64,000 nucleotides of DNA, taken from NCBI RefSeq assembly GCF_900103485.1, contig NZ_FNHW01000001.1, positions 1,985,306 through 2,049,305 of the forward strand. The letters are read 5' to 3'. Position numbers and translations under genes: made by a program. This stretch comes from Fictibacillus solisalsi (GTDB lineage: Bacteria; Bacillota; Bacilli; Bacillales; Fictibacillaceae). Below are positions 1-64,000 of this stretch, in pieces; within the stretch, counting starts at the first letter, position 1; each line of letters starts with the position of its first letter. Under the pieces are notes generated by a model. That model was not told the origin of the DNA and did not search any database. It worked only from the letters and a program-made list of their open reading frames with translations.

Positions 1-1624
1 CATCAACTGCCCATGCTGTCTGGTTGATCGTGCTGTATGGAAGAGCACAATAATATTTATCGATATCACTTTTGCATGACTCCCCCCAACCTCCATCACT
101 TTTCTGAATCGAAGTCAGCCACTCCACTGCCTTTTGAATGACAGGGTCTTTTGGCGGGAGCCCAGACGCCACCAGCCCTGTTATACCGGCCCATGTCCCG
201 TAAATATAGCAAATGCCCCAGCGCCCATACCAGGAACCATTGCTTTCCTGATGCTGCTTCAGCCATTGAACTGCCGATTGAATGGCGGGAGATGAAAGAC
301 GTATCCCTTCATAATTTCCAAGGAATTCAAGTGTTCGACCTGTTAAATCAGCTGTGGAAGGATCGGTTAAGGCATCCTCGGCATTTTCAATGGGCAGTTT
401 CGCCATCCATCTTTTATTCGTGTCTTTTTCAAATGCAGGCCATCCCCCATCCTTGTTTTGCATGGAGAGAAGCCAACCTACACCTCTTTTGTAGGCGTGT
501 TGTATCGTTTTATCGGTTTTTGCATAATGAAACATCGTTCGCAGAGCAGCCTGGGTATCATCGATGTCCGGATGGATGGTGTTACTTTTGCTGAATCCCC
601 AGCCTCCAGGCAAGACATCCGGGTTATGAAATTTCCAGTCTCCTAGACGGGTTTGCTGATGCTTCTGCACAAACGTCAAACTCTTTCTCATTTGTGAAGA
701 TGAAGGAGAGGCCCCTGAGGACAACAGAGCATAGCTTACGAGAGAAGTATCCCACACCGTCGGCGGTGAGTTCTGAAGATGAAAGGTTTTCCCAGTATGA
801 TGAACCAGACAAATCAGCCCGGTAATCGCTCCATGAATGATTGGATCGGTGGGCTTGTAACCGATCGCGAGAAGCCCGTATATCATGAGAAAAGTAGAAG
901 TGGCATAGCTTAGGAGAGTTCCATCCTTCTCAACCCTCTTCAGTATGTAATTTTCCAGAAAAGCGCTGTGGAGGGAATAGAACGGACGTTTAGAATTCTT
1001 TTTTCCCTTCGTCTTCCTGCGGTCTTCTTCTGTAAACAAATGATTCAGACAAGGTTTACTGCTGTTTTGCACCTGAAATTTTTCTGCCATTCCCAACAAA
1101 ACCGGAGCAAAGTGAGCCCTTGCATAGCTTCCAAGATCGTAAAAGTTCATGTTCACTTTTTTCATGATTCGAAATAATCTCGAAGGATCCACTTCAAGGT
1201 GTGGCCATGGATAGAGTCCGTTAAATGCAAAAAATACCTTCGTTAACAAACTGGTCTTTTTCAATCCACCGTTTTCTTTGATAAACCGCGCGGCTTTTTT
1301 CATCAGGATGGCCTCCGCTGAAATAAATCCTGAATAAAGCAGTGCGGCATACGCTTCTGCCGTGGCAGACAAATTGCCCATTCTTTCATCAGGATAGGCT
1401 TTCCATGTTCCGTACTTTGTTTGCTTGGCTAATAATCTCCTGGTCAATTGCCGGATCAGCGTCTCGTCATCCCATTCCAGTGTTCGTAACATAATAATCA
1501 TATAGGCATCGGTCAGCAAAGCATTTTCAAAAGAAAAACGCCATGAACCGTCAGCCTGCTGCAGTTCAAGAAGACGGTCGGTACGCTGGTCAATTTCTGT
1601 TATTACTTGAGCTCGTCTGTTCAT
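1..1624 (-). CDS. sqhC: Squalene-hopene / sporulenol-type triterpene cyclase (3' end outside window)
   Basis: Translating the minus strand from ATG at 1624 gives about 541 uninterrupted codons that run off the left edge; full-length family members are about 630 residues. Family hallmarks are visible: PTVWDTSL in the middle, GGWGF followed by HPDIDDTQA (the catalytic Asp box, usually DxDDTA), and QW-type repeats such as GGWPAF, GSWYGRWG and GGWGES. These enzymes cyclise squalene or tetraprenyl-curcumene to hopanoid or sporulenol triterpenes at the membrane; in B. subtilis SqhC makes sporulenes in spores. The start is supported by GGAGTGA eight bases upstream. Sporulenol synthase is my preferred reading because of the Bacillus context, but the substrate cannot be settled from this part of the protein. 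Confidence 0.9.
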   Translation of the reverse strand, partial: MNRRAQVITEIDQRTDRLLELQQADGSWRFSFENALLTDAYMIIMLRTLEWDDETLIRQLTRRLLAKQTKYGTWKAYPDERMGNLSATAEAYAALLYSGFISAEAILMKKAARFIKENGGLKKTSLLTKVFFAFNGLYPWPHLEVDPSRLFRIMKKVNMNFYDLGSYARAHFAPVLLGMAEKFQVQNSSKPCLNHLFTEEDRRKTKGKKNSKRPFYSLHSAFLENYILKRVEKDGTLLSYATSTFLMIYGLLAIGYKPTDPIIHGAITGLICLVHHTGKTFHLQNSPPTVWDTSLVSYALLSSGASPSSSQMRKSLTFVQKHQQTRLGDWKFHNPDVLPGGWGFSKSNTIHPDIDDTQAALRTMFHYAKTDKTIQHAYKRGVGWLLSMQNKDGGWPAFEKDTNKRWMAKLPIENAEDALTDPSTADLTGRTLEFLGNYEGIRLSSPAIQSAVQWLKQHQESNGSWYGRWGICYIYGTWAGITGLVASGLPPKDPVIQKAVEWLTSIQKSDGGWGESCKSDIDKYYCALPYSTINQTAWAVD

Positions 1625-1799
1625 TGTCCATCACTCCGGTCAGACTTACAGCCAATGGTGTTGGCTATATTGTATGCTCACTGAATGAGTAAGATTCGCA
1701 TGAGATAAGAATGTACAGAAAAGTACAAATAAAAGTTGATGCAGGTATAATTATCCATTACGATAGAACTATAATCTTGTTTACCCAAGGAGGATGCAC

Positions 1800-1991
1800 A
1801 TGTCAGACTTGCAGGTTGAAACTGGCTCTATTCTTTTGGAAGACGTTTATACTTCCAATGGAGTTCTTTTATTAAAAAAAGGCACCATTTTAAATACCAC
1901 TCATGTAGAGCTGTTTCAAAAACACAATGTGGAACGTGTGAAAACCGTTCAGTTGACCAATCCCGAAGACATTCTAAATACCCTGAAGTAA
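1800..1991 (+). CDS. 63-residue stand-alone domain resembling the N-terminus of HD-GYP proteins
   Basis: AAGGAGG at 1787-1793 places the start at ATG 1800; an in-frame ATG at 1794 touches the Shine-Dalgarno and is unlikely. The protein begins MSDLQVETGSILLEDVYTSN and continues GVLLLKKGTIL..THVELFQKHNVERV. The pattern G-x-x-L-x-x-DVY-x-x-x-G-x-LLL-x-KGT-x-L followed by a helix and V-E-x-V is that of the small beta-rich domain found before many HD-GYP cyclic-di-GMP phosphodiesterases (DUF3391-like). Here it stands alone with no HD-GYP domain. No signal peptide or membrane segment is visible. It lies divergent from the triterpene cyclase gene. Function unknown; a binding or adaptor role would be inference. 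Confidence 0.7.
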   Translation: MSDLQVETGSILLEDVYTSNGVLLLKKGTILNTTHVELFQKHNVERVKTVQLTNPEDILNTLK

Positions 1992-2242
1992 TTGAATCAA
2001 TCGATAATATCAACATTTTTGACAGGAATCATTGTTTTGTCTGATCTGTTGCTTGTATTTAGCTTCATATCGGACCTTAAAACAGAGAGAATGAGGTTCA
2101 TGTACTCTATTAGACGCGTATTTTCCCTCGGGAGAAGCGCGTTTTTTCAATGCCTTAATTTCATCCGAAAGAGGGATACACACTGACAGCCGGTTGTGAA
2201 ATGATAGATTCATGTGCGTGGGAAAAAGGGGGAATAATTTTG
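1992..2242 (+). other. Intergenic stretch without a confident gene
   Basis: The 250 bases between the 63-residue ORF and the SCO1 gene hold a possible 64-codon TTG-initiated plus-strand frame directly behind the upstream stop, and a minus-strand frame that overlaps the SCO1 coding region. Neither has a usable ribosome binding site or a recognisable family. The stretch probably carries the promoter of the SCO1-like gene, but I cannot place hexamers with confidence. Confidence 0.4.
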
Positions 2243-3190
2243 ATGAAAAGAAGGATTGCATGCCTGTTGTCTGCAGTCCTGGTCTTAGTGCTTGCCTCAT
2301 GCAGCAGCCAGGATAAGCATGACGATATGAATATGAGTATGGGTAAGAGTAAGGAAGTGAAAGCCAACGATTCATTAAACTGGAAGGTAGATTCATTTAC
2401 ATATACCGATGAAAAGGGAAAGCCATTTTCCTTGAACCAACTAGAAGGAAAGGTTTGGCTGGCTAACTTTATATTTACCAATTGTGAAACGGTTTGCCCT
2501 CCAATGACTGCTCATATGGCCAAGCTGCAGGATATGCTGGCAAAGGAAAAGATACCTGCAGACATCGTTTCGTTCAGTGTTGATCCAAAAAGGGACAGTC
2601 CCACACAATTACGGGCATTCGGAAAGAAATTCGATAGTGATTTCACCAATTGGCACTTTTTAACCGGATACTCACAAAAGGAAATTGAAACCTTTGCCAA
2701 AAGTTCATTCAAAGCTGCGGTTTCGGCAGAGCCAACATCAGATCAGTTCATACACGGGACTTCCTTTTACCTTGTCAACTCAAAAGGGAATGTATTAAAA
2801 AGGTACGACGGGGTTCAAAATGTGCCCTTTGATCAAATCGTGAAGGATACGAAAGCGGCAGCAGACCAGGCAAGAAACGTTCAAAAAGACGAAAATGCAG
2901 AGGAAATAGAACCGGTAAAAGTAGAACTAACGATTACCGGGAAGGATACACCAACTATTAAGGCAGCCGTAAGTCAAAATGGAGAGCCGGTTAATGATGC
3001 GGATGAAGTTCTTTTTGAATTGTGGCGATCAGCCGAGAAAAGGCACAAGAAAATAGAAATAAAAGAGGCTGAAAACGGTGTCTATTCTCTGAAAACGCAT
3101 AATTTAAAACCGGGAAAATACATGGTCATTTCCCATGTGACAGCACGTGGCATGCACACGATGCCGAAAAAAGAATTCATGGTACAGTAA
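2243..3190 (+). CDS. SCO1/SenC lipoprotein with C-terminal YtkA/FixH-like domain
   Basis: Chosen start ATG 2243 follows AAGGGGGAA by about seven bases; an earlier in-frame ATG at 2201 lacks a site. Residues 1-20 are a lipoprotein signal ending in the lipobox LASC (Cys20), so the mature protein is anchored to the outer face of the membrane. Residues about 45-215 are a SCO1/SenC thioredoxin fold with the copper ligands Cys81 and Cys85 (CETVC) and His171 (FIHGTSF). SCO proteins deliver copper to the CuA centre of cytochrome c oxidase or act as thiol-disulfide reductases. Residues about 217-315 form an extra beta-rich region resembling the YtkA/FixH-type domain, so this is a fusion longer than the usual 190-210-residue SCO. 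No oxidase gene is adjacent in the window. Confidence 0.88.
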   Translation: MKRRIACLLSAVLVLVLASCSSQDKHDDMNMSMGKSKEVKANDSLNWKVDSFTYTDEKGKPFSLNQLEGKVWLANFIFTNCETVCPPMTAHMAKLQDMLAKEKIPADIVSFSVDPKRDSPTQLRAFGKKFDSDFTNWHFLTGYSQKEIETFAKSSFKAAVSAEPTSDQFIHGTSFYLVNSKGNVLKRYDGVQNVPFDQIVKDTKAAADQARNVQKDENAEEIEPVKVELTITGKDTPTIKAAVSQNGEPVNDADEVLFELWRSAEKRHKKIEIKEAENGVYSLKTHNLKPGKYMVISHVTARGMHTMPKKEFMVQ

Positions 3191-3194
3191 AAAA

Positions 3195-3219
3195 ATCAGA
3201 CACGGTGTCTGATTTTTTT
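3195..3219 (+). terminator. Rho-independent terminator after the SCO1-like gene
   Basis: ATCAGACAC and GTGTCTGAT are exact inverted repeats followed by a run of seven T, starting five bases after the stop codon. The gene downstream is convergent, so the hairpin may serve both strands. Confidence 0.85.
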
Positions 3220-3222
3220 GCT

Positions 3223-3864
3223 CTATTCAATCCATCCCTTGCTGTACGCATAGCTCGTGAGCTGCACACGGTTATCAAGGTGAAGTTTATTTAATATGTT
3301 TTTCAGATGACTTTTAACAGTATGCTCCGAAATGAAGAAAGCCTGGGCAATTTCACGATTCGATTTCCCTTGAGCAACCAGCTGCAACACTTCTAATTCA
3401 CGGTCAGATAAGGGTGTTGGTTTTTTCTCTTTCCGGCCATTTGTAAACTCATGCAGGATACGGGTCGCCATATTTTGGGACATGGGGGCTTCGTCAACCG
3501 CAAAGGCCCGCAAATAACTGTACCATTCATTGGCATCCAAGTTTTTCAATAAGTAGCCTTGTGCGCCTCTTTTAATCGCTTCAAAAAGGTCCGTGATTTC
3601 ATCCGATACCGTCATGATTACCACCTTAACCATGGGATGCCTAAATTTAATCATTTTGGTGGCTTCCAGCCCGTCCATAACCGGCATTCGAATATCCATC
3701 AGGATGAGGTTCGGTTGTAAGGCTTCTGTCATTTCAATGGCTTCAAGGCCATTAGTCGCTTCACCTATAATCTTAAATTCATCATAATCCTCAAGCAATT
3801 CCTGAATTCCTTCCCTTGCATGCTGATGGTCATCCACCAGCAGCAGACGAATTGGCTCTCCCAT
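3223..3864 (-). CDS. NarL/LuxR-family response regulator
   Basis: 213 residues. The N-terminal receiver domain (about 1-122) shows the acidic pair Asp11-Asp12, the phospho-acceptor Asp57 in LILMDIRMP and the conserved Lys in YLLKN. The C-terminal LuxR-type helix-turn-helix (about 147-205) shows LSDRELEVLQLVAQGKSNREIA and HTVKSHLKNIL. It should be phosphorylated by the kinase encoded immediately upstream; the two reading frames overlap by 35 bases, which suggests translational coupling. Target genes cannot be assigned: there is no obviously regulated neighbour beyond the convergent SCO1-like gene. Architecture resembles LiaR, NreC and similar Bacillus regulators. Confidence 0.93.
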   Translation of the reverse strand: MGEPIRLLLVDDHQHAREGIQELLEDYDEFKIIGEATNGLEAIEMTEALQPNLILMDIRMPVMDGLEATKMIKFRHPMVKVVIMTVSDEITDLFEAIKRGAQGYLLKNLDANEWYSYLRAFAVDEAPMSQNMATRILHEFTNGRKEKKPTPLSDRELEVLQLVAQGKSNREIAQAFFISEHTVKSHLKNILNKLHLDNRVQLTSYAYSKGWIE

Positions 3865-4687
3865 TCTTTAACACTCCTTTACAAAAAGAAACACACATCT
3901 CACCATGTTCAATGGATACATCCAATAAACAGCTCATAGCAGCCGCTCTGTCCTTTAAAATTTGCAGTCCATAGCCCTGTGACGCTTCTGGCAAGGTTGT
4001 TCGTTCCGTTTGGTTTCGAATGGTCAGCAGCCATCCTTCAGGATGTTCTTCTGCCGTCATCCACACTTGTTTGGTACTTGCATGCTTAATGGCATTGATC
4101 AATGTTTCTTTTATGCAGGCGAACAGTTCGACCTTTTCTTTGGTGGAAAGCAGCGATTCGTCAATCTTCCAGTTCAGCTCTACCTGCAGTTGATGTTCCT
4201 TTTCAACTTCACTGATGTACTTCAGCAATGCTTCTGTCCAATTGAAATTGGTTTCCACAAGCGGTGACCTCAAGTTGTTGATTGCCTGCCTCGTATCTTC
4301 ATGAATATGGTGCAGCGTTTGTTTCATTTTTATAAAGTGAGGATTGTGATCAAGGTTCGCCTGCCTGCCCAGCTTATTAATCTTAATGGATAAAAGGAAC
4401 AACGATTGCGCCATTCCGTCGTGCAGCTCACGTGCCATTTTTGCCCGTTCCTGCAGCGCCGTTTTCTGAGACCGCTCTTCATTCAATTCAGATTGGATTT
4501 GTTCAAGCCGCTTAAACAGCTTGACCAAAAAGATTACAGTTACTCCAAAAACAATGAGGGGAGATAAAAAGTTGCCCATCTCCATTGACAGGTAAGGCAT
4601 TAATAAGGTGTGCCGCAAATACTCCCAGGCACCAATCGAAAGCGTGGGCAGCATTAAAATCAACCATTTAATTTGTTTGTATGTCAT
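3830..4687 (-). CDS. Sensor histidine kinase (HisKA_3 type) with two transmembrane helices
   Basis: The start is ATG 4687, preceded by GGTGGAGATAGG; an upstream in-frame ATG at 4726 has no site. Of 285 residues, about 8-30 and 39-58 are hydrophobic helices separated by a very short loop, so there is no sizeable extracellular sensor domain. A coiled-coil region (58-82) leads to the H-box ARELHDGMAQSLF with His89, then an HATPase domain with ETLINAIKHAS (N-box) and GYGLQILKDRA (G-box). It is the partner of the overlapping response regulator. The short intramembrane sensor resembles that of LiaS-like kinases of cell-envelope stress, which is inference only. Confidence 0.92.
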   Translation of the reverse strand: MTYKQIKWLILMLPTLSIGAWEYLRHTLLMPYLSMEMGNFLSPLIVFGVTVIFLVKLFKRLEQIQSELNEERSQKTALQERAKMARELHDGMAQSLFLLSIKINKLGRQANLDHNPHFIKMKQTLHHIHEDTRQAINNLRSPLVETNFNWTEALLKYISEVEKEHQLQVELNWKIDESLLSTKEKVELFACIKETLINAIKHASTKQVWMTAEEHPEGWLLTIRNQTERTTLPEASQGYGLQILKDRAAAMSCLLDVSIEHGEMCVSFCKGVLKNGRANSSAAGG

Positions 4688-4725
4688 CCTATCTCCACCC
4701 TGAAGAAGTATTAATTGTCTTTCCA

Positions 4726-4944
4726 CTATCTTGCCATAAAAAAAACACGACTGTGTATCCCTATTTTGAGGGATTTGTGAAACTCATTTTCTACTAAACC
4801 GTTGGTTCCTTCTTTGTTTATTCTGCTGATAAAGTTTGCTTTATGCTGTGTAAACCATATTTCTCCTTTTTTACCGCTTGACATTCCATATGGACCCGAA
4901 TCAGGACAGGGTACAGGAAATTCTTCTATTTGCATATTCTTCAT
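4726..4944 (-). pseudogene. Truncated remnant of streptogramin B lyase (virginiamycin B lyase, vgb)
   Basis: GGGAGG lies six bases before ATG 4944. The first about 42 residues read IEEFPVPCPDSGPYGMSSG then EIWFTQHKANFISRINKEG, which matches the first beta-propeller blade of Vgb-family lyases (DTGPYG...KVWxTQHKANxISxIN). Full-length Vgb is about 290-300 residues with seven blades; here the similarity stops after the first blade, followed by about 28 unrelated residues and a stop. The frame ends 38 bases before the chosen start of the histidine kinase. I read it as what is left of a deleted antibiotic-inactivation gene; the product should be non-functional. Confidence 0.72.
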
Positions 4945-4978
4945 TTCCATCCTCCCTAATTTGTATACCTAAACAAAA

Positions 4979-5016
4979 AAACTCCAAAGGAATTCTGCTG
5001 AATCCGCTTGGAGTTT
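4979..5016 (-). terminator. Terminator of the phospholipase-C-like gene
   Basis: AAACTCCAA and TTGGAGTTT form the stem; on the minus strand it is followed by seven T. It lies just beyond the stop codon at 5024. Confidence 0.8.
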
Positions 5017-5023
5017 GGTTATC

Positions 5024-5653
5024 TTATGCAGTTTTGCCAAAGTCATTCAAATAAATCTTTTCTAGAATAAATGTACAGATTGCACTGCAGACACTGATGG
5101 AATAGACCATATCCCGTTTATAATCCTTTTTTTGTTCATACTCATAAAGCAGCTCTTCAAGGAAAAACGTAACGCTTTCCTTGGAATGCTCTTTGATCTC
5201 AGGCAATGTTAAGCAGTTAATACTGTTGAGCACCCTGGCCTTTTTATCCAATGCTCTTTCATACTTTACATGGGGGATCATGGCATGCTTAAATTCCCAG
5301 CGCTGGTTATGGGGAACACAGAAGAAATCCGTAACGAAATGGCAAATTACACCCATTTCGATTTCAAGCCATCTCCGCTTTTGTTTATCCAGCAGATCGG
5401 ATGCGGGAATGTCCAGCAGACCCACAATTTTATCAACAACAAATCCAAAGCTTTCTTCTATATAATGCTTTCTTTTTGCAAGTTCCGGTATGAAATCGGG
5501 TTTCATATTAGCCCAGGTAAACGTAGACTTATTTAAATCATACTGAACGCTTTCTCTGACATGTGATTGAATGTGGTGCGCCATCACTTTATGCGAATAA
5601 GCAAACAGATCAGAACAGTCCTTTCTTATTGAAGAAATAGGTTGAATCAACAA
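5024..5653 (-). CDS. Zinc-dependent phospholipase-C-like helical protein
   Basis: About 209 residues, mostly helical. His residues in S-H-x-VMAHHIQSH near the N-terminus and GVICHFVTDFFCVPHN (about residues 101-116) recall the zinc-binding helices of the Zn-dependent phospholipase C / S1-P1 fold, where His and Asp side chains hold the metal cluster. No signal peptide is seen, unlike secreted phospholipases C, so an intracellular role is likely. The first possible start in this frame is TTG 5653 with no good Shine-Dalgarno; the conserved region begins within a few residues of it. It is followed by its own terminator. Substrate unknown. Confidence 0.65.
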   Translation of the reverse strand: MLIQPISSIRKDCSDLFAYSHKVMAHHIQSHVRESVQYDLNKSTFTWANMKPDFIPELAKRKHYIEESFGFVVDKIVGLLDIPASDLLDKQKRRWLEIEMGVICHFVTDFFCVPHNQRWEFKHAMIPHVKYERALDKKARVLNSINCLTLPEIKEHSKESVTFFLEELLYEYEQKKDYKRDMVYSISVCSAICTFILEKIYLNDFGKTA

Positions 5654-5747
5654 TACTACATCAAGCCTGTCGAATCAATAAATTTGTAAGAAATTTAATA
5701 TATCTCTATCCTATTCACATCTTAATGAAAAGGAACTGTAATAATAA

Positions 5748-5775
5748 ACAACCTGCCAAAAATTTGGCAGGTTGT
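5748..5775. terminator. Strong hairpin terminator below cadA
   Basis: A perfect 13-bp stem (ACAACCTGCCAAA / TTTGGCAGGTTGT) with a two-base loop, T-rich on both flanks. It lies eight bases beyond the cadA stop and ends the metal-ATPase transcript. Confidence 0.85.
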
Positions 5776-5782
5776 TTTTCTT

Positions 5783-8143
5783 TTATGCCCTTGTTTTAAC
5801 ATTCAATACTCTCATAGCATTTAAAACAGCAATCAGGGTTACGCCGACATCCGAGAAAACCGCTTCCCACATGGTGGCAATTCCGAATGCTCCTAATGAG
5901 AGGAATACCGCTTTTACCCCTAAAGCAAAAACAATATTTTGCCAAACGATCTTTCTTGTTCGTTTTGCAATTTTTATGGCTTCTGGGATTTTGGAAGGTT
6001 CATCTGTCATTATGACCACGTCAGCAGCTTCTATCGCCGCATCTGAACCTAATCCACCCATTGCGATTCCGATATCCGCTCTGGCTAATACAGGAGTATC
6101 ATTAATGCCATCTCCCACAAATATCAGTTTTTCATTTTTGGATTTATGGCCATCCCACTTTTCAACTTGCTCCACTTTTTCATGAGGAAGCAGTTCGGCA
6201 TGGACTTCATCTAACCCCAATTGATGTCCCACTCGGTCACCAACGGCTTTGGAGTCTCCAGTCAGCATCACCGTCTTTTTTATTCCAAGCTCCTTCAGCT
6301 GGGCAATAGCCGATGCTGCATCTTCTTTTACTTCGTCCGAAATAACCAGATAACCGGCATATGTCCGATTAACCGCCACATGGACAACGGTACCTTCTGA
6401 CCCATGTTTCTCATATTCTATTTTTTCGTGATTCATTAATTTTTCATTTCCGGCGAACACTTCTTTTCCATCTACTGTTGCCCCAATGCCATGCCCGGAA
6501 ATTTCGTTGTATTCTGCTACTTGATCGGCCTGAATCTCTTTACCAAAGGCTGAACGTATCGAAACGGAAATGGGATGATTGGAATGGGCTTCTGCCATGG
6601 CAGCATAATAAAGCAATTCATCCTCTGAAAATCCATTATCCGTGTGAATACGTGTTACATCAAAGACACCTTTTGTCAGCGTCCCTGTTTTATCAAACAG
6701 AACATATTTCACATCATTCAACGCTTCAAGATAATTGCTTCCTTTAATAAGAATGCCCGCTTTTGAAGCTCCTCCCACCCCGCCAAAAAAGCTGAGGGGA
6801 ATGGAAACAACAAGCGCACAAGGACAGGAAATGACCAAAAAGACCAAGGCCCTGTAAATCCATTCTGCAAATGATGCACTCTGAATAAGAAGCGGAGGCA
6901 CAAACGCCAAAACAGCAGCTGTAATGACCACAACAGGAGTATAGTACCTCGCAAATTTTGTAATAAAGTTTTCAGTCGGTGCTTTTTTGCTGCTTGCATT
7001 TTGAACGAGATCCAAAATTTTGGATACGGTGGAGTCATCAAATTCCTTGGTTACTTCTACAGTAAGCACGCCGTTTTTGTTGATCGTACCGCTTAACAGG
7101 TCACTGCCAGGTTTCACTTTCCTGGGAATGGATTCGCCGGTTAACGCCGAAGTATCCACCATGGATTCTCCCTCAATGATTTTGCCGTCTAAAGGAACCT
7201 TTTCTCCAGGTTTGATAATAATAATGTCACTGATTCGCACGTCTTCAGGCGATACACGCTCTGTCCCGCTCCCCACTTTACGATTGGCATGGTCCGGCCG
7301 GATGTCCATTAAGGCACGTATTGATTTACGAGACCGGTTGACCGCTAAGCTCTGGAACCATTCCCCCACTTGGTAAAAGAGCATGACTGCTACTCCTTCG
7401 GGGAACTGTCCAACTGCAAATGCACCCACTGTCGCAAGTGTCATTAGAAAGTTCTCGTCAAATACCTGCCCCCGAACTACATTTCGGGCAGCTATAAGCA
7501 GAATATCCCCACCTACAATTAAGTAGGCGGCAAGAAAAAGGGAAAACTCCAACCAATGATTGAGAGGCGCAAACGCAGCAAATGCCGTTAAGACGGCTCC
7601 CAAACCAATCCGCGTTAACATCGCTGCGTTTTTAGTTCCATCATTTTCTAATGGCTCACTATTAATGTGGCGGGGTTGCTGTGTCACCTTTACACCAGGT
7701 TCAAGGCGCTTTACGATTTCCACAAGTTTAGCTGACAGATCATTTTCCGTTGTGGCAGGATCCGTTTTTATACGTATGGTTTTGGAAACGAAGTCCATAC
7801 TTGCAAAACTTACACCTGGCAGGCCGGCTGCTTCATACTCTATTTTTGCTGCACAGTTGGCACAGTCCAGGCCTTCCAAATAGAAACTCACAGCAGAATT
7901 CCGCCTTGTTTTTTGCTTTTCAAGTACTTTTATATGCGGCTCAATCGATTGAATCAATTCTATTGTATTTTCAATTATGGGGATGTCCTTCCCCTGTTCG
8001 GTTTCCATTCTTAATGTTTTGGTTACAAAATTTACGCTGCAGGATGATACCCCTTCAAGTTCCCGAACGCCATCCTCGATCTTAGAGGCACAATGTGCAC
8101 AATCCAGACCATCCAATAAAAACTCTCTTTGTTGATCAGTCAC
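5783..8143 (-). CDS. cadA: Heavy-metal P1B-type ATPase exporting Zn/Cd/Pb(/Co)
   Basis: 786 residues. Two N-terminal heavy-metal-associated domains carry GLDCAHC (Cys15/Cys18) and GLDCANC (Cys94/Cys97). Then come membrane segments, the phosphatase motif TGES, the metal-transport motif SCPCAL in a transmembrane helix, the phosphorylation motif DKTGTLT and the hinge GDGINDTPVLA. The CPC motif with a Lys-containing final helix fits the Zn/Cd/Pb subgroup (P1B-2) rather than copper pumps. It moves metal out of the cytoplasm at the cost of ATP. The start is GTG 8143 with AGAGGAG eight bases upstream. Two HMA domains are more than the single one of many CadA proteins. The CzrA-type operator in its promoter predicts metal-dependent induction. 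Confidence 0.95.
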   Translation of the reverse strand: MTDQQREFLLDGLDCAHCASKIEDGVRELEGVSSCSVNFVTKTLRMETEQGKDIPIIENTIELIQSIEPHIKVLEKQKTRRNSAVSFYLEGLDCANCAAKIEYEAAGLPGVSFASMDFVSKTIRIKTDPATTENDLSAKLVEIVKRLEPGVKVTQQPRHINSEPLENDGTKNAAMLTRIGLGAVLTAFAAFAPLNHWLEFSLFLAAYLIVGGDILLIAARNVVRGQVFDENFLMTLATVGAFAVGQFPEGVAVMLFYQVGEWFQSLAVNRSRKSIRALMDIRPDHANRKVGSGTERVSPEDVRISDIIIIKPGEKVPLDGKIIEGESMVDTSALTGESIPRKVKPGSDLLSGTINKNGVLTVEVTKEFDDSTVSKILDLVQNASSKKAPTENFITKFARYYTPVVVITAAVLAFVPPLLIQSASFAEWIYRALVFLVISCPCALVVSIPLSFFGGVGGASKAGILIKGSNYLEALNDVKYVLFDKTGTLTKGVFDVTRIHTDNGFSEDELLYYAAMAEAHSNHPISVSIRSAFGKEIQADQVAEYNEISGHGIGATVDGKEVFAGNEKLMNHEKIEYEKHGSEGTVVHVAVNRTYAGYLVISDEVKEDAASAIAQLKELGIKKTVMLTGDSKAVGDRVGHQLGLDEVHAELLPHEKVEQVEKWDGHKSKNEKLIFVGDGINDTPVLARADIGIAMGGLGSDAAIEAADVVIMTDEPSKIPEAIKIAKRTRKIVWQNIVFALGVKAVFLSLGAFGIATMWEAVFSDVGVTLIAVLNAMRVLNVKTRA

Positions 8144-8188
8144 CAGGTTTACTCCTCTCTGGCCGCGAATCTTTTCATCTATGCATAC

Positions 8189-8243
8189 ATGAGCAGTAAC
8201 TCATATATAAATCATTATATGTACGCACCACAAAAAGTGTCAA
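8189..8243 (-). promoter_or_regulatory. cadA promoter with CzrA-type operator
   Basis: On the minus strand TTGACA (8238-8243) and TATAAT (8214-8219) are separated by 18 bases. Just downstream, over the expected transcription start, is the inverted repeat ATGAG-N6-CTCAT (8189-8204), i.e. ATGA-N8-TCAT, the same layout found before czrA and czcD. Binding of apo-CzrA here would block transcription until zinc or a similar ion releases it. Confidence 0.82.
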
Positions 8244-8263
8244 CGCAACTTATAAATACAAAA

Positions 8264-8587
8264 TCAATCGTGGCATGCATGATGAATCGCTTGATTTAAC
8301 AACGTGATCACATGATCATCATCAATCGAATAAAACAGGGTCGTTCCTGCTCTTCTGAATTTAACAAGGCGAAGATTTTTTAAAAAACGCAGTTGATGAG
8401 AAACCGTAGATTGTAACAGTGAAAGCTTTTCAGCAATTTCATTTACCGATGATTCTTTATGTGATAAAAGGTGAAGAATTCGGATTCGGGTCGGATCGGA
8501 CAGCGCTTTGAAGGTTTGAGATGCGACAAAAAGAGTTTCTTCATCCAAATGTTCACTTTCAATAATTGCTTTTTCGTGTTCATCCAT
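8264..8587 (-). CDS. czrA: ArsR/SmtB-family metal-sensing repressor, CzrA type
   Basis: 107 residues with a winged helix typical of ArsR/SmtB repressors: [42 protein letters not shown]. The C-terminal helix has an Asp/His set in SIDDDH followed by QAIHHACH, the alpha-5 metal site (Asp-x-His ... His-x2-His) of CzrA/SmtB that binds Zn(II) or Co(II). The alpha-3 cysteine cluster CxCxxC of arsenic or cadmium sensors is absent. It sits between the two exporters cadA (same strand) and czcD (divergent), and matching operators precede all three genes, so autorepression is expected. ATG 8587 follows AAGGAG by about ten bases. Confidence 0.93.
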
Positions 8588-8616
8588 TTAATATCAACTC
8601 CTTACCACTAAAGCAT

Positions 8617-8663
8617 ATATGAATAATTACTCATATTTTAAACGATGGTTATATTTCTGTAAA
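8617..8663 (-). promoter_or_regulatory. czrA promoter with CzrA-type operator
   Basis: Minus strand: TTTACA (8658-8663), 17 bases, TAAAAT (8635-8640). The inverted repeat ATATGA-N8-TCATAT (8617-8636) overlaps the -10 box and start site, predicting autoregulation. Confidence 0.8.
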
Positions 8664-8791
8664 TGCTGCAATAGTGTTCTCTTTTCTTTAACTATAATGA
8701 ATGATTTACGCTTCTATTCCGTATTTCATTAGAATAATTTCGGGTAGAAATAGAAAGGCAGGGAAAAGTATACAAAATAATGGAAAAATCA

Positions 8792-8840
8792 TTGCACGGC
8801 GAAGGACATTCTTATACAATATATATGAGCATATATTCAT
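8792..8840 (+). promoter_or_regulatory. czcD promoter with CzrA-type operator
   Basis: TTGCAC (8792-8797), 17 bases, TACAAT (8815-8820), then ATGA-N8-TCAT at 8825-8840 within a longer A/T palindrome. Spacing and half-sites match those at cadA and czrA. Confidence 0.8.
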
Positions 8841-8866
8841 ATATAGTTAAAAAGGAGTGAGCATTT

Positions 8867-9784
8867 ATGGCGCATACTCACAGCCACGGTGAATCTTATG
8901 GGCATCATCATGGAACAAACAATAAAAGAGCATTGAAATGGGCGTTTTTTCTTATTACAGCCTACATGCTCGTGGAAATTGCCGGTGGCATTATTACCAA
9001 CAGTTTGGCTTTATTATCTGACGCAGGACATATGTTAAGTGATGCGGCAGCTCTTGGATTAAGTTACCTGGCATTGACTTATGGCCAAAAATCTTCCTCA
9101 CAATCCAAAACATATGGTTATCGCCGCTTTGAAATTTTAGCTGCCTTTATCAATGGCATTGCTCTGTTAGCGATCGCCCTTTATATCTTGTGGGAATCCT
9201 ATCAGCGCATCTTAAATCCCCCTTCAGTCATTAGTAAAGGGATGCTCATTATTTCGATCATTGGTTTGATTGTAAACATTGTCGCTGCCTACATCTTAAT
9301 GAAAGGCGACAAGGATGAAAATCTCAATGTAAAAAGTGCTTTTTTGCACGTACTTGGGGATATGCTCGGATCTGTTGGCGCAATCGCCGCTGCCCTTCTC
9401 ATCATGTTTTTCAATTGGAATCTGGCAGATCCCATCGCAAGTATTATTGTTGCTATTCTGGTTCTTATCAGCGGGTGGAGGGTAACCAAAGAGTCTGTTC
9501 ATATTTTAATGGAAGGCACTCCTCAAAATGTGAACTTTTTAGAGATTAAACAGGCTTTGCTTTCCATCCCTGAGGTAAAACAAGTCCATGATCTTCATGT
9601 ATGGTCGATCTCTTCGGATTTTCCTGCCTTAAGCTGCCACCTCGTGGCGGAAGCAGAGGAACATCAGCAAACATTGCTTAAAAAGGCGAATCAGCTGCTG
9701 AAGGAACAATTTCATATTGAGCACACAACCATTCAGATTGATCTTTCGGATACTGATTGCACAATGAATCATTCCTGCGAGTAA
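8867..9784 (+). CDS. czcD: Cation diffusion facilitator (zinc/cobalt/cadmium-proton antiporter)
   Basis: 305 residues. A His-rich N-terminal tail (MAHTHSHGESYGHHHG) precedes six hydrophobic helices. The transport-site residues are visible in SDAGHMLSDA (helix 2) and HVLGDMLGSVG (helix 5), and a cytoplasmic C-terminal domain of about 90 residues follows, with HDLHVWSISSD typical of the CDF dimerisation/metal domain. It exports Zn, Co or Cd in exchange for protons and complements the CadA ATPase. AAGGAGTGA lies upstream of ATG 8867. It is transcribed divergently from czrA under a matching operator, so all three genes should form one metal-responsive regulon. The following pseudogene begins 15 bases downstream and was probably cotranscribed. 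Confidence 0.95.
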   Translation: MAHTHSHGESYGHHHGTNNKRALKWAFFLITAYMLVEIAGGIITNSLALLSDAGHMLSDAAALGLSYLALTYGQKSSSQSKTYGYRRFEILAAFINGIALLAIALYILWESYQRILNPPSVISKGMLIISIIGLIVNIVAAYILMKGDKDENLNVKSAFLHVLGDMLGSVGAIAAALLIMFFNWNLADPIASIIVAILVLISGWRVTKESVHILMEGTPQNVNFLEIKQALLSIPEVKQVHDLHVWSISSDFPALSCHLVAEAEEHQQTLLKKANQLLKEQFHIEHTTIQIDLSDTDCTMNHSCE

Positions 9785-9798
9785 ATGAGGAGGGCTCA

Positions 9799-10347
9799 AT
9801 GGAAAATGTAAAACATGCTCTGAAACATATCTACTGGATTGGCCATTCACCATGCGCAGGAAAATCAAAGGTAGCACGGATACTTACAGAAGACTACGGC
9901 TTTCATTATTATAAAAGTGATGACGCCTATGATGATCATATGGAAAGAAGCACAGGTACAAGAAGCGATCGATTTTTATCATGAACAGTTTTCACTTGTT
10001 CTTGAAGATCTTATGTCTTTACCCAGTGAAAAGCCCCTCCTTGTGGAAAGGTGCTGTGCTTTTAATCAGAAACGTGAAGCCATTGCTTTACACTACCAGA
10101 AACTATCTGCTGTTTCCCACTCGGGAATTTCAGGTGACTCATGAATCCATCCTCGATCAGAGTGAAGACCCGGAGAATACATTTTTTCATTGGATGTAAA
10201 AAGGATTTTTTGTTTTCACAAGAGATGAAAAAAGAAGCGGATCGGCTGAATCTAAGTACGATTACCACTGATGGGACATTCACAATCGAGCAAACACTCG
10301 AACGTGTGAAAAGACACTTTAAGCTAAATAAACACCAAAAAGGATGA
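9799..10347 (+). pseudogene. Frameshifted P-loop kinase-like gene
   Basis: GAGGAGG precedes ATG 9799 and the frame opens with HIYWIGHSPCAGKS, a Walker A-type loop, then YGFHYYKSDDAYDDHMERS. Similar Bacillus proteins are small nucleotide kinase-like enzymes of about 200 residues. The coding sense then moves to the next frame near 9955 (VQEAIDFYHEQFSLVLEDL), again near 10050 (YTTRNYLLFPTREFQVTHES) and again near 10195 (FSQEMKKEADRLNLS...TIEQTLERVKRHF). Each shift has the same direction, so the last segment is back in the first frame. The gene cannot make a full protein. Its product family is only loosely recognised. Confidence 0.75.
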
Positions 10348-10367
10348 CCGTTGAACGGTCATCCTTT
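10339..10367. terminator. Bidirectional terminator between the kinase pseudogene and the aldo/keto reductase gene
   Basis: AAAGGATGACCGT pairs exactly with ACGGTCATCCTTT around a three-base loop. It sits between convergent units. Confidence 0.8.
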
Positions 10368-10374
10368 ACACGTT

Positions 10375-11214
10375 TTATTCAAAACCAACTGTCATGCTGT
10401 CCGGATGAGAACCGGCCCGGCTATCCTGGTTCAGCCCATCGATACGCTCGATGTCCTCACTGCTTAATTCAAAATCGAACACATCGGCATTTTCAATAAT
10501 ACGATGCTCTTTTGTTGATTTTGGAATGGTTACCACCTCATTTTGGAGATCCCACCGCAAAATCACCTGTGCTACCGTTTTATTGTGCTTATCCGCAATC
10601 TCTTTCAATGTAGGATCTTCGAGCAGCTGTCCTTGTTTAAGCGGTGACCAGGCTTCCAATTGGATTTCATTTTTTTTGCAGAACGCATGTAGCTCTTTTT
10701 GGGTAAGATGGGGATGGTATTCCACTTGGTTGACCATTGGTTTAATTTCACAGGAACTCATCAAGTCCTCTAAATGGTGAACCTGGAAGTTACTTACTCC
10801 GATGGCTCGGATTTTCCCGTCATTGTACAGTTTCTCAAACGCTCTCCACGTCTCTTTATACTTGTCTTTTCCAGGCCAGTGAATGAGGTAGAGGTCCAGA
10901 TATTCCAGACCGAGCTTTTCCATGCTTGTTTCGAATGCTTTTAGTGTAGATTCGTATCCTTGCTCACTATTCCATAGCTTTGTTGTGATAAATAAGTCTT
11001 CACGGGAAACTCCGGATTCTCTGATCGCCTGCCCTACTCCCTCTTCGTTCCCGTAAATCGCTGCCGTATCAATACTGATGTATCCGTTTTTTATCGCAGC
11101 TTTTACAGATTCAATCACTTCTTCTCCCTCTTTTACTTTGAAAACCCCCAACCCAAAGCGCGGCATTTTGACGCCATTATGTAGTGTTGTTGTATCTTTT
11201 AAACTGGTTGCCAT
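10375..11214 (-). CDS. Aldo/keto reductase (YvgN/YtbE-like)
   Basis: 279 residues, a single (beta/alpha)8 barrel. The catalytic tetrad is complete: Asp49 and Tyr54 in [11 protein letters not shown], Lys79 in TTKLW, His112 in LIHWP. The NADPH-binding C-terminal signature [13 protein letters not shown] is present. Enzymes of this group reduce small aldehydes such as glyoxal and methylglyoxal; B. subtilis YvgN and YtbE are the nearest types by overall pattern. GGAGGAAT lies upstream of ATG 11214. It appears monocistronic, with the shared hairpin at its 3' side. Physiological substrate not determinable. Confidence 0.92.
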
Positions 11215-11376
11215 TTTTTATTCCTCCTCTTGTAATAATTGCTTGCTCTAAAAAGAACATACCACTTTTTCTCTAATCTTAATACAATATCCTCCTGCTT
11301 CTTTGTACAAAAGGCCATTTTACAAAATAATTTTCATGCCGTATGATTAAGACAAAAGCATAAAAGAGGTAGAGTA

Positions 11377-11548
11377 CAGTCAAATGTCCAATCACTGGAA
11401 CGAGCTCTCACACTATTAAACAAACTTTCCGAGTATCCGGAAGGTATTCAAATCCCGTTTATCCGAACAGGTGGGGTTAACCAAAAGTACGATTCACCGG
11501 CTGCTGACTCTCTGCAGTATGAATTATGTGGTCACTTTCATACTGTAA
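11377..11548 (+). pseudogene. Remnant of an IclR-family regulator (helix-turn-helix part)
   Basis: In one frame from 11377 the sequence reads QSNVQSLERALTLLNKLSEY then PEGIQI, and in another frame from about 11458 LSEQVGLTKSTIHRLLTLCS then MNYVV. Joined, these are the N-terminal winged helix of IclR-type regulators (SLERALxLLxxLSE...LSxxxGLxKSTxHRLLxTL). A frameshift separates the two pieces, and nothing recognisable of the effector domain follows. No start codon with a binding site is seen. This is the only content I recognise in the 426 bases between 11215 and 11640. Confidence 0.65.
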
Positions 11549-11599
11549 TTTCCAGATGTTATCCTAAAAAATGTGTGAGTAGATATATTTGTTACCACA

Positions 11600-11642
11600 A
11601 AAACCTCCCGCGTCCTAACTTTCTAGGAATCTGGGAGGTTTT
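11600..11642 (-). terminator. Terminator of the 70-residue hypothetical gene
   Basis: AAAACCTCCC pairs with GGGAGGTTTT; on the minus strand T-rich sequence follows. It overlaps the stop codon at 11641. Confidence 0.75.
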
Positions 11643-11853
11643 AAAAGATGGCAGAAACATACTTGCAATCAAATGTAAGGTTTCTCCCCTCTTCCAGGGA
11701 AGCTGTCATGCAGTTCGTCACTGAATTATACGATATAAACGACAACCTCACCGGAACGGGTGAGCCCCGGAAGACAAAAAAGTGAGTATCCCCGGCTTGA
11801 ACGTTTTGCAGGAAATCCTCCGCACAAAAGGGCCGGTAGGATGAATCCTTCAT
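11641..11853 (-). CDS. Hypothetical 70-residue protein
   Basis: AGGGAGA stands a few bases before ATG 11853 and a terminator follows, which argue for a real gene. The protein (MKDSSYRPFCAEDFLQNVQA...) has no signal peptide, membrane helix or motif I recognise; it is mixed in charge with three cysteines and ends in CKYVSAIF. It lies alone between the aldo/keto reductase and metC. I do not recognise the family. Confidence 0.5.
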   Translation of the reverse strand: MKDSSYRPFCAEDFLQNVQAGDTHFFVFRGSPVPVRLSFISYNSVTNCMTASLEEGRNLTFDCKYVSAIF

Positions 11854-11931
11854 GCTGTTCTCCCTTTCTGTATGTTTGTCTGTTTATTTTATGTACAAAT
11901 ACTTAAAATGGTATAGACACCTCACATACAA

Positions 11932-11962
11932 AAAGAGGAATTCCACAATAGGAATCCCTTAC
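11932..11962 (-). terminator. Probable metC terminator
   Basis: On the minus strand GGGATTCC pairs with GGAATTCC (one G-T pair), followed by CTCTTTTTG, about 80 bases beyond the metC stop. Confidence 0.55.
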
Positions 11963-12039
11963 TGACTAAAAGTCTTTATTTTAATAGATCCGGATGGAAA
12001 CCATCCATGAAAGTGCAAAGCAAACAAGAGAAAAGGCGT

Positions 12040-13218
12040 TTATCTTGCCAGTGTGTGTATGGTGCTTTGCGCTAAGGCAAATTCAAAATCCGCAATTAAA
12101 TCTTCGGGATCCTCCAATCCTGCGGAAAACCGGAAAAGAGTGTTAGTGATCTCTCTCTTCTTTCTTTCCGCTTCCGGCATAGCGGCGTGTGACATTTTTG
12201 CCGGATACGATAAAATTGACTCAACCGCTCCAAGACTCACCGCCAAAACGGGGATCTGAAGATGGGAAGTAAACGGCCGGACGAGCTGTTCGCTTTCCAG
12301 TTCAAATGAGAAGACAGCACCCGGCCCCTCTGCCTGGCTCCGCTGGATAAAGCAGCCTGGATGCTCCTTCAATCCAGGGTAATGGACTTTTTTAATCAGC
12401 GGGTGTCCGTTTAAATAGTCTGCAAGTTTCCCTGCTGCTTCCGCAGAATGACGGAGACGTACGAATAATGTTTTCAGCCCTCTCATTAAAAGCCAGCAAT
12501 CCTGCACGCCCAGCACGGCACCAAACGAGTTCTGCAAAAAGTAAAGGCGCTCAGCCAGCTCTTCATCTTTCACCACGGCAAGACCTGCAACCACATCACT
12601 ATGCCCGGCAAGGAATTTGGTAGCACTGTGAAGAACAATGTCAGCACCGAGTGACAACGGCTGCTGAAGAGCCGGTGTTAAAAACGTATTGTCCACAAAA
12701 GTTAACGCACCATTCTCTTTCGCCAATTCGCTGACTGCACGAATATCGGTCACTTTTAACAGTGGATTGGAAGGCGTTTCAATATAAAAGGCTTTTGTAT
12801 TGGGCTGGATCGCCCTTTCAACGGCATCAAGGTCTGTCATATCAACAAAGGTGTGGGTAATCCCCAGTCTTGAAAGCACCTGTGTGACCATTCGAAACGT
12901 ACCGCCATACACATCCTCTGATATGATCATATGATCTCCTTGAGATAAAAGAAGAAATGACGTGGAGATCGCTGCCATGCCCGATGCAAACGCAAAGCCT
13001 CTGCAACCGCCTTCGAGCTCCGAGATTTGCTGTTCGAGTGCTTCTCTTGTCGGATTGGCAGACCGTGCATAATCATATTTTCCAAACTGATCGATATCCT
13101 CCTGATGAAACGTCGAGGACAAATGCATGGGCACACTTACCGCTCCGGTAGCCGGATCGGTTTTATGTTTATGATGCAGCAATTTGGTTTGAAAGGTATG
13201 ACAGTTATGGTCACTCAT
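12040..13218 (-). CDS. metC: Cystathionine beta-lyase
   Basis: 392 residues, Cys/Met-metabolism PLP enzyme family. The PLP lysine is Lys201 in LHSATKFLAGHSD; the substrate-side motifs YARSANPT and [12 protein letters not shown] are present. It cleaves cystathionine to homocysteine, pyruvate and ammonia, the second step from O-acetylhomoserine to methionine. ATG 13218 lies inside the last codons of metI (8-base overlap) with AAGGAGG upstream, so the pair is translationally coupled as in the B. subtilis metIC operon. Both are controlled by the SAM-I riboswitch before metI. MetC, MetI and MccB are close relatives, so assignment rests on the metI-metC arrangement. Confidence 0.9.
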   Translation of the reverse strand: MSDHNCHTFQTKLLHHKHKTDPATGAVSVPMHLSSTFHQEDIDQFGKYDYARSANPTREALEQQISELEGGCRGFAFASGMAAISTSFLLLSQGDHMIISEDVYGGTFRMVTQVLSRLGITHTFVDMTDLDAVERAIQPNTKAFYIETPSNPLLKVTDIRAVSELAKENGALTFVDNTFLTPALQQPLSLGADIVLHSATKFLAGHSDVVAGLAVVKDEELAERLYFLQNSFGAVLGVQDCWLLMRGLKTLFVRLRHSAEAAGKLADYLNGHPLIKKVHYPGLKEHPGCFIQRSQAEGPGAVFSFELESEQLVRPFTSHLQIPVLAVSLGAVESILSYPAKMSHAAMPEAERKKREITNTLFRFSAGLEDPEDLIADFEFALAQSTIHTLAR

Positions 13219-14329
13219 AAATTACAGCCTCCTTCTGGACTATGTCCAGCGCTTGTTTTAAGTCGTTAATCAAATCATTTTCGTCTTCAATGCCAACAGA
13301 TAAACGCAAAAGCCGATTGCAAACTCCGCGTGCTGTACGGATTTCTTCAGGAATGTCCGCATGTGTTTGGGTCGCGGGATAAGTTACCAGACTTTCGACC
13401 CCGCCAAGGCTTTCGGCAAATGTGATCAGCTTCACAGACTTCAAAAAACGGGGAACCCATTCTTCTTTTTTCAGCCGGAAAGAGATCATGCCTCCCCTTC
13501 CCGGATAAAGGACATCATCTACACCATCATGATTCTGCAGAAATTGAATCAACGCCAATGCGTTTTCTTCGTGTTTTTTCATTCGAAGGGCCAATGTTTT
13601 CATTCCGCGCATCAAAAGCCAGGCATCAAACGGGCTTAATACTGCTCCTGAGGCATTGTGTTGGTACGAGAGCTCCTGGCACAATTCCTCTCCTTTGGCC
13701 GCAATCAGGCCAGCAAGCACATCATTGTGTCCTCCGAGGTATTTTGTTGCACTGTGGATCACAATATCTGCTCCGAGCTCAATCGGCCTTTGAAGCAAAG
13801 GGGTGTAAAAGGTATTATCAACGATAACGAGCAACCCATGTTTCTTGGCGAGACGAGCAACAGCTCCAATATCACATACTTCCATGAGCGGGTTGGTCGG
13901 CGTCTCGAGGAAGATGGCTTTTGTTTTATCGGTGATGGCCTGTTCAATTTCGGCAACGTCAGCCGTGTTTACGTATTTACTGGATAGTCCCCATTTTTTA
14001 TACCCTTCTTCGAGCAGACGGTAGGTACCGCCGTACAAATCACTGGATACAATCCATTCATCACCCGATTGAAAGATGGAGAGGATGGCCGCAATGGCCG
14101 CCATCCCCGAGCTACAGGCAAACCCGGCGTCGGCTCCTTCCAGATCGGCTATCGCTTTTTCAAGCACCTCACGTGTCGGGTTGCCTGTTCGAATATAATC
14201 GTAACCACTTGATTCTCCAATTCCGGTATGGCGGTATGCTGTAGAAAAATAAACGGGCGGATTAACCGTTCCCGTGCGGTCTTCACTTCGGTTTCCAATT
14301 TGAGCTAATTTTGTTTCTGTTTTATACAT
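13211..14329 (-). CDS. metI: Cystathionine gamma-synthase / O-acetylhomoserine thiolyase
   Basis: 372 residues, Cys/Met-metabolism PLP family; PLP lysine Lys196 in [13 protein letters not shown], with YIRTGNPTREVLE and LETPTNPLMEVCD. In B. subtilis MetI joins O-acetylhomoserine to cysteine (or sulfide) to make cystathionine (or homocysteine), feeding MetC encoded next. AGGAGGCTAC precedes ATG 14329. The SAM-I riboswitch immediately upstream shuts the operon when SAM is plentiful. Length and gene order match the metIC operon closely. Confidence 0.92.
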   Translation of the reverse strand: MYKTETKLAQIGNRSEDRTGTVNPPVYFSTAYRHTGIGESSGYDYIRTGNPTREVLEKAIADLEGADAGFACSSGMAAIAAILSIFQSGDEWIVSSDLYGGTYRLLEEGYKKWGLSSKYVNTADVAEIEQAITDKTKAIFLETPTNPLMEVCDIGAVARLAKKHGLLVIVDNTFYTPLLQRPIELGADIVIHSATKYLGGHNDVLAGLIAAKGEELCQELSYQHNASGAVLSPFDAWLLMRGMKTLALRMKKHEENALALIQFLQNHDGVDDVLYPGRGGMISFRLKKEEWVPRFLKSVKLITFAESLGGVESLVTYPATQTHADIPEEIRTARGVCNRLLRLSVGIEDENDLINDLKQALDIVQKEAVIYE

Positions 14330-14352
14330 AGTAGCCTCCTAAGTAAAAGAAA

Positions 14353-14521
14353 AAATAAAAAAAGCCTTCTTAAGAAGAAGACTTTTGAATACCATCAAAT
14401 TGTCGTTCTTCTTATCTCCCAAGTTCATCACCGAACTTGCTGGACTTAGCACCTTTTCAGCAGAAATCACTGAAGGTTGCTGAGGTTTCATCGGGCCATT
14501 CCCTCTACCTCTCTTGATAAG
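14353..14521 (-). promoter_or_regulatory. SAM-I (S-box) riboswitch with terminator
   Basis: On the minus strand the aptamer runs from CTTATCAAGAGAGGTAGAGG (from 14521) through GATGAAACCTCAGCAACC and AAGGTGCTAA to GAACTTGGGAGATAAG (to 14411), the standard P1-P4 conserved blocks of SAM-I aptamers. An expression platform follows: AGTCTTCTT-CTT-AAGAAGGCT and seven T (about 14361-14382 with its T-run to 14353). SAM binding should favour the terminator and turn metI-metC off. Confidence 0.95.
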
Positions 14522-14598
14522 AAAATCTAATCCGTATCAAATTGTAGTTCCTAGTGTACCGCAATTATCTGAATGTTTCAAGCTTTCTTTTTATATTT

Positions 14599-15147
14599 TT
14601 ATTCCGTGTTGCTGTGCCTGGCAAGAACCTCTTCATGGCTTACCGTCCCCTGTGTGCTGCTTCTCAGGCAAACTGCATCGCAAAACACATGAAGGCACTG
14701 ATCAAAAAGGGAACTGAGGGGCTGTATACTTTCGGCTTCATTCTCTCCCCTTTTCTTTGTAGCTGCGGGGAGGACAAAACATGTATCAGCCACTTGTGCC
14801 AGAGAAGAATCCTCATTTGCTGTAATGCATACGACTTTGGAGCCTGCCAACTTTGACCGCTCTGCCTGATGGATCACGGATTGTGTGGATCCGGAACCCG
14901 AAATGGCGATAAGACAATTCCCCTTGGCTACCGAGGGAGTTACTGTCTCACCAATGACATGGACGTTATAGCCCAAGTGCATCAGGCGCATGGCAAATGC
15001 TTTTGCCATAAATCCCGACCTTCCTTCGCCAGCTACAAAGATTCTCGTTGTGTTTTGGAGTTCTGAATAAAAACGCTCAATCTCTTCTTCTCTAATCTTC
15101 TTAATAACTCCTTGCATCTCTTTTACAATTACATTGAGTTCGTTCAT
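14599..15147 (-). CDS. hxlB: 6-phospho-3-hexuloisomerase
   Basis: 182 residues, SIS-domain sugar isomerase. GEGRSGFMAKAFAMRLMHLG and ISGSGST are the sugar-phosphate-binding loops. PHI converts D-arabino-hex-3-ulose 6-phosphate to fructose 6-phosphate, the second step of the ribulose monophosphate pathway. ATG 15147 overlaps the hxlA stop in an ATGA and is preceded by AGGAG; the upstream ATG at 15177 lies inside hxlA without a site. It is the last gene of a four-gene operon. Its job in this sugar-type operon may differ from formaldehyde fixation. Confidence 0.9.
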   Translation of the reverse strand: MNELNVIVKEMQGVIKKIREEEIERFYSELQNTTRIFVAGEGRSGFMAKAFAMRLMHLGYNVHVIGETVTPSVAKGNCLIAISGSGSTQSVIHQAERSKLAGSKVVCITANEDSSLAQVADTCFVLPAATKKRGENEAESIQPLSSLFDQCLHVFCDAVCLRSSTQGTVSHEEVLARHSNTE

Positions 15148-15782
15148 ACATTTTCTCCTGTCCGAATTGTTTTCCAAACTGTATACATTTGTTTGGCTGC
15201 TTCCTGGATATTCGCAGCTTTTGTGATGGCGGACCCGACAACAATAATCTCCGGATTTTTTTCTGCAGCCATTGGGAGAGAGGATAAAGCAATCCCGCCG
15301 GCAAGGGCCAGTCGGTCGACAGGAAGCCTATCCTTAGTCTGTTTCTCCATTGTTTTGTTGTCTGACTCCTGCTCATCTTTGCTGACATGTTCGCAAAATA
15401 CCGCGGACGTATATCTTAGCAGCCTTAGCCGTTGCTCCAAAGTAACATTTAGCAGATCAATCATTACTTCTTTTCCATTTTCCTTGGCAACCTTCAAACA
15501 GGTTTCGATCGTAACGAGGGGAGCCGCCCCCATGACAGTGGCCATGTCGGCTCCTGCTTCAAAGGCGATGGAAAATTCATAGGCTGCATTATCAAAGGTC
15601 TTCATATCCGCCAGCACCGGTTTTAATGGAAACTCTTTTTTAATCTCAGAAATGCTCTCAACACCATATTCCTTAATTAGTGACGTACCGACTTCGATAA
15701 GATCTACATATTGCTCTGCCTTTTTTGCCGTTTCAATTGCCTCAGGAATCGTCATCCTGTCCAAGGCCAGCTGAATCTTCAT
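15144..15782 (-). CDS. hxlA: 3-hexulose-6-phosphate synthase (HPS/KGPDC family)
   Basis: 212 residues, orotidine-decarboxylase-like barrel. MKIQLALDRM, VEVGTSLIKEYG-type loop (IEVGTSLI), the metal/catalytic segment LADMKTFDNAAYE and the C-terminal phosphate-binding LAGGIALSSLP and IIVVGSAI are visible. HPS condenses formaldehyde with ribulose 5-phosphate (or runs in reverse); the related KGPDC enzymes decarboxylate 3-keto-L-gulonate 6-phosphate and carry LADAKIADAG instead, so the HPS side is favoured. The frame overlaps both neighbours by four bases (ATGA). No HxlR regulator is nearby, unlike the B. subtilis hxlAB operon. The insertion after EHVSKDEQ (about residues 125-155) is rich in charged residues. 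Confidence 0.87.
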   Translation of the reverse strand: MKIQLALDRMTIPEAIETAKKAEQYVDLIEVGTSLIKEYGVESISEIKKEFPLKPVLADMKTFDNAAYEFSIAFEAGADMATVMGAAPLVTIETCLKVAKENGKEVMIDLLNVTLEQRLRLLRYTSAVFCEHVSKDEQESDNKTMEKQTKDRLPVDRLALAGGIALSSLPMAAEKNPEIIVVGSAITKAANIQEAAKQMYTVWKTIRTGENV

Positions 15783-17065
15783 TGAGAAACAACCTCCATT
15801 CTCTTTTTCGCTTCTTTTGCAGCCGGGGCTTTAACAGCCATGGTAAGCAATACGGATACAAAAAGTGCGGCTGCCATGAATACGAAGGAAGCTGATGGCC
15901 CTCCGGTAACGCCGTTTAAATATCCAACAATGTAGGATCCAACAAAAGAACCGAGCGCACCCATGCTGTTGATGAGCGCCATCGCTCCCCCAGCCACGTT
16001 TCGCGGAAGGATTTCAGGAATGATCGCAAAAAATGGTCCGTAGGGTGCGTACATGGCTCCGCCTGCTATGACAAGTAGTGTATACGAAAGCCAAAAATTG
16101 CTGGAACCGATAAAATAGGACCCAAAAAAGGCAATTGAACCAATCAGCAGTGATGTCCATACAAATGTTTTACGGTTCAGTGTTTTATCCGAGTAATAGG
16201 ATAGGACAAGCATGCCGACCACAGCCACAACATAAGGAACCGAAGAGAGCCATCCTGTTGAAACAATGTCCAGGTTTGAGGCCTTTTTAATAATGGACGG
16301 AAGCCACATAACAAATCCATAGACCCCTATGCTCCAGGCAAAGTATTGAAGGCTCAGCAGAATCACAGCTTTGGATTTAAACGCTTCCCGGTAATTCTTG
16401 ACCGGCTTCAACGAAGACTGTTCTTTATTAAATTCATTCTCGAGACCCTGCTTTTCCTTATCGGTAAGCCATAATGCATTTTTCGGACGATCGTTGACCA
16501 TCTTCAGCCAGATAAATGCCCACAATATTGCTGGGACTCCTTCCAAAATAAACATCCATCTCCAACTGAAAGAGTTTAATAGATAACCGGATAAAACAGA
16601 CATCCATAATACGGTAGCTGGATTACCGAGGATTAAGAAAGTATTTGCTCTTGACCGTTCTTCTTTTAAAAACCAATGACTCAAAAATACAAGCATGGCT
16701 GGCATTACAGCGCTTTCAACAACTCCTAAAAGAAAACGGATCGGATACAGCCAGCCCACATGGGTTGCCATGCCTGTTGCTGTCGCAAGGCCGCCCCATA
16801 AAATCAGGCTCCAAAAGATCAACTTTTTGGCACTGTGCTTTTCTGCATAGTGAGCACCCGGAACCTGAAAGAAAAAGTACCCTAGAAAAAAGAGAGATGC
16901 CAAGAAGGAAGAAACTCCTGCTGTAATGTTCAATTCATCTCCCATGCCTCCTGCCACACCGAACCCATAATTTGCCCGGTCCAGATAGGCGAGACTGTAC
17001 GTAATAAAAGCTAAGGGAATCAAACGGCGAAACCGTTTTTTTGAAGCAATAGAATCCATCATCAT
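15779..17065 (-). CDS. MFS transporter of the anion:cation symporter (sugar-acid) family
   Basis: 428 residues with about 12 hydrophobic helices and a central hydrophilic loop (about 195-225). The first helix segment RANYGFGVAGGMGDELNITA and the FFLGYFFFQVPGAHYAEK stretch are typical of the ACS family (glucarate, galactonate, hexuronate transporters). It probably takes up a sugar acid or related anion with protons. The start at ATG 17065 follows AAGGAGCG; two further in-frame ATG codons follow at once. It lies between the TIM-barrel isomerase and hxlA in one operon, which suggests the imported compound is the source of the sugar phosphate handled by HxlA/HxlB. Confidence 0.88.
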   Translation of the reverse strand: MMMDSIASKKRFRRLIPLAFITYSLAYLDRANYGFGVAGGMGDELNITAGVSSFLASLFFLGYFFFQVPGAHYAEKHSAKKLIFWSLILWGGLATATGMATHVGWLYPIRFLLGVVESAVMPAMLVFLSHWFLKEERSRANTFLILGNPATVLWMSVLSGYLLNSFSWRWMFILEGVPAILWAFIWLKMVNDRPKNALWLTDKEKQGLENEFNKEQSSLKPVKNYREAFKSKAVILLSLQYFAWSIGVYGFVMWLPSIIKKASNLDIVSTGWLSSVPYVVAVVGMLVLSYYSDKTLNRKTFVWTSLLIGSIAFFGSYFIGSSNFWLSYTLLVIAGGAMYAPYGPFFAIIPEILPRNVAGGAMALINSMGALGSFVGSYIVGYLNGVTGGPSASFVFMAAALFVSVLLTMAVKAPAAKEAKKRMEVVSQ

Positions 17066-17109
17066 TAAAACGCTCCTTTTTCTATCATTTATAAAACTTC
17101 GTGCGCATT

Positions 17110-17880
17110 CTATTTCACTTGTTCCTGCCAGTATTTCACCCTCTCTTTTCGCAGATTTGCTACATGCTGAGATGCGTTTATGACATTTATGGGATACTCA
17201 ATTGCCAAGGGAACTTCTTCTGGAATCTGACTAATGATCCAATCGATCTTATCAGGAAGCTCAGGAAAAACCGGGACTGTTCTCAATCCTCCTTTGTCAT
17301 CGATTACGTGTTTGATATGAACGTATCGAATAAATGTTTTCAACCGTTCATACATAGCAAGCGGATCCTCTCCTACATACTTTGGATTGCCCACATCAAA
17401 GGTAAACCCGGCAGGAATCTCTTGTGAACGGCAGTCCAGAAAAAAAGTCTCCAGAAATTCTGTTCGTCCACCATAAGTGGTCTGATCGTTTTCGATAGTA
17501 AAAGTCAGTTTTGGAAACTGCAGCAAAAGAGCATTTAAATGGGAAAGTTCCTCCTTCATTCCGAAATAGTGACCAAGCGGCATTTTCAACAGCCATGCCC
17601 CTACTGCTTCCGCTTCCTGAAAAAGACCGAATAGGGGATCGATATTTAACTTTCCATTTTCTTCAAACAACGGCTGCGGCGAGGAAAAAACAATGTCCAG
17701 ATTCAGTTCCTTTAATCTTTCTCCTGCATCGTTCAACACGATCCCGAGAGAAAGCATCTCCCTGCGCACCTCCACACCATCCGCCTTAGCCTCTGCCAAA
17801 CTCTCTGCTATTTTGTCAAACTCCCGCGCACCCAACTCCGTATTCCCGAATGCGTTTTGTGTACAATAAATGTGATTCAT
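17110..17880 (-). CDS. TIM-barrel sugar (phosphate) isomerase/epimerase
   Basis: 256 residues, xylose-isomerase-like / AP-endonuclease-2 barrel. The four metal ligands of the family can be seen as Glu in FTIENDQT, Asp in FTFDVGNP, His in YVHIKH and Glu in LAIEYPI. Such enzymes epimerise or isomerise ketoses and keto-acids. AAAGGAGCGGGG precedes ATG 17880. It is the first gene of the operon, with the LacI-type operator 33-50 bases upstream of its start. The actual substrate is unknown; a 3-epimerase producing a substrate for the downstream pathway is a guess from context. Confidence 0.83.
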   Translation of the reverse strand: MNHIYCTQNAFGNTELGAREFDKIAESLAEAKADGVEVRREMLSLGIVLNDAGERLKELNLDIVFSSPQPLFEENGKLNIDPLFGLFQEAEAVGAWLLKMPLGHYFGMKEELSHLNALLLQFPKLTFTIENDQTTYGGRTEFLETFFLDCRSQEIPAGFTFDVGNPKYVGEDPLAMYERLKTFIRYVHIKHVIDDKGGLRTVPVFPELPDKIDWIISQIPEEVPLAIEYPINVINASQHVANLRKERVKYWQEQVK

Positions 17881-17912
17881 TAACCCCGCTCCTTTGAATG
17901 CGCTTACTTTAT

Positions 17913-17930
17913 AATGGTACCGGTACCATT
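17913..17930. promoter_or_regulatory. LacI-type operator upstream of the sugar operon
   Basis: AATGGTACCGGTACCATT is a perfect 18-bp palindrome with the central CG of LacI-family operators, directly beside TATAAA on the minus strand, 33 bases from the isomerase start. A second copy with the same core lies before the LacI gene itself. Confidence 0.88.
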
Positions 17931-17965
17931 TTACCGTTGAAAAAGGGGTCTAGCGATTAGACCTC

Positions 17966-18982
17966 TTATTTCTCTGGTGTGGAATTCCTTTTTATCAACT
18001 TTCCTTTATACATGAAGGAATGGGAGGTTGTCCGTTCTCCTCTGATTCGTTCAAGGACCATTTTCATCGCGCTTACCCCAATTTCAAATGTAGGCTGCTC
18101 AATGCAGGTAATTCCTCCAAATACAACAGGTGCCCAATCTGGATTATCAAATGTGAGGAGTGAAAGTTCATCCGGCACAGAAATGTTCATGGTATTGAGT
18201 TCATTTGCAATTTTTAGCATTAAAAGTGCATTTACTGTAAAGATGGCTTTGGATTGCCCCTTGGCATCTTCGAGAAATGAAACCAGCTTATTTCTAAACC
18301 GGCATCCATCATCTGTGGAAACAATATAGACATCATCAGAGCTTTTGTGATTGCTCTTTTTCAGAACGTCCTGAAAAAACTGATACCTCTCATGCCTTGT
18401 ACTAATTTCCTGAAACGGTTCACTAAAAAACGCGATACGTTCATAATTTCGCTGAAGAAGAAATCCCAGAGAATCCTCTGTTGCCTGCCGGTTATCCAAG
18501 CCTACAAAATCCATATCCAGTTCAGGAATATTTCGATCCAGCAGTACAACCGGAATGGAATCATCTTTCATTTCCAGTAAGGAAGAGTTATTCCCACCCG
18601 TTGTATGAATAATTAGCCCATCGATCCGGTGAGACTGCAGCATATGAATAAAACGTTTCTCCTTCTCTGGATCGTTATCGGAATTGCAGATCATAAGACT
18701 GTAACCATTTTTCGCGGAGATCTCTTCAGCACCTCTTAAAATAGCTGTACTATATGGATTGCGGATATCTGCAATGATGACGCCAATGAGGTAGCTTTTT
18801 CTTCCTTTCAAACCTCTTGCAGCCGTACTGGGCCGGTAATCCAATTCCTGAACAGCAGCTTCTATTTTCTTTTTTGTTTTATCGGCAAGTTCATCCAGCC
18901 GCCCGCCTAAATAACGTGACACCGACGTTTTTGAAACTCCCGCCCGTTTCGCTACATCATAAATGGTTATCTTTTGGGCCAT
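17966..18982 (-). CDS. LacI-family transcriptional repressor
   Basis: 338 residues. The N-terminal helix-turn-helix is ITIYDVAKRAGVSKTSVSRY, followed by a hinge (YRPSTAARGLKGRKS) and a periplasmic-binding-protein-like effector domain (LIGVIIADIRNPYSTAILRG...). It ends 85 bases before the sugar operon on the same strand. Near-identical palindromes stand before the operon and before its own gene, so it should repress both and be released by a sugar ligand. The ligand is unknown. ATG 18982 is the first in-frame ATG; the preceding TAAGGTGGGGTAATG serves as ribosome binding site. Confidence 0.92.
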   Translation of the reverse strand: MAQKITIYDVAKRAGVSKTSVSRYLGGRLDELADKTKKKIEAAVQELDYRPSTAARGLKGRKSYLIGVIIADIRNPYSTAILRGAEEISAKNGYSLMICNSDNDPEKEKRFIHMLQSHRIDGLIIHTTGGNNSSLLEMKDDSIPVVLLDRNIPELDMDFVGLDNRQATEDSLGFLLQRNYERIAFFSEPFQEISTRHERYQFFQDVLKKSNHKSSDDVYIVSTDDGCRFRNKLVSFLEDAKGQSKAIFTVNALLMLKIANELNTMNISVPDELSLLTFDNPDWAPVVFGGITCIEQPTFEIGVSAMKMVLERIRGERTTSHSFMYKGKLIKRNSTPEK

Positions 18983-19013
18983 TACCCCACCTTACTTTCA
19001 GTTAAATCTTCCT

Positions 19014-19027
19014 TGGAACCGGTTCCA
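19014..19027. promoter_or_regulatory. LacI-type operator upstream of its own gene
   Basis: TGGAACCGGTTCCA is a perfect 14-bp palindrome with the same spacing and CCGG centre as the operator at 17913-17930 (TGGTACCGGTACCA), 32 bases before the LacI start codon. Autoregulation is the simplest reading. Confidence 0.82.
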
Positions 19028-19161
19028 TTTTAAAAAAGTTTACCATATGCTGTGAGGATGTCAACAAGCAAAAAGAATTTTTTTAATTTTCTTTTTCCTT
19101 ATGTTTTACTTAAAAGAAATCGTTTACAATAAACACAACGATTAACAAGGAGGCTGTTCCA

Positions 19162-19221
19162 ATGAGAAACGTAAGAAATGTCCATCGCCAACCAACATAT
19201 AAGGGTGATACACCTTCTTAA
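19162..19221 (+). CDS. 19-residue leader peptide of the ABC exporter
   Basis: AAGGAGG eight bases upstream of ATG 19162 starts the peptide MRNVRNVHRQPTYKGDTPS. Its 3' half lies inside a long hairpin (19196-19253), and the exporter start follows 65 bases after its stop. This is the layout of translation-attenuation leaders such as BmrB before bmrC-bmrD in B. subtilis and the Erm or Vml leaders: ribosome stalling on the peptide would reshape the hairpin. The inducing drug, if any, is unknown. Confidence 0.75.
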   Translation: MRNVRNVHRQPTYKGDTPS

Positions 19222-19253
19222 GAAGTGGGTGAACAGTGTGCCCCCCTTATATG
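19196..19253 (+). promoter_or_regulatory. Attenuator hairpin before the ABC exporter
   Basis: CATATAAGGG (19196-19205) pairs exactly with CCCTTATATG (19244-19253). Inside it CACCTTCTT and AAGAAGTGGGTG form a second stem that covers the leader stop codon. There is no long T-run after the outer stem, so the structure may act on translation or through a weaker terminator rather than as a classical terminator. Confidence 0.65.
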
Positions 19254-19286
19254 TGTGTCTTTGAATCACTCATAAAGGGGTAAATC

Positions 19287-21032
19287 ATGCGATTTCCAAT
19301 CAAAAGATTTCTTTCTTATTATAAACCTTACCTGTGTTTGTTTCTTTCCGTCTTGTTTTGCGCGCTGATCACGTCTTCCATTGCGCTCGTCTATCCGCTT
19401 CTTGTCCGGTACATAACGAAAGACGTGCTGGCCGATCAAGGGGCTTTGGACATCCAAAACGTTTATTGGACGGGTGGCCTGATGATTGTTTTGACCGTGC
19501 TTCAGAATGCCGGGAACTATTTTGTGGACTACAAAGGCCATGAGGTTGGCGCCCGTATGGAACGTGATTTACGAAGTGAACTATTCGCGCATATGCAAAA
19601 GCTTTCCTTTAGTTTTTTTGATCATGAGAAAACCGGAAAGCTCATGTCACGGATTACAAATGATCTGCTTTCGCTTTCTGAACTGTATCATCACGGTCCG
19701 GAGGATTATATGAAATACATGGTGCGCTTTGTGGGTGCCTTTGTCATTTTATTTGTAATTAATCCTTCATTGACGATGGCCGTTTTTTGCTTCTTGCCGG
19801 TGCTCGGCATCTTTTCGCTGTTCTTCAATAAGATATTAAACCGCGCCTTAACCAAAAACAAAGAGCGGATCAGCGATGTTCATGCCCGTGTTGAGGATAG
19901 CCTGGGGGGAATTCGCGTCGTTAAATCGTTTGCGAATGAAAACATTGAGATCCATAAATTCAATGGTGAAAACAATCGATTTCTAGACAGCCGAAAGAAC
20001 ATTTATCGGGCAGAAGCCATCTTTTTCAACGGCGTTGAAACGTTCATTCAAATGATTACTCTAACCGTGATTATCTATGGAAGTTCAAAAATCGTGCATC
20101 ATACGCTTGACCTTGCTGATTTGATTACCTTTCTTCTCTATGTTAATTACTTGGTTGAACCGATAAAGCAGATGACCCACATGAGCACACAGCTTCAGGA
20201 GGGGCTTACCGGTTTTGCGCGTTTTATGGAAATTATGAATACGAAGCCAGCGATTGAAGATGACAGTCATGCGGTAACTCCTTCATCAATTCAAGGAAAA
20301 ATAGAATTCAAACAGATCGGCTTTCATTATGAGAAACATTTGGATCCTGTCATCTCCAATCTGTCACTTACTGTTCAGCCGGGAGAGTATGTGGCACTTG
20401 TTGGCCCCTCCGGTGCCGGAAAGACGACATTGTGCTCCCTCATTCCCCGCTTTTATGAGGTGACATCAGGAGAATTGCTCATCGACGGAATCGACGTCCG
20501 CCATTTTGAACAAAAAGGGCTGCGAAAACATATTGGAATCGTGCAGCAGGATGTTTATCTTTTTGACGGTTCTGTCCGTGAAAACATCAGCTACGGAAAT
20601 CCGGAGGCAAGCGATGCCCAAATTATTGAAGCAGCACGCCAGGCCAATGCCCATGATTTTATCATGAGCCTTCCAAACGGCTACGATTCCGAAATCGGGC
20701 AACGTGGAGTAAGGCTGTCCGGCGGGCAAAAGCAGCGGTTAAGCATTGCTCGTGTATTTTTAAAAGACCCGGCGATTTTGATTTTCGATGAAGCAACCAG
20801 CTCGCTGGATAATGAGAGTGAAAGCATCGTCAAAGCGTCCCTTGACCGGCTGGCGAAGGGAAGAACGACCATCGTTATTGCCCACCGCCTCTCAACGATC
20901 CGCAACGCAGAGCGCATTATTGTCCTGAACCAAAAAGGCATTTCGGAGCAGGGAACACACCGGTCATTACTAGAAAAAAATGGAGAGTACTCCCGCTTGT
21001 ATTTCAGGGAGTTTTCCTCCGAGTCAGGTTGA
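19287..21032 (+). CDS. ABC exporter half-transporter (fused membrane and ATPase domains)
   Basis: 581 residues. Residues about 1-310 form the six-helix exporter membrane domain; about 335-575 form the ATPase with Walker A GPSGAGKTT, Q-loop IGIVQQDVYLFDGSV, signature LSGGQKQR and Walker B AILIFDEATSSLD with the H-loop His in IVIAHRLST. A homodimeric multidrug or lipid exporter of the BmrA/MsbA/YfiB group is expected; only one half-transporter gene is present, unlike the BmrCD pair. AAAGGGG lies before ATG 19287. A leader peptide and hairpin upstream predict induction by a translation-inhibiting compound. Confidence 0.93.
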   Translation: MRFPIKRFLSYYKPYLCLFLSVLFCALITSSIALVYPLLVRYITKDVLADQGALDIQNVYWTGGLMIVLTVLQNAGNYFVDYKGHEVGARMERDLRSELFAHMQKLSFSFFDHEKTGKLMSRITNDLLSLSELYHHGPEDYMKYMVRFVGAFVILFVINPSLTMAVFCFLPVLGIFSLFFNKILNRALTKNKERISDVHARVEDSLGGIRVVKSFANENIEIHKFNGENNRFLDSRKNIYRAEAIFFNGVETFIQMITLTVIIYGSSKIVHHTLDLADLITFLLYVNYLVEPIKQMTHMSTQLQEGLTGFARFMEIMNTKPAIEDDSHAVTPSSIQGKIEFKQIGFHYEKHLDPVISNLSLTVQPGEYVALVGPSGAGKTTLCSLIPRFYEVTSGELLIDGIDVRHFEQKGLRKHIGIVQQDVYLFDGSVRENISYGNPEASDAQIIEAARQANAHDFIMSLPNGYDSEIGQRGVRLSGGQKQRLSIARVFLKDPAILIFDEATSSLDNESESIVKASLDRLAKGRTTIVIAHRLSTIRNAERIIVLNQKGISEQGTHRSLLEKNGEYSRLYFREFSSESG

Positions 21033-21033
21033 T

Positions 21034-21073
21034 AAAAAAGCAGTCTCTCCTTACAGGGAGAGACTGCTTTTTT
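21034..21073 (+). terminator. Strong terminator after the ABC exporter
   Basis: The stem AAAAAAGCAGTCTCTCC / GGAGAGACTGCTTTTTT starts two bases after the stop. nasC ends convergently at 21081, so it may serve both strands. Confidence 0.88.
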
Positions 21074-21080
21074 GCCTTGG

Positions 21081-23222
21081 TCAATTTCTTGTCAAGTCAA
21101 TGACAGGCGACACCCTGACAGCGCATACTTTAAATCCGGGCATCTTGCAGACAGGGTCAAGCCCCTGGTATGTAACGTTGTTCACATTCTGTTCTCCACC
21201 CCAGTGAAACGGGATAAACAAGGTATCTTCCCGTATCGAATCATCATACGCACCCCTGGCTTTCATTCTTCCTCTTGAAGAATCCACGTAGACCATGGTC
21301 CCATCTTTTATGCCAAATGCATTTGCTGTTTTCGGATGAATTTTGACAAAGCTTTCTATCTGGCGGGCAGAAAGAGCCGGGCTCCTTCTGGTTTGTGAGC
21401 CGGACAGATAGTGGCTCATCACCCTTCCCGTCGTCAAATGAAGCGGATAACTCTCTGATGTTCGCTCCTTTGGGACATGGTTGATGACAGGAAGCATCTT
21501 CGCTTTGCCATTTGGCCGGGCAAATGTTTCACTGAACAGCCTTCCCTCCCCCTTGTGGCCTTCTGTAGGACATGGCCAGTAAATTCGTTCATCCTTCAGC
21601 CGTGAATAAGTGATCCCAAAATAGTCCGCTTTTCCTCCCTTGCTCGCCACCCTCAGTTCATTGAAGATATCTTCTGCTTTGGTATAGGAAAAATAGGCTT
21701 CTTTCCCCAATACCCTTGCCACATCACACAGGATTTGCCAGTCGTGTCTCACTTCACCCGGGCAGCTTCGGGCCGCTCTTCTTAACGTCACCCTGCCTTC
21801 CAGATTGGTTAATGTCCCTTCGTCTTCCAAATACGAAGAACTTGGAAGCAACAGATCAGCGAGCCTGCCTGTTTCTGATACAAACATATCAACCACCACC
21901 AGACATTTAAGCCGCTTAAGCGCTTGAGCCGCAAGAGTGGCATTCGGGGTGGAAATCAGAGGGTTGGAACCCATGATGAATAAAGCCTTAATTTCGCCAT
22001 CCGCTATCTTTTCCATCATTTCATAGGCAGAAATCCCTTTGCCTGGCAGCTCCTTTTCAGGGATACCCCACAGATTGGCAATATAGTTCCTGTGTTCCGG
22101 GTTTTCGATACTCCGGTATCCGGGCAGCTGGTCTGCTTTTTGGCCATGTTCCCTGCCGCCTTGTCCATTCCCTTGGCCGGTGACGGCTCCATAGCCTGCT
22201 CCAGGCTTACCAATATTCCCGGTGGCCAGAACCAGATTAATAAAGTTTCTGACTGTGTCAAAACCGTGTGTTTGCTGCTCCACCCCTCTGGCTGTAAAAA
22301 CCATGGCACGGGAAACGGAAGCGAATGTAACAGCCGTGTACTCAATCATTTCACGGGGAAGACCTGTTAAATCAGCGATGGCATCCAGGTCAACACCAGA
22401 GATCTGTTTCAGCACTTCATCAAAACCTTCCGTTCGCTCCTTTATAAACTGCTCATCATGGAGATTGCGGTCAAGGATCACTTTTAACATGCCATTAACC
22501 AGAGCAGCATCCATGCCTGGCTTTACTTTTAAATGGAGATCAGCTAATTTGGTGGTTAAGGTTTCTCTTGGATCAATAGCGATGATAAATGCACCATTGT
22601 CCTTCGCTTTTCGAAAATAAGGAAGAAGCGTTGGCTGGCATTCGGCAATATTGGTTCCTGCAAGAATGATGCACTCTGCCAATGGAACTTCTTCCATTTC
22701 GTTCGTTAACCCCCGGTCCAGGCCAAATGCTTCATTCATTGCGGAGGCAGCCGCCGACATGCAATAGCGGCCATTATAATCGATATGCTTTGTCTTCAAT
22801 CCCACTCTGGCAAACTTCCCAAGCAGGTATGCTTCTTCATTGGTTAATGAGCCGCCTCCATACACTCCGACAGAATCGGGACCGTCGTGCTCCTGAAGCG
22901 TGCTAAACTGCTCTTTAATAAAAAACAATGCTTCCTCCCACGTAATTTCTACAAATTGTCCATTCACCTTTTTCATCGGATGTAGAATCCGTTCTTTATG
23001 AAGGGTGTGCTGATGAGCATTCCTGCCTTTTATGCACAATCTTCCCTCGGAAACGGTATCTTTCAGCGGAAGAACTTTGTATTTTTTCCTGTCTCCCGTA
23101 CGCTGTTCAAGCAGCTGCATGGTGCATTGAACACTGCAGAAGGGGCACTGTGTATCCATCACAGTTTCTTTTTCTGCATCCTGCTGCTGATGGCGAAAGT
23201 GTTCCAGAAAACTACTGGTCAA
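21081..23222 (-). CDS. nasC: Assimilatory nitrate reductase, catalytic subunit
   Basis: 713 residues, molybdopterin oxidoreductase. An N-terminal [4Fe-4S] motif is formed by Cys26, Cys29, Cys33 and Cys63 (CPFCSVQC ... GRLCIKG); NGRYCMSAA around Cys154 is the likely Mo-ligand loop; the C-terminal MoCo-binding domain shows LTTGRVMSHYLSGSQTRRSP. It reduces nitrate to nitrite in the cytoplasm. The start is TTG 23222 with GGTGAG upstream; this is the first start in the frame and leaves the Fe-S domain intact. It is third in nirB-nirD-nasC. The NasB electron-transfer subunit of B. subtilis is not encoded here, so the electron donor is unknown. Confidence 0.92.
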   Translation of the reverse strand: MTSSFLEHFRHQQQDAEKETVMDTQCPFCSVQCTMQLLEQRTGDRKKYKVLPLKDTVSEGRLCIKGRNAHQHTLHKERILHPMKKVNGQFVEITWEEALFFIKEQFSTLQEHDGPDSVGVYGGGSLTNEEAYLLGKFARVGLKTKHIDYNGRYCMSAAASAMNEAFGLDRGLTNEMEEVPLAECIILAGTNIAECQPTLLPYFRKAKDNGAFIIAIDPRETLTTKLADLHLKVKPGMDAALVNGMLKVILDRNLHDEQFIKERTEGFDEVLKQISGVDLDAIADLTGLPREMIEYTAVTFASVSRAMVFTARGVEQQTHGFDTVRNFINLVLATGNIGKPGAGYGAVTGQGNGQGGREHGQKADQLPGYRSIENPEHRNYIANLWGIPEKELPGKGISAYEMMEKIADGEIKALFIMGSNPLISTPNATLAAQALKRLKCLVVVDMFVSETGRLADLLLPSSSYLEDEGTLTNLEGRVTLRRAARSCPGEVRHDWQILCDVARVLGKEAYFSYTKAEDIFNELRVASKGGKADYFGITYSRLKDERIYWPCPTEGHKGEGRLFSETFARPNGKAKMLPVINHVPKERTSESYPLHLTTGRVMSHYLSGSQTRRSPALSARQIESFVKIHPKTANAFGIKDGTMVYVDSSRGRMKARGAYDDSIREDTLFIPFHWGGEQNVNNVTYQGLDPVCKMPGFKVCAVRVSPVIDLTRN

Positions 23223-23257
23223 TAGTACTCACCTTCCTCCCTCCTTTTCTATCATTC

Positions 23258-23563
23258 TTATAAACAAAGGTAGACCTTCTCTTCCTGCACTTCCACTTTA
23301 TATGTTTTCACACAGCCCATATCCGGCCCTTGTGCCTCTCCACTGTCAGTGCAAATCTTCCAGTCATGCATCGGGCAGAATACATACTCTCCGCTTACCA
23401 TTCCCTGGGCAAGTACGCCCCCTTTATGCGGGCAGCGATTTTCCACCGCTTTGATCTTTCCGTTGGAAAGCTTAAAGAGAGCAATATCATGCTCTCCCAC
23501 TTTTAATGACATCCCCAGTTTTTCAGGTAATTTGCTCAGCTTGGCCACTTCAATCCGATTCAT
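23258..23563 (-). CDS. nirD: Nitrite reductase small subunit (Rieske-like)
   Basis: 101 residues. The Rieske [2Fe-2S] ligands are present as Cys44-x-His46 (CPHKGG) and Cys63-x2-His66 (CPMHDWKI). NirD/NasE supports the large siroheme subunit NirB in NADH-dependent reduction of nitrite to ammonium. Unlike many NirD proteins of enteric bacteria, which have lost the cluster ligands, this one keeps them. GGGAGGAAAAC precedes ATG 23563. It lies 24 bases after nirB and 35 bases before nasC. Confidence 0.93.
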   Translation of the reverse strand: MNRIEVAKLSKLPEKLGMSLKVGEHDIALFKLSNGKIKAVENRCPHKGGVLAQGMVSGEYVFCPMHDWKICTDSGEAQGPDMGCVKTYKVEVQEEKVYLCL

Positions 23564-23587
23564 TTTGGTTTTCCTCCCTTTGATCTA

Positions 23588-25996
23588 TTAAACACTCAGG
23601 CTTTCAAACAATTTCTCTTTGGTTTCCTTATTATTAATGATTTCTTTCCACGGCTCCTTCGTGTAGGAAAGGGCTTCTTCAATCCGGCCGACCAATTGGG
23701 AGCGGCCTTCTTCGTCAAAAAGAACTTCCCTGACATGTTCAAGACCCATTCGTTCAATCCATTTTGATGTGCGTTCCAGATAATGGGCGGTTTCTCTGTA
23801 ATACTGCATAAAGGCGGCGGCCATCGTCACGACCTCTTCTTTCGTTTGTACGGTGCAAAGTAAATCACCGGCTCTCAGGTGGGTACCTCCGTTCCCTCCT
23901 ACATACAGTTCGAAACCTCCATCCACCCCCACGATTCCAAAGTCTTTGATACCCGACTCGGCACAGTTCCGCGGGCATGCAGACACACTCATTTTCACCT
24001 TGTGCGGAGTGTTTAGCCGTTCAAACTTTTTCTCCAATTCAATCCCCAAACTGGTGGAATCCTGTGTCCCAAAACGGCAAAATTGTTCTCCCACACAAGT
24101 CTTCACCGTTCGAAGGGTCTTTCCGTACGCATAGCCGGAAGGCATATCCAGTTCTGCCCAGACGTTTGGCAGATCCTCCTTTTTAATGCCCAGAAGATCA
24201 ATCCGCTGGCCGCCGGTCAATTTAATCATCGGAACATTATAAGCTTCCGCGACGTTAGCAATTTTTCGCAGATCTTCTGCGGTGGTCACACCTCCATACA
24301 TTCTGGGCACTACGGAATACGTCCCGTCTTTTTGGATATTTGCGTGCATCCGCTCATTCACAAATTTGGAAGCTGCTTCATCTTCATGCTGGGGATTCAT
24401 CATTCCCAAATAGTAGTTAAGGGCAGGACGGCATTTGGAACAGCCCTCCTTTTCCCTCCAGTCCAGAACATGCATAACTTCCTTCACAAACTTCAGATTT
24501 TTGATTTTAATTTCTTCAAGCACCTCTTCCCTGCTAAGACTGGTACAGCTACAGATCGATTCTTTTTGTTCGATATACTTAAAATCATCTCCCAATGTAT
24601 ATTCCAGCAGTTCCGAAACCACCGGTTTGCATCCCCCGCAGGAACGGGAAGCGTTGGTGCAATCTCTTACTTCGTCAAGTGAGGTTAGTCCCTGATTCAC
24701 AATGGCATCGCAGATAGCCCCTTTGGTTACCCCGTTGCATCCGCAGACAACTTCATTCTCAGGCATCGAGGCAACGGCACTTTCTGCAGCTTCTTCCACA
24801 GGTGCAGCCAGCACCGCAATTTTCGGAATGCCGGAAACATCTTGTTTTTCAAGTATCATTTTAAACAGCCGCGGGCCATCCTGAATTTCTCCGAACATCA
24901 CCGCACCAATCACACGATTATCCCGAAAGACGATCTTTTTGTATACTCCCTCCACTTCATCATAAATTTTCACTGATTTTGTGTGTTCATCATCCATAAA
25001 GTGACCAGCAGAAAACACATCAACACCAGATACTTTTAATTGTGTGGAAATTACAGAACCTTCATATTTGCTTGATCCGGTTTCAGTAATTCGTTCGGCT
25101 AAAATTTTCCCTTGAGCGTATAACGGTGCGACAAGTCCGTAAACCATTTCACGGTGCTCCGCGCATTCTCCCACTGCGTAAATGTCCGGTATTTCTGTCT
25201 CCAGGTAATCGTTGACGAGGATCCCTCTGTTTACAGCTATTCCGCTGTTTCGGGCAAGCTGCACATTCGGCCGGATGCCGACAGCCATCACCACCAGATC
25301 TGCATTTGCGACCGATCCATCACTGAACCTGACACCTTCTGCCCGCTTATTTCCTATAATTTCTGTTGTTTGTTTTTCCATTAAAAAGTTCATGCCTTGC
25401 TGCTCCAGCTCTTTCTTCAAAAGAGCAGCAGCTGTTCCGTCGAGCTGACGGTCCATCAACTGGCTGCCAAGGTGAACCACATCCACTTGCATTCCCAGAT
25501 TGATCAGCCCCCTTGCCGCCTCTAATCCCAAAAGCCCTCCGCCAATGACTATCGCTTTTTTGTAATTCTGTGCAGCATCGATCATGGTTTCACAGTCTTT
25601 TATATCACGGAAAGCGGTGACTCCTTCTTTATCAGCACCAGGAACCGGAAGCATGAATGGTTCCGATCCCGTTGCCAGTATTAATTGGTCATATTCGACT
25701 TCCCTTCCAAGATCGGTATGCACACTTTTCCGATCTGAATCAATGCTTGTGACCGTTTCTCCTGTATATAGCGTGATGTTATTCTTCTCATACCACGCCC
25801 GGTCATTAAGAGTAATATCCTGAATGGAAGTATCACCTTGAAGAACGGTAGATAAAAGGATTCGATTATAGTTCGGATGCGGCTCACTTCCAAAAATGGT
25901 AATATCAAATGCCTCTGCTTTCATTTTCAAGATTTCCTCGATGCAGCGAACTCCGGCCATGCCATTGCCTACAAGCACAAGCTTCTTTTTTTCCAT
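23588..25996 (-). CDS. nirB: NADH-dependent nitrite reductase, large subunit
   Basis: 802 residues from ATG 25996, which follows AGGAGG; an open frame extends 36 codons further up to 26104 but lacks a site and family similarity. Order of domains: FAD/NAD(P)H-binding oxidoreductase (VLVGNGMAGVRCIEEIL; VIGGGLLGLEAARGL), BFD-like [2Fe-2S] region (CGCNGVTKGAICDAI, SCGGCK), a second Cys-rich block (CSCTSLSREE, GCSKCRP), then the siroheme/[4Fe-4S] ferredoxin-reductase domain with TCVGEQFCRFG and SACPRNCAES. It converts nitrite to ammonium with nirD. Length matches NasD of B. subtilis (about 805). A TnrA-like box lies 80 bases upstream. No siroheme-synthesis gene (nasF) follows. Confidence 0.95.
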   Translation of the reverse strand: MEKKKLVLVGNGMAGVRCIEEILKMKAEAFDITIFGSEPHPNYNRILLSTVLQGDTSIQDITLNDRAWYEKNNITLYTGETVTSIDSDRKSVHTDLGREVEYDQLILATGSEPFMLPVPGADKEGVTAFRDIKDCETMIDAAQNYKKAIVIGGGLLGLEAARGLINLGMQVDVVHLGSQLMDRQLDGTAAALLKKELEQQGMNFLMEKQTTEIIGNKRAEGVRFSDGSVANADLVVMAVGIRPNVQLARNSGIAVNRGILVNDYLETEIPDIYAVGECAEHREMVYGLVAPLYAQGKILAERITETGSSKYEGSVISTQLKVSGVDVFSAGHFMDDEHTKSVKIYDEVEGVYKKIVFRDNRVIGAVMFGEIQDGPRLFKMILEKQDVSGIPKIAVLAAPVEEAAESAVASMPENEVVCGCNGVTKGAICDAIVNQGLTSLDEVRDCTNASRSCGGCKPVVSELLEYTLGDDFKYIEQKESICSCTSLSREEVLEEIKIKNLKFVKEVMHVLDWREKEGCSKCRPALNYYLGMMNPQHEDEAASKFVNERMHANIQKDGTYSVVPRMYGGVTTAEDLRKIANVAEAYNVPMIKLTGGQRIDLLGIKKEDLPNVWAELDMPSGYAYGKTLRTVKTCVGEQFCRFGTQDSTSLGIELEKKFERLNTPHKVKMSVSACPRNCAESGIKDFGIVGVDGGFELYVGGNGGTHLRAGDLLCTVQTKEEVVTMAAAFMQYYRETAHYLERTSKWIERMGLEHVREVLFDEEGRSQLVGRIEEALSYTKEPWKEIINNKETKEKLFESLSV

Positions 25997-26075
25997 GGTA
26001 GCCTCCTGTTTAGTCAATATCCTATCTCTCTTTTTTAGAAAGGTACCACAACCGCTGAAGTTATTTCTCTTTGTA

Positions 26076-26092
26076 TGTAAGAAAAACTGACA
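26076..26092. promoter_or_regulatory. TnrA-like box between nirB and nasA
   Basis: TGTAAGAAAAACTGACA fits the known TnrA site TGTNANAWWWTMTNACA at all fixed positions but one. It lies between the divergent nitrite reductase operon and the nitrate transporter, where TnrA activates nas genes during nitrogen limitation in B. subtilis. Confidence 0.7.
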
Positions 26093-26217
26093 TAGTTTTT
26101 TCAACCTATGAATTTTTTATGAGTTAAAAAAGTTTGTTACCTTTTCTTCCATTAATAAAGCAAAGCAGAGACAAGAACCGTAGACTAAAAAGAAAAATCA
26201 GGAATGGAGAGAGATGA

Positions 26218-27423
26218 ATGAGTCTAAAAGAGTTAAGAAGTCACGGACATGCGCCATCACTGTTAGGTTCCTTTTTGTATTTTGATGTAAGCTTTATGAT
26301 CTGGGTGCTCCTCGGTGCTCTTGGCGTCTATATTACAAAGGATTTTGGGCTTTCCCCTTCGCAAAAAGGGCTGATTGTCGCCATCCCTATTTTGAGCGGT
26401 TCGTTATTCAGACTATTGTTCGGTGTACTCACCGATCGAATCGGCCCCAGGAAGACCGCCGTTGGAGGAATGCTGGTAACCACCATTCCTCTTTTATGGG
26501 GGTGGTTATCTGGAACACATATTGCCGAACTGTATGGAATTGGCTTTTTGCTTGGTATAGCGGGAGCAAGCTTTTCCGCCGCTTTGCCAATGGCAAGCCG
26601 CTGGTACCCTCCGCATCTCCAAGGGGCCGCAATGGGCATCGCAGGAGCCGGAAACAGCGGAACACTGCTTGCCACCCTTTTTGGTCCGAGGCTGGCCGAA
26701 CACTATGGTTGGAACGGAGTCATGGGCATCGCACTCCTTCCACTGCTGTGCACGCTGCTTTTATATCTTTTCATCACAAAAGATGCTCCCTCACAGCCTG
26801 CCGCTAAGCCAGTAAAGGATTATTTAAACGTGCTGAAAGTAAAAGATACCTGGTATTTTTGTCTTCTTTATTGTGTTACCTTTGGAGGATTCGTAGGCTT
26901 GACCAGTTTTTTAAGTATTTTTTTCGTGGATCAATATCACTTGCCGAGCGTTTCAGCCGGCAATTTTGTTACATTATGTGTCGCGGCGGGCAGCATTGTC
27001 CGTCCGATTGGCGGCATGATCGCCGACCGGATCGGAGGGATCAGGCTTTTGAGTTATTTGTTGATTGGCGCAACGCTATGCATGCTCGGTGTCAGCCAGC
27101 TTCCTTCCCTTTCATTAGCCACTGTTTTGCTATTTGCCGGCATGTCCTGCCTTGGCATGGGAAATGGTGCCGTCTTTCAATTGGTGCCTCAACGGTTTAA
27201 AAATGAGATTGGGGTGATTACCGGAATTGTAGGGGCTGCAGGCGGGGTTGGTGGTTTCTTTGTTCCGATTATCCTTGGCTCACTGAAGGAACTTTCAGGA
27301 ACTTATGCTTCCGGTTTCATTGTTTATTCATTGATTGGCGGTTGTGCCTTTGTTCTTTTAATGGTAGCACAAAGCGCATGGAAGAAGACATGGGCTCTTC
27401 AGAAGAGCTCCATAAAATTGTAA
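26218..27423 (+). CDS. nasA: Nitrate (nitrite) transporter, NNP family of MFS
   Basis: 401 residues, about 12 hydrophobic helices. The first loop [18 protein letters not shown] and the nitrate-signature-like glycine-rich segments [10 protein letters not shown] and [12 protein letters not shown] are typical of NarK/NasA nitrate transporters of the single 12-helix type. It imports nitrate for NasC and NirBD encoded divergently. GGAGAGAG precedes ATG 26218. The intergenic region carries a TnrA-like box, consistent with nitrogen-source control. A shared terminator follows. Confidence 0.93.
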
Positions 27424-27432
27424 GAGTACATA

Positions 27433-27467
27433 AAAACCGCCCTCTTCTTTTGAAAGAGGGCGGTTTT
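27433..27467. terminator. Bidirectional terminator between nasA and the esterase
   Basis: AAAACCGCCCTCTT pairs exactly with AAGAGGGCGGTTTT, with T-runs on both strands, between convergent genes. Confidence 0.88.
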
Positions 27468-27468
27468 T

Positions 27469-28776
27469 TTAGTCTAGCTTTCGAATAATGACCCCAATTG
27501 TGTTTTGTTCTTCCTTTGACGGATTAGCTGAAAGCCTTACATTGAACTTGAGTTTTCCATTATGATCCGGCTTTAAGATCATTGTCTTATGATTTCCTTT
27601 ACCATGCAGTTTAACGAGGTATCGTTTCTTCGGATGATACCAGGATGCTGTCTTAACTGCCGCGGTTCCTGAACCTGTTAGTGAAAATCCAGCTTTTGAT
27701 ACTTGGTTAATTTCAGCAAACTCTTCTGCTTTTCTGTTAAATTGCACGGTCCACCCATAAATGGAAAATACGGATTCTGCCGTTTTATATGAAAAGGGGC
27801 GCGGAGCCTTTGGAGGATGCTCAAACAATGTCATAAAACGGGGCAGTGTCTGCGCAAGATCCCGCTTCCAATATCCCCATGTATGAGAACCGGGTCCGTA
27901 GCTGTTCCATTCATGCGGAATGCCGAGCTCTGCCAGCCGGTTGTGCATGCTCGTGGACATGCTGTAGCAAATCTCTTCAACCGGGGAGGCCATACCGCCG
28001 TCCAAGGGACCGCCCGCTTGACCTGTGCCTGTATAAATCGACAAATCCATACCTGCTAAATTTTCGGCAAGATCCCACGGATTGTGGCTTCTCCATATGA
28101 TTTCGTGGGTCTCGCGATCTCCCCAGACAGTTCCCGGAGGCACATTTTCCTGATTTTGAAAAATAGTCTTTTCCAGGAAGTCGGGATCCAAATTTGTATT
28201 CACCACACCTGAGAAAGAAGCGGCAGCCAAAAACAAATCCGGATGTCTGGCAGCATAGGACAAGGATCCGAACCCTCCCATGGACAACCCCGCAATGGCT
28301 CTTCCTTCTCGGGTATGTTTCACCCGGTAGGATTGTTCAACCCAGGGAATAAGTTCATTAATATGATAGGTCTCCCACTCCGGCTTCCCATAAGCTCCAT
28401 CGTTGTACCAGTTGGAGTAGCTTCCTCCTCTGCCTGCATCAGGCATTACAATCACGAGAGGCAAGTCCTTTGTCATGTTTTCAATATCCCCGGCAACGGT
28501 CCAGGATTTATAATCACCGCAGCAGCCGTGGAGCATATAGAGCACGGGATACTTTTTCTTTGCATGCTGATCATAACCTTTTGGCAGGAGCACGCGCAGA
28601 GGCGTTTGTTTTCCAAGAGCCGGGCTGTCCAAAACAATTTCATGCAGTCTTTCAGATAAGGCTGTATCAGAAACAACTTTTAAACGCTCCTGGCCCTCTG
28701 CGTGTGTCTGCAGTGTCGGAAAGATTAAGAGGGCAAGGAAGAATGCAGCAAACCATTTAACCAACGGATGATACAT
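27469..28776 (-). CDS. Secreted esterase, alpha/beta hydrolase (esterase D/tributyrin esterase-like)
   Basis: 435 residues from ATG 28776 with GGGAGG seven bases upstream. Residues 1-27 are a signal peptide (hydrophobic core AAFFLALLIFPTL, ending THA). Residues about 35-290 are an alpha/beta hydrolase with the oxyanion region YMLHGCCGD and nucleophile Ser165 in GLSMGGFG; the catalytic His is probably in GPGSHTWGYW. About 130 C-terminal residues form a separate beta-rich region. Such proteins hydrolyse acyl or feruloyl esters outside the cell; some relatives are mycolyl-transferase-like. Monocistronic. Substrate unknown. Confidence 0.85.
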   Translation of the reverse strand: MYHPLVKWFAAFFLALLIFPTLQTHAEGQERLKVVSDTALSERLHEIVLDSPALGKQTPLRVLLPKGYDQHAKKKYPVLYMLHGCCGDYKSWTVAGDIENMTKDLPLVIVMPDAGRGGSYSNWYNDGAYGKPEWETYHINELIPWVEQSYRVKHTREGRAIAGLSMGGFGSLSYAARHPDLFLAAASFSGVVNTNLDPDFLEKTIFQNQENVPPGTVWGDRETHEIIWRSHNPWDLAENLAGMDLSIYTGTGQAGGPLDGGMASPVEEICYSMSTSMHNRLAELGIPHEWNSYGPGSHTWGYWKRDLAQTLPRFMTLFEHPPKAPRPFSYKTAESVFSIYGWTVQFNRKAEEFAEINQVSKAGFSLTGSGTAAVKTASWYHPKKRYLVKLHGKGNHKTMILKPDHNGKLKFNVRLSANPSKEEQNTIGVIIRKLD

Positions 28777-28946
28777 GAAACAACCTCCCATTTATTAAAG
28801 ATACTTAATTTTTCAATATTTATATAATTTTGTCAATTTACGTAATTATAAAAACAAAAAAGGGATCTTTTGTAGGAAGGTTGTACAGCAGGCTTGGGCA
28901 TTTCTTCATATAAAAACATCCTCTCCAGGGAGAGGATGATCAATAA

Positions 28947-28983
28947 AATGAGGCAAAAAGACGTTTTGTCCTTTTGCCTCATT
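28947..28983 (-). terminator. csbD terminator
   Basis: AATGAGGCAAAA pairs with TTTTGCCTCATT, just beyond the csbD stop. A second hairpin (CATCCTCTCC/GGAGAGGATG, about 28915-28937) follows at once. Confidence 0.7.
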
Positions 28984-28997
28984 CGTATGATATACCA

Positions 28998-29198
28998 TTA
29001 TCTTCTGTTATCAAAAGCATCATTCACTTTGTCGGCAGCCTTCTCTTTCAGATCGCCGACTCCTTCGCGTGCTTCTCCTTTTATTTTGTCCTTGTTACCT
29101 TCTGCCTCTGTTGTTTCATCATTTGTAAGTTTGCCGAGGCCCCGTTTTGCCTCGCCTTTCAGCTTGTCCAATTTTCCTTGTGTCTGATCGTCATTCAT
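28998..29198 (-). CDS. CsbD-family general stress protein
   Basis: 66 residues, extremely hydrophilic and helix-rich with the repeat pattern GKLDKLKGEAKRGLGKLTND and DKIKGEAREGVGDLKEKAAD typical of CsbD. The function of the family is unknown; B. subtilis csbD is a SigB-dependent stress gene. GGAGGAACCCATTC precedes ATG 29198. A SigB-type promoter lies 48-73 bases upstream. No neighbours in operon. Confidence 0.9.
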   Translation of the reverse strand: MNDDQTQGKLDKLKGEAKRGLGKLTNDETTEAEGNKDKIKGEAREGVGDLKEKAADKVNDAFDNRR

Positions 29199-29245
29199 GA
29201 ATGGGTTCCTCCTTTAGTGAATTCAATAATGATCCATAGTGGTAT

Positions 29246-29271
29246 ATACCCATGTCGAAGGAATGTTAATC
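29246..29271 (-). promoter_or_regulatory. SigB-type promoter of csbD
   Basis: On the minus strand GATTAA (29266-29271), 14 bases, GGGTAT (29246-29251) match the SigB consensus GTTTAA-N12-14-GGGTAT except for one base in the -35 box. Confidence 0.7.
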
Positions 29272-29350
29272 ACCTGCCATATTTTTCGTTTTTAAATCAT
29301 AGGATAAGGGAAAAATAAAAATTATCCAAATAGAATTGAGGAGTGTACAT

Positions 29351-29917
29351 ATGAAAAAAAGTTGGCTATGGCCCGTACTTATTATTGCTGTGCTTGTGAT
29401 CTTGTTTTTCACCAGCTACAACGGGTTCGTAAATAGCGAAGAAGATGTAGACCAGTCCTACTCCCAGATTGAAACCCAGCTTCAGCGGCGTGTTGATCTC
29501 GTGCCCAACCTCGTCAGCACGGTCAAAGGATATGCCTCCCACGAAAAAGAGGTTCTCAAAGATATCTCTGATTCCCGTTCACGTCTTGCAGGGGCCAAAT
29601 CCCCTCAGGATGAAGCCCAGGCGAACGACCAGTTGACCAGTGCCCTTAGCCGCCTGCTTGTGATTCAGGAGAGGTACCCAAACTTAAAGGCAGATAAGCA
29701 GTTTACCCAATTGATGGATGAGCTTGCCGGCACAGAAAATCGAATTGCTGTGGCAAGAAGGGATTATAATGAAAAAGTTGCTTCCTATAACAAAAAAGTT
29801 AAAAGGTTTCCAGGAGCCTTAATTGCAGGGATAGGAGGATTTGATAAAAAAGAATACTTTAAGGCCAGCGCCAATGCACAGGAGCCTCCAAAAGTTGATT
29901 TTGGAGGAAACAGCTGA
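29351..29917 (+). CDS. lemA: LemA-family membrane protein
   Basis: 188 residues from ATG 29351, which follows GAGGAG; a TTG 15 bases earlier lies in the binding site. A single N-terminal transmembrane helix (WPVLIIAVLVILFF) precedes a helical domain with SYNGFVNSEEDVDQSYSQIE, QLQRRVDLVPNLVSTVKGYA and ENRIAVARRDYNEKVASYN, the LemA signature. The role of LemA proteins is unclear; membrane remodelling or protein quality control has been proposed. The stop overlaps the start of the TPM-domain gene by one base, a pairing common in bacteria. Confidence 0.94.
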   Translation: MKKSWLWPVLIIAVLVILFFTSYNGFVNSEEDVDQSYSQIETQLQRRVDLVPNLVSTVKGYASHEKEVLKDISDSRSRLAGAKSPQDEAQANDQLTSALSRLLVIQERYPNLKADKQFTQLMDELAGTENRIAVARRDYNEKVASYNKKVKRFPGALIAGIGGFDKKEYFKASANAQEPPKVDFGGNS

Positions 29918-30651
29918 TGTTTTCCAAAAAATTCTCCCTCTTCTTAGGGTTGTTTGTTGTTTTTTCATTATTAACAAACGCCATTCCGGTATCTGCTGAT
30001 GCGATACCGGAGCCAGAGGGAGACATTTATGTTCAAGACCATGCAGGCGTGCTTAGCCCGCAGGAAAAGTCGAAGCTCTTGTCCCAGGGAAGACTGCTGG
30101 AAGATCAGACAAGTGCACAGCTTGCTGTTCTTACGGTTAAATCCATTGGTGATACACCTATTGAAATGTATTCCAATGAGGCCTTCAGGAAATTTGGGCT
30201 TGGAACAAAGGAAGCGGATAACGGTGTTCTGCTAGTTTTGGCCCTCTCGCAGAAAAAAATCCGTATCGAAGTGGGATATGGTTTGGAAGGAGCGATTCCA
30301 GACGGCAAAGCTGGAAGAATTCTGGATGAAAATGCTGTTCCTTATTTGAAGCAAGGAAAAAATAATGAGGCCATCATCCATACGTATCAGGCCCTGTCCA
30401 AAGAAATCCAAAAAGAATACAAAGGACAGGATGCTCCCCCGTCCAAGAACAAGAAGGAGAATAAGGATCCGTTTTCCTGGTTTTACATTATCATTATCGT
30501 TGCCATTATCTTTTTGGACATTAAATTCTTTGATGGTTTCCTCACCTATATGATTCTTTCCATGCTTTCAAGAGGTGGAGGGGGTGGAGGGGGACGCCGG
30601 GGCGGCGGAGGTGGATCATCCGGCGGAGGTGGCGCAGGAAGGGGCTGGTAA
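29917..30651 (+). CDS. TPM-domain (YgcG family) secreted/membrane protein with Gly-rich tail
   Basis: 244 residues. Signal peptide about 1-28 (LFLGLFVVFSLLTNAIPVSA), then a TPM domain (about 35-170: VQDHAGVLSPQEKSKLLSQG, AVLTVKSIGD, RIEVGYGLEGAIPDGKAGRI), a hydrophobic helix (FYIIIIVAIIFLDIKFF) and a C-terminal tail made almost only of Gly, Arg and Ser, ending GRGW. The TPM domain faces outside. It is translationally coupled to lemA. Glycine-rich tails are usual in this family. Function unknown; the pair may act on the membrane together. Confidence 0.92.
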   Translation: MFSKKFSLFLGLFVVFSLLTNAIPVSADAIPEPEGDIYVQDHAGVLSPQEKSKLLSQGRLLEDQTSAQLAVLTVKSIGDTPIEMYSNEAFRKFGLGTKEADNGVLLVLALSQKKIRIEVGYGLEGAIPDGKAGRILDENAVPYLKQGKNNEAIIHTYQALSKEIQKEYKGQDAPPSKNKKENKDPFSWFYIIIIVAIIFLDIKFFDGFLTYMILSMLSRGGGGGGGRRGGGGGSSGGGGAGRGW

Positions 30652-30819
30652 CTACTTTTTCAGCCATTTTTTCACATGCTCCTTCGGATCCCAGCAATTA
30701 AATTTATAGGAAGGCTTCGTATCGAACCCCAGTCTCACACATTCATATTTCATTCCGTTCTCCGTCCGTGAAGCCTTGAAGTTTATACACGTTGCACAGC
30801 AATGGATGTCTTTTTTCAT
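30652..30819 (-). CDS. Small Cys-rich protein (55 residues)
   Basis: GGTGGAG eight bases before ATG 30819 fixes the start; a longer frame to 30897 has no site. MKKDIHCCATCINFKASRTE is followed by YECVRLGFDTKPSYKFNCWDPKEHVKKW. CxxC plus two later Cys residues suggest a zinc site. It ends exactly against the TPM gene stop on the other strand. I recognise it only as a conserved-looking small zinc-ribbon-like protein. Confidence 0.7.
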   Translation of the reverse strand: MKKDIHCCATCINFKASRTENGMKYECVRLGFDTKPSYKFNCWDPKEHVKKWLKK

Positions 30820-30871
30820 GGATGATTCTCCACCTTCTTTACCAAAGTCGTTATCTTCATCATACCGTAAA

Positions 30872-30907
30872 AAAACCGCCCTGCAATGATTTCGCACGGG
30901 CGGTTTT
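30872..30907 (-). terminator. Terminator of the YrzI module operon
   Basis: AAAACCGCCC pairs exactly with GGGCGGTTTT, followed on the minus strand by a T-run, ten bases beyond the second YrzI stop. Confidence 0.85.
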
Positions 30908-30916
30908 GCTTTTCAT

Positions 30917-31066
30917 TTATCTTAAATAGTTCGCCTCGCCAGCCTTCGTATGAGCCGCTTCGAACAATTCGTTCACATTTTGTTGATGCACATAATCTTT
31001 GTACGTTCTTTCATTCTTCCTTAATGAAATGGTCAACGTAGCAAAGAAAAGGTTCAATGTTAGCAT
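30917..31066 (-). CDS. YrzI-family small protein, copy 2
   Basis: 49 residues from ATG 31066 (AGGAGG upstream). It starts MLTLNLFFATLTISLRKNER and has a hydrophobic N-terminal beta/helix segment then a charged part YKDYVHQQNVNELFEAAH. This is the pattern of B. subtilis YrzI (about 49 residues). Its paralogue lies 138 bases upstream, and each is preceded by a 19-residue ORF. Function unknown; in B. subtilis the yrzI mRNA is a target of the ribosome-associated RNase Rae1. Confidence 0.8.
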   Translation of the reverse strand: MLTLNLFFATLTISLRKNERTYKDYVHQQNVNELFEAAHTKAGEANYLR

Positions 31067-31098
31067 ACAGACTCCTCCTTTCCTGCTCTCTTTCCCTT

Positions 31099-31158
31099 TC
31101 AGGTCGTATCTTTCTCTGTTACCATCCAATCCAGAAATACCAGTTTTCGCTTCATCAT
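31099..31158 (-). CDS. 19-residue ORF before YrzI copy 2 (S1025-like)
   Basis: The peptide is MMKRKLVFLDWMVTEKDTT, with AAAAGGAGAGGG upstream. It aligns with the 19-residue ORF before the other YrzI gene: both share L-x-W-x-x-x-EKD and exactly 20 codons. In B. subtilis the short ORF S1025 precedes yrzI and is cut by Rae1 while being translated; I recall an EKD-containing site there. Identity as an S1025 counterpart is inference. Confidence 0.6.
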   Translation of the reverse strand: MMKRKLVFLDWMVTEKDTT

Positions 31159-31204
31159 TTCATACCCTCTCCTTTTCCATTAATTTTTTCGTTTTCGGGT
31201 CTTA

Positions 31205-31351
31205 CTACATGTGAACATTATTCATCAATTTTTCATGAGTCTCTCGGTACATTTTCTTTACATGCTGCTGATGAATCATTCCATTTTGGCTTTTCATTTT
31301 ACGCTGAAACGAAAGCGTAATCGTTCCAAAAAACAAGTTCAGTGTAATCAT
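31205..31351 (-). CDS. YrzI-family small protein, copy 1
   Basis: 48 residues from ATG 31351 with AAAGGAGG upstream. It starts MITLNLFFGTITLSFQRKMK and ends with IHQQHVKKMYRETHEKLMNN. It shares TLNLFF-x-T-x-T-x-S and HQQ-x-V with copy 2, so the two arose by duplication. Cotranscription with the following module is likely because only 46 bases separate them. Function unknown. Confidence 0.78.
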   Translation of the reverse strand: MITLNLFFGTITLSFQRKMKSQNGMIHQQHVKKMYRETHEKLMNNVHM

Positions 31352-31376
31352 TGGGCATTCCTCCTTTCATGTGCAT

Positions 31377-31436
31377 TTAACAGTCCATATCCTTCTCCAG
31401 TGAAAACCAGGTTAATAAAGCAATACTAATCATCAT
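31377..31436 (-). CDS. 19-residue ORF before YrzI copy 1 (S1025-like)
   Basis: The peptide is MMISIALLTWFSLEKDMDC, with AAGGGG nine bases upstream; an in-frame ATG three codons earlier touches that site. It ends 25 bases before the YrzI start. Length and the LTWFSLEKD segment match the ORF of the second module (LDWMVTEKD). Confidence 0.6.
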   Translation of the reverse strand: MMISIALLTWFSLEKDMDC

Positions 31437-31471
31437 TTCTGTCATCCCCTTCACGGTTAGTTGTATAAAAA

Positions 31472-31503
31472 AAGGCCGCTGGGATTCAGATCCCCGCAGC
31501 CTT
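31472..31503 (-). terminator. Terminator-like hairpin just before the YrzI modules
   Basis: On the minus strand AAGGCTGCGGGGAT pairs with ATCCCAGCGGCCTT and is followed by seven T. It ends only 36 bases before the first 19-residue ORF, so downstream expression needs read-through or an internal start site. Confidence 0.8.
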
Positions 31504-31519
31504 CCCTAAAAAAGGGCGC

Positions 31520-31560
31520 AAAAAAGCCACAGGGCATCATTCGACCTGCGGCGCTTTTTT
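31520..31560 (-). terminator. Terminator after the 36-residue ORF
   Basis: On the minus strand AAAAAAGCGCCGCAGG pairs with CCTGTGGCTTTTTT (one mismatch), nine bases after the stop of the 36-residue ORF. Confidence 0.8.
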
Positions 31561-31568
31561 ATCAAAAA

Positions 31569-31679
31569 TTACAAATTAAAAAAGCTGTGTCCATTGGCCG
31601 AACATCGTAGTGTTGCATGAAATTGTAGTTGTGCAGAAATAGATTGCAGTGATGCTGCAGCTGGTTGTAATCTCATCAT
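31569..31679 (-). CDS. Possible 36-residue peptide gene
   Basis: AAGGAGG stands nine bases before ATG 31679. The peptide starts MMRLQPAASLQSISAQLQFH and ends HSFFNL; it is low in charge, rich in Ala, Gln, Ser and Leu, with one Cys and no clear signal peptide. A well-formed promoter lies upstream and a terminator directly downstream, so at least the transcript looks real. I do not recognise it; it could instead be a small RNA. Confidence 0.45.
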   Translation of the reverse strand: MMRLQPAAASLQSISAQLQFHATLRCSANGHSFFNL

Positions 31680-31724
31680 GGTGTTCGACCTCCTTCATAA
31701 ATTCTGATTATTCTTTACAGGGTA

Positions 31725-31753
31725 AGTATAACCATAACTTGGTAACTTGTAAA
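31725..31753 (-). promoter_or_regulatory. SigA-type promoter of the small-gene cluster
   Basis: Minus strand: TTTACA (31748-31753), 17 bases, TATACT (31725-31730). Confidence 0.72.
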
Positions 31754-31951
31754 CCACTTTTTTCAAACAATTTATTTATATGCGAAAGAAAGGGAAAAGA
31801 TCACCCATTTTATACGTTTTTTCTCTAAAGAAAATGATTCCATACCTGCCAGCACAATTTCGCATGGACAGGCATATTGTGTACATTTTCACAAACATAT
31901 GTATTATAATGGTTATGCTACACTATTTGTATTTTAGTAAGGAGGAACATT

Positions 31952-32842
31952 ATGATAAGCCCTAAAGTTATTTTGGCTTCTACACGGCCATTTTCATTAA
32001 CGGCTGCCATCATACCGGTTCTTTTTGGAACCATACTTGCTCTGCAATCCACAAGCATTAACTGGGGTTTGTTTCTTTTAACACTCCTTGGTGCCGTCTT
32101 TATGCAGTGCGGAACAAATCTGGTCAACGATTATTACGACCATGTAAAAGGTGCTGACCAGCCTGGATCACTCAGCCCTTCAGGCGTCATTGACCGCGGA
32201 GAAATGACCCCAAAACAAGTGCATATTACCGGTCTCATCTTTTTTGCTCTTGGGAGTATCATCGGCTTGGTTTTGGCAGGTCTAACAGGCCGCTTTATTC
32301 TTTATATTGGTATTCCATCTCTCTTGATTGGCTATTTCTATACGGCCACTCGCTACGCTCTGGCCTATAACGGGTTTGGAGAATTCGCTTCCGGCACCAC
32401 GCTTGGTGTGCTTGCCGTAATCGGTTCCTTTTATGTCCAAACACTTACCGTCGGCTGGAATACTGTAATGATGGCACTGCCGAATGCCTTTTTAATTATG
32501 GCGATTTTGCAGGCAAATAATTTAAGAGACATTGACAGCGATAAATTGATTAACAAAATCACCGTCGCCGGCTTGCTCGGCAGAACCGGTGCCCGCATTG
32601 AATATTTGATTTTGATGATTGGCGCTTATGTACTGTTGCTGATCCTGGTGGCAATATCTCTGCTTCCTTCATGGAGTCTGCTCGCTTTCTTGTCACTTCC
32701 CGTGGCCATTAAAGCCCTTTCCATCAGTCTTCGCACCTGGGATCCCAAAGAATTGAATACTACACTTGGATTAACGGCGATGCTTCATTTAGGCTTTGGC
32801 ATCCTTCTTTGCATCGGCACCTTAATCGGTATATCAATATAA
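31952..32842 (+). CDS. menA: 1,4-dihydroxy-2-naphthoate polyprenyltransferase
   Basis: 296 residues, UbiA-superfamily membrane prenyltransferase with eight to nine hydrophobic helices. The first Asp-rich motif is NLVNDYYDHVKGAD and the second NNLRDIDSDK, both binding the Mg-diphosphate of the prenyl donor. MenA attaches the polyprenyl chain to DHNA to form demethylmenaquinone. AAGGAGG precedes ATG 31952. Length and motifs fit MenA; other UbiA paralogues are less likely because the motif spacing and the FASGTTLG segment agree with MenA. Confidence 0.9.
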   Translation: MISPKVILASTRPFSLTAAIIPVLFGTILALQSTSINWGLFLLTLLGAVFMQCGTNLVNDYYDHVKGADQPGSLSPSGVIDRGEMTPKQVHITGLIFFALGSIIGLVLAGLTGRFILYIGIPSLLIGYFYTATRYALAYNGFGEFASGTTLGVLAVIGSFYVQTLTVGWNTVMMALPNAFLIMAILQANNLRDIDSDKLINKITVAGLLGRTGARIEYLILMIGAYVLLLILVAISLLPSWSLLAFLSLPVAIKALSISLRTWDPKELNTTLGLTAMLHLGFGILLCIGTLIGISI

Positions 32843-32867
32843 AATAACTATCATTTTCAACAATATA

Positions 32868-32907
32868 AAAAAAAGTGACCCGCACAAGCTGCCGGTCACT
32901 TTTTTTA
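32868..32907. terminator. Bidirectional terminator between menA and yrhC
   Basis: AAAAAAAGTGACC and GGTCACTTTTTTT flank an imperfect loop between convergent genes. Confidence 0.8.
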
Positions 32908-32908
32908 T

Positions 32909-33148
32909 TTATGATTCTATATCCTGCAGCTGTTTTTTCAGCCGCTTTGCTTGATAGTACATAAGTGCAGTGAATCCTAGTCCAGTTAATGATGTGGTTC
33001 CGCAGACGATTTCATCGGTTACGTCTTTGCCTGCGAACGGAATGACGGTTCCCAAATACATAAAGGAACTTAGTCCTAATAGAACAATTCCGTAGTGCTG
33101 ATAGTCCTGGATCTTCTGTTTGAGGTCTTGCAATACTTTTGATTCCAT
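32909..33148 (-). CDS. yrhC: YrhC-family small membrane protein
   Basis: 79 residues from ATG 33148 with AGGAGG 12 bases upstream; B. subtilis YrhC is of similar size. Two hydrophobic helices are seen (YGIVLLGLSSFMYLGTVIPF and a second around SLTGLGFTALMYY), with a charged C-terminus KRLKKQLQDIES. In B. subtilis it is the last gene after mccB. Here a terminator lies between mccB and this gene, so it may be transcribed separately. Function unknown. Confidence 0.8.
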   Translation of the reverse strand: MESKVLQDLKQKIQDYQHYGIVLLGLSSFMYLGTVIPFAGKDVTDEIVCGTTSLTGLGFTALMYYQAKRLKKQLQDIES

Positions 33149-33232
33149 ACTTTTAACCAGCCTCCTAACCTCTTTTATTACAATAACATAGAACAGGTAC
33201 AAAGACACACGAAATTTTTGACAAATAAATGA

Positions 33233-33271
33233 AAAAAATCCCGTCTCCTCCAAACAGGAACGGGATTTTTT
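33233..33271 (-). terminator. Terminator after mccB
   Basis: AAAAAATCCCGT pairs with ACGGGATTTTTT around an 11-15 base loop, 20 bases beyond the mccB stop; it separates yrhC from the operon. Confidence 0.8.
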
Positions 33272-33290
33272 AAACCAGCCAAATAGTGCT

Positions 33291-34424
<1,134 letters not shown>

Positions 34425-35348
34425 TTAAATTCCCCCTTCATAAATCTTCTTGCTTAAATATCGGTCACTTCCGTCCGGGAAGATCGTCACAATCGTTGAG
34501 CCTTCAGGTGCAGTTTCTGCTTCCAGCAAGGCTGCGTGAAGCGCAGCACCCGATGAACTGCCCGCCAAAACACCTTCTTTTTGCGCCAGTTCCTTTACCC
34601 TGGAAAAAGCGTCTTTATCCTGTACCGTATGAATCGCGTGGAAATAAGAAGGATCCATATAGCCTGGCAAAAACTCCATGCCTATTCCTTCCGTTTTATG
34701 TGGACCCGATTGGCCGCCGTTAAGGATGGAACCCTCCGGTTCAACGATCACCGTTTTTAGTGAGGGTTTCTTTTCTTTTAAAAATTGAGCAGTACCCATA
34801 AAGGTGCCTCCCGTTCCTGCTCCTGCAACAAAGATGTCCACCTCACCGTTCAAATCGTTCCATATCTCAGGGCCCAGTGTTTTATAGTACGTTGCGGGAT
34901 TGGAAGGATTAGAAAATTGGGCAGGCGTAAACGAACCTGGGATTTCATTAAGGAGCTGCTCCGTTTTTTTGATAGCCCCCTTAATTCCATCATTGGTTGG
35001 GGTGTGAATGATGGTTGCACCCAGTGCCTTCATAATTTCCTGTTTCTCTATACTGAATTTCTCAGGGATCACAAAAATGACACGCACTCCCCGATTGAGC
35101 GCAGCAAGAGCCAGCCCGATACCGGTATTCCCGGCTGTTGGCTCAATGATAGTTCCTCCTTCAGCCAGATTCCCCATACGAAAGGCTTCATCCAGCAATT
35201 CTCTTCCCAACCGGTCCTTCACACTTCCCCCCGGATTAAGGTATTCCAGCTTCGCAAAGAGTTTCACCTTGTTGGGCAGCGAAAAATGGGTCAGCTGAAG
35301 TAGAGGTGTATTTCCTACCAATTCATGTATGTTTTTGTAAACCGTCAT
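34425..35348 (-). CDS. mccA: O-acetylserine-dependent cystathionine beta-synthase
   Basis: 307 residues, cysteine-synthase-type PLP enzyme. The PLP lysine is Lys44 in NPGGSVKDR; PTAGNTGIGLALAA is the substrate loop and AGAGTGGTFMGTA the phosphate-binding loop. It condenses homocysteine with O-acetylserine to cystathionine. The long intervening operon partner luxS lies directly upstream. Regulation by CymR is expected from the operator before yrrT. Confidence 0.93.
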   Translation of the reverse strand: MTVYKNIHELVGNTPLLQLTHFSLPNKVKLFAKLEYLNPGGSVKDRLGRELLDEAFRMGNLAEGGTIIEPTAGNTGIGLALAALNRGVRVIFVIPEKFSIEKQEIMKALGATIIHTPTNDGIKGAIKKTEQLLNEIPGSFTPAQFSNPSNPATYYKTLGPEIWNDLNGEVDIFVAGAGTGGTFMGTAQFLKEKKPSLKTVIVEPEGSILNGGQSGPHKTEGIGMEFLPGYMDPSYFHAIHTVQDKDAFSRVKELAQKEGVLAGSSSGAALHAALLEAETAPEGSTIVTIFPDGSDRYLSKKIYEGGI

Positions 35349-35360
35349 TGCTCAGGCTCC

Positions 35361-35828
35361 TTAGTCGGCAAATACCTTATTCCATTCGTCTTTTTTCGCA
35401 AGCATCTTCTCTGCAATTTCCTTTGCGCCTGCAAGGCTGTGGTTGGCAGCCCAGCCGCATTGGACTTCATTGCAGGCCGGCACTTCTTCGGCTTTTAAAA
35501 CATCTTGCAGAGTTTTTTCCAAAACATCGAGAATCTCTTCATAGTTATCGTGATTGATCACAGAAAGATAGAAACCGGTCTGGCAGCCCATCGGACTGAT
35601 GTCAACTACAGAATCATGATGATTTCTGATGTTTTCTGCCATCAGATGCTCGATGGAGTGAAGTCCGGCCATATCCATATGATCCTTGTTCGGCTGGCAG
35701 AAACGGATATCGTATTTATGAATCACATCTCCGCTTTTACCTTGTGTTGTTCCAGCAAGGCGCACATAAGGCGCTGCTACTTTAGTATGATCCAGATTAA
35801 AACTTTCTACATTCATTTTTTTAACCAT
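35361..35828 (-). CDS. luxS: S-ribosylhomocysteine lyase (autoinducer-2 synthase)
   Basis: 155 residues. The metal ligands His57 and His61 (HSIEH) and Cys124 (QCGWA) and the catalytic Cys82 (MGCQTG) are present, as is RFCQPNK. LuxS converts S-ribosylhomocysteine to homocysteine and the AI-2 precursor DPD. The frame overlaps mtnN by eight bases and ends 13 bases before mccA, placing it exactly between the enzyme making its substrate and the one using its product. In B. subtilis luxS lies elsewhere on the chromosome. Confidence 0.95.
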
Positions 35829-36525
35829 TCTGATTCAACTCCTCTATCATTAATAAAATTAATTCAGCAGAATGCTTCGATGCGGTGTCCAAAAACTGGT
35901 CATAGGATACACGGGCATCCTTGCCAGCAATATCCGACAGTGACCGAATAATAACAAACGGGACATTAAATTGGTAAGCCACTTGCGCGATGGCGGCTGC
36001 TTCCATTTCAGCGGCATAAAGTCCTGCTAGTTTAGTCCGGATAAATTCTACACGGTCATGATCGCTCATAAAAGAGTCGCCGGAAGCGATCAGTCCTTTA
36101 GCGACTTGAATTCCACTGACTTTTTCCGCGCTTTTTACAGCAACAGACACTAATTTTGTGTCTGGTACATAATAGGCGGGCATTTGAGGCACCTGTCCGT
36201 ATTCATAACCAAAAATGGTGGCATCCACATCATGATGCCGGACCTCAGTCGAGATCACAACATCCCCCACGTTTAAATCCTGATGGAATCCACCTGCCGA
36301 TCCTGTGTTGATAATGCAATCCGGTTTAAACATCTCAATCATTAGCGTTGTTCCAATGGCTGCATTTACTTTACCGATACCCGATTTTAAAAGAACGATA
36401 TCAAGTCCATCGATCCGGCCGGTATAGAATTCGCATCCGGCCAGCTTTGTATCCTTTCTCCCGGCAAGTTTGCTGCGGAGAATAATCACTTCTTCTTCCA
36501 TAGCCCCAATAATTCCAATTTTCAT
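35821..36525 (-). CDS. mtnN: 5'-methylthioadenosine/S-adenosylhomocysteine nucleosidase
   Basis: 234 residues starting [20 protein letters not shown], with the substrate motif [14 protein letters not shown] and [10 protein letters not shown]. It removes adenine from SAH and MTA, yielding S-ribosylhomocysteine for LuxS. It lies between yrrT and luxS in the operon. The catalytic Glu and Asp positions typical of the family are within EEEV and SDIAG. Confidence 0.95.
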
Positions 36526-36549
36526 AGCGACAACTCCAGTATCTTCTGT

Positions 36550-37197
36550 TCAGTTTTTTTTGATCTTAACAGCTTCCATCAGCCAAACGTAGGTGTTCAA
36601 TTTTTCAAAGGAAACGTCAAATCCGTGCTTACGGAAAAGATGATCCAGCACGTCAATCGTCGTGTAATATTCAGTCTGCAAGTCCTGAAGAAGGTTCAGG
36701 TATCCCTTTTCCTTTACAAGGCGGTGTCTTTCCTCCCGGTCGGCTTCATTAGTGAATGCTGTATCCGCAAAAACAATTTTACCATTTTCTTTTAAAATCT
36801 GGCTATATAATTGAATGGCTGAGTCCTTTTCCTCATCTGTGAGATGGTGGAAAGCGTAAGTGCTTACGATTGCGTCCACTTCATCCGGAAGCTGTGGAAA
36901 CGTTAAAAAGTCACCGTCTAACAATTCTAGGTCGATAAACCGGGCTTTTGTCTTTTCTCGCATTCCTAAAGAAGGCTCTATACCGTATACGGTTCTTTCT
37001 GCTTTCAACAGCTTTTCTGTGAGATTTCCGGTCCCTACTCCAAATTCCACAACTGTTCCTGTCGTCTTGGATGCGACAGTTTCGAGAATGTGTTCATACT
37101 GCTCGAACACTTCCCTATACTCTTCGTCTTTTCCTGAAACCGATTGATCATAGGATTCTGCCCACTCATCAAACAGTGAAATAAACTCTCTGCCCAT
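36550..37197 (-). CDS. yrrT: SAM-dependent methyltransferase YrrT
   Basis: 215 residues, class I methyltransferase fold with SAM-binding motif VVEFGVGTGNLTEKLL and acidic LLDGDF; YSQILKENGKIVFADTAF is the later strand. It is the first gene of the yrrT-mtnN-luxS-mccA-mccB unit as in B. subtilis (without luxS there). The substrate is unknown. ACGGAGTG precedes ATG 37197. A 27-bp CymR-type operator lies 32 bases upstream of the start. Confidence 0.92.
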   Translation of the reverse strand: MGREFISLFDEWAESYDQSVSGKDEEYREVFEQYEHILETVASKTTGTVVEFGVGTGNLTEKLLKAERTVYGIEPSLGMREKTKARFIDLELLDGDFLTFPQLPDEVDAIVSTYAFHHLTDEEKDSAIQLYSQILKENGKIVFADTAFTNEADREERHRLVKEKGYLNLLQDLQTEYYTTIDVLDHLFRKHGFDVSFEKLNTYVWLMEAVKIKKN

Positions 37198-37228
37198 TAG
37201 ATTTTCACTCCGTTTATCATAAAATATA

Positions 37229-37255
37229 TAATTCCTATCACTATACTATGAATTA
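37229..37255. promoter_or_regulatory. CymR-type operator before yrrT
   Basis: A 27-bp element begins TAATTC and ends GAATTA (inverted half-sites), with TAGGAATTA on the minus strand, matching what I recall of the 27-bp CymR consensus. It lies in the presumed promoter of the yrrT operon, which CymR represses in B. subtilis when cysteine is available. Confidence 0.65.
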
Positions 37256-37343
37256 AATCGTTACAAGTTACAATTTATCACAGAAATCCGTAATAATCAA
37301 TGAAACGGCGCTTCCTTTCTTACCCTTTAAAAAACACATAAGA

Positions 37344-37380
37344 AAAGCCAGAGGGAGACATTGCGTCTCCACACCGGCTA
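37344..37380 (-). terminator. Terminator after yrrS
   Basis: On the minus strand AGCCGG..TGGAGAC pairs with GTCTCC..CTGGCT followed by TTTTC, 14 bases beyond the yrrS stop. Confidence 0.65.
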
Positions 37381-37393
37381 AATCGGGCTACTG

Positions 37394-38023
37394 TTATTGT
37401 TTATTTACGCTTGTTGGTTTCCAGCCTTTTCCGTCCTCCCATTGAAGCTGAATCTCGTACCGTGAGCCATCCGCCTTGGAAAGGACCCGTCCGACCGATT
37501 TATCCGGTCCTCCACCGTTACCCAGCCAAAGGATGGTCATTTGATCTTCAGGAATACCTGAAGCATAGGAAAGAGCTTTTGTCTGTTCGCTCCAGTCCGC
37601 TGATCCTTTGTCATACGACTTTGTATGCTCACCGGTTTGAGACGTGCCGACCGCATCCCAAGGACCTTCAGGACCGCCTTTTGCCTTATCTTCCGATTTT
37701 TCTTTGTCAGCGGCTTCCTTATCCTTGTCTTCGCTATCTTCCTTTTTGGAAGCATCCTGATTCTCATCAGCAGCCTCACTGTCTTTCTTATCTTCAACAG
37801 CGATGGACGAATCATCTTTCTTATTTGAATCTTTATTTACAGAAGAAGACTGATCTTTCTTGTCGGCTGAATGATTAGATGATGATGTCTGGCTGCTGCC
37901 TCCGTTTATAAAAATGCTTGCTCCCACTACCACGATTAATAATAGCACAACCCCAATTGCTATATTCAACATTCGATTTTGTTTTCGTTTCTCAAAACGA
38001 GAACGGTACTCTTTTCTTCCCAT
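37394..38023 (-). CDS. yrrS: YrrS family protein (DUF1510)
   Basis: 209 residues. A single N-terminal transmembrane helix (IAIGVVLLLIVVVGASIFI) is followed by about 90 residues of Ser, Lys, Asp and Glu low-complexity linker and a C-terminal folded domain from GPWDAVGTSQTGEH to GWKPTSVNKQ. Topology suggests an anchored outer domain. It lies after pbpI as in B. subtilis and may work with that penicillin-binding protein; no function is known. Confidence 0.9.
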   Translation of the reverse strand: MGRKEYRSRFEKRKQNRMLNIAIGVVLLLIVVVGASIFINGGSSQTSSSNHSADKKDQSSSVNKDSNKKDDSSIAVEDKKDSEAADENQDASKKEDSEDKDKEAADKEKSEDKAKGGPEGPWDAVGTSQTGEHTKSYDKGSADWSEQTKALSYASGIPEDQMTILWLGNGGGPDKSVGRVLSKADGSRYEIQLQWEDGKGWKPTSVNKQ

Positions 38024-38109
38024 ACTTACCTCCTCAAAACTATGCCTAAATCAATTTTACCACGATAAACGAATTCGACAAGTTTGAGATTTTGCGTATG
38101 TCGAGTGCC

Positions 38110-39846
38110 TTATTTATTTTTTTTATCATTTTCGTAAATTTGTTTTACGATATCTGAATAAGCGGAAAGGACGGGATTGGCTCCTCCTTTATAGTCCAGA
38201 TCAACAACGACCATTGCGTATTTCGGCTGGTCAGCGGGAAAGTAGCCGGCAAACCATTTATTGGATGTTTTGGAGTCACCCTTCTCAGCTGTACCCGATT
38301 TTCCTGCAATCTTATACGGCAGCCCATTTAAAGCACGTCCCGTTCCTTTTGGATTGGTGACCACATCGCGCATGAGCATTTGAAGCTTCTTTGCGGTATA
38401 GGGTTCAATCTTGTTTTCCTTTTTGTGATCAGAAAAAGAAAGAAACGTTGTTCCGTTTTTATACTCAATTTCTGTTGCCGCTTTAACTTCCCTCACTGCG
38501 CCCCCCCGTGCAATGGCCGCAACCATGTTGGCAACCGCCAGCGGTGTTACCTGAACATTTTTTTGTCCGATCGCCGTTTGCGAAACCGCCAACGGAACTT
38601 TCTTGTCAGAAGAAGCACCCCATATGTTCCCTGTTTCTTCTTCTGGAAACTGTGCAAAATCCGGATAATGGTATACTTGTCCTCTCCATCCGGTTGTTCC
38701 GGCCAAGCCAAGCTTGGCAGCATATTCATCAATCATGTTTGGATCTTCTTTCATCATTTCATTGGCCAGCAATCCAAACGTCCGATTGCAGCTTTGAGCA
38801 AAGCTCTCTGAAAAATTCAGCGTGCCAAGTGCATGTTTTGCCTCTTTTCCGTCAATGCCTAGGTTACAGTCAAATGTTCCCCTATTTGCAAGATCCTGAT
38901 GTTCGATGGCAGAAGCTGCAGTTACGATTTTAAATACAGAGCCTGGTGCATGCTGGCTCAGCATTTGGTTTTTCATTAAACCGGACGTATACGGTACACT
39001 TACCATTCCGAGCAATTCATTCTTCTCAATATCGATCAGCACAGCCCCGCCCTTTTTAATATGGCTGACTTTTATCGCCTTTTCCATTATGCCCTGAAGG
39101 GTGCTGTCCATTGTCGTTTTGACACTCACCGGGTAAAAAGGATTCGATGGAGACAAATACTTGACGTCCAGCCCGAATAACGGAGAACCTGAACGGTCCA
39201 CATGGTAGATTAGTTTCGTCTCCCCCTCAGAAATCAAAAAAGGGTCAAACGCCTGCTGCAATCCTGTTTTCCCAATTTTTGTATTGATGGTAATTGTCCC
39301 TTTTTCCAGCTTGTCGGGGTATTTTTTCTTGATGATTTCGGGCGCTTGTCCGGTGACCCCTAACAACGCACCGGCAAACGGAGAATGCTTTGTTCGGGAG
39401 ATGTATTGAGCATAAACACCGGGCCGCTGCAACCCATTAATTTCTTCCATAGCCTCCTGGGTGATCTGATCTTCATCATCGGCGATGACAAAGGGCTCCT
39501 CATGGTCTTTCAGGGCGTTTTTAATTTCTTCGGTTGACTTTCCCAGTATGTTTGCCACCTCGTCAATGGTGCCTTTTTGATCCTGGATAAATGGAAATAA
39601 GATGATGGCCGGCTTCAATTCGGCTGAAATCATTTCGCCTTTGCGGTCTAGCAGCAAGCCTCTTCCTTCATTGATCATAAAAGAGTGGGTTCGCTGCCTG
39701 ACACTCTCATCGATTAAATTGATGTTATGCTTTGAAAAAGATTCTGTGGAAATGAGCTGGATTTGAACCAGCCGCCCCACCAGCAAAAACAATGCGGCAA
39801 GAAATAAAGCGCCTGCAGTGACTATTCGTTTACGGATCCTTTTCAT
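38110..39846 (-). CDS. pbpI: Class B penicillin-binding protein (PBP4b/PbpI type)
   Basis: 578 residues from ATG 39846 with GAGGTGG upstream; GTG 39855 is a poorer alternative. One N-terminal helix anchors it; then a dimerisation/pedestal region and the transpeptidase domain with active-site Ser in GSVFKIVT (S-x-x-K), SCN (S-x-N) and KSGTA (K-S/T-G). It cross-links peptidoglycan; in B. subtilis PbpI is a sporulation-associated transpeptidase. It shares a unit with yrrS and follows the greA terminator. Confidence 0.93.
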   Translation of the reverse strand: MKRIRKRIVTAGALFLAALFLLVGRLVQIQLISTESFSKHNINLIDESVRQRTHSFMINEGRGLLLDRKGEMISAELKPAIILFPFIQDQKGTIDEVANILGKSTEEIKNALKDHEEPFVIADDEDQITQEAMEEINGLQRPGVYAQYISRTKHSPFAGALLGVTGQAPEIIKKKYPDKLEKGTITINTKIGKTGLQQAFDPFLISEGETKLIYHVDRSGSPLFGLDVKYLSPSNPFYPVSVKTTMDSTLQGIMEKAIKVSHIKKGGAVLIDIEKNELLGMVSVPYTSGLMKNQMLSQHAPGSVFKIVTAASAIEHQDLANRGTFDCNLGIDGKEAKHALGTLNFSESFAQSCNRTFGLLANEMMKEDPNMIDEYAAKLGLAGTTGWRGQVYHYPDFAQFPEEETGNIWGASSDKKVPLAVSQTAIGQKNVQVTPLAVANMVAAIARGGAVREVKAATEIEYKNGTTFLSFSDHKKENKIEPYTAKKLQMLMRDVVTNPKGTGRALNGLPYKIAGKSGTAEKGDSKTSNKWFAGYFPADQPKYAMVVVDLDYKGGANPVLSAYSDIVKQIYENDKKNK

Positions 39847-39907
39847 GGAGACCACCTCACTCCCCAGTGTGGTCGCATGAAGGAATTATTAAACGGATCA
39901 TCATAAA

Positions 39908-39937
39908 AAGACGCCAAAGCCTAAGCTTTGACGTCTT
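39908..39937 (-). terminator. greA terminator
   Basis: AAGACGTCAAAG pairs with CTTTGGCGTCTT on the minus strand (one G-T pair), followed by TTTTA. Confidence 0.85.
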
Positions 39938-39944
39938 GAATGAT

Positions 39945-40421
39945 CTATTTTACTTCTACAATTCTAACACTAATTTCTCCGCCAGGAGTCTGAACAGAGA
40001 CCTGTTCCCCTACTTTTTTGCCGAGCAAGCTTTTGGCCATTGGAGAATCATTGGAGATTTTGCCTTCAAATGGATCCGCTTCAGCACTCCCGACAATCAT
40101 GTACGTTTCTTCATCGCCATCAGGCAGCTCAAGGAACTTAACTGATTTCCCGATAGAAACTACGTCTCCTGCAGCTTTGTTTTCTTCGATGATTACAGCA
40201 TCACGAATCATTTTTTCCAACTGAACAATCCGCGCTTCAACAAAAGCCTGTTCATCTTTGGCTGCATCGTATTCCGAGTTCTCTGAAAGGTCGCCGAAAC
40301 TGCGGGCAATCTTGATACGCTCTACAACTTCTTTTCTTTTTTCAGTTTTTAATTGCTCTAGTTCGTTTTCAAGCTTTTGCTTACCCTCAAGTGTCATATA
40401 ATGCTTTTTCTCTTCTGACAT
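39945..40421 (-). CDS. greA: Transcription elongation factor GreA
   Basis: 158 residues. The N-terminal coiled coil [20 protein letters not shown] carries the tip acidic residues in [13 protein letters not shown], which help RNA polymerase cleave backtracked transcripts; the C-terminal domain ends [17 protein letters not shown] precedes ATG 40421. It lies after udk as in B. subtilis. Confidence 0.97.
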
Positions 40422-40566
40422 ACTGTATTCACTCCTTCAATTAATCAGTACCCTGATAACTATATATGTTGTCTAATAGATCCGATATGTATAATGGATG
40501 CTTACACCTTACTAAAAAATAAAGCGCTTGCCAAACTTTTTACTTCGTAACATCCAGTATACGAGC

Positions 40567-40594
40567 AAAAAATGAGGGCTTGGCCTCATTTTTT
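40567..40594. terminator. udk terminator
   Basis: AAAAAATGAGG pairs with CCTCATTTTTT; it overlaps the last codons of udk and separates it from greA. Confidence 0.75.
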
Positions 40595-41227
40595 TAATAT
40601 TGCTTTTTCTTCAAGGATCGTTTGGATTTTGGTTACCATCAAATCAATGGCTACCCGGTTTTGTCCACCTTCAGGTATGATGATATCCGCATATCGTTTG
40701 GTTGGCTCAATGAATTGATTATGCATCGGGCGAACAACCGATGTATATTGGTCGATCACTGATTCAAGTGTTCGTCCCCTGTCCCGTGTATCTCTTACCA
40801 TTCGCCGGATGATGCGTACATCGGCATCTGTATCGACAAAGAGCTTGATATCCATCAGATCTCTGAGACGCTCATCTTCCAATATTAAAATCCCTTCAAG
40901 AATAATAACATCTTTCGGTTCAACTGGGATAATTTTATCACTTCTTGTATGCGCTGTATAGTCATAAACGGGCTTTTCGATGGATTTAAATTCCAAAAGA
41001 GCATTTAATTGTGTAATTAATAATTCATTATCAAATGCCAAAGGATGGTCATAATTTGTTTTCAAGCGCTCATCCATTGTTTTATCGGATTGGTCTCTGT
41101 AATAGGAGTCCTGTTCAATGATGAGAATCGACTGATCGGCAAACTGGCGGTAAATTTCCTTCGCTACAGTTGTTTTTCCGGAGCCCGACCCTCCGGCTAC
41201 CCCAATGACAATCGGTTTTTGTACCAT
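40586..41227 (-). CDS. udk: Uridine kinase
   Basis: 213 residues from ATG 41227, preceded by AAGGAG; a longer frame to 41293 runs into trmR. Walker [10 protein letters not shown] near the N-terminus, DSYYRD and YDHPLAFDN are the uridine kinase motifs. It phosphorylates uridine and cytidine for salvage. It starts 22 bases after the trmR stop, where B. subtilis has two further genes (yrrN, yrrO). Confidence 0.95.
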
Positions 41228-41249
41228 GTTCTTTCTCCTTCCGAAATCT

Positions 41250-41906
41250 CTAACGCTGCTCGTTATCTTTTTTAATGCTGATGCCCAGGCCATCTCCTAC
41301 TGGTAAAATGGCCGTTGTATATCCATTGTGATTCATAAGAAATTCATTGTAGGAACATATTTTCCGGACGAGGGAAGCCAGCCTCCTGGTCCCTGGATGA
41401 ACATCGCCGGTGACATATCCCTTAAACAGAATATTGTCTGAAAAAATGACCCCTTCTGGCCGGAGAAACTCTCCATAACTTTCAAAAAAGCGCTGATACT
41501 GTCCTTTAGCTGCATCAATAAAAATCACATCATAAGGTGCCTTTTTTCCGGCTTCGGCGACTAATTCGTTTGCATCGCCAAACAATACTTCAATTCGTTC
41601 AGTAAGGCCAAATTCTTTTATATTTTGAAGTGCCAGCTCATAGCGTTCCGCGTCTCTTTCTATCGTAACGATAGTCACATTCGGCAAGGCTTCAGCCATT
41701 CTTATCGCTGAATAGCCAATAGCCGTTCCCACTTCCAGGATTTTTTGGGGTTTTATCATTCGAAGCTGCTGCAGCAAAACTTCGATTCCCACGAGCTCCA
41801 TAATGGGAACACCATGTTCTTTGGCGTACTCCTCTAGCTTTTGAATACGAAAATCCCGACCGGGTATTAATTGTTCAATATAATTCTGGACTTCCTGTGA
41901 AATCAA
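41250..41906 (-). CDS. trmR: tRNA 5-hydroxyuridine methyltransferase
   Basis: 218 residues, class I O-methyltransferase with the SAM loop [16 protein letters not shown], metal-binding [10 protein letters not shown] and DNILFKGYV. The B. subtilis counterpart YrrM is TrmR, which methylates ho5U34 to mo5U in tRNA anticodons. The genes for the U32-type proteins that make ho5U, next to it in B. subtilis, are absent here. GGAGGCATAG precedes ATG 41906. Confidence 0.9.
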
Positions 41907-41968
41907 GGCTATGCCTCCTTACTTAACCGAAACATTATATCATAAAAACAACCTGCTATGTTTGCTTT

Positions 41969-43096
41969 TTAGCTTTTCCCTGCACGTTCCTGCCATTCAT
42001 GACGGTATTTCTGAACGATTCTTTTATGCTCGTCATATGTTTTTGTATAGATGACTTGTCCGTTTGGACGTGCATAAAAAAAGTAATACGTTGTTGGTTC
42101 CGGATTCAATGCCGCTTTGATCGCTTCTTCGCCCGGGGAAGCTACCGGACCGATAGGCAGCCCCTTGTACTTGTAAGTATTGTAAGGAGAATCCACTTTC
42201 AGCTCTTTGTAAAGAACCTGAACTTTAAAGCTCTTGCGGGCATATTTAACCGTGGGATCGGAATCCAGCTTCATCCCTTTTTTAAGCCTGTTATAAAATA
42301 CCCCTGATATTTTGGGACGGTCTTCCGGCCGCTGGGCTTCTTCCTCAATCATGGACGCCAACGTGAGAATTTCGTATGGTTTTTTTCCGCTCTTTTTGAC
42401 TTCCTCCTGATGGCCATCCATTATTCTTTGCGTTTTCTGCACCATTTTTGTAAGGACAGCTTTAACCTCCGGTTGCTTTTCATCAAATTCGTACTTTGCA
42501 GGGAACAAGTAGCCCTCGAGCGGATAGTATATTTTTTTGTTGTATACTTTATTATCGATCACAGGAAACTGCTTTTGAAGCCCTTTGACAAATGCCGGAT
42601 CATTCATCGTCTTCATAACATCCCCTTTGCTTTTGCCGGTGTTTTTCGCAATCACTTCTGCTATCTGCGGGACAATAAAACCTTCCGGTATAGTAAATGA
42701 TGTTTCAGGATGGCGATATACCTTTCCATTTTTAAGAGCAGCGATCAGCTGATCCATGTTCATGGAAGGATTAAGGTCATAGACTCCGGCTTGCAAGTTT
42801 CCATTTTCTTTCGTTTTGGCATAGACCTGAAAGACCAGGCTGCTTTTGATCAGGTTGTTTTTTTCCAAAATCTTCCCGATTGTTGAGACAGATGAACCGA
42901 TGGGTATATCAACGGTTATATCCTTATTATTTCCTGCATCAGCAGGGCCAAGCGCATCCTTAATATATGTATAGCCAAAAATAGCAGCCGCTACTAGAAG
43001 CACTATAATGACGGCCAGGACTGTAAGTACTTTTTTCTTTCTCTTTTTCTTACCGAAACCTGTTGGACCGCCGGGAACATCATTATATTGTGACAC
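41969..43096 (-). CDS. mltG: Endolytic transglycosylase MltG
   Basis: 375 residues. The start is probably GTG 43096: AAAGGGGAG sits five bases upstream, whereas the ATG codons at 43123 and 43114 precede that site. A transmembrane helix (VLTVLAVIIVLLVAAAIFGY) anchors a LysM-like and YceG catalytic domain; the catalytic Glu is in LASMIEEEAQ, with GVFYNRLKKGM after it. It cuts nascent glycan strands. B. subtilis counterpart is YrrL. A promoter lies just upstream. Confidence 0.92.
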   Translation of the reverse strand: MSQYNDVPGGPTGFGKKKRKKKVLTVLAVIIVLLVAAAIFGYTYIKDALGPADAGNNKDITVDIPIGSSVSTIGKILEKNNLIKSSLVFQVYAKTKENGNLQAGVYDLNPSMNMDQLIAALKNGKVYRHPETSFTIPEGFIVPQIAEVIAKNTGKSKGDVMKTMNDPAFVKGLQKQFPVIDNKVYNKKIYYPLEGYLFPAKYEFDEKQPEVKAVLTKMVQKTQRIMDGHQEEVKKSGKKPYEILTLASMIEEEAQRPEDRPKISGVFYNRLKKGMKLDSDPTVKYARKSFKVQVLYKELKVDSPYNTYKYKGLPIGPVASPGEEAIKAALNPEPTTYYFFYARPNGQVIYTKTYDEHKRIVQKYRHEWQERAGKS

Positions 43097-43121
43097 CTTT
43101 TTCTCCCCTTTCATCTGCTTC

Positions 43122-43150
43122 ATTATACTGATAAGTAAATTTCATGTCTA
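43122..43150 (-). promoter_or_regulatory. SigA-type promoter before mltG
   Basis: Minus strand: TAGACA (43145-43150), 17 bases, TATAAT (43122-43127). The predicted start leaves a short leader to the GTG start codon. Confidence 0.65.
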
Positions 43151-43243
43151 GTTTCCATAATAAAGAAATAGAAAATTGGATGAATCCCCAGATCTTTGTT
43201 GCACTGTTATAGTCATTTAGTATGTTCAATTTGCATAAAAAAA

Positions 43244-43268
43244 GCAGCTAAAGTTTACCTTTAGCTGC
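43244..43268 (-). terminator. yrzB terminator
   Basis: GCAGCTAAAG pairs exactly with CTTTAGCTGC, followed on the minus strand by seven T, ten bases beyond the yrzB stop. Confidence 0.88.
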
Positions 43269-43277
43269 GAAGTCGTT

Positions 43278-43574
43278 TTATTCTTCTTCATCCTGAAATG
43301 CGTTTAAGGTTTCTTCAATCATCTGCCACTCTTCATCTGTTTCCAGAGGAAAGAGCTCGATATCGTCTTCACCTTCACCATTGTCCACAAAGCGGAAAGG
43401 GAAAACTTCCTGCTCATCACTATCATCTTCTTGATCTTCTCCTGCCGGTACAAGAAGAATGTAAGAATGGCCGGTCGGCGTTGTGCTGCCATCAATCGTC
43501 ATCAGCACTTCAAATAGATTCTCTTCTCCGTTTTCACCTGGGATAATAATGTGTTCTTTTTCTTCATTTGCCAT
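43278..43574 (-). CDS. yrzB: YrzB family protein (DUF1292)
   Basis: 98 residues, very acidic, with the DUF1292 pattern FEVLMTIDGSTTPTGHSYIL and ELFPLETDEEWQMIEETL. It follows ireB and ruvX, as in B. subtilis. Cytoplasmic, function unknown. GAGGTGATC precedes ATG 43574. Confidence 0.92.
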   Translation of the reverse strand: MANEEKEHIIIPGENGEENLFEVLMTIDGSTTPTGHSYILLVPAGEDQEDDSDEQEVFPFRFVDNGEGEDDIELFPLETDEEWQMIEETLNAFQDEEE

Positions 43575-43583
43575 TTGATCACC

Positions 43584-44012
43584 TCATTTTTTTAATTGAC
43601 GGCTGTCCAAATATCCTTGAAGGATTAAAACTGCGGCCATTTTGTCGATGACCTGCTTTCTTTTCTTCCGGCTGACATCTGCAGAGATCAGCATTTTTTC
43701 AGCAGCCATCGTAGTCAGACGCTCGTCCCATAATACAACAGGTAACCCGTATCTCGCTTCTGCCTTACTGGCAAATTCCTGACACGCCTCCCCGCTCGGA
43801 CCAATGGAACCGTTCATATTTTTGGGCAAGCCGACCACAATTTCTTTCACATCATACTGTTTAATCCAATCGCCAATACGTTCAAAAACTTCATCGGGCT
43901 GATGCGGTTTCCTTCTGACCGTTTCGATTCCCTGAGCTGTCCAGCCCATCTCATCGCTCACAGCCACTCCTACCGTATGGGATCCTACATCCAGTCCCAG
44001 AATCCGGGTCAT
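43584..44012 (-). CDS. ruvX: YqgF/RuvX family Holliday-junction resolvase-like nuclease
   Basis: 142 residues, RNase H-like fold: [17 protein letters not shown] near the start with the catalytic Asp, [21 protein letters not shown] and [12 protein letters not shown] at the end. Relatives act in 16S rRNA 5' processing or junction resolution. The ATG shares a base with the ireB stop. B. subtilis name yrrK. Confidence 0.93.
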
Positions 44013-44284
44013 CAGAGAGAATCCTCTTTCTTTGTGTCAAGATAGGATTTAACCAGTTCCTCAATCAGTTCATCCCGCTCGATCTTTCGAATCATGGTTC
44101 TTGCATCCTTGTGGCGGGGAATATAAGCTGGATCTCCTGATAACAGGTAGCCTACAATCTGATTGATCGGATTGTATCCTTTTTCCTGAAGAGCTTCATA
44201 CACTGAAAACAGCACTTTTTGGACATTGGGATCCATTGAATCGTCATGAAAGTTAAACTTCATTGTTTTATCCATAGAACTCAC
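44012..44284 (-). CDS. ireB: IreB/YrzL regulatory phosphoprotein (DUF965)
   Basis: 90 residues from GTG 44284, with AAAGAGGTG six bases upstream; it reads [10 protein letters not shown] like its relatives. [20 protein letters not shown] and [20 protein letters not shown] are the family core. In enterococci IreB is phosphorylated on N-terminal Thr residues by the kinase IreK and influences cephalosporin resistance; DKT here keeps a candidate Thr. Operon with ruvX and yrzB, downstream of alaS. Confidence 0.92.
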
Positions 44285-44345
44285 GGCCAACACCTCTTTC
44301 TCTAGCTTCTCCCTTTATATCCTCATTGTACCCTTAATAAGGGGA

Positions 44346-46982
44346 TTAGGAAACAGATTTCACTGCTTCTGATACGTATTCCAGGGCAGCGTCAAGTTTT
44401 TCAGGGTCTTTTCCTCCTGCCTGCGCCATATCCGGACGGCCTCCGCCGCCTCCGCCGCAGCGTGAAGCTACCTCTTTTACAAGTTTTCCTGCGTGATAGC
44501 CTTTTGGAATCAAGTCCTTGGTTACTCCCGCGACAATATTCACTTTATCATGATTGACGGCACCAAGTACGACAATTCCACTTGAAAGTTTATTTTTTAA
44601 ATCGTCAACAATGGACCTGAGACCATTCATGTCTGCAGCATTTACTTTTTTCACGATCACAGAAACACCATTGATTTCCACTTTCTCGTTGATCAGGCTT
44701 CCTGCTTCGAGATTGCCGAGCTTTGCGGATAATGCCTCTTTTTCGCGTTGGAGCTCCCGCACTTGGTGCTGCAGCGCTTCTATACGACTCGGAACTTCTT
44801 TTGCATTGGTCTTCAACAAAGCTGCAGACTCACGCAGTGTTTGTACTTGTCCCTTCATGACCTGATAAGCTTCCTGTCCGGTTACAGCCTCAATCCTTCT
44901 TGTACCGGCACCAATGCCAGTCTCTGAAAGAATTTTAAATAGGCCGATCTCCGAGGTGTTCTGCACATGGCAGCCGCCGCATAATTCCAGGCTGTAATCA
45001 CCGATTTGAACCACTCGCACCACTTTTCCGTATTTCTCACCGAATAAGGCCATCGCTCCCATGGCTTTTGCCTCCTCAATCGGCTTTTGCATTTTATCGA
45101 CAGAAATGGTCTTCCAGATCTTCTGGTTGACGATGTCTTCTATGCGTTCGATTTCTTCCTGTGAAATACTGCCGAAATGAGAAAAGTCGAATCGAAGCCT
45201 TCCAGGTGCCACAAGGGAACCTGCCTGGTTTACGTGAGTACCAAGAACATCCTTCAGCGCTTGATGCAGCAGATGAGTTGCCGTATGGTTTTTCACAATA
45301 GCCGCACGTTTTTCAGTATCAACCTGAGCGACAACTTCTATTCCCTTTCGAAGGTTTCCTTGTTTTACAACAACGGTATGGAGATTTTGTCCATTTGGTG
45401 CTTTTTGTACATCCTTAACAAACAACTCCAGTCCTTCACCTGTAATTGTGCCCTGGTCAGCAACCTGACCTCCGCTTTCCGCATAAAACGGGGTAATGTC
45501 AAGAATGATCTGGCCTTCTTCTCCCTCGGCAAGGATATCAATTCGCTCCCCGTTTTGCAGAGTTTCCAATACTTTTGATGTGCTTCGCTCTTCGTCATAA
45601 CCCACAAAATCGCTGTGTGTTTTAATGTCGCTTAATACACCGGACTGCACCTGCATGGAATCTACATCCTGACGTGCAGTACGGGCTCTCTCACGCTGGC
45701 CTTCCATTTCTTTTTCAAACCCTGTACGGTCGACTTCCATGTTTTGTTCTGCAGCGTATTCTTCAGTCAGTTCAAACGGGAAGCCAAACGTATCGTAAAG
45801 CTTGAAGGCATCTTTCCCTGAAACTGTGCTGCTGCCGGCTGCTTTTTCCTTTTTGATGACATCCTCGAGGATTGCTAGCCCTTCATTAATTGTTTCATGG
45901 AATCGCTCTTCTTCGTTTTTAATAACGCGCTGGATAAACGGCACTTTTTCTTTTACTTCCGGATAATAGTCCACCATGATATCTGCTACGGTAGGAACAA
46001 GTTCAAACATGAACGGTCGGTCAAGTCCAATCTGCTTAGCAAAGCGAATGGCTCTTCTGATCAGTCGGCGAAGAATATACCCTCTGCCTTCATTTGACGG
46101 AAGTGCATTGTCAGATACGGCAAAGGCAACGGTACGGATATGATCAGCAATGACTTTAAAAGCGGTATCCGCTTCCTTTGCTTCGCCATACTTGCTGCCA
46201 GAAAGCTTTTCCGTTTGCTGAATGATTGGAATAAACAAGTCCGTGTCATAGTTCGTTGGAACGTCCTGTATAACGGAAACCATCCGTTCGAGTCCCATTC
46301 CGGTATCAATGTTTTTCTTTGGAAGGGGTGTGTACGTTCCGTCCGGATTATGGTTAAACTCGGAAAAAACCAGATTCCATACTTCAAGGTAACGGTCATT
46401 TTCCCCACCCGGGTACAACTCAGGATCATTGGCATCACTGCCGTATTTTTCTCCTCTGTCGTAGAAAATTTCTGTATTCGGTCCGCTTGGCCCTTCTCCT
46501 ATATCCCAGAAGTTCCCTTCCAAACGAATGATTCGTTCTGGCGGCACCCCTACGGTTTTGTTCCAAAGCTCATAGGCTTCATCATCTTCCGGATGGATGG
46601 TGACTGATAGTTTCTCGGGATCAAAACCGATCCATTTTTCACTGGTCAAAAATTCCCATGCCCAGATAATTGCTTCTTTTTTGAAATAATCACCGATGGA
46701 GAAATTTCCGAGCATTTCAAAGAACGTATGGTGACGTGCGGTAACCCCCACATTTTCAATGTCATTGGTACGGATTGATTTCTGAGCGTTAACGATTCTC
46801 GGGTTTTCCGGAATCACGCGGCCGTCAAAATACTTTTTAAGGGTAGCAACCCCACTGTTGATCCACAAAAGTGACGGATCTTCATAAGGAACAAGGGAAG
46901 CGCTCGGTTCGACACTGTGGCCCTTCTCCTGGAAAAAATCAAGAAACATTTGTCTTACTTGAGCAGACGTTAAAGTTTTCAT
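44346..46982 (-). CDS. alaS: Alanyl-tRNA synthetase
   Basis: 878 residues, the same length as in B. subtilis. N-terminal class II core ([38 protein letters not shown]), tRNA-recognition domain, editing domain with [11 protein letters not shown] and CGGCHVQNT zinc ligands, and C-terminal glycine-rich [15 protein letters not shown]. It charges tRNA-Ala and edits mischarged Ser/Gly. GGAGAATGG precedes ATG 46982. Expression is under an Ala T-box. Confidence 0.97.
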
Positions 46983-47039
46983 CTTTCCATTCTCCTTTCA
47001 TTGTTAGAAAAAGCGGTAGCGCCCTGTTCTGCTAAAATA

Positions 47040-47290
47040 AAAAACTCCCGTTCCTGATTGTGCATCAGGGACGAGAGTTTTATCACGCGGTACCACCCTG
47101 GTTATGATTTCAGCTGAACACAGAAATCATCACCTTATGTAAACCGTAACGGGGTTTAACCGGCAGGGATTAACTGCACTCGGGAGTAGCTTTCTGTTCT
47201 TTCCTTTTAGAAACCTTACAGCCCGGGGTTTCCTCTCTTGGAAAAGGATCAAAACATACTTATCTCCATCATCGTTTTGCTTTATCTAGC
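47040..47290 (-). promoter_or_regulatory. T-box riboswitch of alaS
   Basis: On the minus strand the T-box sequence AGGGTGGTACCGCG lies at 47086-47099, followed by the terminator AACTCTCGTCCCTGAT / ATCAGGAACGGGAGTTTTTT (to about 47040). Stem I contains CAGAAAGCTACTCCCG, in which GCT, an Ala codon, occupies the specifier position. Uncharged tRNA-Ala should stabilise the antiterminator and allow alaS transcription. Confidence 0.92.
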
Positions 47291-47293
47291 AGT

Positions 47294-47323
47294 AGTATAA
47301 TTCCTTCTAGGGCATCTTGTCAA
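47294..47323 (-). promoter_or_regulatory. SigA-type promoter of alaS
   Basis: Minus strand: TTGACA (47318-47323), 18 bases, TATACT (47294-47299). The -35 box lies inside the last codons of yrrI. Confidence 0.75.
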
Positions 47324-48389
47324 TCTTGGCTTGCAGCCGATGATTTCGTATATGCACAATAATAACCTTCATGATTGAAAACACAGGCACAGCCAGGATC
47401 AGCCCGGCCACTCCTCCGATTTCACCGCCGGCCAGCAGCGCCAAAATGATCAATGCGGGATGGATATGAAGGCTTTTTCCCACGATCAGCGGACCCAAAA
47501 TGTTTCCTTCGATGAACTGCAAAACCAGCATGATGCCGGCCACAACGAAAACCATTTTAACAGAGATGGTAAACGCGATGAAGATGACCGGTACAGCGCC
47601 AAGAATGGGCCCAAAATATGGAATGATATCCGTGATGGCAATAATAATACCCAATATAATGGGATACGGCATCCCGGCGAGCCACAGCGCAAGCATAGCG
47701 GCAGCACCAAGAAGCGTTCCCACAAATAATTGCCCCCTGATGTAACCACCCAGCGAACAATCAATTTCTTTGAGAACCTGTCTTCCTTCTCTTCTCCACT
47801 TCTGCGGCGTCAAATACCAGCATACCCGTTTAATACCCTCAATATCCTTTAAAAAGTAAAAAACAAGGAACGGTATTATAATAAGTACAAAAAAATAATC
47901 CACAAGTTTTTTTATAGAACCAATGACATTGGCTGCGCTTTTCTGTAAATATCGTTCACCTGAATGAATATATTCCTCAATCCTGAGGTGAAGGGACTTC
48001 GGTAGACTTGCCGTATGATGATCTACTTCAAGCAGCCAGCTTTGATATGTTTTTGAAATGGTGGGAAGATTGGACGCCAATTCCCTGATTTGAAGGATCA
48101 TGTAGGGTATTCCTTTGTATAGGGCATAGCCTGTTCCACCGAAAAAAAGCAGATAAATGCACAAAATGGACAAGGTGCGCGGCATGCCTTTCCGATGAAG
48201 TATTTCCACCAGAGGATGAAGTAAATATGTGATGAAAACGGCAATAAAAAAAGGAAACAGCACGGCTTTTAGAATCGTAAGAACAGGGGCCCAAAAAGGG
48301 GCCAGTTTCAACAGGAGCCAGGCGCAAAGAAACAGCAAAACGAGAAGAGATAAACGGATGATCCACTTTATGTAATTCTCCCGTTGCAT
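47307..48389 (-). CDS. yrrI: AI-2E/PerM family transporter YrrI
   Basis: 360 residues from ATG 48389 with GGGAGGAGGTGA upstream; an open frame further upstream is not supported. About eight hydrophobic helices and the family segments IIPFLVFYFLKD and ITDIIPYFGPILGAVP are visible. Family members include the AI-2 exporter TqsA and Na/H antiporters; the substrate here is unknown. Its last codons carry the alaS promoter. Confidence 0.9.
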   Translation of the reverse strand: MQRENYIKWIIRLSLLVLLFLCAWLLLKLAPFWAPVLTILKAVLFPFFIAVFITYLLHPLVEILHRKGMPRTLSILCIYLLFFGGTGYALYKGIPYMILQIRELASNLPTISKTYQSWLLEVDHHTASLPKSLHLRIEEYIHSGERYLQKSAANVIGSIKKLVDYFFVLIIIPFLVFYFLKDIEGIKRVCWYLTPQKWRREGRQVLKEIDCSLGGYIRGQLFVGTLLGAAAMLALWLAGMPYPIILGIIIAITDIIPYFGPILGAVPVIFIAFTISVKMVFVVAGIMLVLQFIEGNILGPLIVGKSLHIHPALIILALLAGGEIGGVAGLILAVPVFSIMKVIIVHIRNHRLQAKIDKMP

Positions 48390-48462
48390 GGTATCACCTC
48401 CTCCCTTATTGTTGCCACCTGCCCATTTTTCATGTAAGAAAAGGAAAAGCTCCACCGAACGA

Positions 48463-48496
48463 AAAAAGTCCATGCTGCTAAGCATGGACTTTTTTT
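48463..48496 (-). terminator. Terminator after yrzQ
   Basis: AAAAAAGTCCATGCT pairs with AGCATGGACTTTTTT, T-runs on both sides, directly beyond the yrzQ stop. Confidence 0.85.
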
Positions 48497-48498
48497 CA

Positions 48499-48660
48499 TT
48501 AATATATGGCTTTTGCCAGTCTTTTACGCAGTCGTCTTACGCGCTTTGAGGACAGCATATCATCCATCCCCATAAAGCTCATCCCATTTTTCCGGGATTT
48601 CATTCCGTAGATAGCTGCCCAAAGACCGAGGGCAAGTACGGGTTTTAAATAACTGTTCAT
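48499..48660 (-). CDS. yrzQ: YrzQ-like small protein (DUF3918)
   Basis: 53 residues: MNSYLKPVLALGLWAAIYGM then a basic C-terminus MDDMLSSKRVRRLRKRLAKA. One hydrophobic helix plus a positively charged tail suggests a membrane-associated peptide. GGTGACTTC precedes ATG 48660. Position between yrrI and yrzR matches B. subtilis yrzQ. Function unknown. Confidence 0.72.
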   Translation of the reverse strand: MNSYLKPVLALGLWAAIYGMKSRKNGMSFMGMDDMLSSKRVRRLRKRLAKAIY

Positions 48661-48693
48661 GAAGTCACCAACCCTTTTATCAAGTTTGCCTGC

Positions 48694-48891
48694 TTATTGC
48701 GCATCCGCCTTGTAGGACAAATCATGATCCTCAAACAGATCATCCAGCGAGGTTAAGCTGCCATCCTCTTCCACCTGGTGAAGGGACAGTGTGCCATTTA
48801 CAATGGATAATTCAATAAAGCAGTTCCAGCAATAATACTGATTGACGCCGATCTTGCCGATATCCTTACGGCTGCAGTTGGGGCATTTCAA
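48694..48891 (-). CDS. yrzR: YrzR zinc-ribbon small protein
   Basis: 65 residues beginning MKCPNCSRKDIGKIGVNQYY followed by CWNCFIEL: two CxxC pairs (Cys3/Cys6, Cys21/Cys24) form a zinc ribbon. The C-terminal half is acidic. GGAGGGCCCC precedes the ATG. Conserved neighbour of yrrD; function unknown. Confidence 0.85.
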   Translation of the reverse strand: MKCPNCSRKDIGKIGVNQYYCWNCFIELSIVNGTLSLHQVEEDGSLTSLDDLFEDHDLSYKADAQ

Positions 48892-48915
48892 AATGTGGGG
48901 CCCTCCTTTATAGCA

Positions 48916-49386
48916 CTATCGTACAAAAAGTGACTGCTTTCCGATGATCAACGGCTCATGCGAATAAATCAGCGATCGTCCATCCGTCCAGTCCGAAAAC
49001 AATCCTTTTGATACCTCAATGGCTACAATCCTGCCCCAATTTTTTGAAAAATATACATCCTCAACCACCGCTTCTGTCTCTCCATCTTTGGATAAGAGAG
49101 CCTGCTTCAGCAGGCAGCAAGGATGTTTCTCCATCATGAATGTTCCTTCCGAATAAGAAGGCACCCTGGATGGCCTGCAGCTGCAAAGCAGAACGGAGTC
49201 CTCCTCCTGGATCCTGGCTGACGCATACGGCAGATACGCTTTCCGGAAGAAAAGGCTGTTTCCGCATAAAATGAACCCCAGCACATTTCCTCTTGAGTCT
49301 GTCAATATATCCTCGACTTTACCGATGGTTTTTCGGTTCGCTGATAGAACAGCTTTTTTCCCTTTTAAAAAAGAAAATGTTCGCAA
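48916..49386 (-). CDS. yrrD: PRC-barrel domain protein YrrD
   Basis: About 156 residues with two PRC-barrel units: FLKGKKAVLSANRKTIGKVE-DILTD and a second around SKDGETEAVVEDVYFSKNWG. I favour TTG 49386 (GGTGGGGG just upstream, product MRTFSFLKGKK); ATG codons at 49419 and 49410 in the same frame have no proper site. PRC-barrels occur in RimM and photosystem proteins and usually mediate binding. Between recD2 and yrzR as in B. subtilis. Confidence 0.82.
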   Translation of the reverse strand: MRTFSFLKGKKAVLSANRKTIGKVEDILTDSRGNVLGFILCGNSLFFRKAYLPYASARIQEEDSVLLCSCRPSRVPSYSEGTFMMEKHPCCLLKQALLSKDGETEAVVEDVYFSKNWGRIVAIEVSKGLFSDWTDGRSLIYSHEPLIIGKQSLFVR

Positions 49387-49429
49387 AGTTACCCCCACCC
49401 TTCCGAACATCTTTATCATCCCACTTCTG

Positions 49430-51733
49430 TCAGGGATTCATGCTTGAAAGGTTTTCCATCTGATAGTGGGTTAATCTGTTCTTCAGACGTGAAAATCTGG
49501 ACGCTTCATCATTTCTTTGTACTGCCAGTTCAAAAGCGGATTCTTCCCCGCACAAGATTAAAAACTCCCGGCTCCTTGTAATGCCTGTATAAATTAAATT
49601 CCTCCTCAGCATACGGAAATAACTTTTTACAACAGGCATGATGACAATGGGAAATTCGCTTCCCTGGGATTTATGGATCGAACAGCAGTAGGCATGAGTA
49701 ATGTGATGAAAATCAGAGCGTGTATAGACTACTTCCACTTCATCAAACGCCACGACGAGCTGGTCTTCTTTGTCCGTTGTTTCTTTGGCATAAATGATCG
49801 ATACTATTTCACCCATATCCCCGTTGTACACAAGGTCTTCCGGCTGGTTAACGAGCTGAAGCACTTTATCACCCACCCGATAAACCACCTGCTGGATGTT
49901 CAGTTCGCGTCTCTGTGGTGAAGGCGGATTAAATAATTCCTGCAGTTTTTGATTCAGGATATCGATACCCGCGTTCCCGCGATACATGGGAGCGAGTACT
50001 TGAATATCCCGGGCCGTATATCCCTTTTGTCGCGCGTTTTGACACACCTGCTTAACGACTTCTAACACTTGATGGGTCTGGCAGGAAAAGAAGCTTCTGT
50101 CCGACTTTCTCTTTGCAAGATCGTTTGGAAGCACTCCGTTTTTCATGTGATGAGCCAGTTCAATGATGGATGACCCTTCGGCCTGCCTGTAAATATCCTT
50201 TAATTCAACAGTCGGAATGACTTTCGAAGAAATGAAATCGCGTAATACCTGGCCGGGACCAACAGAAGGCAGCTGATCCTCATCTCCCACAATCACCACC
50301 TGAATATTTCCAGGAACTGCTTTAAAAAGGGCATGCGCAAGCCAAATATCCACCATGGACATTTCATCCACAATCAGGAGTTTGCCTTCAAGCGGATTTT
50401 CATCGGTATGTTCAAAGCCCGCTCCGCCTTTCCAACCGAGAAGCCTGTGGATGGTGAATGCGGGAATACCTGTTGATTCCGACATACGTTTGGCGGCACG
50501 CCCGGTCGGGGCCACAAGAAGCACCGGAAACGGCTCATCTTTTTTATATGAGGCCGGATCTAGTGAAACGCCATGAAGTTCCGCATAGACTTCGACGATT
50601 CCTTTAATGACCGTTGTTTTCCCGGTTCCCGGTCCTCCTGTAAGAACCATGAGCGGGGAAAAAATAGCGGTTTCGATCGCCAGTTTTTGCGAAGGGGCAT
50701 ATTGAATGCCGAGCCGCTCTTCAAGCTCACCTAACGCCTTTAAAAATTCCGACTGCGGAAACGCTTCTTTATATTCTTCCTGTCCGGCAATTCCTGTTAC
50801 CGATTCAGCCAATCCTTTTTCGGAAAAGTAAAGAGATGGCAAATACAGCCGGTCGTCTTCCATCATCAGTTTTTTGTCTTCCCGAAGGGCTTCGATTTCA
50901 CGAAAAATATCGCTGTCATTAATGGGTGCTTCCCCATTTGTCAGCAGTTTTTTCACTTCATCCAGCACAAAGTCTGCAGGCAGATAAACATGTCCTGCAT
51001 CGGTTCCCCTTTCCTGCAGAACAAAAAGACAGCCCGCCCTGATCCGTTCAGGGTGGTTATATGACAGTCCGATCCCTCTTCCGAGTTCGTCTGCCCGCTG
51101 AAAACCGATGCCTTCAATATCGTAGATGAGCTGATATGGATTGTTTTGGATAATATGAAGGGCTTCTTCCTGATAGGTTTGGTAAATTTTCATGGACAGC
51201 TGAGGTCCTATACCAAAGGGATTCAGGGTGATCATCACTTGTTCGAGACCCTGATGTTCAACGAGAGCATCATACAGGTTCTTCGCCTTTTCCTCATTCA
51301 GTTGCGGAATTCCATTGAGGACATCGGGATTTTCCAGTATGGAAGATAGCGCCTTATCTCCCAGATGGTCCACAATGGCCTGTGCGGTCTTTTTGCCGAT
51401 GCCATGAAACAAATCACCCGATAAATATTGAACCATGCCTTCCTTCGTCTGTGGCATGTCTTTTCGAAATTGGGTTACATGGTATTGCTTTCCGTACTTT
51501 GGATGTTCTTTAAAGTGCCCAAAGAAAATATACCGGTCATCCTGGTAAAGCGGCGGGAGGATCCCGGTAATGACGGCTTCTTTTTCGTCATACGCCTCAT
51601 TCGTCTCATGAACACGTATGCGGGCTACGGTGTACAAGTTTTCCTTATTAAAAAAAATGGTTGTAATCAACGTGCCCTTTACATATTTTGCTTGTTCATC
51701 GAATAAATCGAAAGAAGACTGTTTATCCATCAT
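49430..51733 (-). CDS. recD2: RecD2 DNA helicase
   Basis: 767 residues. N-terminal OB-like and helix-hairpin-helix region (LFHGIGKKTAQAIVDHLG; IEGIGFQRADELG), then superfamily 1B helicase motifs: Walker A TGGPGTGKTTV, LLIVDEMSMVD (motif II), GDEDQLPSVGPG (motif III) and HAYCCSIHKSQGSEFPIVI (motif V). It is a 5'-3' helicase acting in replication-fork repair without RecBC. AGGAGACAA precedes ATG 51733, with a second ATG right after. Confidence 0.95.
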   Translation of the reverse strand: MMDKQSSFDLFDEQAKYVKGTLITTIFFNKENLYTVARIRVHETNEAYDEKEAVITGILPPLYQDDRYIFFGHFKEHPKYGKQYHVTQFRKDMPQTKEGMVQYLSGDLFHGIGKKTAQAIVDHLGDKALSSILENPDVLNGIPQLNEEKAKNLYDALVEHQGLEQVMITLNPFGIGPQLSMKIYQTYQEEALHIIQNNPYQLIYDIEGIGFQRADELGRGIGLSYNHPERIRAGCLFVLQERGTDAGHVYLPADFVLDEVKKLLTNGEAPINDSDIFREIEALREDKKLMMEDDRLYLPSLYFSEKGLAESVTGIAGQEEYKEAFPQSEFLKALGELEERLGIQYAPSQKLAIETAIFSPLMVLTGGPGTGKTTVIKGIVEVYAELHGVSLDPASYKKDEPFPVLLVAPTGRAAKRMSESTGIPAFTIHRLLGWKGGAGFEHTDENPLEGKLLIVDEMSMVDIWLAHALFKAVPGNIQVVIVGDEDQLPSVGPGQVLRDFISSKVIPTVELKDIYRQAEGSSIIELAHHMKNGVLPNDLAKRKSDRSFFSCQTHQVLEVVKQVCQNARQKGYTARDIQVLAPMYRGNAGIDILNQKLQELFNPPSPQRRELNIQQVVYRVGDKVLQLVNQPEDLVYNGDMGEIVSIIYAKETTDKEDQLVVAFDEVEVVYTRSDFHHITHAYCCSIHKSQGSEFPIVIMPVVKSYFRMLRRNLIYTGITRSREFLILCGEESAFELAVQRNDEASRFSRLKNRLTHYQMENLSSMNP

Positions 51734-51775
51734 TTGTCTCCTGACTTCATAATAATTCTGGCATTAAACCAGCTC

Positions 51776-52417
51776 TTAGTTCAGCATGTTTTCCACATTT
51801 TTTTTACCATTCGCTGCAAGATAGTGATCAGGCTGGATAGAGAGCGCCTGATTAAAGGCCTCGAGTGCTTTCTGCGGTTTGTCGAAATAGACGTAGCCTA
51901 CCCCAAGGTTATAAAACGCATCCGCATGCTTAGGATTTTTTGCGGTTACCCTTTGAAACACGTCTAAAGCTTCCTTGACCTGTTCCATCTGGGCGAGACA
52001 TAGTCCATACTGAAAGAGCGATTCCATATCATTGCTGTCGAGTTCTGTGGCACGCAAAAAGTGCGGAAGTGCACGGATTTGTTCATTTTTCTGGAGGTAG
52101 CACATGCCGATCATAAAATGGACATCGCCCTCCTGGATTCCTTTTTGCAGTGCCTGTTGAAAACAGTGTGCAGCCTCCGGATACCGTTCAAGCTGATAAA
52201 GTGCAATCCCCATGCTGTACCATGCTGTACCTGCCTCTGGGTCAAGATGAAGCGCCTTTTCAAAAAAAGCAATGGCTTTTTCATACTCATGAACAGCGGA
52301 AATCAGGTTTCCGTAATTGATGTAAAGGACCGGATTATCCGGCTCATGTTCAATCTGCTGTTCCAGTTTTCTTGCGGTTTCTTCCAGTTTGCCTTTTTTT
52401 AAATAATCCTGTTCCAC
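51776..52417 (-). CDS. yrrB: TPR-repeat protein YrrB
   Basis: 213 residues made of about five to six 34-residue tetratricopeptide repeats, e.g. AIAFFEKALHLDPEAGTAWY and AFYNLGVGYVYFDKPQKALE. TPR arrays bind partner proteins. Located between mnmA and recD2 as in B. subtilis, where a role with MnmA or the desulfurase has been suggested only by context. No signal peptide. Confidence 0.9.
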   Translation of the reverse strand: MEQDYLKKGKLEETARKLEQQIEHEPDNPVLYINYGNLISAVHEYEKAIAFFEKALHLDPEAGTAWYSMGIALYQLERYPEAAHCFQQALQKGIQEGDVHFMIGMCYLQKNEQIRALPHFLRATELDSNDMESLFQYGLCLAQMEQVKEALDVFQRVTAKNPKHADAFYNLGVGYVYFDKPQKALEAFNQALSIQPDHYLAANGKKNVENMLN

Positions 52418-52477
52418 TTGTTTCCTCCTGAATCCTTATTCTTTTTAAAGTATAACAAAAATTTAGGTTCTTGAAGA

Positions 52478-52513
52478 AAAAACCAGTCCACGGTCATTCA
52501 TGGACTGGTTTTT
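52478..52513 (-). terminator. mnmA terminator
   Basis: AAAACCAGTCCA pairs with TGGACTGGTTTT around CGGTCATTCA, six bases beyond the mnmA stop. Confidence 0.88.
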
Positions 52514-52519
52514 ATCTTC

Positions 52520-53662
<1,143 letters not shown>

Positions 53663-53681
53663 TTACAAATGAGAGTGTACC

Positions 53682-54821
53682 TCATTTTTGCAGACGTTTC
53701 ACTATTTTTGCTGTCTCGTACGCTGTTTTCTCAATTTGCTCTATCGTATTGTTTAAACCAAAGCTGAAACGGATCGAATTCTTTGTCCGCTCTGCCTTCC
53801 CAAACATCGCCGTAAGAACATGGGATGGCTCCACCGAGCCTGCGGTGCAGGCTGAACCGCTCGATGCTGCAATACCCGCGAGGTCAAGATTAACAAGCAT
53901 CACCTCTGTTTTCACGCCGGGAAAGCTGACATTCAAAATATGAGGCAGTCCATACTCCGGATCACCATTGACCTGAAAATTAATATCTTCTTGTGTTAAA
54001 ATTGCAAGCATTGCTTCTTTATACGCCAGATATGCAGCAGCTTTCTCTGCACCTTGTTCCATCATAATAGAAATAGCCTTCGCCAGGCCGGCAATCCCTG
54101 CCACGTTTTCTGTTCCTGCTCTGCGTTTCCGCTCTTGTTCTCCGCCGAAGGATGAAGGTGCAATCGCAACGCCTTCCCTGATATAAAGAAAACCGGTCCC
54201 CTTTGGGCCATTGATTTTATGTCCTGATATACTGAGCAAATCAACCTTCAGCTCATCCACATTTAGTGGCAGAACGCCATATGCCTGAACCGCATCGGTA
54301 TGAAAATAGGCCTGATGGTCTTCAAGAAGTTCCCCAATGGCCGGGATATCCTGAACCGTACCTACCTCGTTATTGCCATACATGATCGTGACGAGCACGG
54401 TATCCTCACGCAGTGCGTCCTTCACATCCTGCAATGAAATCCTTCCCTTTTCATCCACGGGAAGATACGTTACCTCAAAGCCCTGCCGCTCCAGTTCCTC
54501 ACATGCATGAAGCACGGCATGATGCTCAATTTGAGTAGTAATAATATGGTTGCCGCGTTCCTTGTTGGCATAAGCAACCCCGAAAATGGCCGCGTTATCC
54601 GCCTCGGTTCCGCCGCTTGTAAACATGATTTGATTTGGTGCTGCACCAATACTTTTCGCAGCCGTTCTTCTTGCTTCATCCAGAAGCTGGCGCGTTTTTC
54701 TGCCGAACTGGTGAATGCTTGAAGGATTTCCAAAGTACTCCGTAAAATAAGGCATCATTTCCTGAACCACTTCGGGGTGAATCGGAGAAGTGGCGGCATG
54801 GTCTACGTATATAAGGTCCAT
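53682..54821 (-). CDS. iscS: Cysteine desulfurase (IscS/YrvO type)
   Basis: 379 residues, class V aminotransferase fold. The PLP lysine is in SISGHKINGPKGTGFLYIRE and the persulfide Cys in SSGSACTAGSVEPSHVL. It releases sulfur from cysteine for mnmA (37 bases downstream) and possibly for other pathways. It follows cymR by 25 bases. In B. subtilis this gene is yrvO. Confidence 0.95.
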   Translation of the reverse strand: MDLIYVDHAATSPIHPEVVQEMMPYFTEYFGNPSSIHQFGRKTRQLLDEARRTAAKSIGAAPNQIMFTSGGTEADNAAIFGVAYANKERGNHIITTQIEHHAVLHACEELERQGFEVTYLPVDEKGRISLQDVKDALREDTVLVTIMYGNNEVGTVQDIPAIGELLEDHQAYFHTDAVQAYGVLPLNVDELKVDLLSISGHKINGPKGTGFLYIREGVAIAPSSFGGEQERKRRAGTENVAGIAGLAKAISIMMEQGAEKAAAYLAYKEAMLAILTQEDINFQVNGDPEYGLPHILNVSFPGVKTEVMLVNLDLAGIAASSGSACTAGSVEPSHVLTAMFGKAERTKNSIRFSFGLNNTIEQIEKTAYETAKIVKRLQK

Positions 54822-54846
54822 TTAGACCACCTTCTTTCTTAGTTGA

Positions 54847-55266
54847 CTAGATATAAAACATGTATGCATCCTGGCTGGCATCTCCCTCATAGTTTGCCAA
54901 ATCATCCAGGGTTGTATTATCAAGAACATCCTTGACGGCATCGCGGATTTTTATCCAGAGATCCCGCTTTGCCGGCTCTTCATCATCCATCAGTTCCACC
55001 GGGGTAATCGGGCCTTCAAGCACACGGATAATGTCACCTGCCGTAATTTCTTTGGCATCCTGAGCCAGAATGTAGCCGCCGTATGCTCCCCTGATGCTTT
55101 TAACTAAACCCGCGTTTCGAAGCGGAGAGATCAGCTGTTCCAAATAATGCTCAGATAAATTATGCTCTTTTGCGATCAATTTTAAAGCAATCGGCCCTTC
55201 ACCTTGCTTTTTTGCCAAAGCCATCATGATGGTTAACCCGTATCGTCCTTTTGTTGAGATTTTCAT
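54847..55266 (-). CDS. cymR: Cysteine metabolism repressor CymR (Rrf2 family)
   Basis: 139 residues from ATG 55266 with GGAGTG upstream; the N-terminus MKISTKGRYGLTIMMALAKK is that of CymR. Rrf2 winged helix: LSEHYLEQLISPLRNAGLVKSIRGAYGGY. No cysteine occurs in the protein, so it holds no iron-sulfur cluster, as expected of CymR, which senses cysteine supply through CysK in B. subtilis. Its likely target, the yrrT-mccB operon, lies in this window. The first 68 bases overlap the end of the upstream membrane-protein gene. Confidence 0.93.
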   Translation of the reverse strand: MKISTKGRYGLTIMMALAKKQGEGPIALKLIAKEHNLSEHYLEQLISPLRNAGLVKSIRGAYGGYILAQDAKEITAGDIIRVLEGPITPVELMDDEEPAKRDLWIKIRDAVKDVLDNTTLDDLANYEGDASQDAYMFYI

Positions 55267-55906
55267 AATACACACTCCGTTCTATCCAATAATTAACGAT
55301 TTTTCTGCAAACCGGAAGCGTAAACCCTACAATGCTCCCGATCGTAATACAAAACAGTATGGTTCCAAGTGAGATCGGCCCTTTTAGCAGCCAGCCTCCG
55401 GTTAAAACAAAAAGTTCCATCGCCAGCCGGATATGTGAAATTTTCTTTCCCGTTTTCTCCGTTAACGCCAGCATTAAGCTGTCCCGGGGACCGGCACCAC
55501 AATCACATGCGATGTAAAAACCCATTCCAAACCCGTTGATAACAAGTCCTGCCGCAAGCATGGCAATCGCGCCAATGACCGACTCGGGTGTTTTGAAGAA
55601 GGGTATTGCCATAAAAATATCAATAAAAATTCCAACAAAAATCATGTTAAGAAAAGCGCCCACCTGCGGCCATTTTTTCGTTAGCCAGGAAGTAGACCCG
55701 AGAATCAGGAATCCCATTATGATGGACCAGGTGCCAATCGATAATCCGAATTGATAATACAAACCAATATGTAAAACGTCCCAGGGCGCGCTTCCGAGGT
55801 TGGCTTTAATCATCAGCGAGACGCCAAATGACAAGAGAACGAGTCCCATAAAAAACACGAGCCATTTGACAAAGAAAGGCCTTGCAACGGGATTAACTAT
55901 TTTCAT
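55199..55906 (-). CDS. YczE/YyaS-like integral membrane protein
   Basis: 235 residues from ATG 55906 with AAGGAAATA upstream; the frame extends to 55981 without support. Five to six hydrophobic helices with conserved-looking loops KANLGSAPWDVLHIGL and CDCGAGPRDSLMLAL typical of the YczE/YitT-like family. Some relatives influence lipopeptide synthesis; the function is unknown. The last 22 codons overlap the start of cymR in another frame. This gene is not between cymR and rarA in B. subtilis. Confidence 0.85.
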   Translation of the reverse strand: MKIVNPVARPFFVKWLVFFMGLVLLSFGVSLMIKANLGSAPWDVLHIGLYYQFGLSIGTWSIIMGFLILGSTSWLTKKWPQVGAFLNMIFVGIFIDIFMAIPFFKTPESVIGAIAMLAAGLVINGFGMGFYIACDCGAGPRDSLMLALTEKTGKKISHIRLAMELFVLTGGWLLKGPISLGTILFCITIGSIVGFTLPVCRKIVNYWIERSVYYENLNKRTIRVNHHDGFGKKAR

Positions 55907-56053
55907 TAGTATTTCCTTCCCTTTGTCCATTTTTGCACATAAACCCAAACTATTATAGCACGAAAAAGCTAATTCTTGCATTCAAATGACCGGTATAGTA
56001 CCTTTTGGTTACCAGTAATAACCGGTTTAGGTTCTTTAGTACAGGAGGAAAAT

Positions 56054-57388
56054 ATGGATTTATTCAGTGACCATCAATCTCGTGAAAATAAAACAATGGG
56101 TCCGCTTGCAAGCCGGATGCGTCCCCGGTCCATACAGGAGTTTATCGGACAATCCCATATTGTTGGCGAAGGGAAACTGCTGCGGCGGGCGATTGAAGCG
56201 GATCAGCTGACACCCATGATATTTTTTGGCCCACCAGGCACTGGTAAAACCACACTGGCCAAAATCATCGCTAATTCCACATCAGCCTTCTTCGAGCAGT
56301 TGAATGCTGTTACCTCAGGAGTGGCTGACATCAAACGGGTAACTGGGGAAGCCAAAGAACGGCTGGTCATGGATAATAAGAAAACCGTTCTGTTCATCGA
56401 TGAAATCCACCGGTTCAACAAAAGCCAGCAGGATGCGCTGCTTCCTTTTGTAGAAGATGGTACCGTCATTTTGATTGGTGCCACCACAGAGAGCCCCATG
56501 TTCGAAATCAATCCCGCCCTGCTGTCCAGATCAAGGCTGTTCCGGTTTGAACACCTGACCGACGACCATATCCGTCACGTCCTTCTACATACACTCGAAG
56601 ATACCGAGAGGGGCTACGGAAAATACAACATTGAGATCGAGGAAGACGCCCTCTCCCATCTGGTCTCTGTCGCAAATGGTGATGCAAGGACCGCCTTGAA
56701 TGCACTGGAACTGGCGGTTCTCACCACCAAGCCCGATTCATCAGGCAACATACGCATCACACTCTCGATCGCGGAAGAAAGCATTCAGCAGCGCGTGCTT
56801 CAGTATGATAAGAAAGGCGATAATCATTACGATACGATTTCTGCATTTATCAAGAGTATCCGGGGTTCTGACCCTGATGCTGCCCTTTATTGGCTGGCCA
56901 AAATGATCTATGCAGGTGAAGATCCAAGATTTATTGCCCGAAGAATCTACGTTCATGCAGCAGAAGATATCGGGCTCGCAGACCCGAATGCTCTCCTCGT
57001 TGCACAGGCAGCAGCTTACGCAGTGGATTTTGTCGGTATGCCCGAAGCGCGCATTCCATTGGCGGAAGCGGTCGTTTACCTCGCAACGGCCCCCAAAAGC
57101 AATGCCGTCATCATGGGGATCGATAAAGCCATGCAAGCTGTTAAAAATGAAAAAAGCGGCCAGGTTCCCATCCACCTTCGTGATGCCCATTACAAGGGTG
57201 CGAGCGAGCTAGGACATGGAAAGGAGTATAAATACCCTCATAACTACCCAGACGGATATGTGGTCCAGCAATATCTGCCTGACCATTTAAAGAACAAGAA
57301 ATTTTATGACCCCACACCAAGAGGGTTTGAAAAAAATATTCAAAAGCGGCTTGATTATTTTAATGACCGAAAGCGCAAAGAAACCTAA
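56054..57388 (+). CDS. rarA: Replication-associated recombination protein A (RarA/MgsA)
   Basis: 444 residues from ATG 56054 with CAGGAGG upstream; an earlier ATG at 55976 has no site. AAA+ ATPase: Walker A FFGPPGTGKTTLAK, Walker B VLFIDEIHRFNKSQQD, sensor 1 ILIGATTESP, then the tetramerisation domain with SAFIKSIRGSDPDAALYWLA. It acts at stalled replication forks. Transcribed opposite to cymR and the membrane gene, like yrvN in B. subtilis. Confidence 0.95.
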   Translation: MDLFSDHQSRENKTMGPLASRMRPRSIQEFIGQSHIVGEGKLLRRAIEADQLTPMIFFGPPGTGKTTLAKIIANSTSAFFEQLNAVTSGVADIKRVTGEAKERLVMDNKKTVLFIDEIHRFNKSQQDALLPFVEDGTVILIGATTESPMFEINPALLSRSRLFRFEHLTDDHIRHVLLHTLEDTERGYGKYNIEIEEDALSHLVSVANGDARTALNALELAVLTTKPDSSGNIRITLSIAEESIQQRVLQYDKKGDNHYDTISAFIKSIRGSDPDAALYWLAKMIYAGEDPRFIARRIYVHAAEDIGLADPNALLVAQAAAYAVDFVGMPEARIPLAEAVVYLATAPKSNAVIMGIDKAMQAVKNEKSGQVPIHLRDAHYKGASELGHGKEYKYPHNYPDGYVVQQYLPDHLKNKKFYDPTPRGFEKNIQKRLDYFNDRKRKET

Positions 57389-57504
57389 ATCTATCACTCT
57401 GTTAAGGCAAACTAGCAATTTTTAGAAATGACGTATAGAATCCTCTTCTTTTGCTCAAAATGAAAACATAAACTCGTACTTTATGATTCAAGGAGAGGAT
57501 AGAT

Positions 57505-58239
57505 ATGATGAAAATAAGACAGGACGCCTGGTCAGAGGAAGATGATCTGCTGCTTGCCGAGACGGTCTTGCGCCATGTCCGGGAAGGCAGCACACAGCTT
57601 CATGCCTTTGAAGAGGTTGGCGATAAACTTGAACGCACGAGCGCTGCTGTCGGGTTTCGTTGGAATGCCATTGTCCGTAAGAAATATGAACAAGCTTTAA
57701 AGATTGCGAAAAAACAGCGTAAAGAACGGCAAAGAGCCCTTGCCAAAGGACAGCAAAACAAACCGAAAACTATCGTTAAACCGGTAAAGCCTGCAGATGA
57801 TGAAGTTTATCATCCTGAGGAGTTCTTTAAAACGCCGTATACGGCTCCAGTTGAAGAAAGTTCCTTGCAGGAACCATCCTATCAGCCAGAACGACCTGAG
57901 GTACAGACAACCTATCAATCTCAGGGGCAGTCATTAACGCTTGATGAAGTTATCCGTTATCTTTCCGATATTAACCGCAATGGTCTGGCCAGCGGGCGAA
58001 TAGAAGATGAAAATACAGCCTTAAAGCGACAGAATGAGGACTTTTTTCATCAAAACCAAAAGTTGACCGAGCAGCTGCAAAAACTTGAAAAAGATTTTGC
58101 AGCCATGAAAGAAGATTACCAGGCACTCTTGCAAATTATGGACCGTGCACGAAGAATGGTTTTACTGCAGGATGATGCCGGCGATAACCAAAGCTTCCGC
58201 ATGGATAAGAACGGAAACTTAGAAAAACTTGCAAAGTAA
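57505..58239 (+). CDS. RsfA-family prespore-type transcription regulator
   Basis: 244 residues. The N-terminal 55 residues form a Myb/SANT-like DNA-binding domain: RQDAWSEEDDLLLAETVLRH and TSAAVGFRWNAIVRKKY. A basic linker, a variable Pro/Glu region and a C-terminal coiled coil (about 165-215, ENTALKRQNEDFFHQNQKLT) follow. RsfA in B. subtilis adjusts SigF-dependent gene expression in the forespore; other paralogues (YlbO) exist, so I give no symbol. AAGGAGAGG precedes ATG 57505. Confidence 0.85.
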   Translation: MMKIRQDAWSEEDDLLLAETVLRHVREGSTQLHAFEEVGDKLERTSAAVGFRWNAIVRKKYEQALKIAKKQRKERQRALAKGQQNKPKTIVKPVKPADDEVYHPEEFFKTPYTAPVEESSLQEPSYQPERPEVQTTYQSQGQSLTLDEVIRYLSDINRNGLASGRIEDENTALKRQNEDFFHQNQKLTEQLQKLEKDFAAMKEDYQALLQIMDRARRMVLLQDDAGDNQSFRMDKNGNLEKLAK

Positions 58240-58240
58240 A

Positions 58241-58277
58241 AGAAGGACTCACGATAATGTGAGCCCTTCTTTTTTTA
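58241..58277. terminator. Terminator between the RsfA-family gene and tcdA
   Basis: AGAAGGACTCAC pairs with GTGAGCCCTTCT (one mismatch) followed by eight T; the genes are convergent. Confidence 0.8.
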
Positions 58278-59042
58278 ATGCATTCGATTAATCCTAATCT
58301 GGTGGGTTTCCAGCAAGGTGTTTACCACATGTCCGGCCATAAATAAGCCGGAAACCGATGGAACAAAGGAGTTCGAGGATGGAGGCATTTTCGCCTTCCT
58401 GATTCCCGGCGCATTTTCCGGTACAATTTTCTCCCGGATATCTTCTCTGATTTGAACAGGAATTTCATCCGAGAACACAACGGTGACACCCTTATGGATT
58501 CCTTCTTTTCGAAGGCGCTGCCGCACCACCCTGGCGATGGGATCATAGCTCGTTTTGGAAATATCAGTAATTCGAAGCCGTGTTGGATCAAGCTTGTTGG
58601 CCACACCCATACTTGAAATAATCGGTATCTTTCGTTTCAGACACTCTTTGGCAAGATGAACTTTGTAGGTAATCGTATCCGAAGCATCCACGACAAAATC
58701 GAGATCATAATCAAAAAATTGTTCATACGTTTCTTCTGTATAGAACATTTCAAGTGCGATAACTTCGCAATCCGGATTAATATCTGCAATCCTTTGTTTC
58801 ATTAACTCCACTTTCGATTGGCCCACGGTGGAGAGCAACGCATGAATCTGCCGGTTCACATTGGTGATATCCACCACATCTTTGTCTACGAGAATAAGTT
58901 TGCCGATACCCGCCCTCGCCAGGGCTTCGGCTGAAAATGATCCGACCCCTCCGATGCCCAGGATACCGACGGTACTGCCCTTTAAGGCCTCCAGCCCGTC
59001 TTCTCCGATTGCAAGCTCATTTCTTGAAAATTGATGTAACAT
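58275..59042 (-). CDS. tcdA: tRNA threonylcarbamoyladenosine dehydratase (YrvM/TcdA)
   Basis: 255 residues, ThiF/E1-like fold with nucleotide loop VGILGIGGVGSFSAEALARA, LVDKDVVDITNVNRQ and VDASDTITYKVHLA. It forms the cyclic ct6A modification at A37 of ANN-decoding tRNAs. GGAGAAAG precedes ATG 59042. Position between rarA and aspS, with the 6S RNA gene upstream, matches B. subtilis yrvM. Confidence 0.95.
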   Translation of the reverse strand: MLHQFSRNELAIGEDGLEALKGSTVGILGIGGVGSFSAEALARAGIGKLILVDKDVVDITNVNRQIHALLSTVGQSKVELMKQRIADINPDCEVIALEMFYTEETYEQFFDYDLDFVVDASDTITYKVHLAKECLKRKIPIISSMGVANKLDPTRLRITDISKTSYDPIARVVRQRLRKEGIHKGVTVVFSDEIPVQIREDIREKIVPENAPGIRKAKMPPSSNSFVPSVSGLFMAGHVVNTLLETHQIRINRMH

Positions 59043-59194
59043 TGTCTTTCTCCTTTCTATGAAAAGAAGTTGTTTTCATTGTACAACTCCTGTCGGTTCA
59101 AAATCGTACTTCCATTAGTCCTTAAAAAGGATATCCCATTTTTCCAAGGAGTACAACCGTTATTCGTAAGCAAAACCAAAAAACAGCAAAAAAA

Positions 59195-59212
59195 CCCGGA
59201 CATTCGTCCGGG
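59195..59212 (-). terminator. Terminator after the 6S RNA gene
   Basis: CCCGGAC pairs exactly with GTCCGGG and on the minus strand is followed by GTTTTTTTGC. Confidence 0.85.
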
Positions 59213-59239
59213 CTGTTATTTACATTCATTTTAAAATAA

Positions 59240-59430
59240 TGCTGGTGAGAGTCCCAACTGTGCCGTCATTTCCTAAGTTTTGAACCTGCTCTCGCAGGTG
59301 GGTGCCCTGTTCGGCAATTAATGCGTCCCCTGCAAGGAGGCATGCACGCTTTGTCAAAACACCAGCTCCCGATTAAAAAGTGTTGGCTCAAAACATTCGG
59401 TATTAACGAACACATCAGGACTCTTATTGG
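59240..59430 (-). ncRNA. bsrA: 6S RNA (6S-1/BsrA type)
   Basis: The minus-strand transcript begins around AGAGTCCTGATGTGTTCG (5' end near 59424-59430) and ends with GTTGGGACTCTCACCAGC; AGAGTCC pairs with GGGACTCT to close the molecule, about 190 nt, the usual size. GTCCTGATGTGTT is the start I recall for B. subtilis 6S-1 RNA, whose gene also lies between aspS and yrvM. 6S RNA mimics an open promoter and sequesters SigA-RNA polymerase. Ends are approximate. The rest of the 470-base gap between tcdA and aspS holds only its promoter and terminator. Confidence 0.85.
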
Positions 59431-59435
59431 AATAA

Positions 59436-59464
59436 ATCATATCACATCGAGTGGGCTAAGACAA
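59436..59464 (-). promoter_or_regulatory. 6S RNA promoter
   Basis: Minus strand: TTGTCT (59459-59464), 17 bases, TATGAT (59436-59441), six to ten bases before the expected RNA start. Confidence 0.7.
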
Positions 59465-59513
59465 GAGAATACGCCCTCATTATTTAAATTTTCTAATAGT
59501 TACGACTTCTTTC

Positions 59514-61301
59514 CTATGCCTTTTGTCCAGCTTCTTCACCAAGTTTTACAGCCAGGTGAAGTTCATTCAATTGCTTATCGCTGACGGTGGATGGAGCATT
59601 GGTCAAAAGGTCGCTGGCACTTGCTGTTTTCGGGAACGCAATAGTGTCACGAAGGTTGTTCCTGCCTGCCAGAATCATAACGAGACGATCCAATCCAAGT
59701 GCGATTCCTCCATGCGGAGGTGTTCCGTATTCGAAAGCGTCCATTAGGAAGCCAAACTCTTCTTTTGCAGCCTCTTCTGTAAATCCGAGGGTTTTGAACA
59801 TTTTCTCCTGAATCTTTCTTTGATAGATACGCTGTGATCCTCCGCCAAGCTCATAACCGTTCAGCACTAGGTCATAGGCCTTCGCACGAACCTCACCAGG
59901 ATTGCTTTCAAGGAGATCAAGATCTTCTTCTTTTGGCATCGTAAATGGATGGTGAAGCGCGACATAGCGATCTGCATCTTGGTCAAATTCAACTAGTGGG
60001 AAGTCTACAACCCAAAGGAAATTCAACTGGCTTTCATCTATCAGGTTCAACTCCTTACCGAGTTTTAAGCGGAGTGCTCCAAGAGAATCAGCCACTACTT
60101 GCTTGCTGTCTGCCACAAACAGGAACAAGTCCCCGGCTTCTCCTTCAAGAGCCTGAATCAATCCCTTCTGTTCTTCTTCATTAAAGAACTTGGCGATCGG
60201 GCCTTTCAGTTCGTTTTCCTCCAGCTTCAGCCACGCAAGTCCTTTGGCTCCATACCGCTTGACGAAATCGGTGAGAATATCAATATCCTTGCGGGAATAG
60301 TTTGCTGCTTGCCCCTTTACATTCAGTGCCTTGACTTCTCCGCCGCCTTCCACTGTTGAAGCGAAAACTTTAAAACCGCTTGTTTTTACGAGCTCTGAAA
60401 CGTTAAGCAGTTCCATTCCAAAACGAGTGTCAGGTTTGTCTGACCCATAGCGGTCCATCGCTTCCGCATAAGTTAAACGAGGAAGCGGCGTTTGAACAGA
60501 ATAGCTTCGGACTTCCTGAGCAAGCTGTACCATCAGTTCTTCCATCATAGCCATAAGTTTCTCCTGACCGAGGAAGGATGTTTCAATGTCAATCTGAGTG
60601 AATTCAGGCTGGCGGTCTGCCCGCAAATCTTCATCACGGAAACAGCGCACAACCTGGAAGTAACGTTCAAAACCAGCAACCATCAAAAGCTGTTTAAACA
60701 GCTGGGGTGACTGTGGAAGAGCATAAAAGTGACCCGGATGTACACGGCTTGGCACAAGATAGTCACGTGCTCCCTCAGGGGTGCTCTTTGTCAGCATCGG
60801 TGTTTCAATTTCCATAAACTCCTGTGCATCAAGAAAATCGCGAATCGTTTTTGTTATGCGATAGCGTAGTTTCATGGTTTCCTGCATGGCCGGCCGTCTT
60901 AAATCAAGATAGCGGTATTTCAGGCGAACGTCTTCATTGATGTCATTGTCCTCTGAAATGGAAAATGGTGGCGTTTTGGCACTGTTAATGATTTGAATTT
61001 CTCGTCCTAAAACTTCGATTTTGCCGGTTGGTACATTCTCGTTCACGGTTCCTTCTGATCGGGAAACAATGGTCCCCTTTACACTCAACACAAATTCGCT
61101 TCTTACTTTTTCAGCAATGTCGAGCGCTTCCTGGGACACCTCCGGGCTGAAGACTACCTGTACTTGACCTGAACGGTCGCGAAGATCAATGAAAATCAAC
61201 CCTCCAAGATCTCTCCTCTTCTGCACCCAGCCGTTAAGAATGACTTCCTCTCCGACATGCTGTTCATTCAATATTCCGCATTGATGCGTTCTTTCTGCCA
61301 T
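59514..61301 (-). CDS. aspS: Aspartyl-tRNA synthetase
   Basis: 595 residues from ATG 61301 with AGGAG upstream. N-terminal OB anticodon-binding domain ([20 protein letters not shown]), class II motif 2 [18 protein letters not shown], a bacterial insertion domain and motif 3 [11 protein letters not shown]. It charges tRNA-Asp. It starts 14 bases after the hisS stop and shares its T-box leader, as in other Bacillaceae. Confidence 0.97.
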
Positions 61302-61315
61302 GCTGAAACTCCTCC

Positions 61316-62584
61316 TCAAATTTGGTTCAAAATATATTGTGTCACTTCTTCAAGCTTAACTTCGGTTTGATTACCGGATTCCATCTCTTTCACGGAGATG
61401 ACTCCATTGGCCAGTTCGTCGTCACCCAGCACGGCAACAATCTTGGCATTTGTGCGGTCTGCCGCTTTAAACTGAGCTTTCATTTTTTTATCCATGTAAT
61501 CTTTGTCTGCTTTCAAGCCTGCCTTACGCAATTGATAAAGGATGGATGGTGCTTTCTCTTTTGCCGATTCACCCATCACAACCAGATAGCAGTCGAGTGA
61601 ATCTTCAATTGGAAGTTTTACCCCTTCTGCATCAAGGGCCAGAAGCAAGCGTTCAAGGCTCATCGCAAATCCGATTCCCGGTGTAGCCGGTCCGCCAATT
61701 TCCTCAGCCAATCCGTTGTATCGGCCGCCGCCGCTTAAGGTTGTAATGGCACCAAAGCCTTCTGCATCACTCATAATTTCAAAAGCGGTATGATTGTAAT
61801 AATCCAACCCCCGAACAAGTGTCGGATCAATCACATAGTCAATACCCATCGCTGTCAGAGTTGACTTTACCGTTTCAAAGTAATTTCTTGATTCATCATT
61901 CAGATAATCATGGATGGAAGGAGCCGTTTTCATCAAATCGTGATCACGGTCCTTCTTGCAATCCAAGATCCTGAGCGGGTTGGTTTGCAGACGGTTTTGG
62001 CAATCGTGGCAAAACTCGTCGATACGTGGTTCAAAATGAGCCACGAGCGCATCTCTATGCGCTTTCCTGCTCTCTTTATCTCCCAGTGTGTTCAGAACTA
62101 GACGCAGGCGTTTTAACCCAAGCTCTTTATAAACGTCCATGGCGAGCGCCATTACTTCTGCATCGATTGATGGATCATCACTTCCCATGGCTTCAATGCC
62201 GAACTGGACGAACTGACGGTATCTTCCTGCCTGCGGCCTTTCGTATCGAAACATCGGACCGATATAATACAGCTTGGTCGGCTGCTGAGGGAGACCAAAC
62301 AGTTTGTTTTCGACATAGGATCTCACTGTGCTTGCCGTTCCCTCCGGCCGAAGCGTAAGGCTTCGTTCCCCTCTGTCCGTAAAGGTATACATCTCCTTTT
62401 GGACAATATCAGTGGTGTCCCCGACACTTCTCAAAAAGAGTTCGGTATGTTCAAAAATTGGTGTCCGAATCTCCTTATAGTTGTACCTGCTGCAAATCTC
62501 TCGTGCTTTTTTCTCTACATACTGCCATTTTTCAACGGTTCCCGGTAAAATATCCTGTGTTCCTCTTGGAATTTGATATCCCAT
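61316..62584 (-). CDS. hisS: Histidyl-tRNA synthetase
   Basis: 422 residues from ATG 62584 (AAGGAGG seven bases upstream). Class II core with [10 protein letters not shown], motif 2 [14 protein letters not shown] and the His-specific loops [15 protein letters not shown] and GGGRYNGL; C-terminal anticodon-binding domain. It charges tRNA-His. First gene of hisS-aspS under a T-box that carries overlapping Asp and His codons. Confidence 0.97.
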
Positions 62585-62640
62585 CACCCATCCTCCTTGT
62601 ATCAGTTATCATTCATTTTCATTTGGTTAGAAAAATAAAA

Positions 62641-62925
62641 AAACTCCCGTCCCTATTATTATCGCAATAATAATAGGGACGGGAGTTACATACCCGCGGT
62701 GCCACCCTGGTTGAAGCATACGCTTCCGCTCAAATGCAAGTAACGCCTGCATGCGTCCAACTCTACTGGGGTATGGTTCATTTTCCGTTCGAATTGAAAC
62801 CTCAGGAGTGTCTTTCACTAAATCATCATGCAGAAGTGCTCTCAACCTGTGGCACTTCCTCTCTGGCCATGTGGAGGTTTAGCTACTTTTCTCCGTCACT
62901 GGTTATTTCATTGAATTGTTATTTA
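62641..62925 (-). promoter_or_regulatory. T-box riboswitch of hisS-aspS
   Basis: On the minus strand the T-box AGGGTGGCACCGCGGG is at 62693-62708, followed by a 21-bp terminator stem (62642-62687) and a T-run. At the specifier position the leader reads GAAAGACACTCC, aligning GAC with the GCT of the alaS leader (GAAAGCTACTCC). GACAC holds an Asp codon (GAC) and a His codon (CAC) overlapping by one base, matching the two genes it controls. Confidence 0.92.
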
Positions 62926-62953
62926 TCTTACGCATCCTGAAGATCATTGTCAA
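62925..62953 (-). promoter_or_regulatory. SigA-type promoter of hisS-aspS
   Basis: Minus strand: TTGACA (62948-62953), 17 bases, TAAGAT (62925-62930), directly before the T-box leader. Confidence 0.78.
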
Positions 62954-62982
62954 TGTTTTTCGCCAAATTTTTTCGAAAACGG

Positions 62983-63156
62983 CTATCGGCTCATCTTCTT
63001 GCGCAAACTGACCACGCTGCGGAGCGGGACTCCAAATTCCTCGGCCAGCTCCAAATTGCTTGATGAAGCTTCTTTTTGGATAAAATCATGAAAGTCAATG
63101 CCCATCAGCTGATTCACAGGGGCATGCACATGTTCTCCTTTTTCTCCGTTGCGCAT
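62983..63156 (-). CDS. YrzK-like small helix-turn-helix protein
   Basis: 57 residues: MRNGEKGEHVHAPVNQLMGI then DFHDFIQKEAS and a C-terminal helix-turn-helix-like LELAEEFGVPLRSVVSLRKK. AAAGGAAG lies upstream of ATG 63156. A small gene (yrzK) occupies the same place between dtd and hisS in B. subtilis, as I recall. Whether it binds DNA or another protein is not known. Confidence 0.65.
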   Translation of the reverse strand: MRNGEKGEHVHAPVNQLMGIDFHDFIQKEASSSNLELAEEFGVPLRSVVSLRKKMSR

Positions 63157-63215
63157 CCAAATCTTCCTTTCACCTTTTTTTTTAGCTTTTCCAAAAGGTG
63201 AAGGTTTTAAAAGTT

Positions 63216-63659
63216 TTATTCCCGGCTGTCCAGGATCAAGGTGACAGGGCCGCTGTTGGTGAATGCCACGTCCATCATTGCCCCAAAAATGCCGGTTTCC
63301 ACCGTAATTCCTTTTTCCCTGAGCATTCCGTTAAACGTCTCATACAGGGTGCTGGCCTGGTCAAGTTTGGCAGCATTCATAAAGTTAGGCCGCCTTCCCT
63401 TTTTGCAGTCACCATACAAGGTAAATTGCGAAACGGATAAAATAGAGCCCCCGACATCGAGCAATGAGAGATTCATTTTTTGCTGTTCATCTTCAAATAT
63501 CCGGAGGTTGGCCGCTTTTTCAGCAAGAAACTCTGCGTCCTTTTCTGTGTCTTCATGCGTTACCCCGACAAGGAGCAACAAGCCATGGCCAATTTGGCCC
63601 ACGACTTTCTCGTCTACGGTAACAGAGGCCTCTGTTACCCGCTGTAAAACTAATCGCAT
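63216..63659 (-). CDS. dtd: D-aminoacyl-tRNA deacylase
   Basis: 147 residues from ATG 63659, preceded by [29 protein letters not shown] is the conserved start, [17 protein letters not shown] the active-site segment and [11 protein letters not shown] the Gly-cisPro motif. It frees tRNA from D-amino acids and glycine mischarging. It lies directly after relA as in B. subtilis (yrvI). Confidence 0.96.
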
Positions 63660-63678
63660 GTCGCTCTCCTTTGTTTCT

Positions 63679-64000
63679 TTATTGCATGACACGGCGTACC
63701 GCGTATATATCAGGAATCCGCTTGATCCGTTCGACTACCTTTTGCAGATGGTTCACATTCTGTATGGAAATGGACATACTGATCGTCGCCATCTTGTTTC
63801 GGTCGGATCTTCCGGAAACTGCAGTAATATTGGTTTTTGTTTCTCCTACAGCATGAAGAACCTCATTCAGCAGACCCCGGCGGTCAAACCCGTTGATTTC
63901 AATATCCACATTATAGCTTTTCGGTTTTTCGATGCTGCCTTCCCATTCTACTGGCAGCAGTCTGACCTGGGCATCCCCGGTCGTTACATTCACACAATCC
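63679..64000 (-). CDS. relA: RelA/SpoT (p)ppGpp synthetase, C-terminal part (5' end outside window)
   Basis: About 107 codons are visible, ending in [20 protein letters not shown]. The part includes the conserved [18 protein letters not shown] linker and the ACT domain ([40 protein letters not shown]). The catalytic synthetase and hydrolase domains lie beyond the right edge. The order relA-dtd is that of B. subtilis. The full protein would be about 730 residues. Confidence 0.93.

What the first reader, a model, noticed from the sequence alone, without database searches (positions are those of the whole stretch)
30872..31753. Duplicated 19-residue-peptide plus YrzI module with a shared EKD motif
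Seen: two tandem modules, each a 20-codon ORF followed by a YrzI-family gene. The two peptides (MMKRKLVFLDWMVTEKDTT and MMISIALLTWFSLEKDMDC) have equal length and share L-x-W-x-x-x-EKD, with GAGAAA/GAGAAG-GAT codons; the two YrzI proteins are clear paralogues. Known: in B. subtilis the ribosome-associated RNase Rae1 cuts the yrzI operon mRNA within a short cryptic ORF, S1025. Inference: these are S1025 counterparts and the duplication keeps a translation-dependent mRNA cleavage site in front of each YrzI gene, possibly a two-copy toxin-like or peptide-controlled system.
Basis: partly seen in the sequence, partly recalled or inferred. Interest (0 to 1): 0.82.

Follow-up and report, generated by a model that had tools for sequence, protein, structure and literature searches.

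The report
Duplicated S1025-like peptides in yrzI operon
Two tiny genes that look like the known Bacillus subtilis mRNA cutting site S1025 sit in front of two small YrzI genes, and the operon begins with an RNA switch that looks able to sense stalled translation; both features recur across many Bacillus relatives.

Summary
On the minus strand lie a promoter-like site, a 36-codon leader ORF, two terminators, peptide A, YrzI-A, peptide B, YrzI-B and a final terminator. The peptides match the 17-codon EKD ORF beside yrzI in the B. subtilis group, almost certainly S1025, the Rae1 substrate. In a set of 139 YrzI loci, at least 107, from 40 of 54 genera, carry such a peptide; 0 on the opposite strand, 1 hit in 20 shuffles. 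It is selected as protein (pN/pS 0.05-0.22 in the window's family). Yet the Glu codon is GAG in 86 of 86 (background 24-26%), while Lys and Asp codons vary: an RNA-level constraint where Rae1 would cut. Upstream, leader SD, a leader-ORF segment and the terminator arm form a covarying three-way switch, resembling the BmrB attenuator. The doubled EKD peptide belongs to one genus (6 of 7 genomes); the sister genus has no EKD in the upstream copy. Rae1 cleavage, drug induction and the toxin-antitoxin role hinted at by the published name 'spyTA' were not tested. Verdict: a new variant of the known yrzI/S1025 operon.

The parts
31725..31753 (-). sigma-A-like promoter TTTACA-17-TATACT
   Evidence: (10 of 12 matches; 4 promoter-like sites in the region against 3.7 in shuffles, so weak evidence)
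31683..31693 (-). region 1: leader Shine-Dalgarno GGAGGTCGAAC
   Evidence: pattern GGAGG[ACT][CT]GA[AG] before a start codon in 99 of 139 loci
31569..31679 (-). leader ORF, 36 aa, MMRLQPAAASLQSISAQLQFHATLRCSANGHSFFNL
   Evidence: no Pfam or NCBIfam match at E<=1
31596..31603 (-). region 2 GTTCGGCC inside the leader ORF; can pair with region 1 or with terminator 1
31526..31552 (-). terminator 1 hairpin GCCGCAGGTCGAATGATGCCCTGTGGC followed by T6; its 5' arm and loop = region 3
   Evidence: not listed by the generic scan
31474..31501 (-). terminator 2 hairpin GGCTGCGGGGATCTGAATCCCAGCGGCC followed by T7
   Evidence: not listed by the generic scan
31377..31436 (-). peptide A, S1025-like, MMISIALLTWFSLEKDMDC; predicted Rae1 site GAG|AAG
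31205..31351 (-). YrzI-A, 48 aa, PF09501
   Evidence: 24.4 bits, cut-off 23
31099..31158 (-). peptide B, S1025-like, MMKRKLVFLDWMVTEKDTT; predicted Rae1 site GAG|AAA
   Evidence: (relatives)
30917..31066 (-). YrzI-B, 49 aa, paralogue of YrzI-A
   Evidence: (22.5 bits, just under the cut-off)
30869..30903 (-). operon-end terminator CCGCCCGTGCGAAATCATTGCAGGGCGGTTTTTTT
   Evidence: read from the sequence; not listed by the scan

Best explanation
This is a translation-stress operon of the B. subtilis yrzI (spyTA) type with two control stages. Stage 1 (supported in silico, not shown at the bench): a leader ORF and a three-way RNA switch decide whether transcription passes two terminators. In free RNA, and when ribosomes run through the leader, terminator 1 forms; when a ribosome sits or stalls at the leader start, region 2 is free to pair with the terminator's 5' arm and the operon is read. 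Stage 2 (inferred from B. subtilis): ribosomes translating the 19-codon S1025-like ORFs let the A-site endonuclease Rae1 cut just before the Lys codon (GAG|AAR), destroying the message when translation recovers. The genus has doubled the peptide+YrzI unit, so the mRNA carries one predicted cut site before each YrzI ORF. The product pair, YrzI and the small peptide, probably acts as a small-protein toxin and its counterpart; that last step rests on a published operon name only.
Against: No cleavage, ribosome or expression data for this organism. In full-length equilibrium folds with SD masked, region 2 pairs with the terminator side in only 8 of 89 loci, the terminator weakens by more than 0.3 in 11, and its mean probability hardly moves (0.90 free, 0.83 SD masked, 0.89 region 2 masked), so stage 1 needs co-transcriptional folding. 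Regions 1 and 2 were found by patterns that already fix most letters, so the covariation rests on few variable positions and a narrow margin. In 14 of 54 genera none of the motif types was found; most of those carry a similar-sized ORF in which the Lys codon is replaced (EED, EMD, TGD, VDD...), so the Rae1 site is not essential to the peptide. The other reported Rae1 target ORF, here identified as bmrX, has GAA|AAA at its Glu-Lys pairs, so a G before the Lys codon is not a general Rae1 rule if the cut is there. In family f20 a shifted frame gives a lower pN/pS (0.41) than the real one (0.47). The promoter match is no better than chance for the region, and the generic scan listed none of the operon's terminators. 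Final Thr = ACC in 62 of 63 is not explained by Rae1.
Confidence: 0.7

Rival explanations
1. The peptide itself is the functional product (antitoxin or nascent-chain arrest peptide), and Rae1 cleavage is secondary. Its C-terminal W....D-[ST]-[TA] would be read by the exit tunnel or by YrzI.
For: Asp-Ser/Thr and an upstream aromatic residue persist in several lineages where Lys is lost (EEDST, EEDSA, TGDST, YTDST); protein-level selection; the published operon name spyTA (reference title seen); a 19-codon ORF is kept in all 8 g4 genomes at the upstream place without EKD.
Against: GAG invariance, and G before Lys irrespective of the amino acid encoded (109 of 112), is a nucleotide constraint that a peptide-only role does not predict.
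Confidence: 0.4
2. GAG and ACC are kept for an RNA hairpin or a Shine-Dalgarno-like pause (GGAG, 9 nt before the last codon), not for the nuclease.
For: Hairpins such as GGUGGAG-AAAGA-UUCCACC and AGGUGA-AAGGCC-UCACCU beat synonymous recodings at p<=0.05 in 10 of 45 EKD and 5 of 10 KG variants; the codon before GAG ends in G in 81 of 86 and the last Thr codon is ACC in 62 of 63.
Against: No variant of the window's family reaches p<=0.05, and only 1 of 13 KD variants does, although GAG and ACC are kept in the family.
Confidence: 0.2
3. The leader and terminators are an ordinary upstream sRNA or gene end, not a switch; the operon uses read-through only.
For: The B. subtilis interval yrzI-yrhG has been listed as an sRNA (ncr2184/ncr60) that co-precipitates with Hfq (table); the mean equilibrium terminator probability barely changes with SD masking.
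Against: Covarying, mutually exclusive 1:2 and 2:3 pairings, and terminator-like hairpins in the 260 nt before the first YrzI or peptide in 117 of 139 loci against a shuffle fraction of 0.000.
Confidence: 0.13
4. The two 19-codon ORFs are chance look-alikes.
For: They are short, and too short for the family libraries.
Against: Conservation, pN/pS and shuffle controls.
Confidence: 0.01

Closest known systems
B. subtilis yrzI operon with S1025 (also named spyTA), target of Rae1/YacP
   Same: Leader ORF, YrzI small protein, short ORF ending ...EKD.., Rae1 gene in the genome, GAG codon before the Lys codon; in the B. subtilis group the leader has the region 1/region 2 pair with compensating bases, GGCTGAAT/ATTCAGCC.
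   Different: The B. subtilis group has one YrzI followed by one EKD ORF; the window has peptide-YrzI-peptide-YrzI with two EKD ORFs, each in front of a YrzI. Rae1 cleavage is reported only for B. subtilis in what I could see.
bmrBCD operon: BmrB ribosome-mediated attenuator plus bmrX Rae1 site (B. subtilis)
   Same: Leader ORF with alternative stem-loops and a terminator in front of the operon (abstract and one section read) and a cryptic short ORF cut by Rae1 (title only).
   Different: Encodes an ABC transporter; the terminator lies inside the leader's coding region; the short ORF, as I identify it, ends ...EKIEGG and has GAA|AAA.
YrzI family, PF09501 / TIGR02413
   Same: YrzI-A passes the Pfam cut-off; 47 of 139 loci have two or more YrzI ORFs in the stretch examined.
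   Different: Both window copies are far below the TIGR02413 cut-off (20.9 bits against 47.05 for A; no TIGR02413 match at E<=1 for B).

Membership tests
S1025-type Rae1-cleaved ORF | ORF of about 17-20 codons inside a YrzI operon | tested here: met
S1025-type Rae1-cleaved ORF | Glu-Lys junction near the 3' end of the ORF | tested here: met
   GAG|AAG and GAG|AAA
S1025-type Rae1-cleaved ORF | ORF translated (selection as protein) | tested here: met
   pN/pS 0.05 and 0.22, frame-shifted controls above 1; no ribosome data
S1025-type Rae1-cleaved ORF | rae1 gene in the same genome | tested here: met
   PF05991, E 1.0e-57
S1025-type Rae1-cleaved ORF | Rae1-dependent cut at the junction in vivo | not testable with these tools
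   needs 5'-end RNA mapping
YrzI (PF09501) | score above the curated cut-off | tested here: inconclusive
   A 24.4 against 23: met; B 22.5: not met by 0.5 bit, but B is A's paralogue and matches profile A1, which contains it, at 6.1e-22
Ribosome-mediated leader attenuator (BmrB type) | leader ORF followed by an intrinsic terminator before the operon | tested here: met
Ribosome-mediated leader attenuator (BmrB type) | alternative pairing that excludes the terminator and depends on ribosome position | tested here: inconclusive
   in silico only: met for the window itself and by covariation and truncated folds, but full-length equilibrium folds give it in only 8 of 89 leaders
Ribosome-mediated leader attenuator (BmrB type) | induction by translation inhibitors, dependent on leader translation | not testable with these tools
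   none for this operon
Toxin-antitoxin module | one product toxic, neutralised by the other | not testable with these tools
   only the name spyTA in a cited title

The most novel reading that the evidence does not exclude
The yrzI operons of this order share a dual translation-status sensor: a newly recognised three-way leader switch (GGAGGUCGAAY / RUUCGRCC / terminator arm) turns the operon on when ribosomes stall near the leader start, and an ultra-conserved short ORF with an invariant G before the Lys codon lets Rae1 turn it off when translation resumes. If the same pairing of attenuator and Rae1 ORF holds for bmrBCD, Rae1 is the off-switch of attenuator-controlled stress operons.
Probability: 0.45. 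Interest if true: 0.78.

Novelty: new variant of a known kind. Interest (0 to 1): 0.62.

Why it matters
Rae1 has only two reported cut sites in the papers I could see (passage), so its signals are poorly defined. A peptide family spread over 40 genera with one invariant codon gives a natural mutational scan of the site, including lineages that replaced the Lys codon and a genus that doubled the site. The leader switch gives a testable reason why yrzI and bmrCD messages rise together when translation is disturbed, and would link leader attenuation and A-site cleavage into one circuit.

Tried and rejected
Rejected: chance ORFs. Rejected as general: an RNA hairpin at the EKD site (lineage-specific). 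Rejected as general: 'Rae1 needs G before the Lys codon' (bmrX has GAA|AAA). Rejected: testing Rae1/peptide co-loss over the order, since Rae1 is in 396 of 397 genomes; the one miss, G412, looks like a MAG (its contig has the same length as that of L094), so its lack of Rae1 says little. Led nowhere: Rfam (nothing near a gathering score); a WxxTEKD DNA pattern (26 of 299 genomes; outside the family none of the hits looked like a YrzI-linked short ORF); a YrzI tree to date the duplication (low support). A leader-pattern search in the family matched in 5 of 34 genomes, four of them at the operon itself, and its backward control matched more often (13 against 5), so it says nothing about other operons.

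Rows dropped or missed before the counts: L195 (same locus as L068) was left out of the 139. The 139 loci come from 137 genomes: L045/L186 overlap in one genome, and L145/L170 are two loci of another; all were kept. The automatic count missed the window's own peptide B and the carrier loci L122, L123, L125 and L206 (in the window's locus and L206 because the YrzI start had been placed too far upstream, in the other three for a cause not traced), so 107 of 139 is a lower bound. The 26 named loci L071-L096 are outside the 139 and may repeat some of its species.

Full report
What is there. All parts lie on the minus strand: a promoter-like site (31753-31725; such matches are as common in shuffles), a leader ORF of 36 codons (31679-31569), two intrinsic terminators (31552-31526 and 31501-31474; the generic scan did not list them), peptide A (31436-31377), YrzI-A (31351-31205), peptide B (31158-31099), YrzI-B (31066-30917) and an end terminator (30903-30869). 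YrzI-A passes Pfam PF09501 (24.4 bits, cut-off 23) and YrzI-B falls just short (22.5); A finds B in the genome at E 7.1e-7.

Relatives in the same family. An alignment of YrzI finds the operon in 33 of 34 genomes of the family. EKD is kept in 31 of the 33, the window's own included; the two exceptions read EKN (G015) and EMD (G028). Two EKD peptides occur together in 6 of the 7 genomes of the window's own genus (and, for the window's peptide B); the seventh, G022, has only the peptide between its two YrzI ORFs. In sister genus g4 the peptide between the YrzI ORFs keeps EKD in 7 of 8 genomes, while at the upstream place all 8 have a 19-codon ORF without EKD. Genera g2 and g3 have one peptide and one YrzI.

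The link to S1025. In named loci of the B. subtilis group (spizizenii, mojavensis, inaquosorum, halotolerans, tequilensis and others; B. subtilis 168 itself was not fetched) the order is leader ORF, YrzI, then a 17-codon ORF, MLRMELLMHYTMEKDQV in three of them and near-identical in others, and, read by eye in L079, a further ORF. I take the 17-codon ORF to be S1025: its 17-codon length and the Glu-Lys cut are recalled; that S1025 is the first characterised Rae1 substrate was read in a passage of PMC11780869, and that S1025, S1024, S1026 and yrzI are among the candidates for direct Rae1 decay in a passage of PMC10632193. That Rae1 cuts best just upstream of a Lys codon is recalled from an abstract, not read here.

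A peptide family across the order. TIGR02413 rings in 170 of 397 genomes of the order. I examined 139 loci: 30 auto-fetched, 76 taken by coordinates and the 33 of the window's family, from 137 genomes, 54 genera and 28 families; so not all 170. Among short ORFs with a ribosome-binding site next to YrzI, 112 end in EKD (86), KD (14) or KG[LF] (12); they lie in 107 loci, 40 genera and 21 families. The same scan gave 0 on the reverse complement, 0 in reversed sequence, and one hit over 20 dinucleotide shuffles. At least four further loci and the window's own peptide B were missed by the scan. Position: 64 follow the last YrzI (48 EKD, 14 KD, 2 KG), 27 precede the first (23 EKD, 4 KG), 21 lie between (15 EKD, 6 KG). 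In 14 of 54 genera no such motif was found; most of them carry an ORF of similar size with the Lys codon replaced, such as VEEDST, MEMDTA or ETGDST. Read from the C-terminus, EKD-type W-x-x-x-E-K-D-S-T and KG-type W-Y-x-x-V-K-G-L-T put W and K at the same places.

Protein-level and RNA-level selection. pN/pS is 0.05 for peptide A (6 sequences), 0.22 for peptide B with its g4 counterparts (12), 0.18 for g2 (16) and 0.28-0.47 in four other groups; frame-shifted controls are 1.0 or higher in the window's family, but in family f20 one shifted frame (0.41) is lower than the real one (0.47), and in f45 one gives 0.57 against 0.39. On top of this the Glu codon is GAG in 86 of 86 EKD peptides, against 26% GAG in long frames and 23.5% in the YrzI genes of the same loci; all 25 EKD genera use GAG only. 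Lys (AAA 54, AAG 32) and Asp (GAT 64, GAC 22) vary freely. In the KD and KG types the residue before Lys changes (Q, V, K, R, L, M, S, G, Y), yet its last base is G in 23 of 26; overall G precedes the Lys codon in 109 of 112. The last codon, when Thr, is ACC in 62 of 63 EKD peptides (background 16-19%). Loci are related to one another, so these counts are not independent; over 15 families the product of GAG backgrounds is 10^-9.6. A synonymous-recoding test finds local hairpins in some lineages (10 of 45 EKD, 5 of 10 KG, 1 of 13 KD variants at p<=0.05) but none in the window's family. Against a general Rae1 rule, the 26-codon ORF before bmrC in the B. subtilis group, which I take to be bmrX, reads GAA|AAA at its Glu-Lys pairs.

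The leader switch. In the 260 nt before the first YrzI or peptide, 117 of 139 loci (47 of 54 genera) have at least one intrinsic-terminator-like hairpin and 72 have two or more; the shuffle fraction was 0.000. The leader Shine-Dalgarno fits GGAGG[ACU][CU]GA[AG] in 99 of 139 loci; 91 of these 99 carry [ACG]UUC[AG][AG]CC 25-150 nt downstream, none in the reversed segment. The two covary: GGUCGAAU/AUUCGACC, GGUUGAAC/GUUCAACC, GGCUGAAU/AUUCAGCC. Over 34 genera 243 of 272 positions are Watson-Crick, against a permuted mean of 232.8 and maximum of 242 in 2000 permutations; since the patterns fix most letters, the margin is narrow. The same segment also fits the 5' arm and loop of terminator 1 (33 genera; own mean 15.76; permuted mean 13.30, maximum 14.64; 0 of 500 as high), and in truncated folds with the SD masked it pairs there in 85 of 89 loci, against 19 with a shuffled arm. 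For the window the terminator-stem probability is 0.81 free, 0.34 with the SD masked and 0.81 with region 2 masked. Against this, full-length equilibrium folds show the antiterminator in only 8 of 89 loci and the mean terminator probability changes little (0.90, 0.83, 0.89), so the switch would have to act during transcription. Rfam gave no match near a gathering score.

A natural co-loss, n=1. G014 is the only one of 34 family genomes without a YrzI match. The DNA beside its menA aligns to that of its relative G015 at 87% over 473 nt, stops about 130 nt short of where G015's leader ORF starts, and is followed by what looks to my eye like a sigma-factor fragment. In the list G014 is also the only genome with its Rae1 match in two pieces, an in-frame gap of about 14 model positions with no stop. 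This fits a functional bond between Rae1 and the operon, but one case proves nothing.

Novelty and limits. The operon kind and its Rae1 link are known; the doubled EKD module, the breadth of the peptide family, the GAG invariance and the leader switch were not seen in the open-licence papers I could search (listings; passages), but the four key papers on Rae1 and this operon were not readable here, so some of this may be in print. On re-checking, the downstream count was corrected to 64, and the confidence of the best explanation was lowered from 0.72 to 0.70 because the narrow covariation margin and the small mean effect in full-length folds are now stated in full.

Noticed in passing
L216 and L191 (G014): A family member lacks the yrzI operon beside menA (what looks like a sigma-factor fragment follows instead) and its Rae1 has an in-frame gap of about 14 model positions; it is the only genome with a two-piece match in the list.
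   Followed up: partly
L041, L146, L148, L156, L163, L168, L173, L183, L204, L205: A second type of the peptide ends in W-Y-[KER]-[KQ]-V-K-G-L-T, with the Lys codon at the same distance from the end and GTG before it.
   Followed up: partly
31099-31158 and relatives: The last codon of the peptide, when Thr, is ACC in 62 of 63 EKD cases although ACC is a minor Thr codon in these loci; cause unknown.
   Followed up: partly
L131: Another lineage (f18 g21) alternates YrzI ORFs and peptides, the second peptide reading ERD instead of EKD: perhaps an independent doubling.
   Followed up: no
L055 (about 1991), L062, L068, L127, L142, L159, positions on the oriented loci: A hydrophobic ORF of about 26 codons (MF..VMGLVIT..IALIIGTEVSVE) recurs downstream of the operon in several families.
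   Followed up: no
L055, L062, L133, L138, L142: A tiny ORF such as MLSVHVLIFTILFSKKNN after the EKD peptide looks like a truncated YrzI N-terminus.
   Followed up: no
30652-30819, minus strand: Small five-cysteine protein MKKDIHCCATCINFK... downstream of the operon terminator; similar ORFs were seen beside the operon in at least two other genomes of the genus (L005, L206).
   Followed up: no
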